NCBI GenBank assembly: GCA_031265825.1
Contig: JAISCD010000082.1
Coordinates: 1 to 41,687, forward strand
DNA from: Treponema sp.
GTDB lineage: Bacteria; Spirochaetota; Spirochaetia; Treponematales; Breznakiellaceae
DNA: 41,687 nucleotides
Direction: 5' to 3'
Below, piece after piece: positions 1 through 41,687 of this stretch. Each line of letters begins with the position of its first letter. Position 1 is the stretch's first letter. Below the pieces are notes generated by a model that saw nothing but the letters and a program-made list of their open reading frames with translations, was not told where the DNA came from and did not search any database. A program made the position numbers and the translations under genes.

Positions 1-314
1 TGTATGCATTAGTAGAGATTAAAGGCAAGCAGTATAAAGCTGAAAAAGACGCTCTCTTAAAAGTAGACCTTCTTGACGCTGAACCCGGTTCAACATTGGA
101 CATTGATTCCGTGTTGCTCGTATCGGACGACCTAGAGACTATGGTGGGTACGCCTTATGTCGCAGGGACTCATGTTATTGCGACTGTAGAATCCCACGAA
201 AAAGACAAGAAAATCATCGTTTTCAAGTACAAGGCAAAGAAGGACTATCGACGGAAGCAAGGACATCGGCAACGGTATTCTATCATCAAGATTAACGACA
301 TTGTAGCCGTATAA
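1..314 (+). CDS. rplU: 50S ribosomal protein L21 (5' end cut by one base)
   Basis: This is ribosomal protein L21, a 23S-binding protein of the large subunit. The frame reads YALVEIKGKQYK from base 3, and bases 1-2 (TG) are the end of the ATG, so only one base is missing. The full protein is about 104 residues, the usual L21 length. The C-terminal part carries the characteristic basic stretch KYKAKKDYRRKQGHRQ followed by a YSIIKINDI end. It is the first gene of the conserved rplU-prp-rpmA-obg order, with prp starting 47 bases downstream. Its promoter lies outside the window. The identification is firm. Confidence 0.96.
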   Translation, partial: YALVEIKGKQYKAEKDALLKVDLLDAEPGSTLDIDSVLLVSDDLETMVGTPYVAGTHVIATVESHEKDKKIIVFKYKAKKDYRRKQGHRQRYSIIKINDIVAV

Positions 315-361
315 CAGGCGCACGAAATTGTGATTCTTGCGGGAACAGCGCGGAATTTATA

Positions 362-688
362 ATGATAGAGATAAGTATTCATTTAGAAGATGGTCTTTTA
401 CGCTCTTGTTTCATAAACGGGCATGCGAAAGCCGGTCCAAGAGGTAAAGATATTGTCTGCGCGGCAGTTTCCACACTTGCCAAGACAGCGTGGCAGGTGC
501 TTTCTATAAGAAAAGGCGTAACAGTCTTGGGAGAAGCCGCTGAACGTGGAGAATTTTCTCTTGAAGTAACGGCGTGCAAAAGCCAAGAGGCTTTTCTTGC
601 AGGCATTAGCGCCTTCCTCATGGAAGGATTTGAATCGGTGGCAAGAGAATATCCAGAAAACTGTAGAGTGACAGTCGTTAAGGCGTGA
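362..688 (+). CDS. prp: Prp, ribosomal-processing cysteine protease
   Basis: This 108-residue protein belongs to the Prp (YsxB) family, cysteine proteases that in Firmicutes remove an N-terminal extension from ribosomal protein L27. The family signature is present: His21 in NGHAKAGPRG and Cys33 in KDIVCAAVS, the proposed catalytic pair. It lies between rplU and rpmA, the usual position for the family. What is odd is that the neighbouring L27 begins directly at its mature sequence, with no extension to cleave. The protein may therefore have another substrate or have kept only a ribosome-assembly role. The family assignment is firm; activity on L27 is doubtful. Confidence 0.9.
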   Translation: MIEISIHLEDGLLRSCFINGHAKAGPRGKDIVCAAVSTLAKTAWQVLSIRKGVTVLGEAAERGEFSLEVTACKSQEAFLAGISAFLMEGFESVAREYPENCRVTVVKA

Positions 689-724
689 TTGACCACTATG
701 AATACTATTTAAGGAGACAAAACT

Positions 725-976
725 ATGGCCAGAAAAAGAGGCGGAAGCGGTGCGAAAAACGGACGGGATTCTAATCCTCAGTATCTCGGTATAAAAGCAT
801 CGGGCGGTTCCAGGGTAAAAGCAGGAACTATTATTGCAAGACAGCGGGGAACAAAGATTCACCCCGGAGAGAACGTAGGATTGGGTGGCGATTACACCCT
901 CTTCGCTTTGATTGACGGAGTCGTCTCCTTCAAAGATCGCCGCGGCCGCAAATTCGCGGCTGTAACGGCGCAGTAG
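725..976 (+). CDS. rpmA: 50S ribosomal protein L27
   Basis: L27 is a large-subunit protein whose N-terminus reaches the peptidyl-transferase centre. The 83-residue product starts [17 protein letters not shown] and continues with [24 protein letters not shown], all typical of L27. A clear Shine-Dalgarno sequence (AAGGAG) sits just upstream of the ATG. The only upstream ATG nearby, about 27 bases away, runs into a stop after four codons. The start is therefore secure, and the protein lacks the cleavable leader found on Firmicutes L27. Its stop codon overlaps a second strong ribosome-binding sequence that appears to serve obg. Confidence 0.96.
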
Positions 977-1032
977 GAGGAGGGAATAGAGAGTAAAGAA
1001 CAGGGAACGAGTTCTCTGTTCTTTATTTTTTG
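975..1032 (+). promoter_or_regulatory. Strong Shine-Dalgarno, 18-bp hairpin and TTG start before obg
   Basis: A ten-base purine Shine-Dalgarno run (AGGAGGAGGG, 975-984) has no start codon within normal reach. It is followed by a hairpin whose arms are 990-1007 and 1012-1029, with loop CGAG. TTG at 1030 comes directly after the stem. Folding the hairpin would bring the Shine-Dalgarno to about 5 bases from this TTG. The core (995-1024) followed by a T-rich run also resembles an intrinsic terminator, so it could attenuate obg transcription instead of, or as well as, bridging the ribosome to the start. Confidence 0.6.
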
Positions 1033-2058
1033 TTTCTTGTTGCTTTGGAAAAATTCGCTGACGAAGCAGTTATTGAAGTATCCTCTGGTAAAGGCGGAAA
1101 CGGTTGCGCCGCTTTCCGCAGGGAAAAGTTTGTACCAAAGGGCGGACCTGCCGGTGGAGATGGAGGAAAAGGTGGGGATGTAATCTTCACCGTCCGAAAA
1201 AATCTGCGAACACTAGCGCATCTCCGTCATAGGCATGAGTTCCGGGCTGAAAATGGACATGACGGGCAGGGAAGCGGCAAATACGGCAGAAACGGCGAGG
1301 ATATTATCGTGCCGGTGCCGCCCGGAACCGTGCTGAAGGACGCAAACACAGCCGAAGTTCTTGTAGACTTCGGTAAAACTCCGCAAGACAATAGACTGCT
1401 CAAAGGCGGTAACGGTGGATGGGGCAATATACATTTCAAGTCTTCGGTGAATCAAGCCCCGCGTACCGCTTTACCGGGTAAAGAAGGAGAGAGTCGGCTT
1501 CTCAAAGTGGAGCTATTGTTGATAGCCGATGTTGGTTTTGTTGGATTCCCCAACGCAGGCAAATCTTCGCTATTGGATAGGTTTACGAATGCACATCCAA
1601 AAATCGCTCCCTATCCCTTTACCACGAAAATTCCCAACCTCGGTGTGTTGACCGCCTCTGGACGCGACATCATCCTCGCGGATATTCCGGGGTTGATAGA
1701 GGGCGCTTCAAGCGGTCTGGGGCTTGGTATTCGTTTTCTGAAACACATCTCCCGCTCTGCGGCTCTCGCCTTTCTCATTGACCTCTCTGACGACAACTAT
1801 CTTTCTGCATTTGATACTCTTCAAAAAGAGCTTGAGAACTTTTCCCCTGATTTGACACGAAAGAAACGACTCGTCATTGGCACGAAAATCGACACTGACG
1901 GCACAAGCGAGCGTCTACAGGAACTCAAGAGGAAATACCTTGCGGAAACGGTCGTAGGCGTGTCTGTCTTTTCGGGTGAAGGGCTCGTAGAGCTGGAGAG
2001 CTTGGTATTGAAGCTTGTGCAAGAAGGGGAAACCAAAGAAACTACTTGGGGAACCTGA
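1030..2058 (+). CDS. obg: GTPase Obg (CgtA)
   Basis: Obg is a GTPase needed for late large-subunit assembly and linked to stress signalling. Residues 1-160 form the glycine-rich Obg fold (SSGKGGNGCAAFRREKFVPK, then GGDGGKGGDV). The G domain follows, with P-loop GFPNAGKSS (172-180), switch region TTKIPNLGVL, G3 DIPGLIEG (218-225) and G4 TKID (285-288). G4 is TKxD rather than the usual NKxD. The protein ends soon after G5 and has no C-terminal OCT domain. Starts available are TTG at 1030 and TTG at 1045; the second gives MEKFADEAVIEV, the more typical Obg beginning. No ATG is available. Identity is firm, the exact start is not. Confidence 0.93.
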   Translation: MFLVALEKFADEAVIEVSSGKGGNGCAAFRREKFVPKGGPAGGDGGKGGDVIFTVRKNLRTLAHLRHRHEFRAENGHDGQGSGKYGRNGEDIIVPVPPGTVLKDANTAEVLVDFGKTPQDNRLLKGGNGGWGNIHFKSSVNQAPRTALPGKEGESRLLKVELLLIADVGFVGFPNAGKSSLLDRFTNAHPKIAPYPFTTKIPNLGVLTASGRDIILADIPGLIEGASSGLGLGIRFLKHISRSAALAFLIDLSDDNYLSAFDTLQKELENFSPDLTRKKRLVIGTKIDTDGTSERLQELKRKYLAETVVGVSVFSGEGLVELESLVLKLVQEGETKETTWGT

Positions 2059-2117
2059 ACCTTGCGCTTTCAAACAATGAGCCTTCTATCCCTTGTCTTT
2101 ATTTTCAATCAATCAAT

Positions 2118-3272
2118 ATGAAACTAGCGATATTCGGGGGGAGTTTCAATCCTCCGCATATAGGACACCTCACATTAGCGTCTGCGGTAATCTCGCTTGG
2201 CTATGACCGCGTTATTCTTGTGCCCGCGTTTGAGTCGCCGTTCAAACAGGGCGTAACAGGCGTAAATCCGCAGGACAGACTTGATATGCTTGCGGCGTCC
2301 ATTCCCGCGGACACTCGACTCGCAGTGGACGACTGTGAAATCAGACGCGAAGGCGTCTCCTATACCATTGATACTCTCGACGACATCGCTCGCCGCTACT
2401 ACCCGGACGGCAAATTGGGACTCGTCATTGGCGACGATCTCGCGCAAGACTTCCCTAAATGGTATAAATATGAAGAGATTCTCAAAAAAGCCGATGTTAT
2501 CATTGCCTCTAGGTTTCTTTCTTCTCTCAATGAGAACACTAAACTTGACTTGAACAACCTCCAATACCCACACAGAACCCTCGATAACGTGGTGATTCCT
2601 ATTTCTTCTGCGATAATTAGGGAAAAGATTGCGAAAAACGAGGCGTGGAAGTACTTTGTGCCGCAGGGAGCGCGGGTCATTATTGAAGAGTGCGGTCTCT
2701 ATTCCCAACTTCCGATGCCCAACTCCCAACTCTCAAGCGCCCTCATCTACCGTATGGAAGATGCGACCCGCGCTTTAGTAAGTCCTTCCCGCTTCTTGCA
2801 CTCGCGCAACGTGGCTCTGCTTTCTGCGGACCTTTGCGTCCGTTTTGGACTTGACTACCGCAGAGGCTACCTCGCGGGCATAATTCACGACATCTGCAAG
2901 TCATTTTCTACACAAGAACTGATTAACATAGTCAAAAGAAACGGAGGAAAGATTTCAGAATGGGAGAAAAAGAAACCTGCACTTCTCCACGCGCCAGCCG
3001 GGGCGTTTTTTCTGAAGGAAAGGTTTGGTATTCAAGAAGAAGACATTCTTGAGGCGGTGCGCGTTCACACCGTCGGCGCGAAACACATGGGGCAACTTGC
3101 CAAAATCGTGTTTATCGCCGACAAAATAGAAGTAACCCGGCCCAGCGTCCGCCCCAACATTCGTGAACTATGCCAGCACGTGCCCCCAACTATGTCTCTC
3201 GACGAGCTGTTCTCCCTGATTTTGAACGAAACGGTTGACTTCCTGCGGTCAAGACACCCTTCGGGTGTTTAA
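2118..3272 (+). CDS. nadD: NadD-YqeK fusion: nicotinate-nucleotide adenylyltransferase plus HD hydrolase
   Basis: Residues 1-200 are NadD, which adenylates nicotinate mononucleotide in NAD synthesis. The nucleotidyltransferase motif GGSFNPPHIGH (7-17) and the ISSAIIR motif (162-168) are present. Residues 210-384 are a YqeK-type HD domain, a family known to hydrolyse diadenosine tetraphosphate, with His228, His257-Asp258, His291, His317 and Asp335 as likely metal ligands. The linker is short and repetitive (QLPMPNSQL). I chose the ATG at 2118 because NadD begins there; a TTG at 2046 overlapping obg would add 24 unrelated residues. The last residues, RHPSGV, are encoded by a dispersed palindromic repeat. 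Confidence 0.9.
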   Translation: MKLAIFGGSFNPPHIGHLTLASAVISLGYDRVILVPAFESPFKQGVTGVNPQDRLDMLAASIPADTRLAVDDCEIRREGVSYTIDTLDDIARRYYPDGKLGLVIGDDLAQDFPKWYKYEEILKKADVIIASRFLSSLNENTKLDLNNLQYPHRTLDNVVIPISSAIIREKIAKNEAWKYFVPQGARVIIEECGLYSQLPMPNSQLSSALIYRMEDATRALVSPSRFLHSRNVALLSADLCVRFGLDYRRGYLAGIIHDICKSFSTQELINIVKRNGGKISEWEKKKPALLHAPAGAFFLKERFGIQEEDILEAVRVHTVGAKHMGQLAKIVFIADKIEVTRPSVRPNIRELCQHVPPTMSLDELFSLILNETVDFLRSRHPSGV

Positions 3273-3660
3273 ATACTTCACAATGGTTATTGTATGAAAG
3301 GGGTCGCCGCTGACCCCGACAGGGACGGAACCACGCTTGTAAACAAGCGGGGTTCCTCCGTGTTGTTAGGGGGCTTATTCCAACACCCGAAGGGTACGCT
3401 TGGAAACAAGCGGAGCCTGCTCGTTGTTAGAAGAAGGGACGGAGCAGGACGCTTTAGAACACCCGAAGGGTGCGAAGGGTGCGCTTGCACGCAAGCGGAA
3501 CTTCCGCGTTATCTGACACTCGAAGCAGGGCAGTTTGATATTAAGGAGACAGGGGGGCGCTGTTTCCAAAACGAGATCGCGTGCGCCTGCCCTTGTGTCG
3601 CGCCCCCCCTGTCTCCGGTTCCTTGCCGCAGAGCGTCAAGTCTTCCGCTACCCCCCAACT
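3254..3660. repeat. Mosaic palindromic repeat, copy 1, with GC-rich hairpin module
   Basis: This gap begins inside the end of nadD-yqeK with the palindrome ACACCCTTCGGGTGT (3254-3268). Modules shared with other gaps follow: a pyrimidine-poor block with GAAAGGGG and GCTGACCCCGACAGGGACGG, then CGCTTGTAAACAAGCGG and two diverged copies of it, a second ACACCCGAAGGGT, and CGTTGTTAGAAGAAGG. From about 3545 a second module starts, GGGGGGCGCTGTTTCC through CGCCCCCCCTGTCTCC, which can fold back on itself. No convincing gene lies in 3273-3700. Confidence 0.75.
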
Positions 3661-3700
3661 TGCCGAACTGCGTCTGACTATTACTTTATCTCCACCCGTA

Positions 3701-4861
3701 CTAAACGGTCGGCTGAAGATAATCAACAACAATATCCGCCAATTTGTTTTCGTTGATGCGGACGATACCAGCCTCGCGGCTGAAACTTTCGCTTGAATCC
3801 GAAGCGTGGGCAGTATTAACCATGACGTTAGAGCCGAATTCGCGGCGCACAGTACCGCCCGGCGCCTTGAGCGGGTCGGTCGGACCAAGCACATCTCGGA
3901 TTTTTTTCACGGCGTCAACGCCCTCGTAGATGATAATCATACACTTTACAGGATGGGACTGCCCATTAGTTCCCGGTTTCACGCCTGACATGAAGCCCAC
4001 GATCTGGGCAAATTGGTCATGGGCGTATTCAACGCCGAAACTATCAGCCAGCGCCCTTTCCGTTTCCGCGCTCAGCGAAAGGGAAAACTCCTTTTCAAGC
4101 AATTCCCTCGCGTTTTTTCCGAAGATAGGCGCCAACTTATTCTTCAAAGCTACTTCAACAGGGCCGTAGAACTCCAGAGCTTGCTCAAGCGTGAAGCGGT
4201 GAACCTTGACGCCGATAATTCGCAGACCGGTTCTCGTGAACATATCTATGATATTACCGGGGCGAGACGATGCGTACTGCCAATTATCCGGCTTGATAAT
4301 GACCAGAGTCCGCTCGATTCTCGATACATCCGGGTATTGCATACTGATGATATTCTCTTTTCCCTTGAGAAACGCGGAAAATAGAGCCAAGTCTTCGTCA
4401 GCATCCTTTTGATTTCTGGGAGTAATAACCGCGGGTTCAAAATAATCAATCTTGTCTGGATCATTAGGGTCGACGATAAGATCAGAATAAGTATCACGAA
4501 TAGTTTCCCGATCAAGAGATTCCTCGCCAATATGGTCAGGGTAGATATGCCCGCAAATAGTGGCGAGCTTCTCGCAAGGATTCTCGCCCTTGAACAACAA
4601 CAGAAGCGTAGGATGGAGCCGCCCGGCCAAAGGCGCGAACCGCCGTTCCACATATTCAGCCAAAAGAGTAACCGCGCCAACCACGACATTCTGCTTACGC
4701 AACGTATCCGCATACTTTCGCGCCAAATCAGCGTCAGGAGCGAACATTTGCGCGCCCACAAGTTCAAGGTCAGCCTGTGACAACAGCCGCGCAAGCACGC
4801 CGCCCGTCCTACTTTTCGCCACCGTATATGGCGTAACAAGCACATAAGAAACAGTTTCCAT
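3701..4861 (-). CDS. Tandem nucleoside-diphosphate-kinase-like protein
   Basis: The 386-residue product contains two nucleoside diphosphate kinase (NDK) folds; canonical bacterial NDK is about 140 residues with one. The C-terminal copy begins RTLVIIKPD (184-192) and carries the phosphohistidine motif NTAHASDSSESF with His352. It has an insertion of roughly 60 residues between about 235 and 300. The N-terminal copy begins YVLVTPYTVAKSRTGGVLARLL but ends in RDTYSDLIVDPNDPD, where the active-site histidine segment should be, so it is probably non-catalytic. A Shine-Dalgarno AAGGAG precedes the ATG. It starts 20 bases after the GH20 gene ends and is probably co-transcribed with it. Family is confident; substrate and the role of the dead domain are unknown. 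Confidence 0.8.
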   Translation of the reverse strand: METVSYVLVTPYTVAKSRTGGVLARLLSQADLELVGAQMFAPDADLARKYADTLRKQNVVVGAVTLLAEYVERRFAPLAGRLHPTLLLLFKGENPCEKLATICGHIYPDHIGEESLDRETIRDTYSDLIVDPNDPDKIDYFEPAVITPRNQKDADEDLALFSAFLKGKENIISMQYPDVSRIERTLVIIKPDNWQYASSRPGNIIDMFTRTGLRIIGVKVHRFTLEQALEFYGPVEVALKNKLAPIFGKNARELLEKEFSLSLSAETERALADSFGVEYAHDQFAQIVGFMSGVKPGTNGQSHPVKCMIIIYEGVDAVKKIRDVLGPTDPLKAPGGTVRREFGSNVMVNTAHASDSSESFSREAGIVRINENKLADIVVDYLQPTV

Positions 4862-4881
4862 AAATATTCTCCTTATTATAT

Positions 4882-6132
4882 TCAGAAAAGCGCCTTTTTC
4901 GCGTCCTCAAGCTCGCAATCCATATCTTCCATCAGGCACTTTTCCTCTATTTGCAAAAGGCGAGAAGGATTCGGATTAAGAATATGCTCAGGAATATTGA
5001 GTTTTTCCCCGAAAAGATACGCTTCATTTTCATAAAGCCACTTCATAAATTCGCTGTATGGTCTGCGATTTTCACCAAACCACCCTATTTCGGCTAATGC
5101 GGCAAGGCGGTAATACGCATTAAACGCCAATTTAGCATGGCTCGTAACCGACTCTGTCCACAAAGGCGCCTCTACGCCGATGATGTTTTCTGGCTTATTA
5201 ACGCCATTCAAGACGGGATTAAAGCCGTAAGTCTTCTTGAAAGGAGTCTTCACATAAGGATAATCCATGTAAAGATACTCACAGTTAGCTATGATAGTTT
5301 GCTGACCATCGTTAATCCATTGAACCGTTTTCTCACCAAGTTGGTCGCGGCTATCCCAATGAAAGCAAATCACGGAAGTATCCGCCGCATCCATGCCGTC
5401 ATTGTAGACAATTACCTTGATATTTCGCCGTTTAAGGCTATCGCGGAACAAGTTTTTTGCGTATAACTTCAAATCTTCGATACGATTCGTCCCCAATTCT
5501 TTCATTTTCGCCTGACATTTCGGACAAATCTCCAAGTGTGTGAGCCGAACCTCGTCAAAATCAATATGAAAAGTCTTTGCCGAGAATAAATCCGCAAGCG
5601 CGAGAAGCAATCCTTCCACAAAGCGCATGGCGTCGTCGTTCCCTATGCAAAGCGTATTTTCCAAGACGCCGAAGTTACCCGGAACCTCGATTTGTTCACC
5701 AGAACAAGACAATTCTGGATATGCCGCGATGAGCGCGCTCGAATGTCCGGGCATACCCAACTCAGGAATGACTTCTATGCCGCGTTCAGTTGCGTAAGCG
5801 ACGAGATCACGAACTTCTTCTTCGGTATAGAAGCCCGCGTGAGGCGTATTATCGCGGAAGTTTTTCTTGTGAAAGCCGCCGTAATAGGTAAATGAGCGCT
5901 TTGTCGCTATCTCCTCAAGCCGAGGATAAGCCTTCAGAGCGATACGGAACCCCTGATCATCGGCAAAATGCCAATGAAACTTGTTTAGATGAAGGCGATA
6001 CATAATGTCCAAGAGACGGCGCACTTCGTCCGCGCCGAAAAAGTGCCTCGACACGTCAAGCATCGCCCCCCGATAGCCATAAACAGGCTCTCCCTGAAAT
6101 AATTCTCTTTTAAGAAGTGATTCGTCAACCAT
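4882..6132 (-). CDS. Glycoside hydrolase family 20 (beta-N-acetylhexosaminidase-like)
   Basis: This is a GH20 TIM-barrel enzyme expected to release N-acetylhexosamine from chitin- or peptidoglycan-derived oligosaccharides. The motifs are FHWHFADDQGFRIALKAYPRL near the N-terminus and FHIDFDEVRLT, in which Asp193-Glu194 (numbered from the ATG at 6132) would be the catalytic pair for substrate-assisted catalysis. The usual HxGGDE is HIDFDE here. A CPKC pair follows. There is no signal peptide and no separate N-terminal GH20b domain, so it is probably cytoplasmic. A TTG at 6168 would add twelve residues, but the ATG at 6132 has a -10-like element six bases ahead and fits a leaderless start. It is followed closely by the kinase-like gene. 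Confidence 0.82.
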   Translation of the reverse strand: MVDESLLKRELFQGEPVYGYRGAMLDVSRHFFGADEVRRLLDIMYRLHLNKFHWHFADDQGFRIALKAYPRLEEIATKRSFTYYGGFHKKNFRDNTPHAGFYTEEEVRDLVAYATERGIEVIPELGMPGHSSALIAAYPELSCSGEQIEVPGNFGVLENTLCIGNDDAMRFVEGLLLALADLFSAKTFHIDFDEVRLTHLEICPKCQAKMKELGTNRIEDLKLYAKNLFRDSLKRRNIKVIVYNDGMDAADTSVICFHWDSRDQLGEKTVQWINDGQQTIIANCEYLYMDYPYVKTPFKKTYGFNPVLNGVNKPENIIGVEAPLWTESVTSHAKLAFNAYYRLAALAEIGWFGENRRPYSEFMKWLYENEAYLFGEKLNIPEHILNPNPSRLLQIEEKCLMEDMDCELEDAKKALF

Positions 6133-6151
6133 AGAAAATAGTATGACATAA

Positions 6152-6313
6152 ACAACGAAGAAAGGCAAGTCTTACCATCGCGTCTCCAGAGCGCTTGTTT
6201 ACCAATTTGATGCTCTACTGCTGGTAAAAACGCCGTATCTCTTGGAAAAATTGCGGACTTTGACGGAAAAAATACAGCCGAAGGTCTATGAATACGGTTT
6301 CTTGAAGGAATAA
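6152..6313 (+). pseudogene. Possible gene remnant (53-codon open stretch)
   Basis: An open frame without an obvious start runs from just after a stop at 6149 to the TAA at 6311. It reads as plausible protein, including ALVYQFDALLLVKTPYLLEK and LTEKIQPKVYEYGFLKE. It lies opposite the upstream region of the GH20 gene. I do not recognise a family. It could be the tail of a decayed gene or chance; there is no ribosome-binding site. Confidence 0.2.
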
Positions 6314-6356
6314 GAGTAAATGACAGGAAGAGCGTCCCCTTCCCCGTTAGAATAAT

Positions 6357-6935
6357 TTATAAAAATAATGATACGGCGCAATATAATAATAATATTGCCA
6401 TTATTATATTTAATATTTTCCCATGTTTATTAAATAATATGCTGAATAGTGAGCCAAATAACGCCCAGCATATTGTCCCGGTAAACCCCACAAATGCCAA
6501 TAAAAACACGAAAAATATCAATATCGGCACCGCTTCATAATATACCAATATATATGACGACATCGCCGTTATTCCGTAAATTATAATCTTGGGATTTATT
6601 AACTGTAATAACGCCCCTACCAAAAAACTGCCGTTATTGTTTTTAATTTCATGCGCCTTTGACGGAACTAATGTTTTTATAATTAAATATACCATATAAG
6701 CGGCGCCTAATATTTTCATGGGGAATTGTATTTTAGGGATCAGTGTATATAAAACAGTGGAAAAGACTAAACACAAAATCATTACAACAAAGAAGCCGGC
6801 AAATATTCCAAGATTGAAAACTATTCCTTTTTTGAAACCCACATTTTTTGTATTATTCATTGACATAATATTATTTGGACCTGGAGTATAAGCCATAATG
6901 AAAATATATGAGAGAAATGAAACCCACGGAAACAT
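6357..6935 (-). CDS. LysE/RhtB-family amino acid exporter
   Basis: This 192-residue membrane protein belongs to the LysE/RhtB family of amino acid exporters. The family motif TPGPNN is at residues 17-22, in the first membrane segment (FLSYIFIMAYTPGPNNIMSM). About five or six hydrophobic segments follow, ending VSLFL. Substrate cannot be predicted. The gene is clearly more AT-rich than its neighbours, with many AAT, ATA and TTT codons, which suggests horizontal acquisition. A strong ribosome-binding site (AAGGGGG) precedes the ATG, and a consensus promoter lies upstream. It stands alone as a single-gene unit. Confidence 0.88.
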   Translation of the reverse strand: MFPWVSFLSYIFIMAYTPGPNNIMSMNNTKNVGFKKGIVFNLGIFAGFFVVMILCLVFSTVLYTLIPKIQFPMKILGAAYMVYLIIKTLVPSKAHEIKNNNGSFLVGALLQLINPKIIIYGITAMSSYILVYYEAVPILIFFVFLLAFVGFTGTICWALFGSLFSILFNKHGKILNIIMAILLLYCAVSLFL

Positions 6936-6956
6936 GATTACCCCCTTATTTTTTAC

Positions 6957-6985
6957 ATTATAAAATTCTTAAATATCTTTGTCAA
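6957..6985 (-). promoter_or_regulatory. Perfect consensus sigma-70 promoter of the LysE-type gene
   Basis: Read on the minus strand, TTGACA (6980-6985) and TATAAT (6957-6962) are separated by exactly 17 bases. Both hexamers match the consensus at all positions. The start of transcription is predicted near 6950, giving a leader of about 15 bases that contains the Shine-Dalgarno sequence. Confidence 0.85.
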
Positions 6986-7183
6986 CTGCAACCCTTCGGG
7001 TATTTGAAAGCGTCTTACTCTGTCGTGTACGGAACTTCCGTGCCGCTATTGAATCGTCGCGGAACATTCGTAAGTTTCTCATAATAAGGGATTATCACGG
7101 AAATTGCCTTGCTTTGGTATCAGACATCGATTTATGATAAATTCTTCGTGGTAATTTCGGAACTTTTTAGCCTCCTTTTCCTT

Positions 7184-7985
7184 CGCATAGAACAACCGCT
7201 AAATCACGTAGAACAACCGCCAAGCCTCGCATAACAACCGCCAAGCCTCATAGAACAACCGCCAAATCATACATAACCACCGCTAAATCCCGCAGAACAA
7301 CCGCCGAATCGCATAGAACTACCGCCAAGCCTCGCAGAACTACCGCCGAATCGCATAGAACTACCGCTAAATCTCGTAGAAAAACCGCCGAATCGCATAG
7401 AACCACCGCTAAACCCCGCAGAACTATCGCCGAATCGCATAGAACCACCGCCAAGCTTCATAGAACCACCGCCAAATCACACAGAATAACCACTAAACTC
7501 CGCAGAACCACCGCCAAGCCTCGCATAACCACCGCCGAATCGCATAGAACAACCGCTAAACCACGCAGAACCACCGCCTAATTACATAGAACCACCGCTA
7601 AACCACGCAGAACCACCGCCAAGCCTCGCAGAACTACCGCCAAGCCTCGCAGAACTACCGCCGAATCGCATATAACAACCGCTAAACCCTGCATAACCAC
7701 CGCTAAGACTTATATAACCACCGCTAAATCACATAGAACAACCGCCAAGACTGTATAGAACAACCGCCAAACCTCATATAACCACCGCTAAACCTCATAT
7801 AACCACCGCTAAATCATATATAACCACCGCCAAGTTCATATAACAACCGCCAAATCATATAGAACAACCGCTAAACCTCATATAACCACCGCTAAACCTC
7901 ATAAAACTACCGCCAAGCCCATATAACAACCGCTAAATTATATAGAACCACCGCTAAATCAGGTAGAACAACCGCTAAATCAGGT
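7184..7985. repeat. Tandem array A, about 38 units of 21 bp
   Basis: This array fills the gap between the LysE-type gene and the TonB-receptor gene. Units follow the pattern ACCGCC(A/G)A..C(T)CGCA(T/G)AGAAC with period 21; later units are more degenerate, with one- or two-base indels. Read on the minus strand a well-kept part (about 7248-7454) encodes heptads such as LRGLAVV and LCDSAVV. There is no ribosome-binding site, and indels break the frame elsewhere. The stretch 6990-7183 before it shows only a relic CCCTTCGGGTATTTGAAAG of the mosaic repeat. Confidence 0.85.
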
Positions 7986-8004
7986 AACTTTTAGCCGTAC
8001 AGTC

Positions 8005-8450
8005 TGGGTTGGGGGGTGGCGGAAGACCCACGTAGTGGGTCTGGAGACAGGGAGGCGCGTCTCAAAGGCGGCGGTATGCCGAAATGTTTTGGAAATAGCG
8101 CCCCCTTTCTTATTATTTAGCTATGCTTGTCGGGGTCAGCGGCACTTCCTGTCGGACAACACCCGTTGCGAAGTTTTTAGACACGCCGTGCGTGTGGAAA
8201 TAGCGCCCCCCTCCTTATACTTATGGCGCCTGCCTTGCGGCGGCGCACCCTTCCTAACACCGCGTAGGTTCCGCTTGCGAGCAAGCGTAACCGTCCTGTC
8301 GGGGTCAGCGGCGCTTCCTGTCGGACAACGCCCGTTGCGAAGTCGTCTAACAGGCTTGCCTGTCGGACAACGCCCGTTGAGAAGTTGTCAAACATCCTGC
8401 GGGTGGAGAAATGGTGTCAGACGCAACTTTGATGTCTGACACCGACTTTC
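8005..8450. repeat. Mosaic palindromic repeat, copy 2
   Basis: The segment opens with the GC-rich module (TTGGGGGGTGGCGGAAGACC, an inner palindrome, GGTCTGGAGACAGGGAGG). Then come two copies of the GTCGGGGTCAGCGG(C) TTCCTGTCGGACAACRCCCGTTGCGAAGT block, CCGCTTGCGAGCAAGCG, and a closing GGTGTCAGAC/GTCTGACACC inverted pair at about 8412-8444. The pair may form a hairpin just beyond the 3' end of the TonB-receptor gene. The open frame at 8035-8439 is composed wholly of repeat modules and I do not regard it as a gene. Confidence 0.75.
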
Positions 8451-8459
8451 TCCATGCCA

Positions 8460-10391
8460 TTAAAGAGCGGAGTAGGTAACTCCTAATGTTCCAGATATTC
8501 CGGGTAGGGGATAATCTATAAAAGTTTGGTAAGAGGCGTTTAATACGTTATGGACCACGGCGAAAAGCGTCAGGGAGCCGATTTTCTGGCGGACATTCAG
8601 GTTCAGGAGGAAGAAAGGGGCTAGTTCTCTTGCGTTAGCTGTGTCTACAAAACGCTCGCTTTCAAAATGTCCAGAGACAATAACCAACCCCGCGCCCCAA
8701 TTACCTTCGAGCGCGAATCCCGCGATATGAGTCGGCGTATAAGGGATACGTCTGTTGTCGTCCCATAACGCGCCGCCTGTTAGTAGACGACTTTCAAGTA
8801 ATTGATAAGAAAGGGAGAGCTTCGCGGTTTTGAAGGTTGTTTGAAGAATAAGCGGGACAGGGAGAGTGGCGTTAGCCTCGACTTTACAACCCCAAAAGGC
8901 GGCTTCGCCTGCGTTCTGGGGCTTCCACGTATCGCCCAAAGGATACCAATGAATAGAATCTCGCGTCCATTGGGCAAATAAAGCTCCACTAACCGCGAGA
9001 TAATCTTTCTTGAAAGAAAGAGCGACGTCTCCACCCCAGCCGTCCTCGCTCTTGAGGTTGGGATCGCCCGTCATGACGCCGTCATCCCAATACAAGTCTT
9101 CCATGTCTGGGTGTTTGAAACTACGGTAATAGTTGTTTTTAAGGGATAAGCCGTCTGTTATGCGCCAAAGAAGCCCCAGCTTGGGTACGGGAATTATTAA
9201 TTCTTCGCGCAAGACGGCTTTTATAGACGGCGCGATGAGGAATTGCCTGTGAGGTTGGATGTATACGGTCAAGTAGACGCCCCAATCGCTTGTTCGGCGG
9301 GTTTCCGTATTGTAAGAGAGAAGTTCCGCAAAGGAGTAATCGGCTCCCATTTTCAGAACGAATCGCTCCGTGGGGAACCATGTCCATCGGTTTACCGCTT
9401 GAATATGGTGTAAACTTTGCCCATCTCCCGCGAAAATCGAGTTTAAGAAGTTATAATCCAGGGTTAATTCCGCCGCCCATTGATCTGAAAAAGCGCGAGG
9501 CATATCGAATAAGAGAGTTCCACGCAGTGAGCGACTTTCTTGCTCATCAAAGTCATCTGAATAGCCGGAGCGGGGGATGTTTTTATGCGCGAAATACACG
9601 TTTGTTTTCAGGGAGACTACGGCGGAATACGGCAAATCCCGCGTATAACCAGCGGCTATTCCTGCATCCCAGACTTCGCTGTTTGACTTGCGGCGGACGA
9701 TGCCGTTATCATCTCGGAATGGGAAATGGTTAGCCGCGCGGGTTGCGAAAAGGTTAGCGGAAAGCGAATGTTTCCCCACGCCGAAGCCCGCGGATACAGC
9801 GGCGCGTTGGGAGTCCGCGAGGTCCTGCCATTGACGGGGTGCAGATTCGTCTTTGTTATCCATAAACAGGACCGGAAGGTAGGATGTATTAGAGAGCGAG
9901 CCGTTTACGCGTAAGCCGGGCGCTTGTTTCTTTGCGGTAACGATATTGACGACTCCACCCAATGCGCCTGAGGTATTAAACGAGCTGTCGGAGCCGCCTT
10001 CGATGACTTCGATGCTTTCTATTGATTCAGGCGCGATGACCGCAAAGTCGAATCCGCCTGTTACCGGCGAATTCGCCAACACGCCGTCTACGAGGAAGGC
10101 GACCCGTTGCGCGTCAAAGCCCCGCAAATTGGCGCTTGCGCTGTTGCCGTAACCGCCGTAGCTCAAAGTACCCAGATTAAGCGTATCTTGTAAGAGTTCC
10201 GCAATATCCCGGGATCCGCTTTTTTCTATATCTTCCTTTGAGACGACTTTCTTTGCGGTTGTGTCTTGGGGCGGGCTTGCCTGTATTGTTACGCCTTCGT
10301 CTTCGAGTTCCTGCGCCTGTATCGCCTGCACCAAAACGAGCGTTGTAAAGACAAATAGCAAAAACCGCAGTATAGGTTGATTCCGCGTCAT
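8460..10391 (-). CDS. TonB-dependent outer membrane receptor
   Basis: This 643-residue protein is a TonB-dependent receptor importing a scarce ligand across the outer membrane. Residues 1-26 form a signal peptide ending AIQA. A TonB-box-like GVTIQAS follows, then a plug domain (about 45-155) with KEDIEKSGSRDIAELLQ, NLRGFDAQRVAFLVDG and IEVIEGGSDSSFNTSGALGGVVNI. The rest is a beta-barrel, ending TFIDYPLPGISGTLGVTYSAL. The BtuB/FepA-like size and plug do not reveal the ligand. Its ATG overlaps the stop of the upstream lipoprotein gene by four bases (ATGA), so the two are translationally coupled and likely act on the same ligand. Confidence 0.9.
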   Translation of the reverse strand: MTRNQPILRFLLFVFTTLVLVQAIQAQELEDEGVTIQASPPQDTTAKKVVSKEDIEKSGSRDIAELLQDTLNLGTLSYGGYGNSASANLRGFDAQRVAFLVDGVLANSPVTGGFDFAVIAPESIESIEVIEGGSDSSFNTSGALGGVVNIVTAKKQAPGLRVNGSLSNTSYLPVLFMDNKDESAPRQWQDLADSQRAAVSAGFGVGKHSLSANLFATRAANHFPFRDDNGIVRRKSNSEVWDAGIAAGYTRDLPYSAVVSLKTNVYFAHKNIPRSGYSDDFDEQESRSLRGTLLFDMPRAFSDQWAAELTLDYNFLNSIFAGDGQSLHHIQAVNRWTWFPTERFVLKMGADYSFAELLSYNTETRRTSDWGVYLTVYIQPHRQFLIAPSIKAVLREELIIPVPKLGLLWRITDGLSLKNNYYRSFKHPDMEDLYWDDGVMTGDPNLKSEDGWGGDVALSFKKDYLAVSGALFAQWTRDSIHWYPLGDTWKPQNAGEAAFWGCKVEANATLPVPLILQTTFKTAKLSLSYQLLESRLLTGGALWDDNRRIPYTPTHIAGFALEGNWGAGLVIVSGHFESERFVDTANARELAPFFLLNLNVRQKIGSLTLFAVVHNVLNASYQTFIDYPLPGISGTLGVTYSAL

Positions 10392-10936
10392 TCACCGGTC
10401 TTTGTATATACGCCCCACATTGAGACGTACTTATTCATAGCGGAAAGAGACACGAACCCGTCGACCGCATCGTTTGGTGTGTCGAAGCAATAGGGAAACT
10501 GTTCGTCATAATACGCGGTCGCCATCTCCGCGCTTTTCGGGTTTTCTCGGAGGTTACGGAAATAGACTGCGGTGTATTTTCCCGTATTTGCACCAGTGGA
10601 TAATCTGACGATGAATACGCCTGATCCGTCTTTGACGCTGGCGTTGATGCTGTCCGTTGTAGTTTCCGCATTGAATATAACGAACTTGTAGCAATGAACG
10701 ATGTCCGCGGTGAAGTCCGAGTCCCATTCTCCCCCAGGGGGCGTACCGTCTTCGTAGGACAGCGTTACGCTTCCGATGGTATAACCGTCGGTGCCATAAG
10801 GACCGATAAACATCCATTCGCCTTTAAAATCAGTCCACACTACATCCGCATAGTAGACTTCCGTATTCGTTGCGCCTGAGCCGCAAGCCGCGAGCCAGAG
10901 CGCAAATAGGATAATGATTGGTTTATATTTGTTCAT
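10388..10936 (-). CDS. Lipoprotein paired with a TonB-dependent receptor
   Basis: From the ATG at 10936 the product is 182 residues, with a lipoprotein signal ending LWLAAC, so Cys18 would be lipidated. The mature part is rich in aromatic residues and beta-strand-like sequence (FKGEWMFIGPYGTDGYTIG). No family is recognised. By analogy with HmuY- or SusD-like partners, a lipoprotein translated in overlap with a TonB receptor probably helps capture the ligand, but this is inference. A longer frame starting at 10972 would place the start codon inside the -35 region, so the ATG at 10936 is preferred. There is no Shine-Dalgarno; the promoter predicts a leaderless transcript. Confidence 0.8.
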   Translation of the reverse strand: MNKYKPIIILFALWLAACGSGATNTEVYYADVVWTDFKGEWMFIGPYGTDGYTIGSVTLSYEDGTPPGGEWDSDFTADIVHCYKFVIFNAETTTDSINASVKDGSGVFIVRLSTGANTGKYTAVYFRNLRENPKSAEMATAYYDEQFPYCFDTPNDAVDGFVSLSAMNKYVSMWGVYTKTGE

Positions 10937-10942
10937 AACAGC

Positions 10943-10972
10943 ATTATAGGGGACTTTTAGCAGGCACGTCAA
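10943..10972 (-). promoter_or_regulatory. Promoter of the lipoprotein-TonB receptor operon, predicted leaderless
   Basis: On the minus strand TTGACG (10967-10972) and TATAAT (10943-10948) are 18 bases apart. Counting from the -10 hexamer, transcription should begin at about 10936, which is the A of the lipoprotein ATG. No Shine-Dalgarno sequence could therefore exist in the transcript. Confidence 0.7.
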
Positions 10973-11015
10973 TGGGAATGGGGCAGGAATAACGCGCCAC
11001 CGATGAATTTTCCTC

Positions 11016-11045
11016 TTGTAAAAAGAAGTATTTATATGTTATTCT
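11016..11045 (+). promoter_or_regulatory. Promoter of the 11052 gene, predicted leaderless
   Basis: TTGTAA (11016-11021) and TATTCT (11040-11045) are 18 bases apart. The predicted transcription start falls at 11052, the A of the ATG, and no Shine-Dalgarno sequence is present. It diverges from the lipoprotein operon promoter, with the two -35 boxes about 43 bases apart. Confidence 0.5.
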
Positions 11046-11051
11046 TAAAAT

Positions 11052-11459
11052 ATGAGAATAGCCATAATAAACGTTCCAGCGCAAAGGGGGATTGTTTCCC
11101 CCTGTATCACCGCGTTGCAAAAAGGTTTTGAGTCCATGGGACATCGTTCCGACGTTATTGATGCGTGGACGGACGACGGTTTTCGCCTGCCCTCTTACGA
11201 GTACATCGTGGTAAGCGCAGAGACGCTTTCCTTTTTCTCGCGTAAGTTTCCAGATTGTCTGTCTAAGATACTTGCCGCAACCGGAGGCGTTGCGGGTAAG
11301 AAAAGCGCCGCGTTTCTGGGGAAGAAATGCCTTTTCATCAACAAGGCGCTTGCTGGTCTCATGTCCATCATGGAAAAAGAAGGTATGTTCGTGAATTGGA
11401 GTGATACGCTTTTGAGCGCGGAACAAGCCGAAGCGTTGGCGAAACGCATCGGCGCGTAA
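11052..11459 (+). CDS. Hypothetical protein, possible flavodoxin-like fold
   Basis: This 135-residue protein starts MRIAIINVPAQRGIVSPCIT, followed by alternating helix- and strand-like stretches (SYEYIVVSAETLSFF, KKSAAFLGKKCLFINKAL). The arrangement resembles a flavodoxin or response-regulator fold, but no nucleotide-binding motif is convincing. It is the first gene of a plus-strand group with the DnaJ-domain gene (45 bases on) and map, suggesting a housekeeping or protein-quality role. It has no signal peptide or membrane segment. The function is unknown. Confidence 0.75.
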   Translation: MRIAIINVPAQRGIVSPCITALQKGFESMGHRSDVIDAWTDDGFRLPSYEYIVVSAETLSFFSRKFPDCLSKILAATGGVAGKKSAAFLGKKCLFINKALAGLMSIMEKEGMFVNWSDTLLSAEQAEALAKRIGA

Positions 11460-11504
11460 AGGGCGTCGTTTCATGGGAGAAGGCGCGGAGAGGCGATTTA
11501 GAAA

Positions 11505-12284
11505 ATGGATAATTATTACAGCCTGCTTGGAATCAAGACGGACGCCTCTCCCGCGGATGTAAAGAAGGCGTTCCGTGAAAAGGCGAAGAAGTTCCATCCA
11601 GACGTCGTGGGCAAACAGGGAGACGCGGAAATGCGGCGTCTCATTTCCGCGTACAAGATTCTTTCGGATAGACAGCGACGTTTTGAATACGACAAGACGT
11701 TTAGACTATCAGAGAAGGGCGAATTTGATTACCGAACCTTTCTTAAACGGAGAAAGGACGATCCGGTAAGTCAGGCGAAGCTCATGGTATTGGACCTCTT
11801 TCACGGAAGAGAAGAGGACGCTCTTGCTTTATGGCGCGAGCGTGGCGGGCTTGATTTCCCAATGAATCGCTATCTTAACCGCGAAGACTGGATGGATGGC
11901 TCCTACATTCTTGCTGAAGAGCTTGTCAAACGCGATTGTTATTACGAAGCTTTTGTCGTGCTTGTCGATATTATGAAAGAAGAGAGGCGGGAGCCGTATT
12001 TTAGGCATTTTTCCATTGATGTGGAAATTTTTTTGAAGGAGCTAGTAAGACTGCGCCTGCGGCGCGTCGTGAATGACGGCGTCTGGGTTTTCTGTATGGA
12101 AACCTTGTTGGCGTTGGGTGGGTTTCCAGCGAAGGACGAGGCGCGATGGCTCTGTTCCATGTCGGAAGCGCTATGTGGACTGGGTAGACGGGAAGAAGCC
12201 AGCATCGTTTTTTGCAAGGCGCTTGAAGTGTATCCACGTTTATCAAGCGTCAAACGCCTACGAAAAAAATTAGGTATTAAATGA
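11505..12284 (+). CDS. DnaJ-domain protein
   Basis: Residues 1-65 form a J domain (YYSLLGIKTDASPADVKKAFREKAKKFHPD) with the essential HPD at 31-33, which stimulates Hsp70 ATPase. The remaining 190 residues contain no Gly/Phe region, zinc-finger or canonical DnaJ C-terminal domain. Instead they look helical and repeat-like, with segments such as YILAEELVKRDCYYEAFVVLVDIM and ALCGLGRREEASIVFCKALEVYP that resemble TPR helices. This is a type III J protein, probably recruiting DnaK to a specific client. A ribosome-binding sequence (GAGAGG) precedes the ATG, and its stop overlaps map by four bases. Confidence 0.87.
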   Translation: MDNYYSLLGIKTDASPADVKKAFREKAKKFHPDVVGKQGDAEMRRLISAYKILSDRQRRFEYDKTFRLSEKGEFDYRTFLKRRKDDPVSQAKLMVLDLFHGREEDALALWRERGGLDFPMNRYLNREDWMDGSYILAEELVKRDCYYEAFVVLVDIMKEERREPYFRHFSIDVEIFLKELVRLRLRRVVNDGVWVFCMETLLALGGFPAKDEARWLCSMSEALCGLGRREEASIVFCKALEVYPRLSSVKRLRKKLGIK

Positions 12285-13045
12285 TACGTTTAAAGAATGA
12301 AAAACAGATTGACAGCATACGAGCGTCATGTAAGATGCTCTCTGCTATGTACAGGGAATTACTCCCACTCATAACGCCGGGTGTTGAAACCATCGAATTG
12401 GACAAATGGGCGCAGAATTGGATAAAAAAGGCGGGGGGGAAACCCTCGTTTCTCGGAGTGGGAAGTAAGAAGAATCCTTTTCCCGCGGCGTTGTGTATTT
12501 CCATCAACAACGAGGTTATCCACGGCATCCCGTCAAGGCGGAAGATAGCGGATGGGGATCTCGTGTCCATAGACGGCGGTATAGACCTTGACGGGTTCAT
12601 TAGCGATCAGGCGTTTACCGTAGAGGTGGGGAAGGTAGGAGAGAAGGCGCGTAAGCTCAACGCCGTTACCCACGAATGCCTCAAGCGGGGCATTGAAGCG
12701 GCAAAGGCAGGGGATCGACTCCTCCAGATAGCGCGGGCTGTGAGCGGTTATGCGGAACCATTTGGTTTTGGCGTAGTGTATCAGTACTGTGGACACGGGG
12801 TTGGCTTTGGCTTGCATGAAGATCCATCTGTGCCTAACGTGCCGCACGGGCCAAATCCGCGTATGGCGGCTGGTCTTGTCATAGCCATTGAGCCTATGAT
12901 CAATATGGGTGCGCCCGAAGTTGATATAGCCCGCAACGGATGGACTGTTCTAACCGTAGACGACTCGCTCTCGGCGCATTGGGAACACACGCTCGCCATA
13001 TTCAGCGACCATACCGAAATACTGACTGACGAAATCGTCTTTTGA
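12281..13045 (+). CDS. map: Methionine aminopeptidase, type I
   Basis: This enzyme removes the initiator methionine from nascent proteins. The 254-residue length and all five metal ligands fit type I MetAP: Asp98 (SIDGG), Asp109 (FISDQ), His172 (CGHGVGFGLHEDP), Glu204 (IEPMIN) and Glu235 (WEHTL). His179 in GLHED matches the substrate-contact histidine. The N-terminal zinc-finger extension of eukaryotic forms is absent. It overlaps the DnaJ-domain gene at ATGA and ends 50 bases before tandem array B1. Confidence 0.97.
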   Translation: MIRLKNEKQIDSIRASCKMLSAMYRELLPLITPGVETIELDKWAQNWIKKAGGKPSFLGVGSKKNPFPAALCISINNEVIHGIPSRRKIADGDLVSIDGGIDLDGFISDQAFTVEVGKVGEKARKLNAVTHECLKRGIEAAKAGDRLLQIARAVSGYAEPFGFGVVYQYCGHGVGFGLHEDPSVPNVPHGPNPRMAAGLVIAIEPMINMGAPEVDIARNGWTVLTVDDSLSAHWEHTLAIFSDHTEILTDEIVF

Positions 13046-13095
13046 CGTAAGACTGTTAGACATCTCCCCAACTATAAGTCGGTGTCTGATATAAC

Positions 13096-13305
13096 CCCCG
13101 CGAGTCCACGGCTAAGCCCCGCAAGTCCATAGCCACCCCCCGCAAGTCCACGGCTAACCCCCGCGCCTTCGCGGCCATCCCCCGCAAACCCACGGCTAAC
13201 CCCCGCAAACCCACGGCTAACCCCCGCAAGTCCACGGCCATCCCCCGCGCCTTCGCGGCCATCCCCCGCAAGTCCACGGCCATCCCCCGCAAACCCACGG
13301 CTAAC
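13096..13305. repeat. Tandem array B1, ten units of exactly 21 bp
   Basis: Each unit is CCCCGC plus one of three cores (AAGTCC, AAACCC, GCCTTC, with one GAGTCC) plus ACGG or GCGG plus CTAAC or CCATC, so the array is a mosaic of a few interchangeable parts. On the minus strand it encodes heptads such as LRGMAVD, LRGLAVG and ARGMAVD. It sits between the convergent map and hisA-type genes. It is the inverted relative of array B2 at 22383-22800. Apart from the array, 13046-13428 contains only a GGTGTCTGATA element at 13081. Confidence 0.9.
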
Positions 13306-13428
13306 CGCTATTTCTCAAACGGAGATTGCCTGCGCCCACCCTTTTTGTCGCTCTCTCATCCGCTCCGTGGAGCTGGAGCCACCCCAAAAAGGCGGGAGTG
13401 GAACATTATTAAATCAATTTTAGATACT

Positions 13429-14751
13429 TTATTTTCTATGCCGTCGTTCTAACTCTGCAAGTACTTCGGTAACTGAAACACCTTCGCGGGTCATAAGCGC
13501 GGTAGTAAAATAGAACAAGTCCGCGGCTTCCCAGACCACTTCTTCATGAGTCTTTGCAGTACAGACCTCTTCGGCTTCCTCTCGCACCTTTTCCCGTACC
13601 AAGTCGTCGTCTAAGGTAGCTGTGTAAGAACCCGGCTTGGGGTGTTTGAACCGATCCGCGATGACGGCTTGAAGCCGCTCCCATGTGAAAGCGCGGTCGA
13701 TACCAAAGCACGACCATGCACCCGTATGACACACACATCCGGCTGGCTCAACAATAGCGAGCAAAGCGTCTCGATCACAGTCTGCCCGCAGACGGAGCAA
13801 TTTTAGGGTATTGCCGGAACTTTCACCTTTCATCCAGAGCTTGTCGCGAGTTCTACTATGGAAACAAAGATTGCCGCGGACAAAGGTTTCAGTAAGCGCC
13901 TCGCGGTCCGCAAAGCCTGTCATAAGCATTTGTCCATCGGTGGTTTGTGCAATAATCGGTAAAAGCGTCCGAGGAGAATCCGCCGAGTTAGCAGACGACC
14001 CCGTTGTATTTAAAAAACCTTTTTTCCAGTTTAAGCACCGCACAAAAGCGTCCGCGAGACTCACTTTGCCAAGGTAAAGAGCCATACCAAGCTGAACATC
14101 GCAACCAAGTTCAGCCAGCGTTTGAATCTCCTCGACCGTTGATACACCGCCCGCGGCAGTTATGTTACAAGAAACCATTTCCCGTAAACGTTTGACCGGC
14201 GCAAGGTCAAGTCCGGTCAATGTGCCTTCGTGGTCAACGCCTGTAAATAGCAATTCACCGGCAAACGGCTCTACAGCCTTTGCGATCCCGATAAGACCAA
14301 GTCCAGTCTGAGTCTTCCATCCGTCAATGGTTATTCGATAATCGCCGTCCTGGTCTTTTTTTGCATCAACCGCAACGATGATATGTTCACGACCGATCTC
14401 CCTTGCCATTGACGACAGAAATTCCGCGTTTACGCCGAACTGCCCATTCACACGAAAAGCTATGGACCCAATGATGATCTTCTTTGCGCCCATGCTCAAC
14501 AGTTCCCGCGCCTGTTTGACCGTTCTGATCCCGCCGCCAACCCTACATTCAGCCTTTCTCAACAATGGCTTAATGATGTTGAAATTTGACCCTTTACCCA
14601 TCGCCGCGTCAAGGTCTATGATCGCCACTTCGCCATATCTGTCAAATTCTTCGATGAGTTCTTCCGCATTGTCTCGCTGTAAAATAAGTTCAGAGCCTTG
14701 CTTCAATTGGACAACCTTTCCACCTTGTATATCTATTGAAGCTACTACCAT
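13429..14751 (-). CDS. hisA: HisA-HisI-HisE triple fusion (histidine biosynthesis steps 2-4)
   Basis: Residues 1-240 are HisA (ProFAR isomerase), with Asp7 (SIDIQGGKVVQL) and Asp129 (VAVDAKK) as likely catalytic pair and phosphate-binding AAGGVST. Residues about 262-350 are HisI, phosphoribosyl-AMP cyclohydrolase, with FHSRTRDKLWMKGESSG and the metal-binding DCDRD, CHTG and SCF elements. Residues about 374-440 are HisE, phosphoribosyl-ATP pyrophosphohydrolase, with KVREEAEEV and WEAADLFYF. HisIE fusions are common; adding HisA is unusual but places three consecutive steps on one chain. The HisE domain is short and has Phe in place of the usual His in the YH position. The start overlaps the purB end by seven bases, with a ribosome-binding site (GAGAGG) inside purB. 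Confidence 0.9.
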   Translation of the reverse strand: MVVASIDIQGGKVVQLKQGSELILQRDNAEELIEEFDRYGEVAIIDLDAAMGKGSNFNIIKPLLRKAECRVGGGIRTVKQARELLSMGAKKIIIGSIAFRVNGQFGVNAEFLSSMAREIGREHIIVAVDAKKDQDGDYRITIDGWKTQTGLGLIGIAKAVEPFAGELLFTGVDHEGTLTGLDLAPVKRLREMVSCNITAAGGVSTVEEIQTLAELGCDVQLGMALYLGKVSLADAFVRCLNWKKGFLNTTGSSANSADSPRTLLPIIAQTTDGQMLMTGFADREALTETFVRGNLCFHSRTRDKLWMKGESSGNTLKLLRLRADCDRDALLAIVEPAGCVCHTGAWSCFGIDRAFTWERLQAVIADRFKHPKPGSYTATLDDDLVREKVREEAEEVCTAKTHEEVVWEAADLFYFTTALMTREGVSVTEVLAELERRHRK

Positions 14752-16178
14752 ATCTTACCTCTCTCCATTAGGTTTCTATACTTTCCCGCAAGCATCTTTG
14801 CTTTTTTGACCGCTAGACCGCAATACTTCTCAGGGCTTTCAAAGAAAGATAAAGCATCCACCCTTGTTGCGAATCCTAATTCCACCAATTTTTCCGTAAT
14901 ACGGGACAAAGCGTCTGTATTCTTAGACAAGGCGGCTATGAAACTCAAACCGTTCTTTTCAGCGTCAAGCGTGATTCTGCGCACCACCTCATGCGCGTTA
15001 GAAACACCGGACTCGGCGAGCAAGATGTAAGCAGGCTCCGCCATAACGCCGCCTGAGATTCCCCCACTCCTCAGATTCTCCCGCAGACGGTCGTGGTCAA
15101 CGCCAAGCCCCTGCATCACGTCAATCATACGACTAACCGCCATACAAAAACCTGTAATATATTCCGCAATAAACCGCTGACTCGCGGAATTAGTCAAATC
15201 CCGTTGATGTTCGCTAATTTGATCCATGAAAAAAGTCATCGTGCGCGGGAAGAATGTCTTCCATAAACTCTTGATATGCTCGCTGTTCCACGGATTACGC
15301 TTCTGCGGCATAGTCGAAGAGCCAATCTGTACATCTGCAAACCCCTCTTTCAACTCGCCGATTTCACTCCGTTGCAAATTACGCAAATCATCGGCAAGGT
15401 TAGCCAAAATACCAAAAGCCGTGTTGAATTCCAAAAGTGTGCGGAGCAAATATTCAGGTTCAACTAACTGCGTCGAATGTTCCGAAGGCTCAAGCCCTAG
15501 TTCCGCAAGATACAGACGCTCCAGTTCTTCGGGATCGTTAGTCAACATACTCACCGCATTGTAAGCCCCAACCGCACCCGCCAGCTTGCCTTTCAGCGCG
15601 TTCACCCGCTCTTCAATCTCCAGAATAGACTTTCCCAGACGGGACACGTATTCCGCGATGGCAAAGCCCAAGGTGATCGGCACCGCCTTCTGCCCATGAG
15701 TCCTCCCTATCTGCGGGGTTTCCGCTTCTTTTTCCGCGAAGTCGCAGAGCAGGAGTTCCAATTTCCTAAGCAACGGCAGGACGACCGCCTGAGTCGCTCC
15801 TTTGATGCGATAGGCGAAGCTTGTATCAAGAATATCTACACTTGTCGCCCCAAGATGGACAAGTGGAGCAATATCTGGCGGCACCTTCCTCTTCAAAACG
15901 TTTACTAACGCCCGGATATTGTGGCGGGTCTCCTCTTCCTCAGTGTAAACCTCTTCAGGGTCTATGGTGATATTATCAAGCAACGCCTCCAGCTCCCCAG
16001 AGAACTTTCCACACATACGAAGACGCGCCTTGATCAACGCGATTTCCGCCTTAACACACGCCAGAACCGAAGCAGACTCAGTTAGAAATGGCTCAAGACC
16101 GTCAAAAACCGCCTTTTCAGACAACGAGTATCGGTGGTCAATAGGAGAAATGTTTTGGAATATAGAACGGGTTTTCAT
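14745..16178 (-). CDS. purB: Adenylosuccinate lyase
   Basis: PurB catalyses two fumarate-releasing steps in purine synthesis (SAICAR to AICAR and adenylosuccinate to AMP). The 477-residue protein shows HLGATSVD (108-115), the catalytic-acid region GRTHGQ with His161, and the superfamily signature GSSTMPQKRNP (286-296). The signature has Gln where many family members have His. The start MKTRSIFQNISPIDHRY is typical. It is the upstream partner of the histidine fusion gene, which links purine and histidine metabolism because the histidine pathway releases AICAR. Confidence 0.95.
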   Translation of the reverse strand: MKTRSIFQNISPIDHRYSLSEKAVFDGLEPFLTESASVLACVKAEIALIKARLRMCGKFSGELEALLDNITIDPEEVYTEEEETRHNIRALVNVLKRKVPPDIAPLVHLGATSVDILDTSFAYRIKGATQAVVLPLLRKLELLLCDFAEKEAETPQIGRTHGQKAVPITLGFAIAEYVSRLGKSILEIEERVNALKGKLAGAVGAYNAVSMLTNDPEELERLYLAELGLEPSEHSTQLVEPEYLLRTLLEFNTAFGILANLADDLRNLQRSEIGELKEGFADVQIGSSTMPQKRNPWNSEHIKSLWKTFFPRTMTFFMDQISEHQRDLTNSASQRFIAEYITGFCMAVSRMIDVMQGLGVDHDRLRENLRSGGISGGVMAEPAYILLAESGVSNAHEVVRRITLDAEKNGLSFIAALSKNTDALSRITEKLVELGFATRVDALSFFESPEKYCGLAVKKAKMLAGKYRNLMERGKIW

Positions 16179-16245
16179 AACATAAGGAACGAAAGCTAGG
16201 AATGGGATCAGATTCGTTTATCAGGACCGCGCCCACTCCACGCCC

Positions 16246-16620
16246 CTATCTTCCCATTTCCTCCTCTTTTACGCTGATCTCTTTTTGTACGGCGTCGAGT
16301 TTGGTAAAGATTTCTTTAACTCCGGGCGTTAGAGGGTTGACGCTGGCTATCTTTTGTTCCGCAAGCGCCTTATAGACTTCTGCGCCGAGCTGTTCCATGA
16401 GCTTTTCCGCCTTAGCTTCGAGCTGTTTGATTTCGAGGAAGAGCTTACTCTTTGAACTAAAATTCTGAGCGGCGTCTCCAGCCTTACCGATAAATTCTTT
16501 CCCAGCGGCGGCGCCTTTTGCTCCCAAATCTTGGGCAGTATCCCCAGCTTTTTCAGCAAACCCCTGTGCGGCTTCGCCTGCTTTAATCGCAAGCTCTTTC
16601 ATTCTTTCAGCAAATGTCAT
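16246..16620 (-). CDS. Small helical, LEA-like hypothetical protein
   Basis: The 124-residue product is almost all predicted helix, rich in Ala, Lys, Glu and Gly. It contains imperfect 11-residue-type repeats (FAEKAGDTAQDLGAKG, FIGKAGDAAQNF), then a coiled-coil-like region (LEIKQLEAKAEKLMEQLG). It has no signal peptide or membrane segment. It resembles apolipoprotein- or LEA-like stress proteins in composition only, so the function is unknown. A Shine-Dalgarno AAGGAG precedes the ATG and a good promoter lies 54 bases upstream. It forms its own transcription unit. Confidence 0.8.
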   Translation of the reverse strand: MTFAERMKELAIKAGEAAQGFAEKAGDTAQDLGAKGAAAGKEFIGKAGDAAQNFSSKSKLFLEIKQLEAKAEKLMEQLGAEVYKALAEQKIASVNPLTPGVKEIFTKLDAVQKEISVKEEEMGR

Positions 16621-16673
16621 AAATCTCTCCTTAAATTAAATAAAGACGGTATCTCACACGTCTTCTTGAGAAG

Positions 16674-16702
16674 AGTATAGTATATATTCTGATTCTTATC
16701 AA
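16674..16702 (-). promoter_or_regulatory. Promoter of the small helical protein gene
   Basis: On the minus strand TTGATA (16697-16702) and TATACT (16674-16679) are 17 bases apart. The predicted start is near 16667. A TCTTCT-TG-AGAAGA palindrome (16661-16674) covers the transcription start and could be an operator or a 5' stem-loop. The leader is about 47 bases and contains AAGGAG. Confidence 0.7.
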
Positions 16703-16869
16703 GACAAATAATGCAAAAAGGGGAAAGTCTACATTTACAAGAGAGCTGGGTCTGATGGCTGTCGTCAAAACGGAGATAGCGGCGACCTTTCTCGCAAAAG
16801 AAGTAATAATAAAATATTACCATGAATGGCGAGCAGAACATCCACACTTGCCTGTGTATAATATGATTC

Positions 16870-17109
16870 TGAAGTCTAAAAGTTAAACTCTGAAGTCTAA
16901 TATTTTAACCTTGAAGTCTAGTTGTTGAGCTTTAAATCCTAGTTATTGAAGTTTAAATCCTAGTTGTTAGAGTTTAAATCCTAGTTGTTAGAGTTTAAAT
17001 CCTAGTTGTTAAGGTTTAAATCCTAGTTGTTAAGGTTTAAATCCTTGTTGTTAGAGTTTAAATCCTAGTTGTTGAAGTTTGTAGTATAGGATTAAGCTTT
17101 GAAGTCTAG
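16870..17109. repeat. Tandem array C, about 11 units of 21 bp, AT-rich
   Basis: Units grade from TGAAGTCTA..GTTAAACTC-like to TAAATCCTAGTTGTTAGAG-like sequence while keeping a 21-bp period. The common unit contains a stop codon in all six frames, so this array cannot encode a peptide repeat. It lies upstream of the small helical protein promoter and downstream of the LpoB-like gene. Confidence 0.88.
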
Positions 17110-17179
17110 TCAAGAATCCGGTGAAGGCGGGGACTGTGGAACGGGCGGTGGAGTGGGGGTTCGGGAGTTTATATCACCG

Positions 17180-17405
17180 GCTACATCGTCTAACTAGGTT
17201 AGTAGACGATGTGGTGTCAGACATCTGTAATATCCGCCGTTTGTGGGTCAAATCTAGTGTGCGCAGGCGATCTCGTTGGAAAAACGCACCCTCTAATAGT
17301 AAACAGGCTACGCTTACTTATAAGCGTAGCCTGTCAAGTCAGGGTCAGCGGGTACACTTTGCACAAACACCCTGTGTCGTTAAACGGTGTCAGACATCCG
17401 TTACG
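17180..17405. repeat. Mosaic palindromic repeat, copy 3
   Basis: The copy is bounded by GGTGTCAGACATCTG (about 17212) and GGTGTCAGACATCCG (about 17388). It contains GGCTACGCTTACTTATAAGC, a form of the CGCTTG..CAAGCG palindrome, then GTCAAGTCAGGGTCAGCGGG. It ends at the stop of the LpoB-like gene. Confidence 0.65.
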
Positions 17406-17409
17406 ACGT

Positions 17410-18033
17410 TTAAAATTTAGCCTTGGGCTGGGTGATCTCTTTTTTAATTTCGCTGTTTTGGTCTTGCCAGACGATTCGGTTAGTTTCGAGGTTAGTGAGA
17501 CTGGCGTCAACGAAGTAGGTCCTGACCGATTTATTGCCCGCGCGATCCACTATGGACTTTACAGAACCTTGCAAGATGAAATTTGCACCTGTTTCATTAC
17601 CAATAGCCGCCGCACTGTCGTCGCTTGCATAGCCACTGTTTTGATCTTCTCTTTCCGCGCGAATTTCGTTTCTCGCGTCACCGCCAGCGACAAAATCGAG
17701 TTCTCCGCTGTTTATGATGACGCTCTGCATCATTGTTGATATGATAGACGTGTCAATATGCTCGCTACTTGCGTTTTTAAACGAACCCACTATCACAGTC
17801 GGATTTGCACCGTCGTGAGACGCCCTGAATTCACTGACTAGCCTGTTGACGTTAGACGATGTCAAACACGCATTGATGAGACTACTACAGACAGTCCTCA
17901 CGTCGGTATCATTCCACTTGCCACTCAAATCAACCTGAGTACCTGCATCAACACGATTAACTGTGGGACCCGAACTACATGACACGGCTGTTACCGAAAT
18001 AGCGACAGCCAATAAAATAATAAGTTTTTTCAT
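17410..18033 (-). CDS. LpoB-like lipoprotein (penicillin-binding protein activator family)
   Basis: The 207-residue protein has a lipoprotein signal peptide (MKKLIILLAVAISVTAVSC, Cys19). It then matches the LpoB family pattern: VDLSGKWNDTDVRTVCSSLINACL, PTVIVGSFKNASSEHIDTSII, and GANFILQGSVKSI. In Enterobacteria LpoB is an outer-membrane lipoprotein that activates PBP1b; spirochaetal members are widespread but their partners are not established. The same fold also occurs in curli-secretion CsgG-related proteins. A Shine-Dalgarno AGGAGG precedes the ATG, and a TATACT -10-like box lies upstream without a clear -35. The last residues border the mosaic repeat. Confidence 0.83.
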   Translation of the reverse strand: MKKLIILLAVAISVTAVSCSSGPTVNRVDAGTQVDLSGKWNDTDVRTVCSSLINACLTSSNVNRLVSEFRASHDGANPTVIVGSFKNASSEHIDTSIISTMMQSVIINSGELDFVAGGDARNEIRAEREDQNSGYASDDSAAAIGNETGANFILQGSVKSIVDRAGNKSVRTYFVDASLTNLETNRIVWQDQNSEIKKEITQPKAKF

Positions 18034-18179
18034 TTCTAAAAACCTCCTAATGGAATATAGTATAGCGCAAGTAAAGTTAATTGAATTATATGAAGAATAC
18101 CCTGCGCGATACCATTAAAATAATATAAAGTATAAAATTTACCCCAGCGTTTGTCAATGGGATGATAACGCGGTAGAAA

Positions 18180-19532
18180 CTATCCGTAAATAAAAGCCTC
18201 TTTTGGTCCATATATGCGGATGTTGGAAAATATCGGATTTTTTACATTCAAGACGCGGAACGACTTGGATGTTACAGAGGGCAATCCCAAGAACATATCC
18301 GATTTATCAGGACTTGATGAGTCGCCTTCGTTTGTGGAGAATTCGCAGTCTGTAACGACAAGATTTTCTATAGGCGATTCTGGCAGTCCCGCTATGAAGC
18401 CGGCAGACGCTCGGCATCCGAAAGAATGGACGTGTTCTATGCTGATGTTCTTGATTGATGGAGTAGTGGAAACGACCGGCACAGGGTCAAGTCCAAACAA
18501 TTCTTCCGAAAAATCAGCCCCACACCGGTAAAACATATTTATAGCAATAGGGCAGAGGTTATTTTCCATGGTGAGTCGGCAGAAACGAAGATTGCAGATT
18601 TCTCCACCGCGTCCACGTCTTGTTTTTATACGGACGCCCCTGTCCGTTCCTTTGAACAGGCAGTCTTCCGCGATCACGTTGAATATACCAGCCGCTGTCT
18701 CGCTTCCAATCACGATGCCGCCGTGTCCATCTCTTACCGTGCAATGCCTGACCGTTATGTTTTCAGACGGCTTGTTCACCTTGATACCGTCCTCGCCTGA
18801 TCCTGACTTGATGACAATGCCGTCATCTCCAACCGCGACCTCGCATCCTTCGACCAGCACTCCGTAACAAGAGTCTATGTCAATGCCGTCCGTATTCGGC
18901 GCGTCCGGCGGATTAGATATGGTAAGTCTTCTGAGTGTAACGCCTGCACAAAAAAGAGGGTGCAGGGTCCAGAACGGCGAATTCTCTAGGGTAAAGTCTT
19001 CGAGAAGGATATTGGAACAATGACGGAATTGCATAAGCGGTGGGCGCAGAAACTGCATCTCCCTGCTTCCGCCGCCTGAAGGCTGACGCTCATAACCCGA
19101 ATTGAGGCGCGCCAGCTCTTTTTCCAAGTCTGTTTCCGGCGACTTCTGTCCACGCTCACGCTTTTCTTTAAGAGCCGTCCACCATGTGTCGCCGGACCCG
19201 TCAAACACGCCTTTCCCGCTAATGACGATATTTTCCTGCCCATCCGCGAATACAAGCGGCTTCATCGCGTAACATTCCACGCCTTCCCACCGCGTCAGCG
19301 TCGGTCTATAACGCTCGGTGTCAGGTATGAAACTAATAATGGCGTCTTCTTCGAGAATAAAAGTGGTATTGGAAAAAATCTCTATGGGGCCAGTACGCCA
19401 AACGCCCGCGCCTACGTGAAGAGTTCCATTGCCCATCCTTTTCAACGCTGTAAACGCCGCGGCAAAGGCGTCCGAATTATCGAACTGTCCATCCCCACGC
19501 CCACCGAACTCTGAGATGTTTCTCTTAACCAT
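18180..19532 (-). CDS. Glycoside hydrolase family 28 (polygalacturonase-like)
   Basis: This is a right-handed beta-helix enzyme of GH28, which hydrolyses galacturonan or related polymers by inversion. The signature elements are all present: NTDGIDIDSC, VGDDGIVIKSG, GHGGIVIGSE and RIKTRRGRGG. These carry the three catalytic aspartates, the histidine and the substrate Arg-x-Lys. There is no signal peptide, suggesting a cytoplasmic exo-acting enzyme on imported oligosaccharides. The ATG at 19532 (MVKRNISEFGGRGDG) is preferred because AAGGGG lies just upstream; a TTG at 19550 would add six residues. The next gene upstream is divergent. Confidence 0.9.
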   Translation of the reverse strand: MVKRNISEFGGRGDGQFDNSDAFAAAFTALKRMGNGTLHVGAGVWRTGPIEIFSNTTFILEEDAIISFIPDTERYRPTLTRWEGVECYAMKPLVFADGQENIVISGKGVFDGSGDTWWTALKEKRERGQKSPETDLEKELARLNSGYERQPSGGGSREMQFLRPPLMQFRHCSNILLEDFTLENSPFWTLHPLFCAGVTLRRLTISNPPDAPNTDGIDIDSCYGVLVEGCEVAVGDDGIVIKSGSGEDGIKVNKPSENITVRHCTVRDGHGGIVIGSETAAGIFNVIAEDCLFKGTDRGVRIKTRRGRGGEICNLRFCRLTMENNLCPIAINMFYRCGADFSEELFGLDPVPVVSTTPSIKNISIEHVHSFGCRASAGFIAGLPESPIENLVVTDCEFSTNEGDSSSPDKSDMFLGLPSVTSKSFRVLNVKNPIFSNIRIYGPKEAFIYG

Positions 19533-19541
19533 ACAAACCCC

Positions 19542-19569
19542 TTCAGGCAAATCTGTTCAGGCAAACCTG
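19542..19569 (-). repeat. Tandem 14-bp duplication in the GH28 gene leader
   Basis: TTCAGGCAAATCTG and TTCAGGCAAACCTG lie head to tail, 10 bases before the GH28 start. Each contains CAGG-N4-CCTG (or a near copy) on the minus strand, so paired operator sites are possible. The role is unproven. Confidence 0.4.
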
Positions 19570-19680
19570 TTTAAATACTTCCCAACGGGTGTTGTTTGAA
19601 AGGGGTACCCGCTGACCCCGTCTTGACGACTCCGCTTGCATACAATAGCAAGACGTTTAAACACCGGTGTCAGACATAAA
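19566..19680. repeat. Mosaic palindromic repeat, copy 4
   Basis: This copy sits between the divergent GH28 and TIM-barrel genes. It runs TTTAAATACTTCCCAACGGG, TTGTTTGAAAGGGG, CGCTGACCCCGTCTTGACG, a broken CCGCTTGCATAC palindrome and GGTGTCAGACAT. Unlike most copies it is not at a gene 3' end. Confidence 0.65.
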
Positions 19681-19744
19681 AACCCGGAACAAGACGCCTA
19701 TGATTATTATACCTGATCTGGCAATAATGTCTATGGTTTTCATC

Positions 19745-19773
19745 TTGTTGTTTATAAAAAATTACCCTATACT
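19745..19773 (+). promoter_or_regulatory. Promoter of the TIM-barrel gene, predicted leaderless
   Basis: TTGTTG (19745-19750) and TATACT (19768-19773) are 17 bases apart. The ATG begins at 19779, six bases after the -10 box, so transcription should start on the start codon. No Shine-Dalgarno is visible. Confidence 0.6.
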
Positions 19774-19778
19774 AAAGT

Positions 19779-20615
19779 ATGTTTAACTTTGGACTTCGCG
19801 CCCATGATTATGGGAAGCAAACGCCGCCTGAAAAATTGGCGGAAACCATCTCGCAATACCAGCCCGCGTCTATACAACTCGCGCTGGCAAAGGCGCTTTC
19901 TGACGCGCCGAAAGACGGTTGCCTCAGCCCCGGTTACGCCCGCGCGATACGGCGCATCTTTGAAAAGAAAGACATCGCTATCGCGGTGCTGGGTTGCTAC
20001 ATCAATCCTGTTCATCCGGACGCGGACACGCGGGAAAAACACCTCCGACGGTTTGAAGAGTATCTCTGCTATGCGCCGGACTTCGGATGTTCCATCGTCG
20101 GTACGGAGACAGGCTCTCGTAACCCTGATTGTTCGTTTCACCCTGACACCGCAAAGCCTGAGACCTTTGATCTGCTCTGCGCTTCTATTGAAAGACTACT
20201 CAAAACCGCCGAGAAACGCGGCGTGATAGTCGGCGTCGAAGCCGTCGCCGATCAGCACACCATCTCGTCAATAGAAGCGATAAAACGCCTCCTTGACCTA
20301 TTTCCGTCTCCCTGCCTCAAAGTCATCTATGACCCTGTAAATCTCGTGCCGCTCGCAGGCTTATCAGAAACGCAGGAGGCGTTTTTCAACCGCGCTTTTG
20401 ATACATTCGGCGACCGCATCGCGGTGATTCACGCAAAGGATTTTCGCATGGAAAACGGCGTCAAAGTCAACAGTTTACCCGCCGGCGTGGGGGACATGGA
20501 CTACAAGGCTTTTTTCTCGCTTCTTTCGCAAAAAAAACCCGGCATCGACATTCTCCTTGAGAATAGCGTGCCGGAAACCATTTCGCTCATGCGGCGAATC
20601 AGCTCAGAATTTTAA
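19779..20615 (+). CDS. Sugar phosphate isomerase/epimerase family (xylose-isomerase-like TIM barrel)
   Basis: The 278-residue product belongs to the AP-endonuclease-2/xylose-isomerase-like TIM-barrel superfamily. Strand-end metal-ligand positions are plausible: Glu in VGVEAV, Asp in VIYDPVN, His in AVIHAKDF, Glu in DILLENS. Such proteins isomerise or epimerise sugars and often sit in catabolic clusters, which fits the adjacent divergent GH28 gene. Exact substrate is unknown. The gene ends 12 bases inside the convergent outer-membrane protein gene. The promoter predicts a leaderless message. Confidence 0.85.
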   Translation: MFNFGLRAHDYGKQTPPEKLAETISQYQPASIQLALAKALSDAPKDGCLSPGYARAIRRIFEKKDIAIAVLGCYINPVHPDADTREKHLRRFEEYLCYAPDFGCSIVGTETGSRNPDCSFHPDTAKPETFDLLCASIERLLKTAEKRGVIVGVEAVADQHTISSIEAIKRLLDLFPSPCLKVIYDPVNLVPLAGLSETQEAFFNRAFDTFGDRIAVIHAKDFRMENGVKVNSLPAGVGDMDYKAFFSLLSQKKPGIDILLENSVPETISLMRRISSEF

Positions 20616-22070
20616 CTCTACCTTGACGAATAAGCCGCCTGTTTCAAGTTTGCGCAGGCCGCCTACTTCAGAATCTACATCTAGCTGGCGGTATTTAATT
20701 TGTCCGTCAGCCCTACTCTCAAGGGTATTATTTATCGAGATGCCCTTGTTCTGATTAAAACCGATGATAAATTTGCCGTCCACTTTATTTCCCGCGCGTT
20801 CATACGGGATGAATTTCAAACCCGTGTAGACTTCGTACCCCATATTCTCCGCGAAGGAGAAGGTCTTTTTGACGTTATCATTGGCGGGATTCTCATCGGC
20901 TTTTGTTTGCCATACTCCGTCCGTCAAAGAGCCAGCCATAAAGCCCGCCCCGAAGACGAATTGGTTGTAGGTGAATTGAGCATCAAGAGAGAGGGAAATT
21001 ATTGAAAGAGGATCGCGGTAGATGTGATTGATACTGTAGAACGCGCCCGCGAGGTTTGTATCCAGACTCATATCTTTATTGATTTCCCACTGTAAACCGC
21101 CGCCTACGCCTGCGGCAAACGTGTCGCGCATACTAGTGGTATCGCGTCCGGTTATCCTGCCGACTGTACCCGCTAATACGTCAATATTCTTTTCAAACCA
21201 GCCTATGCTCAAACCAAGGGGGATGCTCATCTTGTCGGTTGGATTAAGGATAAATCGGAAAGCGCCGCCTACCGAGTTGCCAGAATAAATATCCGCGCCG
21301 TTCAAGGCGTAATCGGCTTCCACGGAAAGCTTGTTGCCCGCCAGATTAAAATCCTCCAATCGGACAGAAGCGAACAGTTGCGGGGCGTATTCTTCCGGAA
21401 CAATCGAGCCGTGCTGGGAAACGCTTCCATCTTTATCAAAGAGTCGGGGAGTCGCCTCGTCAAACCTGTAGTTAGTGGTAAACAAACCAGAAAGTTTGAA
21501 AGGGTTACTCCCACTGCCTGAATAGAGCGCTTCTATCTGATAATTATAGGTATTCGCCGTTTTGAGCATATACAGAACCGATTCCGTCTCGTACTTGGAA
21601 ATCCTCCCGAAATACGCGGTTTCTGTCCTATATTTACCCGCTTTTAGAAACAGCTTTACCGGCAAATTGAGCGCTATAGCGTCAAAGATACTCACTCTTC
21701 CATAGTAAGTGTCAAAGGAGACGCTAAAATCGCCTTTGCCTGCGGGTTCTACCGATAAGTCTTCATAGAAAGAACCGTTTCTATGGGTTGCCGCTATTTT
21801 GAGGTAGGCTTCAAGAAAATCGCCCTGTTCAAAGGTAGCCGGTTTATATTCAAGGTATGCGTTTGCGCTTGTATAGTAACCATTCTTTTCTGTTTCATAG
21901 GCGCCGTCGCCCGTGCCGCTTCCAAGTATCTGTGATGACTCAGCATTGCCCAACGTATATACTGCGGTAATGTCTCCTCTAGCGGTGAAACCGCCGCTTT
22001 CGGTTGTTTGAGCGAAGACCATCGCGCCCATCATCAATAATAAAACGCTAATATTCGCCTTTTTTATCAT
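20604..22070 (-). CDS. Outer membrane beta-barrel protein (porin-like)
   Basis: The 488-residue protein has a signal peptide (MIKKANISVLLLMMGAMVFA). It is then almost entirely amphipathic strand sequence, such as GYYTSANAYLEYKPATF, FLEAYLKIAATHRNG and GKFIIGFNQNKGI, and ends with FVKVELKF, a C-terminal aromatic typical of Bam-assembled barrels. No conserved porin family is recognisable by eye. The setting beside GH28 and a sugar-isomerase-like gene hints at saccharide uptake, but this is inference. A Shine-Dalgarno AAGGAG and a promoter lie upstream. Confidence 0.82.
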   Translation of the reverse strand: MIKKANISVLLLMMGAMVFAQTTESGGFTARGDITAVYTLGNAESSQILGSGTGDGAYETEKNGYYTSANAYLEYKPATFEQGDFLEAYLKIAATHRNGSFYEDLSVEPAGKGDFSVSFDTYYGRVSIFDAIALNLPVKLFLKAGKYRTETAYFGRISKYETESVLYMLKTANTYNYQIEALYSGSGSNPFKLSGLFTTNYRFDEATPRLFDKDGSVSQHGSIVPEEYAPQLFASVRLEDFNLAGNKLSVEADYALNGADIYSGNSVGGAFRFILNPTDKMSIPLGLSIGWFEKNIDVLAGTVGRITGRDTTSMRDTFAAGVGGGLQWEINKDMSLDTNLAGAFYSINHIYRDPLSIISLSLDAQFTYNQFVFGAGFMAGSLTDGVWQTKADENPANDNVKKTFSFAENMGYEVYTGLKFIPYERAGNKVDGKFIIGFNQNKGISINNTLESRADGQIKYRQLDVDSEVGGLRKLETGGLFVKVELKF

Positions 22071-22095
22071 TATTTACTCCTTATTGAAGTAATAT

Positions 22096-22124
22096 AAAAT
22101 AAGGGATAAATAATTTTCTGTTAA
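22096..22124 (-). promoter_or_regulatory. Putative promoter of the outer membrane protein gene
   Basis: On the minus strand TTAACA (22119-22124) and TATTTT (22096-22101) are 17 bases apart, with AAGGAG just before the ATG at 22070. Confidence 0.5.
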
Positions 22125-22382
22125 ATCATTGCATTTTTCTGTTTACAAGATAATTTTAAGGCTGGTTTCGTCTAACCGCAAAACGGTAATGCTGGAAATT
22201 TACGCGCACTGATCTGGAGCGTATGTGCGCGCTATTATAACGTCATGGGCGTACTTTGAATCATTCAAATTGACATCGCTGGTCTTCTTTCAAGCGTATA
22301 AAAAGCGACACCGGGCAATGGACGGAGTGAGGCGGCGGTGTCTGACACTAAAGGCAGGTAAGCCAGCGTCTATACACGCTAT

Positions 22383-22800
22383 AGTCGTGAACTTGCGGAG
22401 GGTAGCCGTGAACTTGCGGAGGGTAGCCGTGGACTTGCGGGGGATAGCCGCGGACTCGCGGGCTATAGCCGTGGACTCGCGGGCTATAGCCATGGGTTTA
22501 CGGGGCTTAGCCGTGAAGTTGCGGAGGGTAGCCCCGAACTTGCGGGCTTTAGCCGTGGACTTGCGGGCTATAGCCGTGGGTTTACGGGCTTTAGCCGTGG
22601 ACTCGCGGGTTCTAGCCGTGAAGTTGGGGAGACTAGCCCCGAACTTGCGGGCTTTAGCCGTGGACTTGCGGGCTATAGCCGTGGGTTTACGGGCTTTAGC
22701 CGTGGACTCGCGGAGGTTAGCCGTGGACTCGCGGAGGTTAGCCGTGGGTTTGTGGAGGATGGCCGTGAAGTCGCGGGGGATAGCCCCTGATACGTCTGAT
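22383..22800. repeat. Tandem array B2, about 20 units of 21 bp
   Basis: Units have the form TAGCCGTGGACTTGCGGG with interchangeable variants (GAACTTGCGG, GGGTTTACGG, GAAGTTGCGG). It is the inverted relative of array B1. A higher-order 105-bp (five-unit) block is duplicated, with starts at 22531 and 22636. The plus strand is open from 22225 to 22833 and encodes heptads such as LRALAVD and LRAIAVG; the minus strand is also open. There is no ribosome-binding site, so coding status is unclear. The stretch 22125-22380 before it holds no recognisable gene. Confidence 0.9.
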
Positions 22801-23184
22801 ACCAAGGAAGCCGATCCATTGGGAAGTCGTTAAACACGCTATGCGTGCCGAAGGGTGTGGGGGGGGGGAGCGGAAGACCGCGCAAGCGCGGGCGGGAGCG
22901 TGGGGGGCGCGACACAAGGACATCTGATTCTCCGTTTAGGGAAAGACGCGCCCCCCTCATACTAGTGATTAGTTAGCAGTTAGTAGTTAGCAAAGATCCC
23001 GCGCTTCGATATCTTTTCCTAGTTCACTCGTCTTCTTTTGCTCATTGCTCTTTACTATTTGCTCTTTTTTATTTGAACACCGAGCAGGTTACGCTTGCAA
23101 GGCAAGCGTAACCGTCAAGACGGGGACAGCGGAGCCACCTTTCGTACAACGCCCGTTAAGAAGTCGTTAAACACCCGAAGGGTG
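22800..23184. repeat. Mosaic palindromic repeat, copy 5, with ten-G run
   Basis: It starts with GAAGTCGTTAAACACGC, then the GC-rich module with a run of ten G (22859-22868), GAGCGGAAGACCGCG and GGGCGCGACACAAGG. From 23080 a full standard copy follows: GAGCAGGTTACGCTTGC/AAGGCAAGCGTAACC, GTCAAGACGGGGACAGCGG, TTTCGTACAACGCCCGTTAA, GAAGTCGTTAAACACCCGAAGGG. Its end overlaps the last codons of the UroD-family gene. Between the two lies simple TTAGCAGTTAGTAGTTAGC sequence. Confidence 0.75.
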
Positions 23185-24154
23185 TTCGTGTCCATTGTAG
23201 GTGTTGAATATCAATATCGCGGGGAACAGTACAATCCGCGCCGAGAATAACACCTTTCACGCCGCTTTCCACCAACAGACGTTCCGTTTCAGCCTCTATT
23301 TCTTCCCGCGAGCCTCTGTAGAGCACGCCGTTTTTCGTGTTATCAAACCCGCCGATGATCGGCTTGTTCCTGAAGAGCTTTTTCCCCTGTCCCAGAGAAA
23401 CGCCCTCCACCGTTACAGCCCAGTTGACGATTTGCGCCGGATAATCAATGAAATGCGCCAAATTGTTCCGATGCCCCGCATAACCACAGATGTGGAGGAT
23501 GTTATATTGACTGAGGCTATTCGCGGCGTTCAAGACGATCATATCATTCGCCTCGACCAATATCCGACGTGTTCGTTTAGACGTTTTACCGCCGCTTATG
23601 TCTTGGGTACTGTAGTAGATGCCTGACGCCCCGCCTTCGCGGATTATCCGATTGACAAGGGTAACGGTGTCTTTTGCAACCACGTTAAACGCATATCCGA
23701 CCGCCTCCGCGTCTTCGTCAATGAAAGCGGCGAGCGTTTCTTCAGCACTACCGCCCCTCGCAAACCTGAAGAGTGCGGCCGGGGCGAATGTGTTGTAAAA
23801 ACTTAAAACCTCGTCTCCCCAAACGTCGGCGAGCGTTTTGGCGAAGGCGACCTGTTTCTCTATCCACGGGTGGTTTTCGCCGATGGACTTCACATCTCTC
23901 AAATCCGCGGCTTTTTTCGCGTTTTGGAAAGCCTCGTCAGGGTATACAAAGAAACCGTCCGTCATTATCTTGACGAAATCAGGCTTAAATTCCGCGTAAA
24001 ACTTCTTGTGTCCCTCAATATTTATATCAAAAATCGCGGGATTCTTGAAGCCATCTTCTTTTTCATCCTCCGCGTAATGAAACCAAAATCCCACCGGCGT
24101 ACGTTCCGCCTTTTCGTTATCAAACACCCGCTTTAGCAACGCTGTTTTTGTCAT
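23156..24154 (-). CDS. Uroporphyrinogen decarboxylase / corrinoid methyltransferase family protein
   Basis: The 332-residue protein belongs to the UroD superfamily, closer to MtaA/MtbA-type cobalamin methyltransferases than to haem-pathway UroD. It has HICG (His221, Cys223) and GADCTVP (Cys308), matching the HxC...C zinc site of methyltransferases. The N-terminal UroD arginine motif is weak (ERTPVGFWFHY). No corrinoid-protein gene is adjacent, so the substrate is open. The last ten residues (RTPFGCLTTS) are read from the mosaic repeat. A Shine-Dalgarno AAGGAG precedes the ATG, and the promoter lies in a direct repeat shared with the toxin-antitoxin unit. Confidence 0.82.
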   Translation of the reverse strand: MTKTALLKRVFDNEKAERTPVGFWFHYAEDEKEDGFKNPAIFDINIEGHKKFYAEFKPDFVKIMTDGFFVYPDEAFQNAKKAADLRDVKSIGENHPWIEKQVAFAKTLADVWGDEVLSFYNTFAPAALFRFARGGSAEETLAAFIDEDAEAVGYAFNVVAKDTVTLVNRIIREGGASGIYYSTQDISGGKTSKRTRRILVEANDMIVLNAANSLSQYNILHICGYAGHRNNLAHFIDYPAQIVNWAVTVEGVSLGQGKKLFRNKPIIGGFDNTKNGVLYRGSREEIEAETERLLVESGVKGVILGADCTVPRDIDIQHLQWTRTPFGCLTTS

Positions 24155-24170
24155 TTTCTCTCCTTTACCT

Positions 24171-24225
24171 TTAGTTTACGCGAATCACCCTATAGGGTCA
24201 AGCGTCAATTATCCCGCTTACCAGC
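24171..24225 (-). promoter_or_regulatory. Direct repeat copy 1: promoter with 12-bp palindrome, for the UroD-family gene
   Basis: On the minus strand TTGACC (24196-24201) and TAAACT (24173-24178) are 17 bases apart. The spacer region holds the perfect palindrome ACCCTATAGGGT (24187-24198), a possible operator. Transcription would start near 24166, 12 bases before the ATG. The whole 55-bp segment recurs at 24856-24911. Confidence 0.65.
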
Positions 24226-24245
24226 GGCGAGGTTTATCCATATTA

Positions 24246-24620
24246 TTATATTTTGTATAATGATATTTCAGGAATAAACCTAAAATCTGATATATTCAAC
24301 GTAACCAGCGTCGTATTATTTATTATTGCTGTCGCCGCAATTATCGCATCATTTATAAACAGGTTATGGCTTTTATTATATTTGAATATGAGTTCGTATG
24401 CCGTTTCTGATATTTTTTCATTGATGTTTACCATTTCGATTTTCCTGAAGGCTTTTTGTATATTTTCTATTTCTTTTTTATTCCTTGCACCTAATATCAA
24501 TTCCATCATGGTTATTATTGACATTTTCAAATGATTTCTTTTATCTTTGCCGATAAAATCTATGTTTTTATTTCCACGCAGATGATCGATTAATATACAC
24601 GAATCAATTAAGTAGTTCAA
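24246..24620 (-). CDS. vapC: PIN-domain toxin, VapC-type
   Basis: This 124-residue PIN-domain protein would be a ribonuclease toxin. The acidic active-site residues are in place: Asp6 (LIDSCILIDHL), Glu40 (ITMMELILG), Asp91 (INDAIIAATA) and Asp112 (ISDFRF). It follows the antitoxin gene with a four-base overlap, the usual type II arrangement. Both genes are strongly AT-rich compared with their surroundings, consistent with recent acquisition. The target RNA cannot be told from sequence. Confidence 0.9.
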   Translation of the reverse strand: MNYLIDSCILIDHLRGNKNIDFIGKDKRNHLKMSIITMMELILGARNKKEIENIQKAFRKIEMVNINEKISETAYELIFKYNKSHNLFINDAIIAATAIINNTTLVTLNISDFRFIPEISLYKI

Positions 24621-24829
24621 TTTTGTCTCCAGACCTTTGCCCTTAGTGTTTCTTTATTTATGTCATAGTCTTTCCATAAACCAAAGACAGATTGAATGGG
24701 ATCGTCCTCTTCGGTGGTTTTGTCTGAGTTGAGATATAATTTCTCTATTTTTTTAATGAAAATATTTCTTTCTTTTTCATTAAGCCCGTTTACTTCGGAA
24801 ATAATTCTGTCTACTTCTTTCAACACCAT
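24617..24829 (-). CDS. Antitoxin of the VapC-type toxin
   Basis: This 70-residue protein precedes the toxin and overlaps it at ATGA. It has a helical N-terminal half (EVDRIISEVNGLNEKERNIFIKKI) and a C-terminal segment GLWKDYDINKETLRAKVW. The latter resembles the toxin-binding tail common in small antitoxins next to PIN proteins. A clear DNA-binding motif is not visible, but the N-terminal part could dimerise. A Shine-Dalgarno GGAGAG precedes the ATG. Confidence 0.82.
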   Translation of the reverse strand: MVLKEVDRIISEVNGLNEKERNIFIKKIEKLYLNSDKTTEEDDPIQSVFGLWKDYDINKETLRAKVWRQN

Positions 24830-24855
24830 AATAACTCTCCATCCTGCCTATTCCA

Positions 24856-24911
24856 TTAGTTTACGCGAATCGCCCTATAGGGTCAAGCGTCAATTACCCC
24901 CGCTTGCCAGC
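24856..24911 (-). promoter_or_regulatory. Direct repeat copy 2: promoter of the toxin-antitoxin operon
   Basis: This 56-bp segment differs from copy 1 by two substitutions (A to G), one T-to-C change and one extra C. It keeps TTGACC (24881-24886), 17 bases, TAAACT (24858-24863) and the inner palindrome CCCTATAGGG. Transcription would start near 24851, 22 bases before the antitoxin ATG. The two copies bracket the AT-rich genes. Confidence 0.65.
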
Positions 24912-24919
24912 AAAGAGCA

Positions 24920-25175
24920 AAGACGGGCGGCGGTATCAGACAACGTGGAGGCTCCGCTTGCGTGCCTTCGGGTGTGGGGGGTAGCGTAAGACCGTGCAAG
25001 CGGACTGGAGCGAGGGGGGCGCACCACAAGGGCGCCTGTGTGTCGACCTCCGTTGTGGAAAACCGCGCCCCTCCTTATTATGCCTGTACGACTTCGCTTC
25101 GCTTGTCGGGGTCAGCGGGTCCCCTTTTCAAACAACACCCCGTATGAAGTTGTCTAACACCCGAAGGGTGTTACC
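24920..25175. repeat. Mosaic palindromic repeat, copy 6
   Basis: The order is GGTATCAGACAACG, the GC-rich module (GTGGGGGGTAGCGTAAGACC, GGGGGGCGCACCACAAGGGC, CCTCCGTTGTGGAAAACCGC), GTCGGGGTCAGCGGG, TTTCAAACAACACCCCG and GAAGTTGTCTAACACCCGAA. Within the module GGGGCGC/GCGCCCC and ACCACAA/TTGTGG arms can pair into a long stem. No gene is seen in 24912-25298. Confidence 0.75.
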
Positions 25176-25298
25176 ATGAAGTCAAATAAGAAAAGGGGGT
25201 CCTTAACTATGTTTCTGTTGACGAGACGCAGGGGTTTGAAACAGCACCCCGCCGACAGGCTGTTGAAGTCGCGGCGGGAATGTTGTTTGCGCGGGGCG

Positions 25299-26447
25299 CT
25301 AAAGCAGTTTAAGATACAGGGCTTTTATGTCTTCTATCGTGGGATCCTTCGGATTACCCGGACGGCAGGCGTCCGCCATGGCGCTTTCCGCGAGGAATGG
25401 GACTTCTTCTTTTTTTGCAATCGTTTTAAGATCACGGGGAATTCCAACGTCAAGAGACAGCTGTTGAACCGCGTCGATGGCGGCTTTGCGATATTCCGCC
25501 TGACTCATCTTGTCCACGTCGGGTACGCCCATCGCCTTCGCAATATCGCGGTATTTTTTGGTGGTGGCCTCGGCGTTGTAGTCCATGACTGTGGGCAGTA
25601 GAATGGCGTTTGCAACACCGTGGGGCGTGTCATATACCGCGCCAAGCGGGTGCGCCATAGCATGTACAAGCCCCAGCCCTACATTGGAAAAGCCCATGCC
25701 CGCAATATACTGCCCCAAAGCCATGCCTTCGCGTCCGGCACTTTCGTTGTTCACCGCACCGCGTAGACATGTTGAGATAATCTCAATCGCCCTAAGATGC
25801 ATCATGTCTGTCATTTCCCATGCGCCCTTGGTGATATAGCCTTCAATGGCGTGGGTCAGGGCATCCATGCCGGTTGCCGCAGTCAGTCCTTTTGGCATGG
25901 AAGCCATCATGTCCGGGTCAACCACCGCCACATCGGGAATATCATGTACATCAACGCACACAAACTTACGCCGTTTTTCCACATCGGTGATGACATAGTT
26001 AATGGTAACTTCCGCCGCTGTTCCGGCCGTGGTTGGTACGGCGATGGTGAATACCGCTTTGTTTTTGGTTGGCGCGACCCCTTCCAGGCTACGAATATCC
26101 GCGAATTCCGGGTTGGCGACGACGATGCCGATGGCTTTTGCCGTGTCAATAGCCGAACCACCGCCGACCGCGATGATACAATCCGCGCCGCTTGTCTTGA
26201 ACGCGGCAATTCCTTTTTGAACGTTTTCGATGGTTGGATTTGCCTTCAAATCGCTGAACACATCGTAGGCGATACCTGCCTTATCCAAAAGGGACGTAAC
26301 TTTGCCGCTTACTCCGAATTTAATGAGATCCGGATCCGCGCAGACAAAGACTTTCTTAAAGTTATGCCCTTTTACCTCATTAGCGATTTCCTCAATCGCA
26401 CCCTTTCCATGATAGGAAACCGGGTTTAATACAATTCTACGTGCCAT
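25299..26447 (-). CDS. fucO: Lactaldehyde reductase (1,2-propanediol oxidoreductase)
   Basis: This group III iron-dependent alcohol dehydrogenase reduces L-lactaldehyde to 1,2-propanediol in fucose and rhamnose fermentation. It closely follows FucO over its length (382 residues): GGGSAIDTAKAIGI for cofactor binding, PTTAGTAAEVTINYVITDVE, and the iron ligands Asp195, His199 (MDALTHAIEGYIT), His262 (LVHAMAH) and His276 (TPHGVANAILLP). No fucose or rhamnose pathway genes are adjacent, so it may act on lactaldehyde made elsewhere. AAGGAG precedes the ATG. The promoter is strong, and the message would begin with a stable stem-loop. Confidence 0.93.
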   Translation of the reverse strand: MARRIVLNPVSYHGKGAIEEIANEVKGHNFKKVFVCADPDLIKFGVSGKVTSLLDKAGIAYDVFSDLKANPTIENVQKGIAAFKTSGADCIIAVGGGSAIDTAKAIGIVVANPEFADIRSLEGVAPTKNKAVFTIAVPTTAGTAAEVTINYVITDVEKRRKFVCVDVHDIPDVAVVDPDMMASMPKGLTAATGMDALTHAIEGYITKGAWEMTDMMHLRAIEIISTCLRGAVNNESAGREGMALGQYIAGMGFSNVGLGLVHAMAHPLGAVYDTPHGVANAILLPTVMDYNAEATTKKYRDIAKAMGVPDVDKMSQAEYRKAAIDAVQQLSLDVGIPRDLKTIAKKEEVPFLAESAMADACRPGNPKDPTIEDIKALYLKLL

Positions 26448-26474
26448 AACACGCTCCTTAAAATGATTTTTATG

Positions 26475-26547
26475 GAGGCTTTCCCAAAACTGAAGTTTTG
26501 AAAGAGCCTCTATAAAGAACTATATACCCTGTGGAGTGTATTGTCAA
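26475..26547 (-). promoter_or_regulatory. fucO promoter with 5'-terminal stem-loop
   Basis: On the minus strand TTGACA (26542-26547) and TATAGT (26519-26524) are 17 bases apart, predicting a start near 26512. A stem-loop then occupies 26510-26475: outer arm GAGGCTC/GAGGCT region and inner arm CAAAACT/AGTTTTG around a two-base loop. It would form at the very 5' end of the mRNA, about 15 bases before the ribosome-binding site region. Confidence 0.75.
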
Positions 26548-26579
26548 ATTTTTTATACTTTTTTTGATAAGAAAGCGGT

Positions 26580-26940
26580 GACCGCAATGAGCAATGACGA
26601 GACGTGCGGCGGTGTCAGAGACGTGGCGTGCGCGTGAGAGAAAGCAATGAGCAATGACGGGCAGGCGGTGCCAGACAACGCGGAGGAACCCCGCTTGTTT
26701 ACAAGCGTAGCCGTCAAGACGAGGTCAGCGGCACTTCCTTTCGTACAACGCCCCCGTGTGAAGTCGTCAAATACCCGAAGGGTGCAAGCGAGGAGCCGTC
26801 CTGTCGGGGATAGCGACCTCTTCTTCTAACACCGAGTAGGTTCCGCTTGTTTACAAGCGTAACCGTCAAGACGGGGACAGCGGGTCTACCTTTCGTACAA
26901 CAACCATTGTGAAGTCGTCTAACACCCGAAGGGTGTTGCA
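26580..26940. repeat. Mosaic palindromic repeat, copy 7 (two standard units in tandem)
   Basis: This is the clearest example. Unit one (about 26668-26785) and unit two (about 26828-26940) each show CCGCTTGTTTACAAGCGT, CCGTCAAGACG(G/A)GG, CAGCGG, CTTTCGTACAAC, GAAGTCGTC and ACACCCGAAGGGTG. Two GCAATGAGCAATGACG tracts precede them. Its last bases supply the -35 box of the downstream gene. No gene is seen in 26448-26973. Confidence 0.8.
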
Positions 26941-26964
26941 TAAAGTCTGGTTTTCTGGTATTTT
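26936..26964 (+). promoter_or_regulatory. Promoter of the YrdC/YciO-family gene, -35 box within a repeat
   Basis: TTGCAT (26936-26941), formed at the repeat end, and TATTTT (26959-26964) are 17 bases apart. Transcription would start near 26971, leaving a three-base leader before the ATG at 26974. Confidence 0.5.
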
Positions 26965-26973
26965 TGAAACGTT

Positions 26974-27600
26974 ATGATAAGGTATGTGATTCCAAACAAT
27001 ATTGACGATAGGATTTTATCCCAAGGCGCTCAAATCCTCAACGAAGGAGGGCTCTTGGCTGTTCCAACAGATACAAGTTGGGCGATAGTCTGTTCTTTTA
27101 AGTCAAAAGAAGGCATCAAGAAACTGCGGAACATATCAAAAGAACGAGACGAACAGCATTTTACCCTGTTGTGTTCGGAATTATCCCAATTCAGCGAGCT
27201 TTGTAGCCTTAACAATAGCCATTTTCGGCTTATAAACCGCCTTGCGCCCGGTCCTTATGTGTTCATCCTCAAGACCTTTCTCAATACAGAGAAGGCGTTG
27301 AACCTCAAGCGGCGGGAAATCGGCGTGCGTATCCCAGACAGCCCCATACCCATCGCCCTTGTAAGAGAACTAGGTTCCCCCCTCTACTCGATAACCGCGA
27401 AACGCTCCATGCTCCCCGCAGAACCCGCGTTTAACAGCGAAGAAGACGATCCAAGAGACCAACTCTTTGAAGCCGGATGGGAAATGGAAGATATAAATGG
27501 GATTGACCTTATACTCGATAGCGGCGTAGAGCAGGAACGGGTGTTTTCAACGGTTTTAGACATAAGCGGAGACGAAGTAACACTCATCCGTCAGGGATAA
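26974..27600 (+). CDS. YrdC/YciO/Sua5-family protein (threonylcarbamoyl-AMP synthase-like)
   Basis: The 208-residue protein has the YrdC fold used to make threonylcarbamoyl-AMP for tRNA t6A modification. Matching elements are GGLLAVPTDTSWAIVCS, KKLRNISKERDEQHFTLL, LAPGPYVFILK, VGVRIPDS-like GVRIPDSPIPIAL, and SITAKRS near the centre. The normally basic KxR...S substrate-binding segment is present in part (ISKERDEQHF where TsaC has KRP). This makes it more YciO-like, so it may not be the true TsaC. It is followed after four bases by cls, in the same operon. Confidence 0.82.
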   Translation: MIRYVIPNNIDDRILSQGAQILNEGGLLAVPTDTSWAIVCSFKSKEGIKKLRNISKERDEQHFTLLCSELSQFSELCSLNNSHFRLINRLAPGPYVFILKTFLNTEKALNLKRREIGVRIPDSPIPIALVRELGSPLYSITAKRSMLPAEPAFNSEEDDPRDQLFEAGWEMEDINGIDLILDSGVEQERVFSTVLDISGDEVTLIRQG

Positions 27601-27604
27601 GCAG

Positions 27605-29134
27605 ATGTCCACCAAGAAAAAGAAATGGATACGCTTAATTTTCAGACGGAGAGTCTTTGTAAGCTTTCTTATACTTGTCCAAATAGCGTTTATCCTTACC
27701 CTTGCGGGCGGTTCAAGCCTCGCGTTCCGCTATGTAAACTTTGCGCTGTCATTGATGAGCGTTATAGTGAGTCTTTACATCGTCAACAAACAAGAAAAGC
27801 CCGCCTATAAGGTAACCTGGGTTTTCCTCATACTGACGTTTCCCATTTTCGGCGGAATCCTCTATATTATATTCCATTTTGCGTCTGATTTCAAAAAACT
27901 CAAGGCATTGTTCATAAAACGGAAAGAGGAAAGCAAACCCTTTCTGGCGATAAACAACGAGTTGGTGGACGTGGAAGCGGACTGCCTCTCTCAAATCAGG
28001 TACTTGCAAAACTATGCAGGTTTCCCCGTGTATACGCGAACCCAAACCCAATATTTTAAAAATGGAGAAGATTTCTTTCAGCGAGTCCTCGTGGAGATTG
28101 AGAAGGCGGAGCGTTACATATTCCTCGAATTCTTTATCCTGCGCCCCGGAATCATGCTTGATTCTATCATTGACCTCTTGGAGAAAAAAGCCGCGCAAGG
28201 GCTTGACGTCCGCGTCATTTACGATGACTTGGGTTGTTTTTTCTCTTTGCACACGGATTACAAGCATAATTTGGAGGACAAAGGCGTAAAATGTCTTGTG
28301 TTTAACCCTTTCAAGCCCGCGCTTTCGTCCTTGCAAAACAACCGCGACCACCGCAAGCTCGTCATTATTGACGGAAAAACGGCTTTTACCGGCGGGTTGA
28401 ATCTGGCGGATGAGTATATCAATAAATTGGAACGATTCGGGCATTGGAAGGATGCGGCGATCATGATTCGAGGGGAAGCGGCATGGTCTTTGACCGTGCT
28501 TTTTCTGCAAATGTGGAATCTTGAGCGGGTGAAAGACGACTTCGCTGGGTTTTATCCGCGGGTTTCCGTCGAGCGTCAAATCCCTACGGACGGTTACATT
28601 CAACCTTACGGCGACAGTCCCTTTGATGACGACAATGTGGGTGAGCATGTGTATATTCAAATCATCAACAACGCTAAGGAGTATGTGTATATTAACACGC
28701 CTTATTTGGTGGTTGACGATAATCTGCTCTCCGCGCTGATGTTATCCGCAAAGAGCGGCGTTGATGTCCGTATCATAACGCCCCACCATTGGGATAAGGA
28801 GATCGCGGCTATTACTTCCCGTTCTTATTACCGTCAGCTCGTATCTGCGGGTGTCAAAATCTACGAGTATACAAACGGGTTCAATCATTCCAAGACTTTT
28901 GTCTCCGACAACAGGGTGGCTACGGTCGGCACGACGAATCTGGACTTCCGCAGTCTGTATCTGCATTTTGAATGCGGGGTGTGTCTCTATCAAAACAGCG
29001 CAATAAGCGACATAAAGAAGGATTTCATGGAAACGCTCGCCGTCTCCCGCCAGATCATGCTCAAGGATTGCTCCAGAAACGTCTTTCAACGAGTCATACA
29101 AGACATTTTGCGAGTATTCGCCCCCCTCATGTAA
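27605..29134 (+). CDS. cls: Cardiolipin synthase
   Basis: This 509-residue phospholipase D-superfamily enzyme condenses phosphatidylglycerol to cardiolipin at the inner membrane. Two N-terminal membrane segments lie at about 18-62 and 68-93 (FLILVQIAFILTLAGG and TWVFLILTFPIFGGILYII). Both HKD motifs are intact: H249-x-K251-x4-D256 (DHRKLVIID) and H428-x-K430-x4-D435 (NHSKTFVSD), each followed by the GG/GTxN element (FTGGLNLAD, VGTTNLDFRS). The stop codon's last base is the first base of the palindromic repeat. Confidence 0.94.
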   Translation: MSTKKKKWIRLIFRRRVFVSFLILVQIAFILTLAGGSSLAFRYVNFALSLMSVIVSLYIVNKQEKPAYKVTWVFLILTFPIFGGILYIIFHFASDFKKLKALFIKRKEESKPFLAINNELVDVEADCLSQIRYLQNYAGFPVYTRTQTQYFKNGEDFFQRVLVEIEKAERYIFLEFFILRPGIMLDSIIDLLEKKAAQGLDVRVIYDDLGCFFSLHTDYKHNLEDKGVKCLVFNPFKPALSSLQNNRDHRKLVIIDGKTAFTGGLNLADEYINKLERFGHWKDAAIMIRGEAAWSLTVLFLQMWNLERVKDDFAGFYPRVSVERQIPTDGYIQPYGDSPFDDDNVGEHVYIQIINNAKEYVYINTPYLVVDDNLLSALMLSAKSGVDVRIITPHHWDKEIAAITSRSYYRQLVSAGVKIYEYTNGFNHSKTFVSDNRVATVGTTNLDFRSLYLHFECGVCLYQNSAISDIKKDFMETLAVSRQIMLKDCSRNVFQRVIQDILRVFAPLM

Positions 29135-29430
29135 CACCCTTCGGGTGTTTCAATACTTCGCAAGGGGTGTTGTACGAAAGGGTGTACCGCTTTCACTGAC
29201 TTGACGGTTACGCTTGTAAACAAGCGGAACCTACTCGTTGTTAGAAGAAGGTGCCACTATCCCGACAGGACGCTTTAAAGTGCGCCGCCGCAAGGCAAGC
29301 GCCATAAATAAGAGGGGGCGCGGTTTTCCACAACGGAGGATGGCGCACAGGCGCCCTTGTGGTGCGCCCCCCTGTCTCCAGACCGCCTTCGGCGGTCTTC
29401 CGCCACCCCCCAACTAATGGATCGACTCCG
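29134..29430. repeat. Mosaic palindromic repeat, copy 8, plus GC-rich module
   Basis: The copy begins on the last base of the cls stop with ACACCCTTCGGGTGT (29134-29148). It continues TTCAATACTTCGCAAGGGG, TTGTACGAAAGGG, CTTGACGGTTACGCTTG/TAAACAAGCGGAACC, CTCGTTGTTAGAAGAAGG. The GC-rich module then runs from about 29313 (GCGCGGTTTTCCACAACGGA through CACCCCCCAACTAATGG) and can fold into a long stem. Confidence 0.8.
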
Positions 29431-29487
29431 CGCCGCGCCTCAGACACCGCCCCGCGCCGCGTCTGACACCCTGACATCAGCCGCCCA

Positions 29488-29693
29488 CACCGCACTAGGA
29501 CGGGTGCCCGTCACGCACTAAGGCAGGTGCTCACCACGCACTAAGGCAGGTGCTCACCACGCACTAAGGCGGGTGCCCACCACGCACTAAGGCAGGTGCT
29601 CACCACGCACTAAGGCAGGTGCTCACCACGCACTAAGGCGGGTGCTCACCACGCACTAAGGCGGGTGCTCACCACGCACTAAGGCGGGTGCTC
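29488..29693. repeat. Tandem array D, nine units of 23 bp
   Basis: Units are ACGCACTAAGGC, A or G, GGTGCTCACC (or GGTGCCCACC). The period is 23, not 21, and the units are nearly identical, with only two variable positions. It lies between the convergent cls and glycosyltransferase genes, flanked on both sides by the mosaic repeat. Confidence 0.9.
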
Positions 29694-29699
29694 TTAACC

Positions 29700-30080
29700 C
29701 CTCCCGACATTCTCTCAAGCCCTCCTCTGACACCCTTCATACAGGGCGTTTACGAAAGGTGTCGCCGCTATCCCCGACTTGATGCTTTAAAACACCCAAA
29801 AGGTGCGCTTATACGCAAGCGGAACCTGTTCAAGGTTAGGAGGGGCACTATTTCCAAAACGAGATCGCCCGCACCTGCCCTTGTGTCGCGCCCCCTGTCT
29901 CCAGACTCGTCCCGCACAGCGGGTTTTAAAGGGTGGGTCTTCCGCCACTCCCCAAACCCAGAAAGGATGGGCAGAGTAAGCCGCTTTAAAACACCCGAAG
30001 GGTGCCGCCATTCCCAACCAGAAAGGATGGGCAGAGTAAGCCGCTTTAAAAACACCCGAAGGGTGCGCCATACCCTAAAC
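29700..30080. repeat. Mosaic palindromic repeat, copy 9, with a 60-bp duplication
   Basis: The copy contains GAAAGGTGTCGCCGCTATCC, CGCTTATACGCAAGCGG, the GC-rich module (GGGGCACTATTTCC through CCCCCTGTCTCCAG) and a direct duplication of 60 bp. The duplicated part holds GAAAGGATGGGCAGAGTAAG and CACCCGAAGGGTG, with starts near 29951 and 30011. From 30081 to 30320 there is AT-rich non-coding sequence with paired GGTGTCAGACA and TGTCTGACACC at 30236-30270. Confidence 0.75.
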
Positions 30081-30319
30081 ATCGGGGTTTTTTAACGGCG
30101 AAAGCGAACAAATAAGTTTTTTAACGGTAGACAATAGAACTTTCAGAGCAAGCTTTCTTGCACAGCCAGCAACATGGCTTTCAGACTAAGAAGAATATCC
30201 ATGATTCTTTTCTTTCTTTTACTTTTTTACCTTGGTGTCAGACATTATTATTCGTTGGTGTCTGACACCGTTTGACTTCGTGGTAATCTCTTCGTGGCAT
30301 TCCGATAAATCTAATGCAA

Positions 30320-30470
30320 AAAACGCCGCCGTCAAGACGGGGTCAGCGGCACACCTTTTCGTACAACAACTATTGCGAAGTCGTTAAACACCCTTCGGGT
30401 GCGGGGGCAGTGGGTCCGCCTTTCGGTCAACGCCCGTTATGAAGTCGTTAAACACGCCTCGCGTGCGCCA
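30320..30470. repeat. Mosaic palindromic repeat, copy 10, overlapping a gene end
   Basis: The segment reads CCGTCAAGACGGGGTCAGCGG, CTTTTCGTACAACAAC, GAAGTCGTTAAACACCC, then a second partial copy (GTGGGTCCGCCTTTCGG, AACGCCCGTTATGAAGTCGT, ACACGCCTCGCGTGC). The part from 30384 on is translated as the C-terminus of the glycosyltransferase gene on the minus strand. Confidence 0.75.
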
Positions 30471-32237
30471 AAAATCTTCCGAGACGACTGTAGGAAACTG
30501 TTCTTGATACCGCTTTACCACAGGGGTAAAAGATTTGTCAATGGTTCTGAAGAGCCGCAATAACCGCCCCAAAACCTTAAACATACGCCAAAGATTCTTT
30601 TCGACAACGTACCCTTTGCGCGTCCATACGTTGAATATAACCGCCTGACGAGCAAAGAAAAAATACCGCGAGCGGGCGTCCTGTTCGGACAGGATAAGTT
30701 TGCGGCGGGCAGGGGAAAATACGCCGTTAAACAGACAAAAGCGCAACAGGCGGCGGATTTTGTTTTTTTGTGGCGCAGTTTGCAAGGACTCTCGGCAGGA
30801 ATCAAAGCTGGCAGGTAGAGTTTCAATATCCAAAAGCGGCTCCGCCGCGTCTACAACTTCGCGGTTAAGCGCTTCCGGGTTGACGGAAACAAGCCAATCG
30901 ATCCCACGCAGAAAATCCTCGCCCGCGCGGATGACTAATTCTGCCGCCTTGTAACGATAAATAAGGAGATGGGATGCCGTCTTTATAAGTAGAAATTTTT
31001 TAAGCCATTTCTTTGAGAAAGCGCCAGAAAACGCCTCTAGATGAAGGGCAACCATAATGATGCGGTTGCGTACCCCGTAGTAACAATCTTTGGCTACAGA
31101 ACGTTTCTTGTCAAAGGCTTCGTGCCAAACACATACACCGTTCAAGGTGATTTCTTGTAGTCCGTGATTGCGAAGCCCGAATTCCGTATCGTCATATTGA
31201 AAAAAAAGTGGCAGAGGCAAGTTTTTTCGCAAGCCGTCATTCAAAGGGAAACAGCAAAAAAACCACGCGAAATAATTTATACTTTCTTCGATTTCATTCT
31301 TCAATACATCGGTTGAAGAAGACAGACAATAACCGCTTTTAAGCGGCGTTATGCTGTTTATATCAACTCTATCGCCGACACTCCATTGGATATTCGGCTT
31401 GCCAAGTAGGTGCATCGCGCCGCCGAACATAGCGCCTCGGTATTCGCTCTTGAGTAGACGCAAGAATACACCCATGCGTTCAATGGCGTAATGGGTAAAA
31501 ACTACATCGTCGTCCATAAGTAGGCAGTGGGTCAACCCGTATTTTTCACGGTCGTCAAGAGCCGCAAGCATGGCGCGGGCAAAACCCGCCGATCCTCCGC
31601 CGTTCATGTTCGGTAAAATCTGTACCTTTTCGCTAGAAAACGCCTTCACATCCAGCGTTCTCCCGTTGTCCGCTATGTAACACCACCAATGGTCTTTCAA
31701 AACCCCATCTTGCAGGCTTCCCAACTCGGCAACCGTCCGTTTAATGAACGCTTCCCGCCGAAACGTACAAATACAGACCGCTATATTCACCGGTGGCAAG
31801 TCAATTTCATCCGTAATGTATTCTCCACCGCAAAAAGTCGCGTCTTCAGACAAGGCTTTCAGCTCAAACGTGAGGATGCCCCGCTCGTAAAGCGGCTCAA
31901 AAGTAAAAACTTCCGTCGTAGAAGCATCCGCATGGATCCTTTCCCCATATAAAACAAACCGCTCCGGCTCGTCTCCTAATACCCATTGAACAAGCGCAAC
32001 CTCAAAAGTTCCACATAGGCGCAGTTGCAACGAAACGGACTCTAAAACTGTGTACTTCCGCCATTTTTCATAAGAGAATGAGTTGAAATACGTGTCGAAA
32101 GTAACGGTCTCACCTTGCGGTGCAAAAAAGAGTTTCTTCCCAGAGTCCAAGCGGCACTTTTTGAAATCACCGCGTATATACATATCATTATGAATGTCTC
32201 CGATTGCGGGAAACTGAATTTCTTGGAGTATCAGCAT
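30384..32237 (-). CDS. GlfT2-like galactofuranosyltransferase (GT2)
   Basis: This 617-residue protein resembles mycobacterial GlfT2, which polymerises galactofuranose from UDP-Galf. It has an N-terminal beta-rich domain (1-148) and a GT-A domain starting VNIAVCICTFRREAFIKRTV at about 150. The metal-binding triad DDD is at 242-244 (LLMDDDVVF), the catalytic-base region FFQYDDTEFGLR at 345-355 and WHEAF at 371. A long helical C-terminal region follows. The last 27 residues (from RTRGVFND on) are encoded by the mosaic repeat and are unlikely to be ancestral. It is the final gene of the glycan operon, 19 bases after the ATPase gene. A UDP-galactopyranose mutase gene in the same operon supports the donor assignment. 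Confidence 0.85.
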   Translation of the reverse strand: MLILQEIQFPAIGDIHNDMYIRGDFKKCRLDSGKKLFFAPQGETVTFDTYFNSFSYEKWRKYTVLESVSLQLRLCGTFEVALVQWVLGDEPERFVLYGERIHADASTTEVFTFEPLYERGILTFELKALSEDATFCGGEYITDEIDLPPVNIAVCICTFRREAFIKRTVAELGSLQDGVLKDHWWCYIADNGRTLDVKAFSSEKVQILPNMNGGGSAGFARAMLAALDDREKYGLTHCLLMDDDVVFTHYAIERMGVFLRLLKSEYRGAMFGGAMHLLGKPNIQWSVGDRVDINSITPLKSGYCLSSSTDVLKNEIEESINYFAWFFCCFPLNDGLRKNLPLPLFFQYDDTEFGLRNHGLQEITLNGVCVWHEAFDKKRSVAKDCYYGVRNRIIMVALHLEAFSGAFSKKWLKKFLLIKTASHLLIYRYKAAELVIRAGEDFLRGIDWLVSVNPEALNREVVDAAEPLLDIETLPASFDSCRESLQTAPQKNKIRRLLRFCLFNGVFSPARRKLILSEQDARSRYFFFARQAVIFNVWTRKGYVVEKNLWRMFKVLGRLLRLFRTIDKSFTPVVKRYQEQFPTVVSEDFWRTRGVFNDFITGVDRKADPLPPHPKGV

Positions 32238-32256
32238 TTTTTCTTTATAAAAACGA

Positions 32257-32988
32257 TTATTTGCCTTTCAGGAATTGTTCGTATTGGTTACATACTTCGA
32301 TAGTATCTCCGAAAGCCATTTGTTTGCCGTGGTCAAGCCATAAAGCTTTCGTACATATTTTCCGAACCCTGCCCGTTGAATGGGTAACGAGTACGACCGT
32401 TATTCCGCTGTTGAGGATTTCCATCATTTTCTTTTCGCTCTTCACGCCGAACGCACCGTCTCCAGACGCAAACACTTCGTCCAAAATCAATATCTCCGGC
32501 TCGATGAAGCACGATATAGAAAACGCAAGCCGCCCGGACATTCCTGAAGACAGATGCTTAACGCGGCGGTATTCAAAAGGCTTGAGTTCCGAAAAATCAA
32601 GAATCTCCGAGTATTTCGCGTTTATAAACTCGCGGGAATATCCGAGCAGAGCGCCGCGCAGGAATATGTTATCCCGCACCGTCAGATCGCCGATAAACCC
32701 AGTCCCAAAGCCAAACAGGGGAACTATCTTTCCTTCTACCTTGATGATCCCTTTGGTGGGTATCATGATTTGCGCAATAGCTTTGAGCAAGGTAGATTTC
32801 CCCGCTCCATTCCTCCCGATTATGCCGAGAAGCTCCCCTTTCTGCAAAGAAAAAGATACGCCGTCCACAGCCCAGAATTCGTGTATGTTATAGTCGCCCA
32901 TGAGCTTCTTTATTATAAATTCTTTTATCCCAATGTCCTTAAAATCGCCGATCATATAGCGAATTGAAACATCGTTTACTTCTATCAT
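32257..32988 (-). CDS. ABC transporter ATP-binding protein, Wzt-type polysaccharide exporter
   Basis: The ATPase of an ABC-2 polysaccharide exporter, 243 residues. Walker A is GRNGAGKST (58-66), the signature loop is LSSGMSGRL (146-154), and Walker B is ILILDE (166-171). The characteristic Wzt spacing between the nucleotide site and FGFGTGFIGDLTVRDNI is present. It has no C-terminal carbohydrate-binding domain, unlike the Wzt of the E. coli O8/O9a type. It pairs with the permease eight bases upstream. Confidence 0.92.
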   Translation of the reverse strand: MIEVNDVSIRYMIGDFKDIGIKEFIIKKLMGDYNIHEFWAVDGVSFSLQKGELLGIIGRNGAGKSTLLKAIAQIMIPTKGIIKVEGKIVPLFGFGTGFIGDLTVRDNIFLRGALLGYSREFINAKYSEILDFSELKPFEYRRVKHLSSGMSGRLAFSISCFIEPEILILDEVFASGDGAFGVKSEKKMMEILNSGITVVLVTHSTGRVRKICTKALWLDHGKQMAFGDTIEVCNQYEQFLKGK

Positions 32989-32996
32989 TTCTTCTC

Positions 32997-33767
32997 CTAA
33001 ATGTAATATAAAAACTTGTAATTGTATTTTTTATACATGAACATCCCTAAAAACAGGAAAACAATCGCGTATCCCAACCCAGCAAGATGTAAACCAAGAC
33101 TCGGAATTTGCGAATCTATCACGATGCTCCTAAAGTATTTGATATAGATGTAGATAGGGTTGAATAAGAATATTTTCTGTAAGTGTTCAGGGAAGCGGTC
33201 TACCTCGTAAAAAATAGCCGAGAAAAACATCAAAACCTGGGTGAATATGCCGTAGAGATACGTCATATCCCTGAAAAATATATAGAGCGCGGACAGAATC
33301 AAGCCCACGCCTAAATTGAAAAGGATAAGACAACCGATGGGGTACAACAGAAAAACAAATTTCGCCGTAAAGGGTAATTTGTCCAAAGCGACGAATATAA
33401 AAAAGATTATCAATTCCAACCCGAAATTGATAAGCGAAGACACGTTTCTTGACAATAAAAAGATGTATTTTGGAACGTTTAACTGGGAAAAGATACCCGC
33501 ATTGCTTAAAAGCGACTGCATACCTGACGTCGTAGACTGGCTGAAAAACGAATACACCATACGTCCGCAAAATATAAATACGATGAAATGAATCGATCTA
33601 CCGAAAAGATACCCAAAGATAAAGTACATTATTGCCAATTCCACCAACGGCATTATCATGCTCCAAACCATCCCTAAAGCAGTGCTTTTGTACTTTGCGC
33701 TGAAATCCCGTTTAACTAACTCCGCAAATAAAAAACGATATTGTTTCATTTTGTCCATAAAAATCAT
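32997..33767 (-). CDS. ABC-2 permease, Wzm-type polysaccharide exporter
   Basis: This 256-residue membrane protein has about six hydrophobic segments (MVWSMIMPLVELAIMYFIFGYL, LELIIFFIFVALDK, GCLILFNLGVGLILSALYIFF, and others). The sequence FAELVKRDFSAKYKSTALGM before the first segment is typical of Wzm/TagG permeases. With the ATPase it would move a lipid-linked glycan across the inner membrane. It overlaps the mutase gene by four bases. Confidence 0.9.
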   Translation of the reverse strand: MIFMDKMKQYRFLFAELVKRDFSAKYKSTALGMVWSMIMPLVELAIMYFIFGYLFGRSIHFIVFIFCGRMVYSFFSQSTTSGMQSLLSNAGIFSQLNVPKYIFLLSRNVSSLINFGLELIIFFIFVALDKLPFTAKFVFLLYPIGCLILFNLGVGLILSALYIFFRDMTYLYGIFTQVLMFFSAIFYEVDRFPEHLQKIFLFNPIYIYIKYFRSIVIDSQIPSLGLHLAGLGYAIVFLFLGMFMYKKYNYKFLYYI

Positions 33768-34858
33768 AATTCCTCCTCAGCGACCGCCTTAAGCGCGGAC
33801 GCTATAATTTTATCCATATCGTGATACACATATTGTCCCAATCTGCCGCCGAAAACAACGTCTTCTTGCTTATCGGCTAACGCTCTATATTTCTGATATA
33901 GAGTGTTGTTTCTTTCATCATTGACTGGGTAATATGGCTCAAGTCCTCGTCTCCATTCAGCAGGGTACTCGCGAGTAATGACCGTTGAAGGCTGTCTGCC
34001 GAACTCGAAGTGTTTATGCTCAATGACGCGCGTCCACGGCGTTTCCTTATCCGTATAATTGACCACCGCAATACCTTGATAATTGTCAATATCCAACGTT
34101 TCTGACTCGAATCTCAAAGAACGATACTCCAATTCGCCGAATTCGTATCTGAAAAATTCATCTATCGCGCCGGTAAATATAGTTCTATCGGCGATTCTTT
34201 TGTTTTTCTTTATGAAATCAAAATAGTCAATGTTCAGTCTGACCTCGCATCCATCAAACATCTTCTCAATAATGGGAGTATACCCACCTATCGGTATACC
34301 CTGATACGGGTCGTTGAAATAATTGTTGTCAAACGTCCACCGCAGAGGTAGCCGTTTTATGATGAAGGCAGGCAATTCCGTACAGGGCTTTCCCCATTGT
34401 TTCTCCGTATAGCCTTTGATCAGCTTTTCATAAATATCACGCCCTATAAAGGAAAGCGCCTGTTCTTCAAGATTACGCGGTTCAGTCCCATTCGCCTCCT
34501 CCCTCTGCTTGTCTATGATCGCCTTCGCCTCGGCGGGTGTCTTAACTCCCCACAGCTTGTTGAATGTATTCATATTGAACGGCAAATTGAACAGTTCACC
34601 ACGGTAGCTCGCAATAGGCGAATTTACGAAGTTGTTAAATTCGGTAAATTGGTTGATATAATCCCACACCACCTTATCTCTTGTATGAAAAATATGGGCG
34701 CCGTATTTGTGGACGTTGATACCATTCATCGTTTGAGTATAGATGTTTCCGGCGATATGCAGACGTTTATCTATGACCAAACAAGACTTTCCCCTCTCAC
34801 GGACAGAATGGGCAAAAACAGCGCCAAATAAACCCGCCCCAACTATCAAATAATCCAT
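33764..34858 (-). CDS. glf: UDP-galactopyranose mutase
   Basis: Glf is an FAD enzyme converting UDP-galactopyranose to UDP-galactofuranose. The 364-residue protein begins with the dinucleotide-binding motif DYLIVGAGLFGAVFAHSVRE. It has the family patterns HIAGNIYTQTMNGINVHKYG, AHIFHT and FNLPFNMNTFNKLWGV, and ends with GRLGQYVYHDMDKII. The gene sits between glycosyltransferase and exporter genes, so galactofuranose must be in the product. Stop and start overlap with the permease. Confidence 0.96.
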   Translation of the reverse strand: MDYLIVGAGLFGAVFAHSVRERGKSCLVIDKRLHIAGNIYTQTMNGINVHKYGAHIFHTRDKVVWDYINQFTEFNNFVNSPIASYRGELFNLPFNMNTFNKLWGVKTPAEAKAIIDKQREEANGTEPRNLEEQALSFIGRDIYEKLIKGYTEKQWGKPCTELPAFIIKRLPLRWTFDNNYFNDPYQGIPIGGYTPIIEKMFDGCEVRLNIDYFDFIKKNKRIADRTIFTGAIDEFFRYEFGELEYRSLRFESETLDIDNYQGIAVVNYTDKETPWTRVIEHKHFEFGRQPSTVITREYPAEWRRGLEPYYPVNDERNNTLYQKYRALADKQEDVVFGGRLGQYVYHDMDKIIASALKAVAEEEL

Positions 34859-34873
34859 TCTTACTAGTTACTC

Positions 34874-36001
34874 CTATCTTTGCATTAGTTTTTCGTATTC
34901 GGCATACAGACTGCCAATCATCTTTTCAAAATCGAAGTTTTCTCTCACTCGTTTCGCGGCATTTGCCCCGAATTGCAGACGGAGCGCATCATCGTCGATC
35001 AAACGCTGGATTGCAACCGCAAGAGCATCAGCATCGCCAGATTTTACCGTGAATCCGGTTTCTCCGTGAAGGCTTACTATCGATACGCCAGTCGGCAAGT
35101 CGGTATTCACCACAGGTTTGCCGTAGAACATTGCTTCCATCTGTGCGATACCAAAAGCTTCAATATTAGCGATGGATGGAAATACAAAAATATCACAATC
35201 TTTGTATGCGGCTTTTAGTGTCTCAAATGGCAAGTACCCCAAGAAATGCACCTTGTCAGTTACACCATTTTTTTTGGTAAGTGTTTTATAGATGTTTTCC
35301 ATTATACCACTACCGGCAATAAAAAGCTCCGCGCCATTTATCTTGTTCATTGCGTTGATGAGAACATCAATACCTTTGTAATATACAACTCGACCAACAA
35401 AGAGCAATTTTTTGTTGACGGGGTTTACAAGTTTCCCTGTTAAGAAATTCATCACGCCAACGTGTTTAAAATCGGAAAATTTCAATCCAAACGGAATAAT
35501 CTTACATTTTGAGGCAAAAGGCTTCAGAAGTTCAGAACTTTCAATATGATTCTTCGTTGCTACAATGATTAAATCCGCTCGTTTAAGGAAAGCGCAATTA
35601 ATCGGTTTAATTAATTTAGCCAAAAACCGCTGGCTGATTATGTCGCTATGCCACCAGATAACCATCTTTCCCTTATAACCGGATAAGAGATACGCCAAAT
35701 CCCCCAAGGGAAATGGAGTATGGAACTGGAGAATATCGGTGTTTTTAGACATTTCTCTGAGTTTCCAAATAAAATCAAGAGATATAGGCATAGAATACAA
35801 GATTCCGAAACTCGATACGCGGGTTACCAGTACACCGTTGTATGTTTCTGTAATACCTCCCCCTTTAGGTTGACAAACAAGCGTTCTCATGTCTGTCTTA
35901 TCGTTCAAGGCTTCCGCTATATCTTGAACTATCTGTTCCACTCCTCCTATCCACGGCGCATAGAATTTATTTACTTGAAGCACTTTTATCTTACCATTCA
36001 T
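34874..36001 (-). CDS. Glycosyltransferase family 4
   Basis: This GT-B fold retaining glycosyltransferase has 375 residues. The N-terminal domain begins KVLQVNKFYAPWIGGVEQIVQDIA. The C-terminal nucleotide-sugar domain starts around LLFVGRVVYYKGIDVLINA and contains EAFGIAQMEAM, the E-x7-E donor-binding motif. The sugar transferred is unknown; mannose is plausible because manC is in the operon. It overlaps the upstream transferase by four bases. Confidence 0.88.
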   Translation of the reverse strand: MNGKIKVLQVNKFYAPWIGGVEQIVQDIAEALNDKTDMRTLVCQPKGGGITETYNGVLVTRVSSFGILYSMPISLDFIWKLREMSKNTDILQFHTPFPLGDLAYLLSGYKGKMVIWWHSDIISQRFLAKLIKPINCAFLKRADLIIVATKNHIESSELLKPFASKCKIIPFGLKFSDFKHVGVMNFLTGKLVNPVNKKLLFVGRVVYYKGIDVLINAMNKINGAELFIAGSGIMENIYKTLTKKNGVTDKVHFLGYLPFETLKAAYKDCDIFVFPSIANIEAFGIAQMEAMFYGKPVVNTDLPTGVSIVSLHGETGFTVKSGDADALAVAIQRLIDDDALRLQFGANAAKRVRENFDFEKMIGSLYAEYEKLMQR

Positions 36002-37155
36002 AATTCACTTTCCTTAAGCGCCATCTCGTATACGTTGTGAAGCTTTTGAGCAGACTTCTCCCAAGAGAATTGTTTCACCCTTTCTAAACCTTTCTGGCGC
36101 AGGTTCGCCCGAAGGTCTCCATTGATATACATCTGGTCTAGTTTATCGCATATATCTTCTATTGACAAGGCGTCAACGAAAAAAGCGGCGTCTCCGGCGA
36201 CTTCCACAAGTGCAGAGTTATTCGCAGTCAAAACAGGAGTCCCGCAGGCGAAAGCTTCCAGAATCGGCATTCCGAAGCCCTCATAAAGCGAAGGGAAACA
36301 AAAATATACAGCACCAGCAAGTAGAAGCGGCTTCTCCTCTTCTGTAACATAACCAGTCCAAATGATGCTTTCCCGTGCCGCACTCTCCTCATACGCCCGG
36401 ATAATACGCCCATAATGCCAACCTTTCTTACCTGCGAGTACCAAGGCAGGCGAATCAGGACGCTTATTCTTCAATAGGCTATATGCTTTGATGAGGCGTT
36501 CCAGATTCTTTCGAGGTTCAATGGTCCCCAGATAGAGAATATAGTTCTTCGGAATATGCCGCCGTTTACATACGTGATCTATATCCATAGGGTCAAGCCC
36601 GGTCCGGTAAATACTTGTGTCAACCCCGTTATAAACGACGCTAATCTTTTCAGATGGATAACTATAAAATCGTAATATTTCCTGTTTCGTCCATTCGGAA
36701 ACCGCTATGATTCTGTCAGCTCTTCTTATGGATTTCGCCAGGCTCCATTTAAGCATATACCTCGTCTTTGCCCGCACCGTCTCCGGAAAACGCCTAAACG
36801 CGAGATCGTGTATAGTAACAATTTTCTTACCTTTCACACCGGGTGGAACGATGAAGTTAAAAAAATGAGTAATATCCGCCTTTGTTCTAAACAACCACCG
36901 ATACGGTAAAGGAAACAAGGTGGACACCAGTCGGTAGAGTTTTCCATGAAAAAAAACACAAGCGCTTGTTCTTACATTATTCTTGAGATAAAGATTGACT
37001 TTCTCCATTTTTTTCTCAAATAGACTAAAGAATTCAAAAAAGAATGTATCAGAAGGGTTTTGATCAACCAGTATTTTAACAAAGTATTCTTCCACGTACC
37101 CCATTCCTGTTTTTGTATCAGACAGTAATGGCTGAATATTAAAAGCAATATTCAT
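35998..37155 (-). CDS. Glycosyltransferase family 4 (mannosyltransferase-like)
   Basis: This 385-residue GT4 enzyme shows TGMGYVEEYFVKIL near the start, IVTIHDLAFRRFPE, RIIAVSEWTKQEILRFY, LYLGTIEPRKNLERLIKAY and SLYEGFGMPILEAFACG. The pattern resembles WbaZ/MtfB-type mannosyltransferases that use GDP-mannose, which fits the overlapping manC gene. The exact linkage is not known. Confidence 0.88.
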   Translation of the reverse strand: MNIAFNIQPLLSDTKTGMGYVEEYFVKILVDQNPSDTFFFEFFSLFEKKMEKVNLYLKNNVRTSACVFFHGKLYRLVSTLFPLPYRWLFRTKADITHFFNFIVPPGVKGKKIVTIHDLAFRRFPETVRAKTRYMLKWSLAKSIRRADRIIAVSEWTKQEILRFYSYPSEKISVVYNGVDTSIYRTGLDPMDIDHVCKRRHIPKNYILYLGTIEPRKNLERLIKAYSLLKNKRPDSPALVLAGKKGWHYGRIIRAYEESAARESIIWTGYVTEEEKPLLLAGAVYFCFPSLYEGFGMPILEAFACGTPVLTANNSALVEVAGDAAFFVDALSIEDICDKLDQMYINGDLRANLRQKGLERVKQFSWEKSAQKLHNVYEMALKESEL

Positions 37156-38228
37156 AAAAATTCCCTTTTGTCATGCTTTTTCAAAAACTCGACAACTTTT
37201 TTTACATCTTGCGTGTTTTCCTTGTTGCAAATCAACAGAGCGTCATCTGTATCTACGACTACGATGCCCTCCAAACCCACAAGGGCTATCAGCCGCTTTT
37301 CACTTCCGTGTACAAGAACGTCGCGGCAGTCTATGTTGACTATGTTTCCTTGTAATGCGTTGTTATTTTTGTCTATGAGGCGGATCCGTTCCAAAGCAAG
37401 CCAGCTCCCCACATCATTCCATCCGAAGCTCCCTGGTATAGTATAAACCTTACTCAAATCCGTTATTTTCTCCATGATACCGCAATCTATGGATTGCGAC
37501 TTAAAACCGGGATAAACAGCTTCAAGAACGTGGTCAAAGTCTTCTGTCTGATAATAGCATTTTATTCTCTCAAGTCCCTCTGTTAATTCGGGTATAAATT
37601 CTCGTATTTCGTTTAAGATGACAGACGTCTTCCATACAAACATACCACTGTTCCACAAATACTCACCTGAATCAAAATACTTTTTTGCTTTATCAAAATC
37701 AGGTTTTTCGATGAATTCCAACACTTTGTAGATACTACCGCCGTTCTTACTAAAATGGATGTACCCATATCCGGTTTCAGGATACACAGGCATAATGCCT
37801 ATAGTAACAAGCGTATCTCTTGTTTCCGCAATATCAACAGCGTCTTTCAATGAGTCACGAAACAAAGTGTTTGACTTTATAAGATGATCGGATGGAAGCG
37901 CTATCATCACCGCGTCGCCGTACTTCTTCTCTATCACGCTTGCGGCGAACCCAATACACGGCGCGGTGTTACGATCTACAGGTTCGGCAAGTATATTTTC
38001 AACAGGTATATCAGGCAACTGTTCACGCACCAGATTCGCGTATTTCTTATTCGTTACTACATAGACGTCTTCAGTCTGTACGATATCGCCTATCCTTTCT
38101 TTTGTTAATTGAAGCAAAGTCTTTCCATCCGCTGTGAGTGAATGGAACTGTTTCGGACGTTTCTCCCTACTTGTGGGCCAAAAACGCTCTCCTTTACCTC
38201 CAGCCATTATGACGGCCGCCGTTTTCAT
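37152..38228 (-). CDS. manC: Mannose-1-phosphate guanylyltransferase
   Basis: This enzyme makes GDP-mannose. The pyrophosphorylase motif MAGGKGERFWPTSREKRPKQF is at the N-terminus, with ALPSDHLI and VLEFIEKPDF further in. The 358-residue length shows there is no fused phosphomannose isomerase domain. The ATG at 38228 is chosen because GGAGGAG precedes it and the motif follows; a start at 38273 would add fifteen unrelated residues. It is the first gene of the seven-gene glycan operon; manB and manA are not in the window. Confidence 0.92.
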   Translation of the reverse strand: MKTAAVIMAGGKGERFWPTSREKRPKQFHSLTADGKTLLQLTKERIGDIVQTEDVYVVTNKKYANLVREQLPDIPVENILAEPVDRNTAPCIGFAASVIEKKYGDAVMIALPSDHLIKSNTLFRDSLKDAVDIAETRDTLVTIGIMPVYPETGYGYIHFSKNGGSIYKVLEFIEKPDFDKAKKYFDSGEYLWNSGMFVWKTSVILNEIREFIPELTEGLERIKCYYQTEDFDHVLEAVYPGFKSQSIDCGIMEKITDLSKVYTIPGSFGWNDVGSWLALERIRLIDKNNNALQGNIVNIDCRDVLVHGSEKRLIALVGLEGIVVVDTDDALLICNKENTQDVKKVVEFLKKHDKREFL

Positions 38229-38276
38229 GCCTACTCCTCCATAGTTACGCCATGATCCAAATAAGGGGATCATTTA

Positions 38277-38296
38277 GAGAATGCTCTAACATTCTC
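38277..38296. promoter_or_regulatory. Inverted repeat upstream of the glycan operon
   Basis: GAGAATG and CATTCTC flank six bases, forming a seven-base-pair stem 50 bases before manC. It overlaps a weak promoter-like pair on the minus strand (TTTACA, 17 bases, GTTAGA), so it could be an operator. No T run follows, so a terminator is unlikely. Confidence 0.35.
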
Positions 38297-38391
38297 CTAC
38301 CGGCATTTGTAAAAGATAAAGAATAACCGGATGACCCGGAATTCTTTCCGACAACGCCCTCGTCCCCTTTTCTATTATCAATAGAATTTAC

Positions 38392-38402
38392 GGGGGGGGG
38401 GG
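38392..38402. repeat. Eleven-G homopolymer upstream of the glycan operon
   Basis: A run of eleven G lies between the stop of the outer-membrane protein gene and manC, about 165 bases before the manC start. Such tracts change length by slippage, and in Treponema pallidum poly-G tracts near promoters affect tpr transcription. Confidence 0.9.
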
Positions 38403-38411
38403 CACACAAGA

Positions 38412-40004
38412 TTAATCATACTTTCCCCAACTATAACTACCGTCAATAGTCAGCCCCAACACAACACTAAAGGGTCTATTGTACGTTTTGTAGTCGCTAG
38501 TAGACATGCCTCTATAATAGGTCCCCTTCCGGCTTCCGAAAGCAAAGGGAACCCCAAGCGACACGGTAACACCGGTAGACGGCGAAAACTTCACAGCCGG
38601 TACCACCATTCCGGTGTCTTCAGATCGAGCGTAAGCGACCTTAACTCCTAGATACAATGAGCGCCACCCCGGTTTATATTCAATATTCGCCATATAATTA
38701 AATCCCTCTATAAGAGTGGAATTTTCCTCTTCCAAATTGCCTCTTTCTAGGTTCGCCTCTTTTACCCAAAAGGCGTCTTTCTCACCGTTGTAGTAGATTT
38801 CCCCATTGATTCTAAGCTTTCTCTTAAAAAAGTCTTGATAAAAGCCAAAATTCCAAGAAAAAGTCCAATAATCCCATTCTTTGTGCCGAACAGACGCCAT
38901 TGCTTCCGCATAGACTTCCGTGTCTTTTACGGTACTCTTCACAGAAAGAAAGCTACGCAAGGGAAGGATTTCCTGATATAGAGCGCCGATATTGATGTCC
39001 GCCCATCTGAAGGCGAGATTGTACTTGCCGCCGTAAGCGATCAGCTCATTCTTCTTATTCTGCTCATTAAAGAAGTCGTCCCGCAATCGTATCATTGCTT
39101 GGATCCCGCCTATACCTATAGGAACGTCTACCCGCGCCATGTAAATGTTACCGGGGGTTGAACTAAAATAATCCCCAGATGGATTCGTGGTCCTGTTGTA
39201 GGTATGCGTCGTAAACCATGACTGCCCCTGAAAACGCGACAGCAAGTTGGTGTAGGGGTAATTAGTTGAAATGCCCCAGGTGTAAGTATAACGTCCTGCG
39301 CGAAAGAAGACCTTATTCTTGACCGTGTAGTCAAAGTAGAAATTGCCTACGGTAAACGCGAATCGGGGAAACGAATACGAAAAAGCGCTTGTTACCCGCA
39401 ATTCATTTGAAATTTGATAAGTGAAGTCTAAAGACGCGGTCATAATGACGCCGGGATAGGTGTAATACAAATCGGATGTAGTCGTATGAGGCGCGACAAC
39501 CTTGTTGGCTCCTCTATCCTTGTCTTGATATTTTTCCCCCCAGAACCACGGCGCTTCCTCCCATCCTGTCGCGGAACCAAATGAAAAACTATAGCTGGTT
39601 TTCATAGTGAAGCCTTTCTTTTGCATCACTGCGAGGATAGACGGTAGTTTGGGGGCTGGTTTTTCCGTCTTTTCTGGCGGCGAAGCTACAGACGCAGGTA
39701 GTTCTCCAAACAGAGAATCTACGTCAATGTTACCCTCCGGTAGTTTTCCGGTGGTTAATAAGTCGGAATAAACAGGCGCGGCTGGCTTTTGAGACACAGT
39801 CTCTTGATTCTGAACAACCGTTGACTCAGACGGTTCTCCAAACAGGGAGTCTATGTCAATGTTACTCTCCAGCAACACGCCATCCATCTCTTGTCCAGGC
39901 ATCAAACAAACAGGAACGGCACTCAACAATACAACGCACAGAAACGGGTAAAAGTCTCTCAAGAAAAACTTATTTCCGCCATATTCACGATGCGAAATAC
40001 TCAC
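38412..40004 (-). CDS. Outer membrane protein with DSLFGE repeats
   Basis: The 530-residue protein has an N-terminal hydrophobic export signal (about 15-37, FLRDFYPFLCVVLLSAVPVCL). A low-complexity linker holds two copies of NID(I/V)DSLFGE (48-57 and 92-101). From about 130 it is a beta-barrel, with strands such as GFTMKTSYSFSFGSATGWEE, KVFFRAGRYTYTWGI and FSVVLGLTIDGSYSWGKYD. It overlaps the LolA-like gene by four bases. The barrel resembles porin-like spirochaetal proteins that accompany LolA-like factors; no substrate is evident. Confidence 0.8.
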   Translation of the reverse strand: MSISHREYGGNKFFLRDFYPFLCVVLLSAVPVCLMPGQEMDGVLLESNIDIDSLFGEPSESTVVQNQETVSQKPAAPVYSDLLTTGKLPEGNIDVDSLFGELPASVASPPEKTEKPAPKLPSILAVMQKKGFTMKTSYSFSFGSATGWEEAPWFWGEKYQDKDRGANKVVAPHTTTSDLYYTYPGVIMTASLDFTYQISNELRVTSAFSYSFPRFAFTVGNFYFDYTVKNKVFFRAGRYTYTWGISTNYPYTNLLSRFQGQSWFTTHTYNRTTNPSGDYFSSTPGNIYMARVDVPIGIGGIQAMIRLRDDFFNEQNKKNELIAYGGKYNLAFRWADINIGALYQEILPLRSFLSVKSTVKDTEVYAEAMASVRHKEWDYWTFSWNFGFYQDFFKRKLRINGEIYYNGEKDAFWVKEANLERGNLEEENSTLIEGFNYMANIEYKPGWRSLYLGVKVAYARSEDTGMVVPAVKFSPSTGVTVSLGVPFAFGSRKGTYYRGMSTSDYKTYNRPFSVVLGLTIDGSYSWGKYD

Positions 40005-40762
40005 TGATTTACGTTCTCCAAGAAAGTCTTCGAGTATACGGAGTCCGCGACCTTGTCAAATTTAGGCGTGCCAATACTTACCAAAGTCTTTTCTTTTATG
40101 AAAACATTGTTGATGATTGCGCCAAGAAGCTCTTCGACAAAGAGTAGTTGCTTTGGAACAAAACGCCCGCCCATCTGGTAGTAGTCCACCACCGCAGACG
40201 TCCGTAGAAGCCTCCGCTCAAGACTGTAATCTTCGGTCTTGCGGATAAGCCCGTCTTCGCTTATCCATATTTTCATTATGGGGTATTCAAGCCCTTTGAC
40301 AACGGCTTCCAAGTTCAGCAATCTGCACTTAAACTTCCCCAACATAACGTCCTGACCGGAGACGACCTTGTAATCTTCTGACAAGGTTGAGCGGGTAAAG
40401 TCCGAGTTTCTCGCATTGGTATTGCGGAACCGATCGCTACTACTCGTCGTGTTGAAACGCTTACTCTCAGGGTCGTAGAACCACAGGGTCTTACCTTGCT
40501 TCAAATACCCCTGTCCTCTGCTGATGCTAGGCTGTAGGATAATCATTACATAAGTCTCTTGAGAATCGCGGCGGAAAACAGCGGCTATCGTCGTGGAATT
40601 ACCCTCTCCGGGTTTGGTCTGCACAATGGTATATTCGGCGGAAAAATCAGTGCCATAATAACTCACCAAGGCGTCCGCCTGCTTCAGAAGCTCCGTATCG
40701 GAAATCGCAAAAAGACCTCCGCCGTAGAGTAATATAAATACTAGCCCTAATTTACATTTCAT
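40001..40762 (-). CDS. LolA-like outer membrane lipoprotein-sorting protein family
   Basis: From the ATG at 40762 the protein begins with a signal peptide, MKCKLGLVFILLYGGGLFA. It then follows the LolA_like pattern: LLKQADALVSYYGTDFSAEY, ETYVMIILQPSISRGQGYLK, KTLWFYDPESKRFNTTSSSDRF, IMKIWISEDGLIRKTEDYS. Such half-barrel proteins usually carry a hydrophobic cargo across the periplasm, often with an MMPL/RND or ABC partner, but none is seen here. An ATG three codons upstream (40771) would place the start inside the perfect -10 box, so 40762 is preferred. Its stop overlaps the outer membrane protein start by four bases. Confidence 0.85.
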   Translation of the reverse strand: MKCKLGLVFILLYGGGLFAISDTELLKQADALVSYYGTDFSAEYTIVQTKPGEGNSTTIAAVFRRDSQETYVMIILQPSISRGQGYLKQGKTLWFYDPESKRFNTTSSSDRFRNTNARNSDFTRSTLSEDYKVVSGQDVMLGKFKCRLLNLEAVVKGLEYPIMKIWISEDGLIRKTEDYSLERRLLRTSAVVDYYQMGGRFVPKQLLFVEELLGAIINNVFIKEKTLVSIGTPKFDKVADSVYSKTFLENVNQ

Positions 40763-40769
40763 ATCAGTC

Positions 40770-40775
40770 ATTATA
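40770..40775 (-). promoter_or_regulatory. Perfect -10 box of the LolA-like operon, predicted leaderless
   Basis: TATAAT on the minus strand predicts a start at about 40763, one base before the ATG at 40762. The -35 region is weak. An inverted repeat TTATATT-AA-AATATAA (40781-40796) lies just upstream and may be a regulator site. Confidence 0.45.
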
Positions 40776-40796
40776 TATCCTTATATTAAAATATAA

Positions 40797-41080
40797 CACT
40801 TTTACAAGAAAATTCTACTTTTCCATAAGAAAAATTCTACTTTTCTATTAACAAAGAAAGTACTATCCACTTTCTTATCTATTTCTGTCTATCAGACGGT
40901 CCAAAGTCTGTCGGAAAAGTCCTATAACTAGATTACATTGAATTATTATTGAAAGTCAAGGGGGAATGGATATTAGGCGTATCTGACATCAAATAAAATA
41001 ATAAGGAAAGAGCAGTTAGCAGATAGCAAAGAGTAAAGGGTGGTGCCGCTGACACCACATAGGCACGATGGCTGACACCA
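40797..41080. other. Non-coding upstream region of the LolA-like operon
   Basis: No gene is visible. There are two copies of AAATTCTACTTTTC about 21 bases apart (40810-40847), an AAGAAAGT/ACTTTCTT inverted repeat (40854-40876), and AGCAGTTAGCAGATAGCAAAG from 41011, a sequence type that recurs at 22978. Confidence 0.5.
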
Positions 41081-41089
41081 CCACCATCC

Positions 41090-41168
41090 CTACAAGCGCT
41101 TATGACACTTCCACAAGCGCTTATTAAACTTCCACAAGCGCTTATCACACTTCCACAAGCGCTTATCC
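41090..41168. repeat. Tandem array F, about 3.7 units of 21 bp
   Basis: The unit contains ACTTCCACAAGCGCTTAT and three variable bases (GAC, TAA, CAC, CCG). Each unit carries the palindrome AAGCGCTT. One plus-strand frame reads LPQALI heptads, but the array is short and has no start signals. Mosaic-repeat fragments follow to 41300. Confidence 0.85.
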
Positions 41169-41284
41169 GACATCGCCTTGCCGAGCAAGCCCCACCGCCG
41201 CCCCGTCGGATAACCAAGCTCTACCACGAGCCACGGTGTCTGACACCTCGTAGCGAGCCTGTGTCTGCCGCGCCACTGACACCG

Positions 41285-41385
41285 CTCTGATCAGCCGCTG
41301 TCTGACAAACCCTGAACAGGAACCCCGCTTGTTTACAAGCGCGTCATGTCGGAGTCAGCGGCGCACCCTTTCGGACACTCTCAAA
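41285..41385. repeat. Mosaic palindromic repeat, copy 11 (partial)
   Basis: The copy shows GAACCCCGCTTGTTTACAAG, GTCATGTCGGAGTCAGCGG and CACCCTTTCGGACA, and merges directly into array E. The TCTGACACC element at 41240 also belongs to the family. Confidence 0.65.
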
Positions 41386-41687
41386 ACGTATTCTAACCTT
41401 CTCAGAGAACCTCTTGATACTCTCAGAGAACCTCTTGATACTCTCAGAGAACCTCTTGATACTCTCTGAGAACCTCTTGATACTCTCTGAACATCCTCGG
41501 ACACTCTCAGAGAACCTCTTGATACTCTCAGAGAACCTCTTGATACTCTCTGAGAACCTCTTGATACTCTCTGAGAACCTCTTGATACTCTCTGAGAACC
41601 TCTTGATACTCTCTGAACATCCTCGGACACTCTCAAAAGGTATTCGGTACACTCTCAGAGAGTATTCGGACACTCTCAGAAGGTATT
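41373..41687. repeat. Tandem array E, about 15 units of 21 bp, running off the window
   Basis: Nine units contain GAGAACCTCTTGATACTCTC, preceded by A or T at one variable position; two units read GAACATCCTCGGACACTCTC. On the minus strand one frame is open and encodes FSESIKR heptads. In that frame the common A/T variation is synonymous (TCT or TCA for Ser). The frame ends in repeat sequence (ESVRKGAPLTPT), and its beginning may lie beyond the window. Confidence 0.9.

Follow-up and report, generated by a model that had tools for sequence, protein, structure and literature searches.

The DNA analyzed here, which we call the window, is a whole stretch of 41,687 nt (contig JAISCD010000082.1, assembly GCA_031265825.1) from Treponema sp., a gut spirochaete. 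Its own assembly is fragmented, with 1,809,209 bases (1.81 Mb) in 117 contigs, and is 57% complete. Within the window, a VapBC-type toxin-antitoxin pair lies between two copies of a direct repeat, upstream of a gene of the UroD family (Table 1). The GC content of the pair is ~29–31%, compared with ~48–57% around it.

The toxin is a VapC-like PIN protein with PDB matches to VapC chains (best E 5e-9), and a small antitoxin gene lies directly upstream and overlaps its start, an arrangement common to the window and its relatives. In having a PIN toxin and a small, overlapping upstream antitoxin, the pair resembles the type II VapBC family. It differs from that family in that its antitoxin matches no scanned family and its native promoter has been lost. 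For the antitoxin, we obtained no Pfam match above the cut-off, no PHROG match, and no reliable NCBIfam match, and these scans recognized no DNA-binding domain or family. A structure model of the antitoxin was all-helical and of low confidence (mean pLDDT 63), and its sequence matches in the PDB were weak, fell on unrelated proteins, and were taken as chance. Compared with the nearest relative (L093), the toxin had a dN of 0.031 and a dS of 0.444 (dN/dS ~0.07), and the antitoxin had a dN/dS of ~0.17. These low ratios indicate that purifying selection has acted on both genes of the pair for at least part of the history of the two lineages. No relative of the toxin was present in plasmid, phage, or viral collections, and viral contigs held no copy of the 20-nt box.

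Table 1. Position, strand, and basis of the features at the toxin-antitoxin locus (window coordinates)
Feature	Position	Strand	Basis or remark
UroD-family gene, 332 aa, host gene downstream of copy A	23156..24154	-	PF01208, E 2e-9
Repeat copy A, putative promoter of the UroD-family gene	24162..24225	-	Gapped alignment to copy B and ungapped match
Promoter core of copy A, TTGACC-17-TAAACT	24173..24201	-	Homolog present as a single promoter in each of G011, G010, and G009
Palindrome CCCTATAGGG in copy A	24188..24197		Not conserved in congeners or related pairs
Segment between the copies, 621 nt, with the pair but not its native promoter	24226..24846	-	Borders from the gapped alignment
VapC-like PIN toxin, 124 aa, TTG start overlapping the antitoxin stop	24246..24620	-	PF01850, E 3e-13
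Antitoxin, 70 aa	24617..24829	-	72–84% identical relatives adjoining toxins at six loci
Repeat copy B, putative captured promoter ahead of the antitoxin	24847..24911	-	Gapped and ungapped match to copy A
Promoter core of copy B, TTGACC-17-TAAACT	24858..24886	-	23/29 identical to the G011 promoter
Palindrome CCCTATAGGG in copy B	24873..24882		Identical to the copy A palindrome

A reading of this DNA from its sequence only had described a 55/56-bp promoter-bearing repeat around the AT-rich pair. Gapped alignment confirmed this repeat and put it at ~64/65 nt, with one gap and a score of 92 (the maximum in 100 shuffles was 30). Without gaps, positions 24162–24215 and 24847–24900 match over 54 nt at 91% identity, with a spacing of 685 nt. 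The 29-mer TTGACCCTATAGGGYGATTCGCGTAAACT, allowing up to three mismatches, occurred at two sites in the window, at none in 100 shuffles, and at none in 58 relatives. Across the own assembly, the 29-nt core was found at two sites only, both of them the window copies, which rules out a dispersed element. The neighboring 100-bp and 68-bp dispersed repeats are separate from the promoter repeat. The former (~100 bp, 24970–25071) adjoins copy B and has at least 40 further copies at 75–92% identity in the own genome, 40 of 296 candidates having been scored; the latter, which contains AACACCCGAAGGGTGTT, lies at 25105–25172 and 23121–23186 and has ~35 further matches in that genome. The window also holds, at 22290–22833, an array of 21-bp units whose copies match a 140-nt reference at 60–87% identity; it is free of stops in overlapping frames of both strands. 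Scanning the window for Rfam families and tRNAs returned no match.

Both repeat copies scored as sigma-70-like promoters (9/12). The -10 box of copy A is 18 nt ahead of the UroD-family ATG (24173 to 24154), and that of copy B is 28 nt ahead of the antitoxin ATG (24858 to 24829), so each copy stands in promoter position. Both units, the pair and the UroD-family gene, can probably be switched on from their own promoter copies, and we infer that copy B drives the pair.

Congeners offered a view of the locus without the pair. The UroD-family gene is present in 4 of the 12 genomes of the genus, the window's included, and the orthologues in 3 of the 11 other congeners (G011, G010, and G009) are 83–87% identical. 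Each of these three has one related promoter box, based on TTGACCTT and with the same 17-nt spacer, 59–70 nt before the gene. Copy B agreed with the G011, G010, and G009 promoters at 23, 19, and 20 of 29 positions, respectively, and none of 1,000 shuffles did as well in any comparison; copy A agreed at 22, 18, and 21 positions, with 0, 5, and 0 of 1,000 shuffles as good. Because plain local alignment reached significance with G011 alone and was at best marginal with the other two, homology of the G010 and G009 promoters rests on the ungapped match together with position. Searching 11–19 kb with each congener's own 29-mer (up to nine mismatches) revealed no second copy, save one nine-mismatch site elsewhere in L024; the G011 contig extends only 252 nt upstream of its gene. 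No toxin relative was found in the three genomes at E 0.001. These comparisons show the repeat to be the ancestral UroD-family promoter.

We also surveyed the UroD family more broadly, using the best 30 loci, the window included, from the 52 matching genomes among 195 in the family. A toxin or antitoxin match was found at the window only and near none of the other 29, where 8 of the 30 loci have <1.5 kb of upstream DNA and one of these 8 has a single base. The notion of a single-copy empty site in relatives held in part: each of the three congeners carrying the gene has a single promoter copy and lacks the pair, but no base-perfect empty site was found, as the sequence upstream of copy B did not match G011, G010, or G009 above shuffles. 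In G010 (L023, 2637–2819), the UroD-family gene and a YrdC-family gene point away from each other across ~180 nt; their counterparts in the window are separated by 2.8 kb (24154–26974) that contain an iron alcohol dehydrogenase in addition to the pair.

Relatives of the pair, in turn, pointed to a promoter that is missing here. A scan of genome contigs yielded eight toxin relatives, six of them 80–92% identical over the matched part, from assemblies of Treponema or Spirochaetia; among the six, L096 matches the first 73 residues only. The antitoxins of these six have another promoter upstream, with TTGAAT, TTGCAT, or TTGACT and an AT-rich spacer and -10, the hexamers having been chosen by eye on the alignment. 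The likeness of the window to these relatives starts ~13 nt before the antitoxin ATG, at the ribosome-binding site ATGGAGAGTTATT, and fades within ~10 nt beyond the toxin stop. The repeat copies nearly abut the pair, at ~4 nt and ~12 nt from its borders. Since the likeness is confined to the stretch from ATGGAGAGTTATT on, the window pair is without its own promoter. We read this to mean that the pair lost its native promoter and took that of the host gene, which kept a copy. The earlier proposal that the insertion duplicated or captured the host promoter is thus supported from two sides, by the three of three congeners that have a single copy and no pair and by the absence here of the promoter native to the six relatives.

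The reading we favor, with a probability of about 0.7, is that a VapBC-type pair landed between the UroD-family promoter and coding sequence, that its native promoter was lost and the host promoter doubled, and that both units are transcribed. The pair would have been acquired horizontally and inserted in this lineage only. Insertion would have removed the native promoter and left that of the host as copy B, serving the antitoxin, and copy A, serving the host gene. Transcription of both units would then start from near-identical sigma-70-type promoters. Capture of the host promoter with duplication is the simplest reading of the locus.

Alternatively, a site-specific recombinase could have inserted the pair as a mobile cassette, with the repeats as its attachment or cassette recombination sites. 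VapBC-type pairs related to the window pair do look mobile. Toxin-antitoxin cassettes of chromosomal integrons are described as carrying their own promoters (PMC11023631), and three of the six close relatives of the pair resemble them in having adjoining attC-like half-sites. These half-sites, at 3391 in L091, 2619 and 3397 in L094, and 2621 in L096, suggest integron cassettes. The window pair, however, differs from such cassettes in being without a half-site and in having lost its own promoter. One attC-like consensus was tried, which is descriptive because it was taken from the relatives' own loci, and it found no half-site with up to four mismatches in the window. The 14 window proteins scanned with Pfam, a subset of the window's genes, included neither a recombinase nor a transposase, and an inverted repeat pair of at least 14 nt was not found at the borders. 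In congeners that lack the pair, the repeat is the host-gene promoter. With no half-site found in the window by this consensus and the repeat matching the congener host promoter, an integron attC origin of the repeat was rejected, and we consider cassette insertion in general to be improbable.

Direct repeats as such are common around these pairs. In a survey of flanks, 6 of 14 other pairs (L029, L030, L032, L033, L036, and L092) had a direct repeat scoring above all 100 shuffles; L096 was left out because its toxin is cut short. The repeat at L032 is only 13 nt long, and that at L092 has dispersed copies in its genome. At L030 (G033), the 3′ end of the toxin gene together with the sequence just beyond it, 54 nt in all, recurs unchanged upstream of the antitoxin of the same pair (1164–1217 and 1835–1888). 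A ParDE-like pair in Microcystis aeruginosa PCC 7806 is fenced by 152-bp direct repeats (PMC7935541); as in the window, the pair is a small type II system, and the direct repeats on either side have an inverted repeat within them. However, the Microcystis repeats lie 147 and 120 bp from the pair and are not called promoters in the part of that account drawn on here, whereas those of the window nearly abut the pair and are the promoter of the host gene. What is particular to the window is that the repeat is the promoter of the neighbor.

The sequence-only reading had further raised the possibility that both units come under one regulator, perhaps the antitoxin. On this view, the antitoxin, alone or with the toxin, would bind CCCTATAGGG in both copies and so control the host gene along with its own operon. 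Autorepression is frequent among type II antitoxins, and the palindrome is identical in copies A and B. A weak further sign is CCCTATGGG, which lies just upstream of the antitoxin and near the promoter in the distant pair of G033 (L030). Still, CCCTATAGGG with up to two mismatches did not occur in the 250-nt upstream regions of any of the six related antitoxins or the three congener UroD-family genes, and its two sites in 41.7 kb (up to one mismatch) are unremarkable alone (22/100 shuffles). Across the own genome, the 14-mer TTGACCCTATAGGG with up to two mismatches had 13 matches, two of them copies A and B, compared with ~11.6 expected uniformly, and therefore no genome-wide excess over that expectation; the backward control of the 14-mer had 4 matches. 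The all-helical antitoxin model and the lack of a recognized DNA-binding family in the scans likewise count against this idea. This left common antitoxin control unsupported, and we regard it as quite improbable. The palindrome is better viewed as a by-product of the promoter sequence of this lineage than as an antitoxin operator. A common promoter alone may make both units respond alike, without antitoxin binding.

It is very improbable that the promoter moved in the other direction, with the pair bringing it along and the host gene acquiring it from the pair. Copy B does keep two bases shared with G011 that are changed in copy A (the C in GGCGATT and the T in CTAATGG), but congeners that lack the pair also have the promoter at their host gene, and the six relatives of the pair are without CCCTATAGGG upstream and have different promoters. 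An assembly artefact or chance, which the fragmented and incomplete assembly might invite, is the least credible explanation of all given that the copies differ at several positions, have distinct flanks, and score far above shuffles, and that the downstream neighbors of the host gene are the same in the window, G011, and G009.

Returning to capture of the host promoter, we infer that templated repair or illegitimate tandem duplication produced the second copy, which was retained because each unit needs a promoter. Either process is a likelier origin of the repeat than an attachment site. Tandem duplication would need a second step that removed the first copy of the pair, and a remnant of such a copy was looked for upstream of copy B and not found. 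A single templated-repair insertion that copied ~65 nt would account for the arrangement in one step. GGAGAG occurs at the ribosome-binding sites of both the host gene and the pair and is a possible micro-homology. We also considered an insert copied from RNA, as the likeness to relatives starts near the predicted start of the native transcript, but rejected this idea because any working promoter fusion sets the border there. Illegitimate tandem duplication has been reported to activate transferred genes through promoter capture (Zhang et al. 2024, PMC11111574). There, as proposed for our locus, a silent incoming gene is activated by joining a nearby promoter, in some cases through tandem duplication without homology. 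The window differs in that the duplication covers the promoter only (~65 nt), the incoming genes form a toxin-antitoxin pair, a copy remains with the host gene, and the case is natural rather than selected in the laboratory.

Overall, the window probably holds a clean, lineage-specific promoter capture and not a new control system. A palindrome common to two promoters need not be an operator, as the copying of one promoter suffices. The locus would be a natural example of a selfish pair that settles in a chromosome, loses its own promoter, and takes one from its host, with the host gene staying alive because the promoter was doubled. A broader and, in our estimate, unlikely proposition is that promoterless toxin-antitoxin pairs can enter hosts by insertions that copy the target promoter (~65 nt), such that guest and host both keep start sites. 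If true, recombination between the promoter copies could restore the host locus, and addiction modules would have a general route for settling inside promoters without harm.
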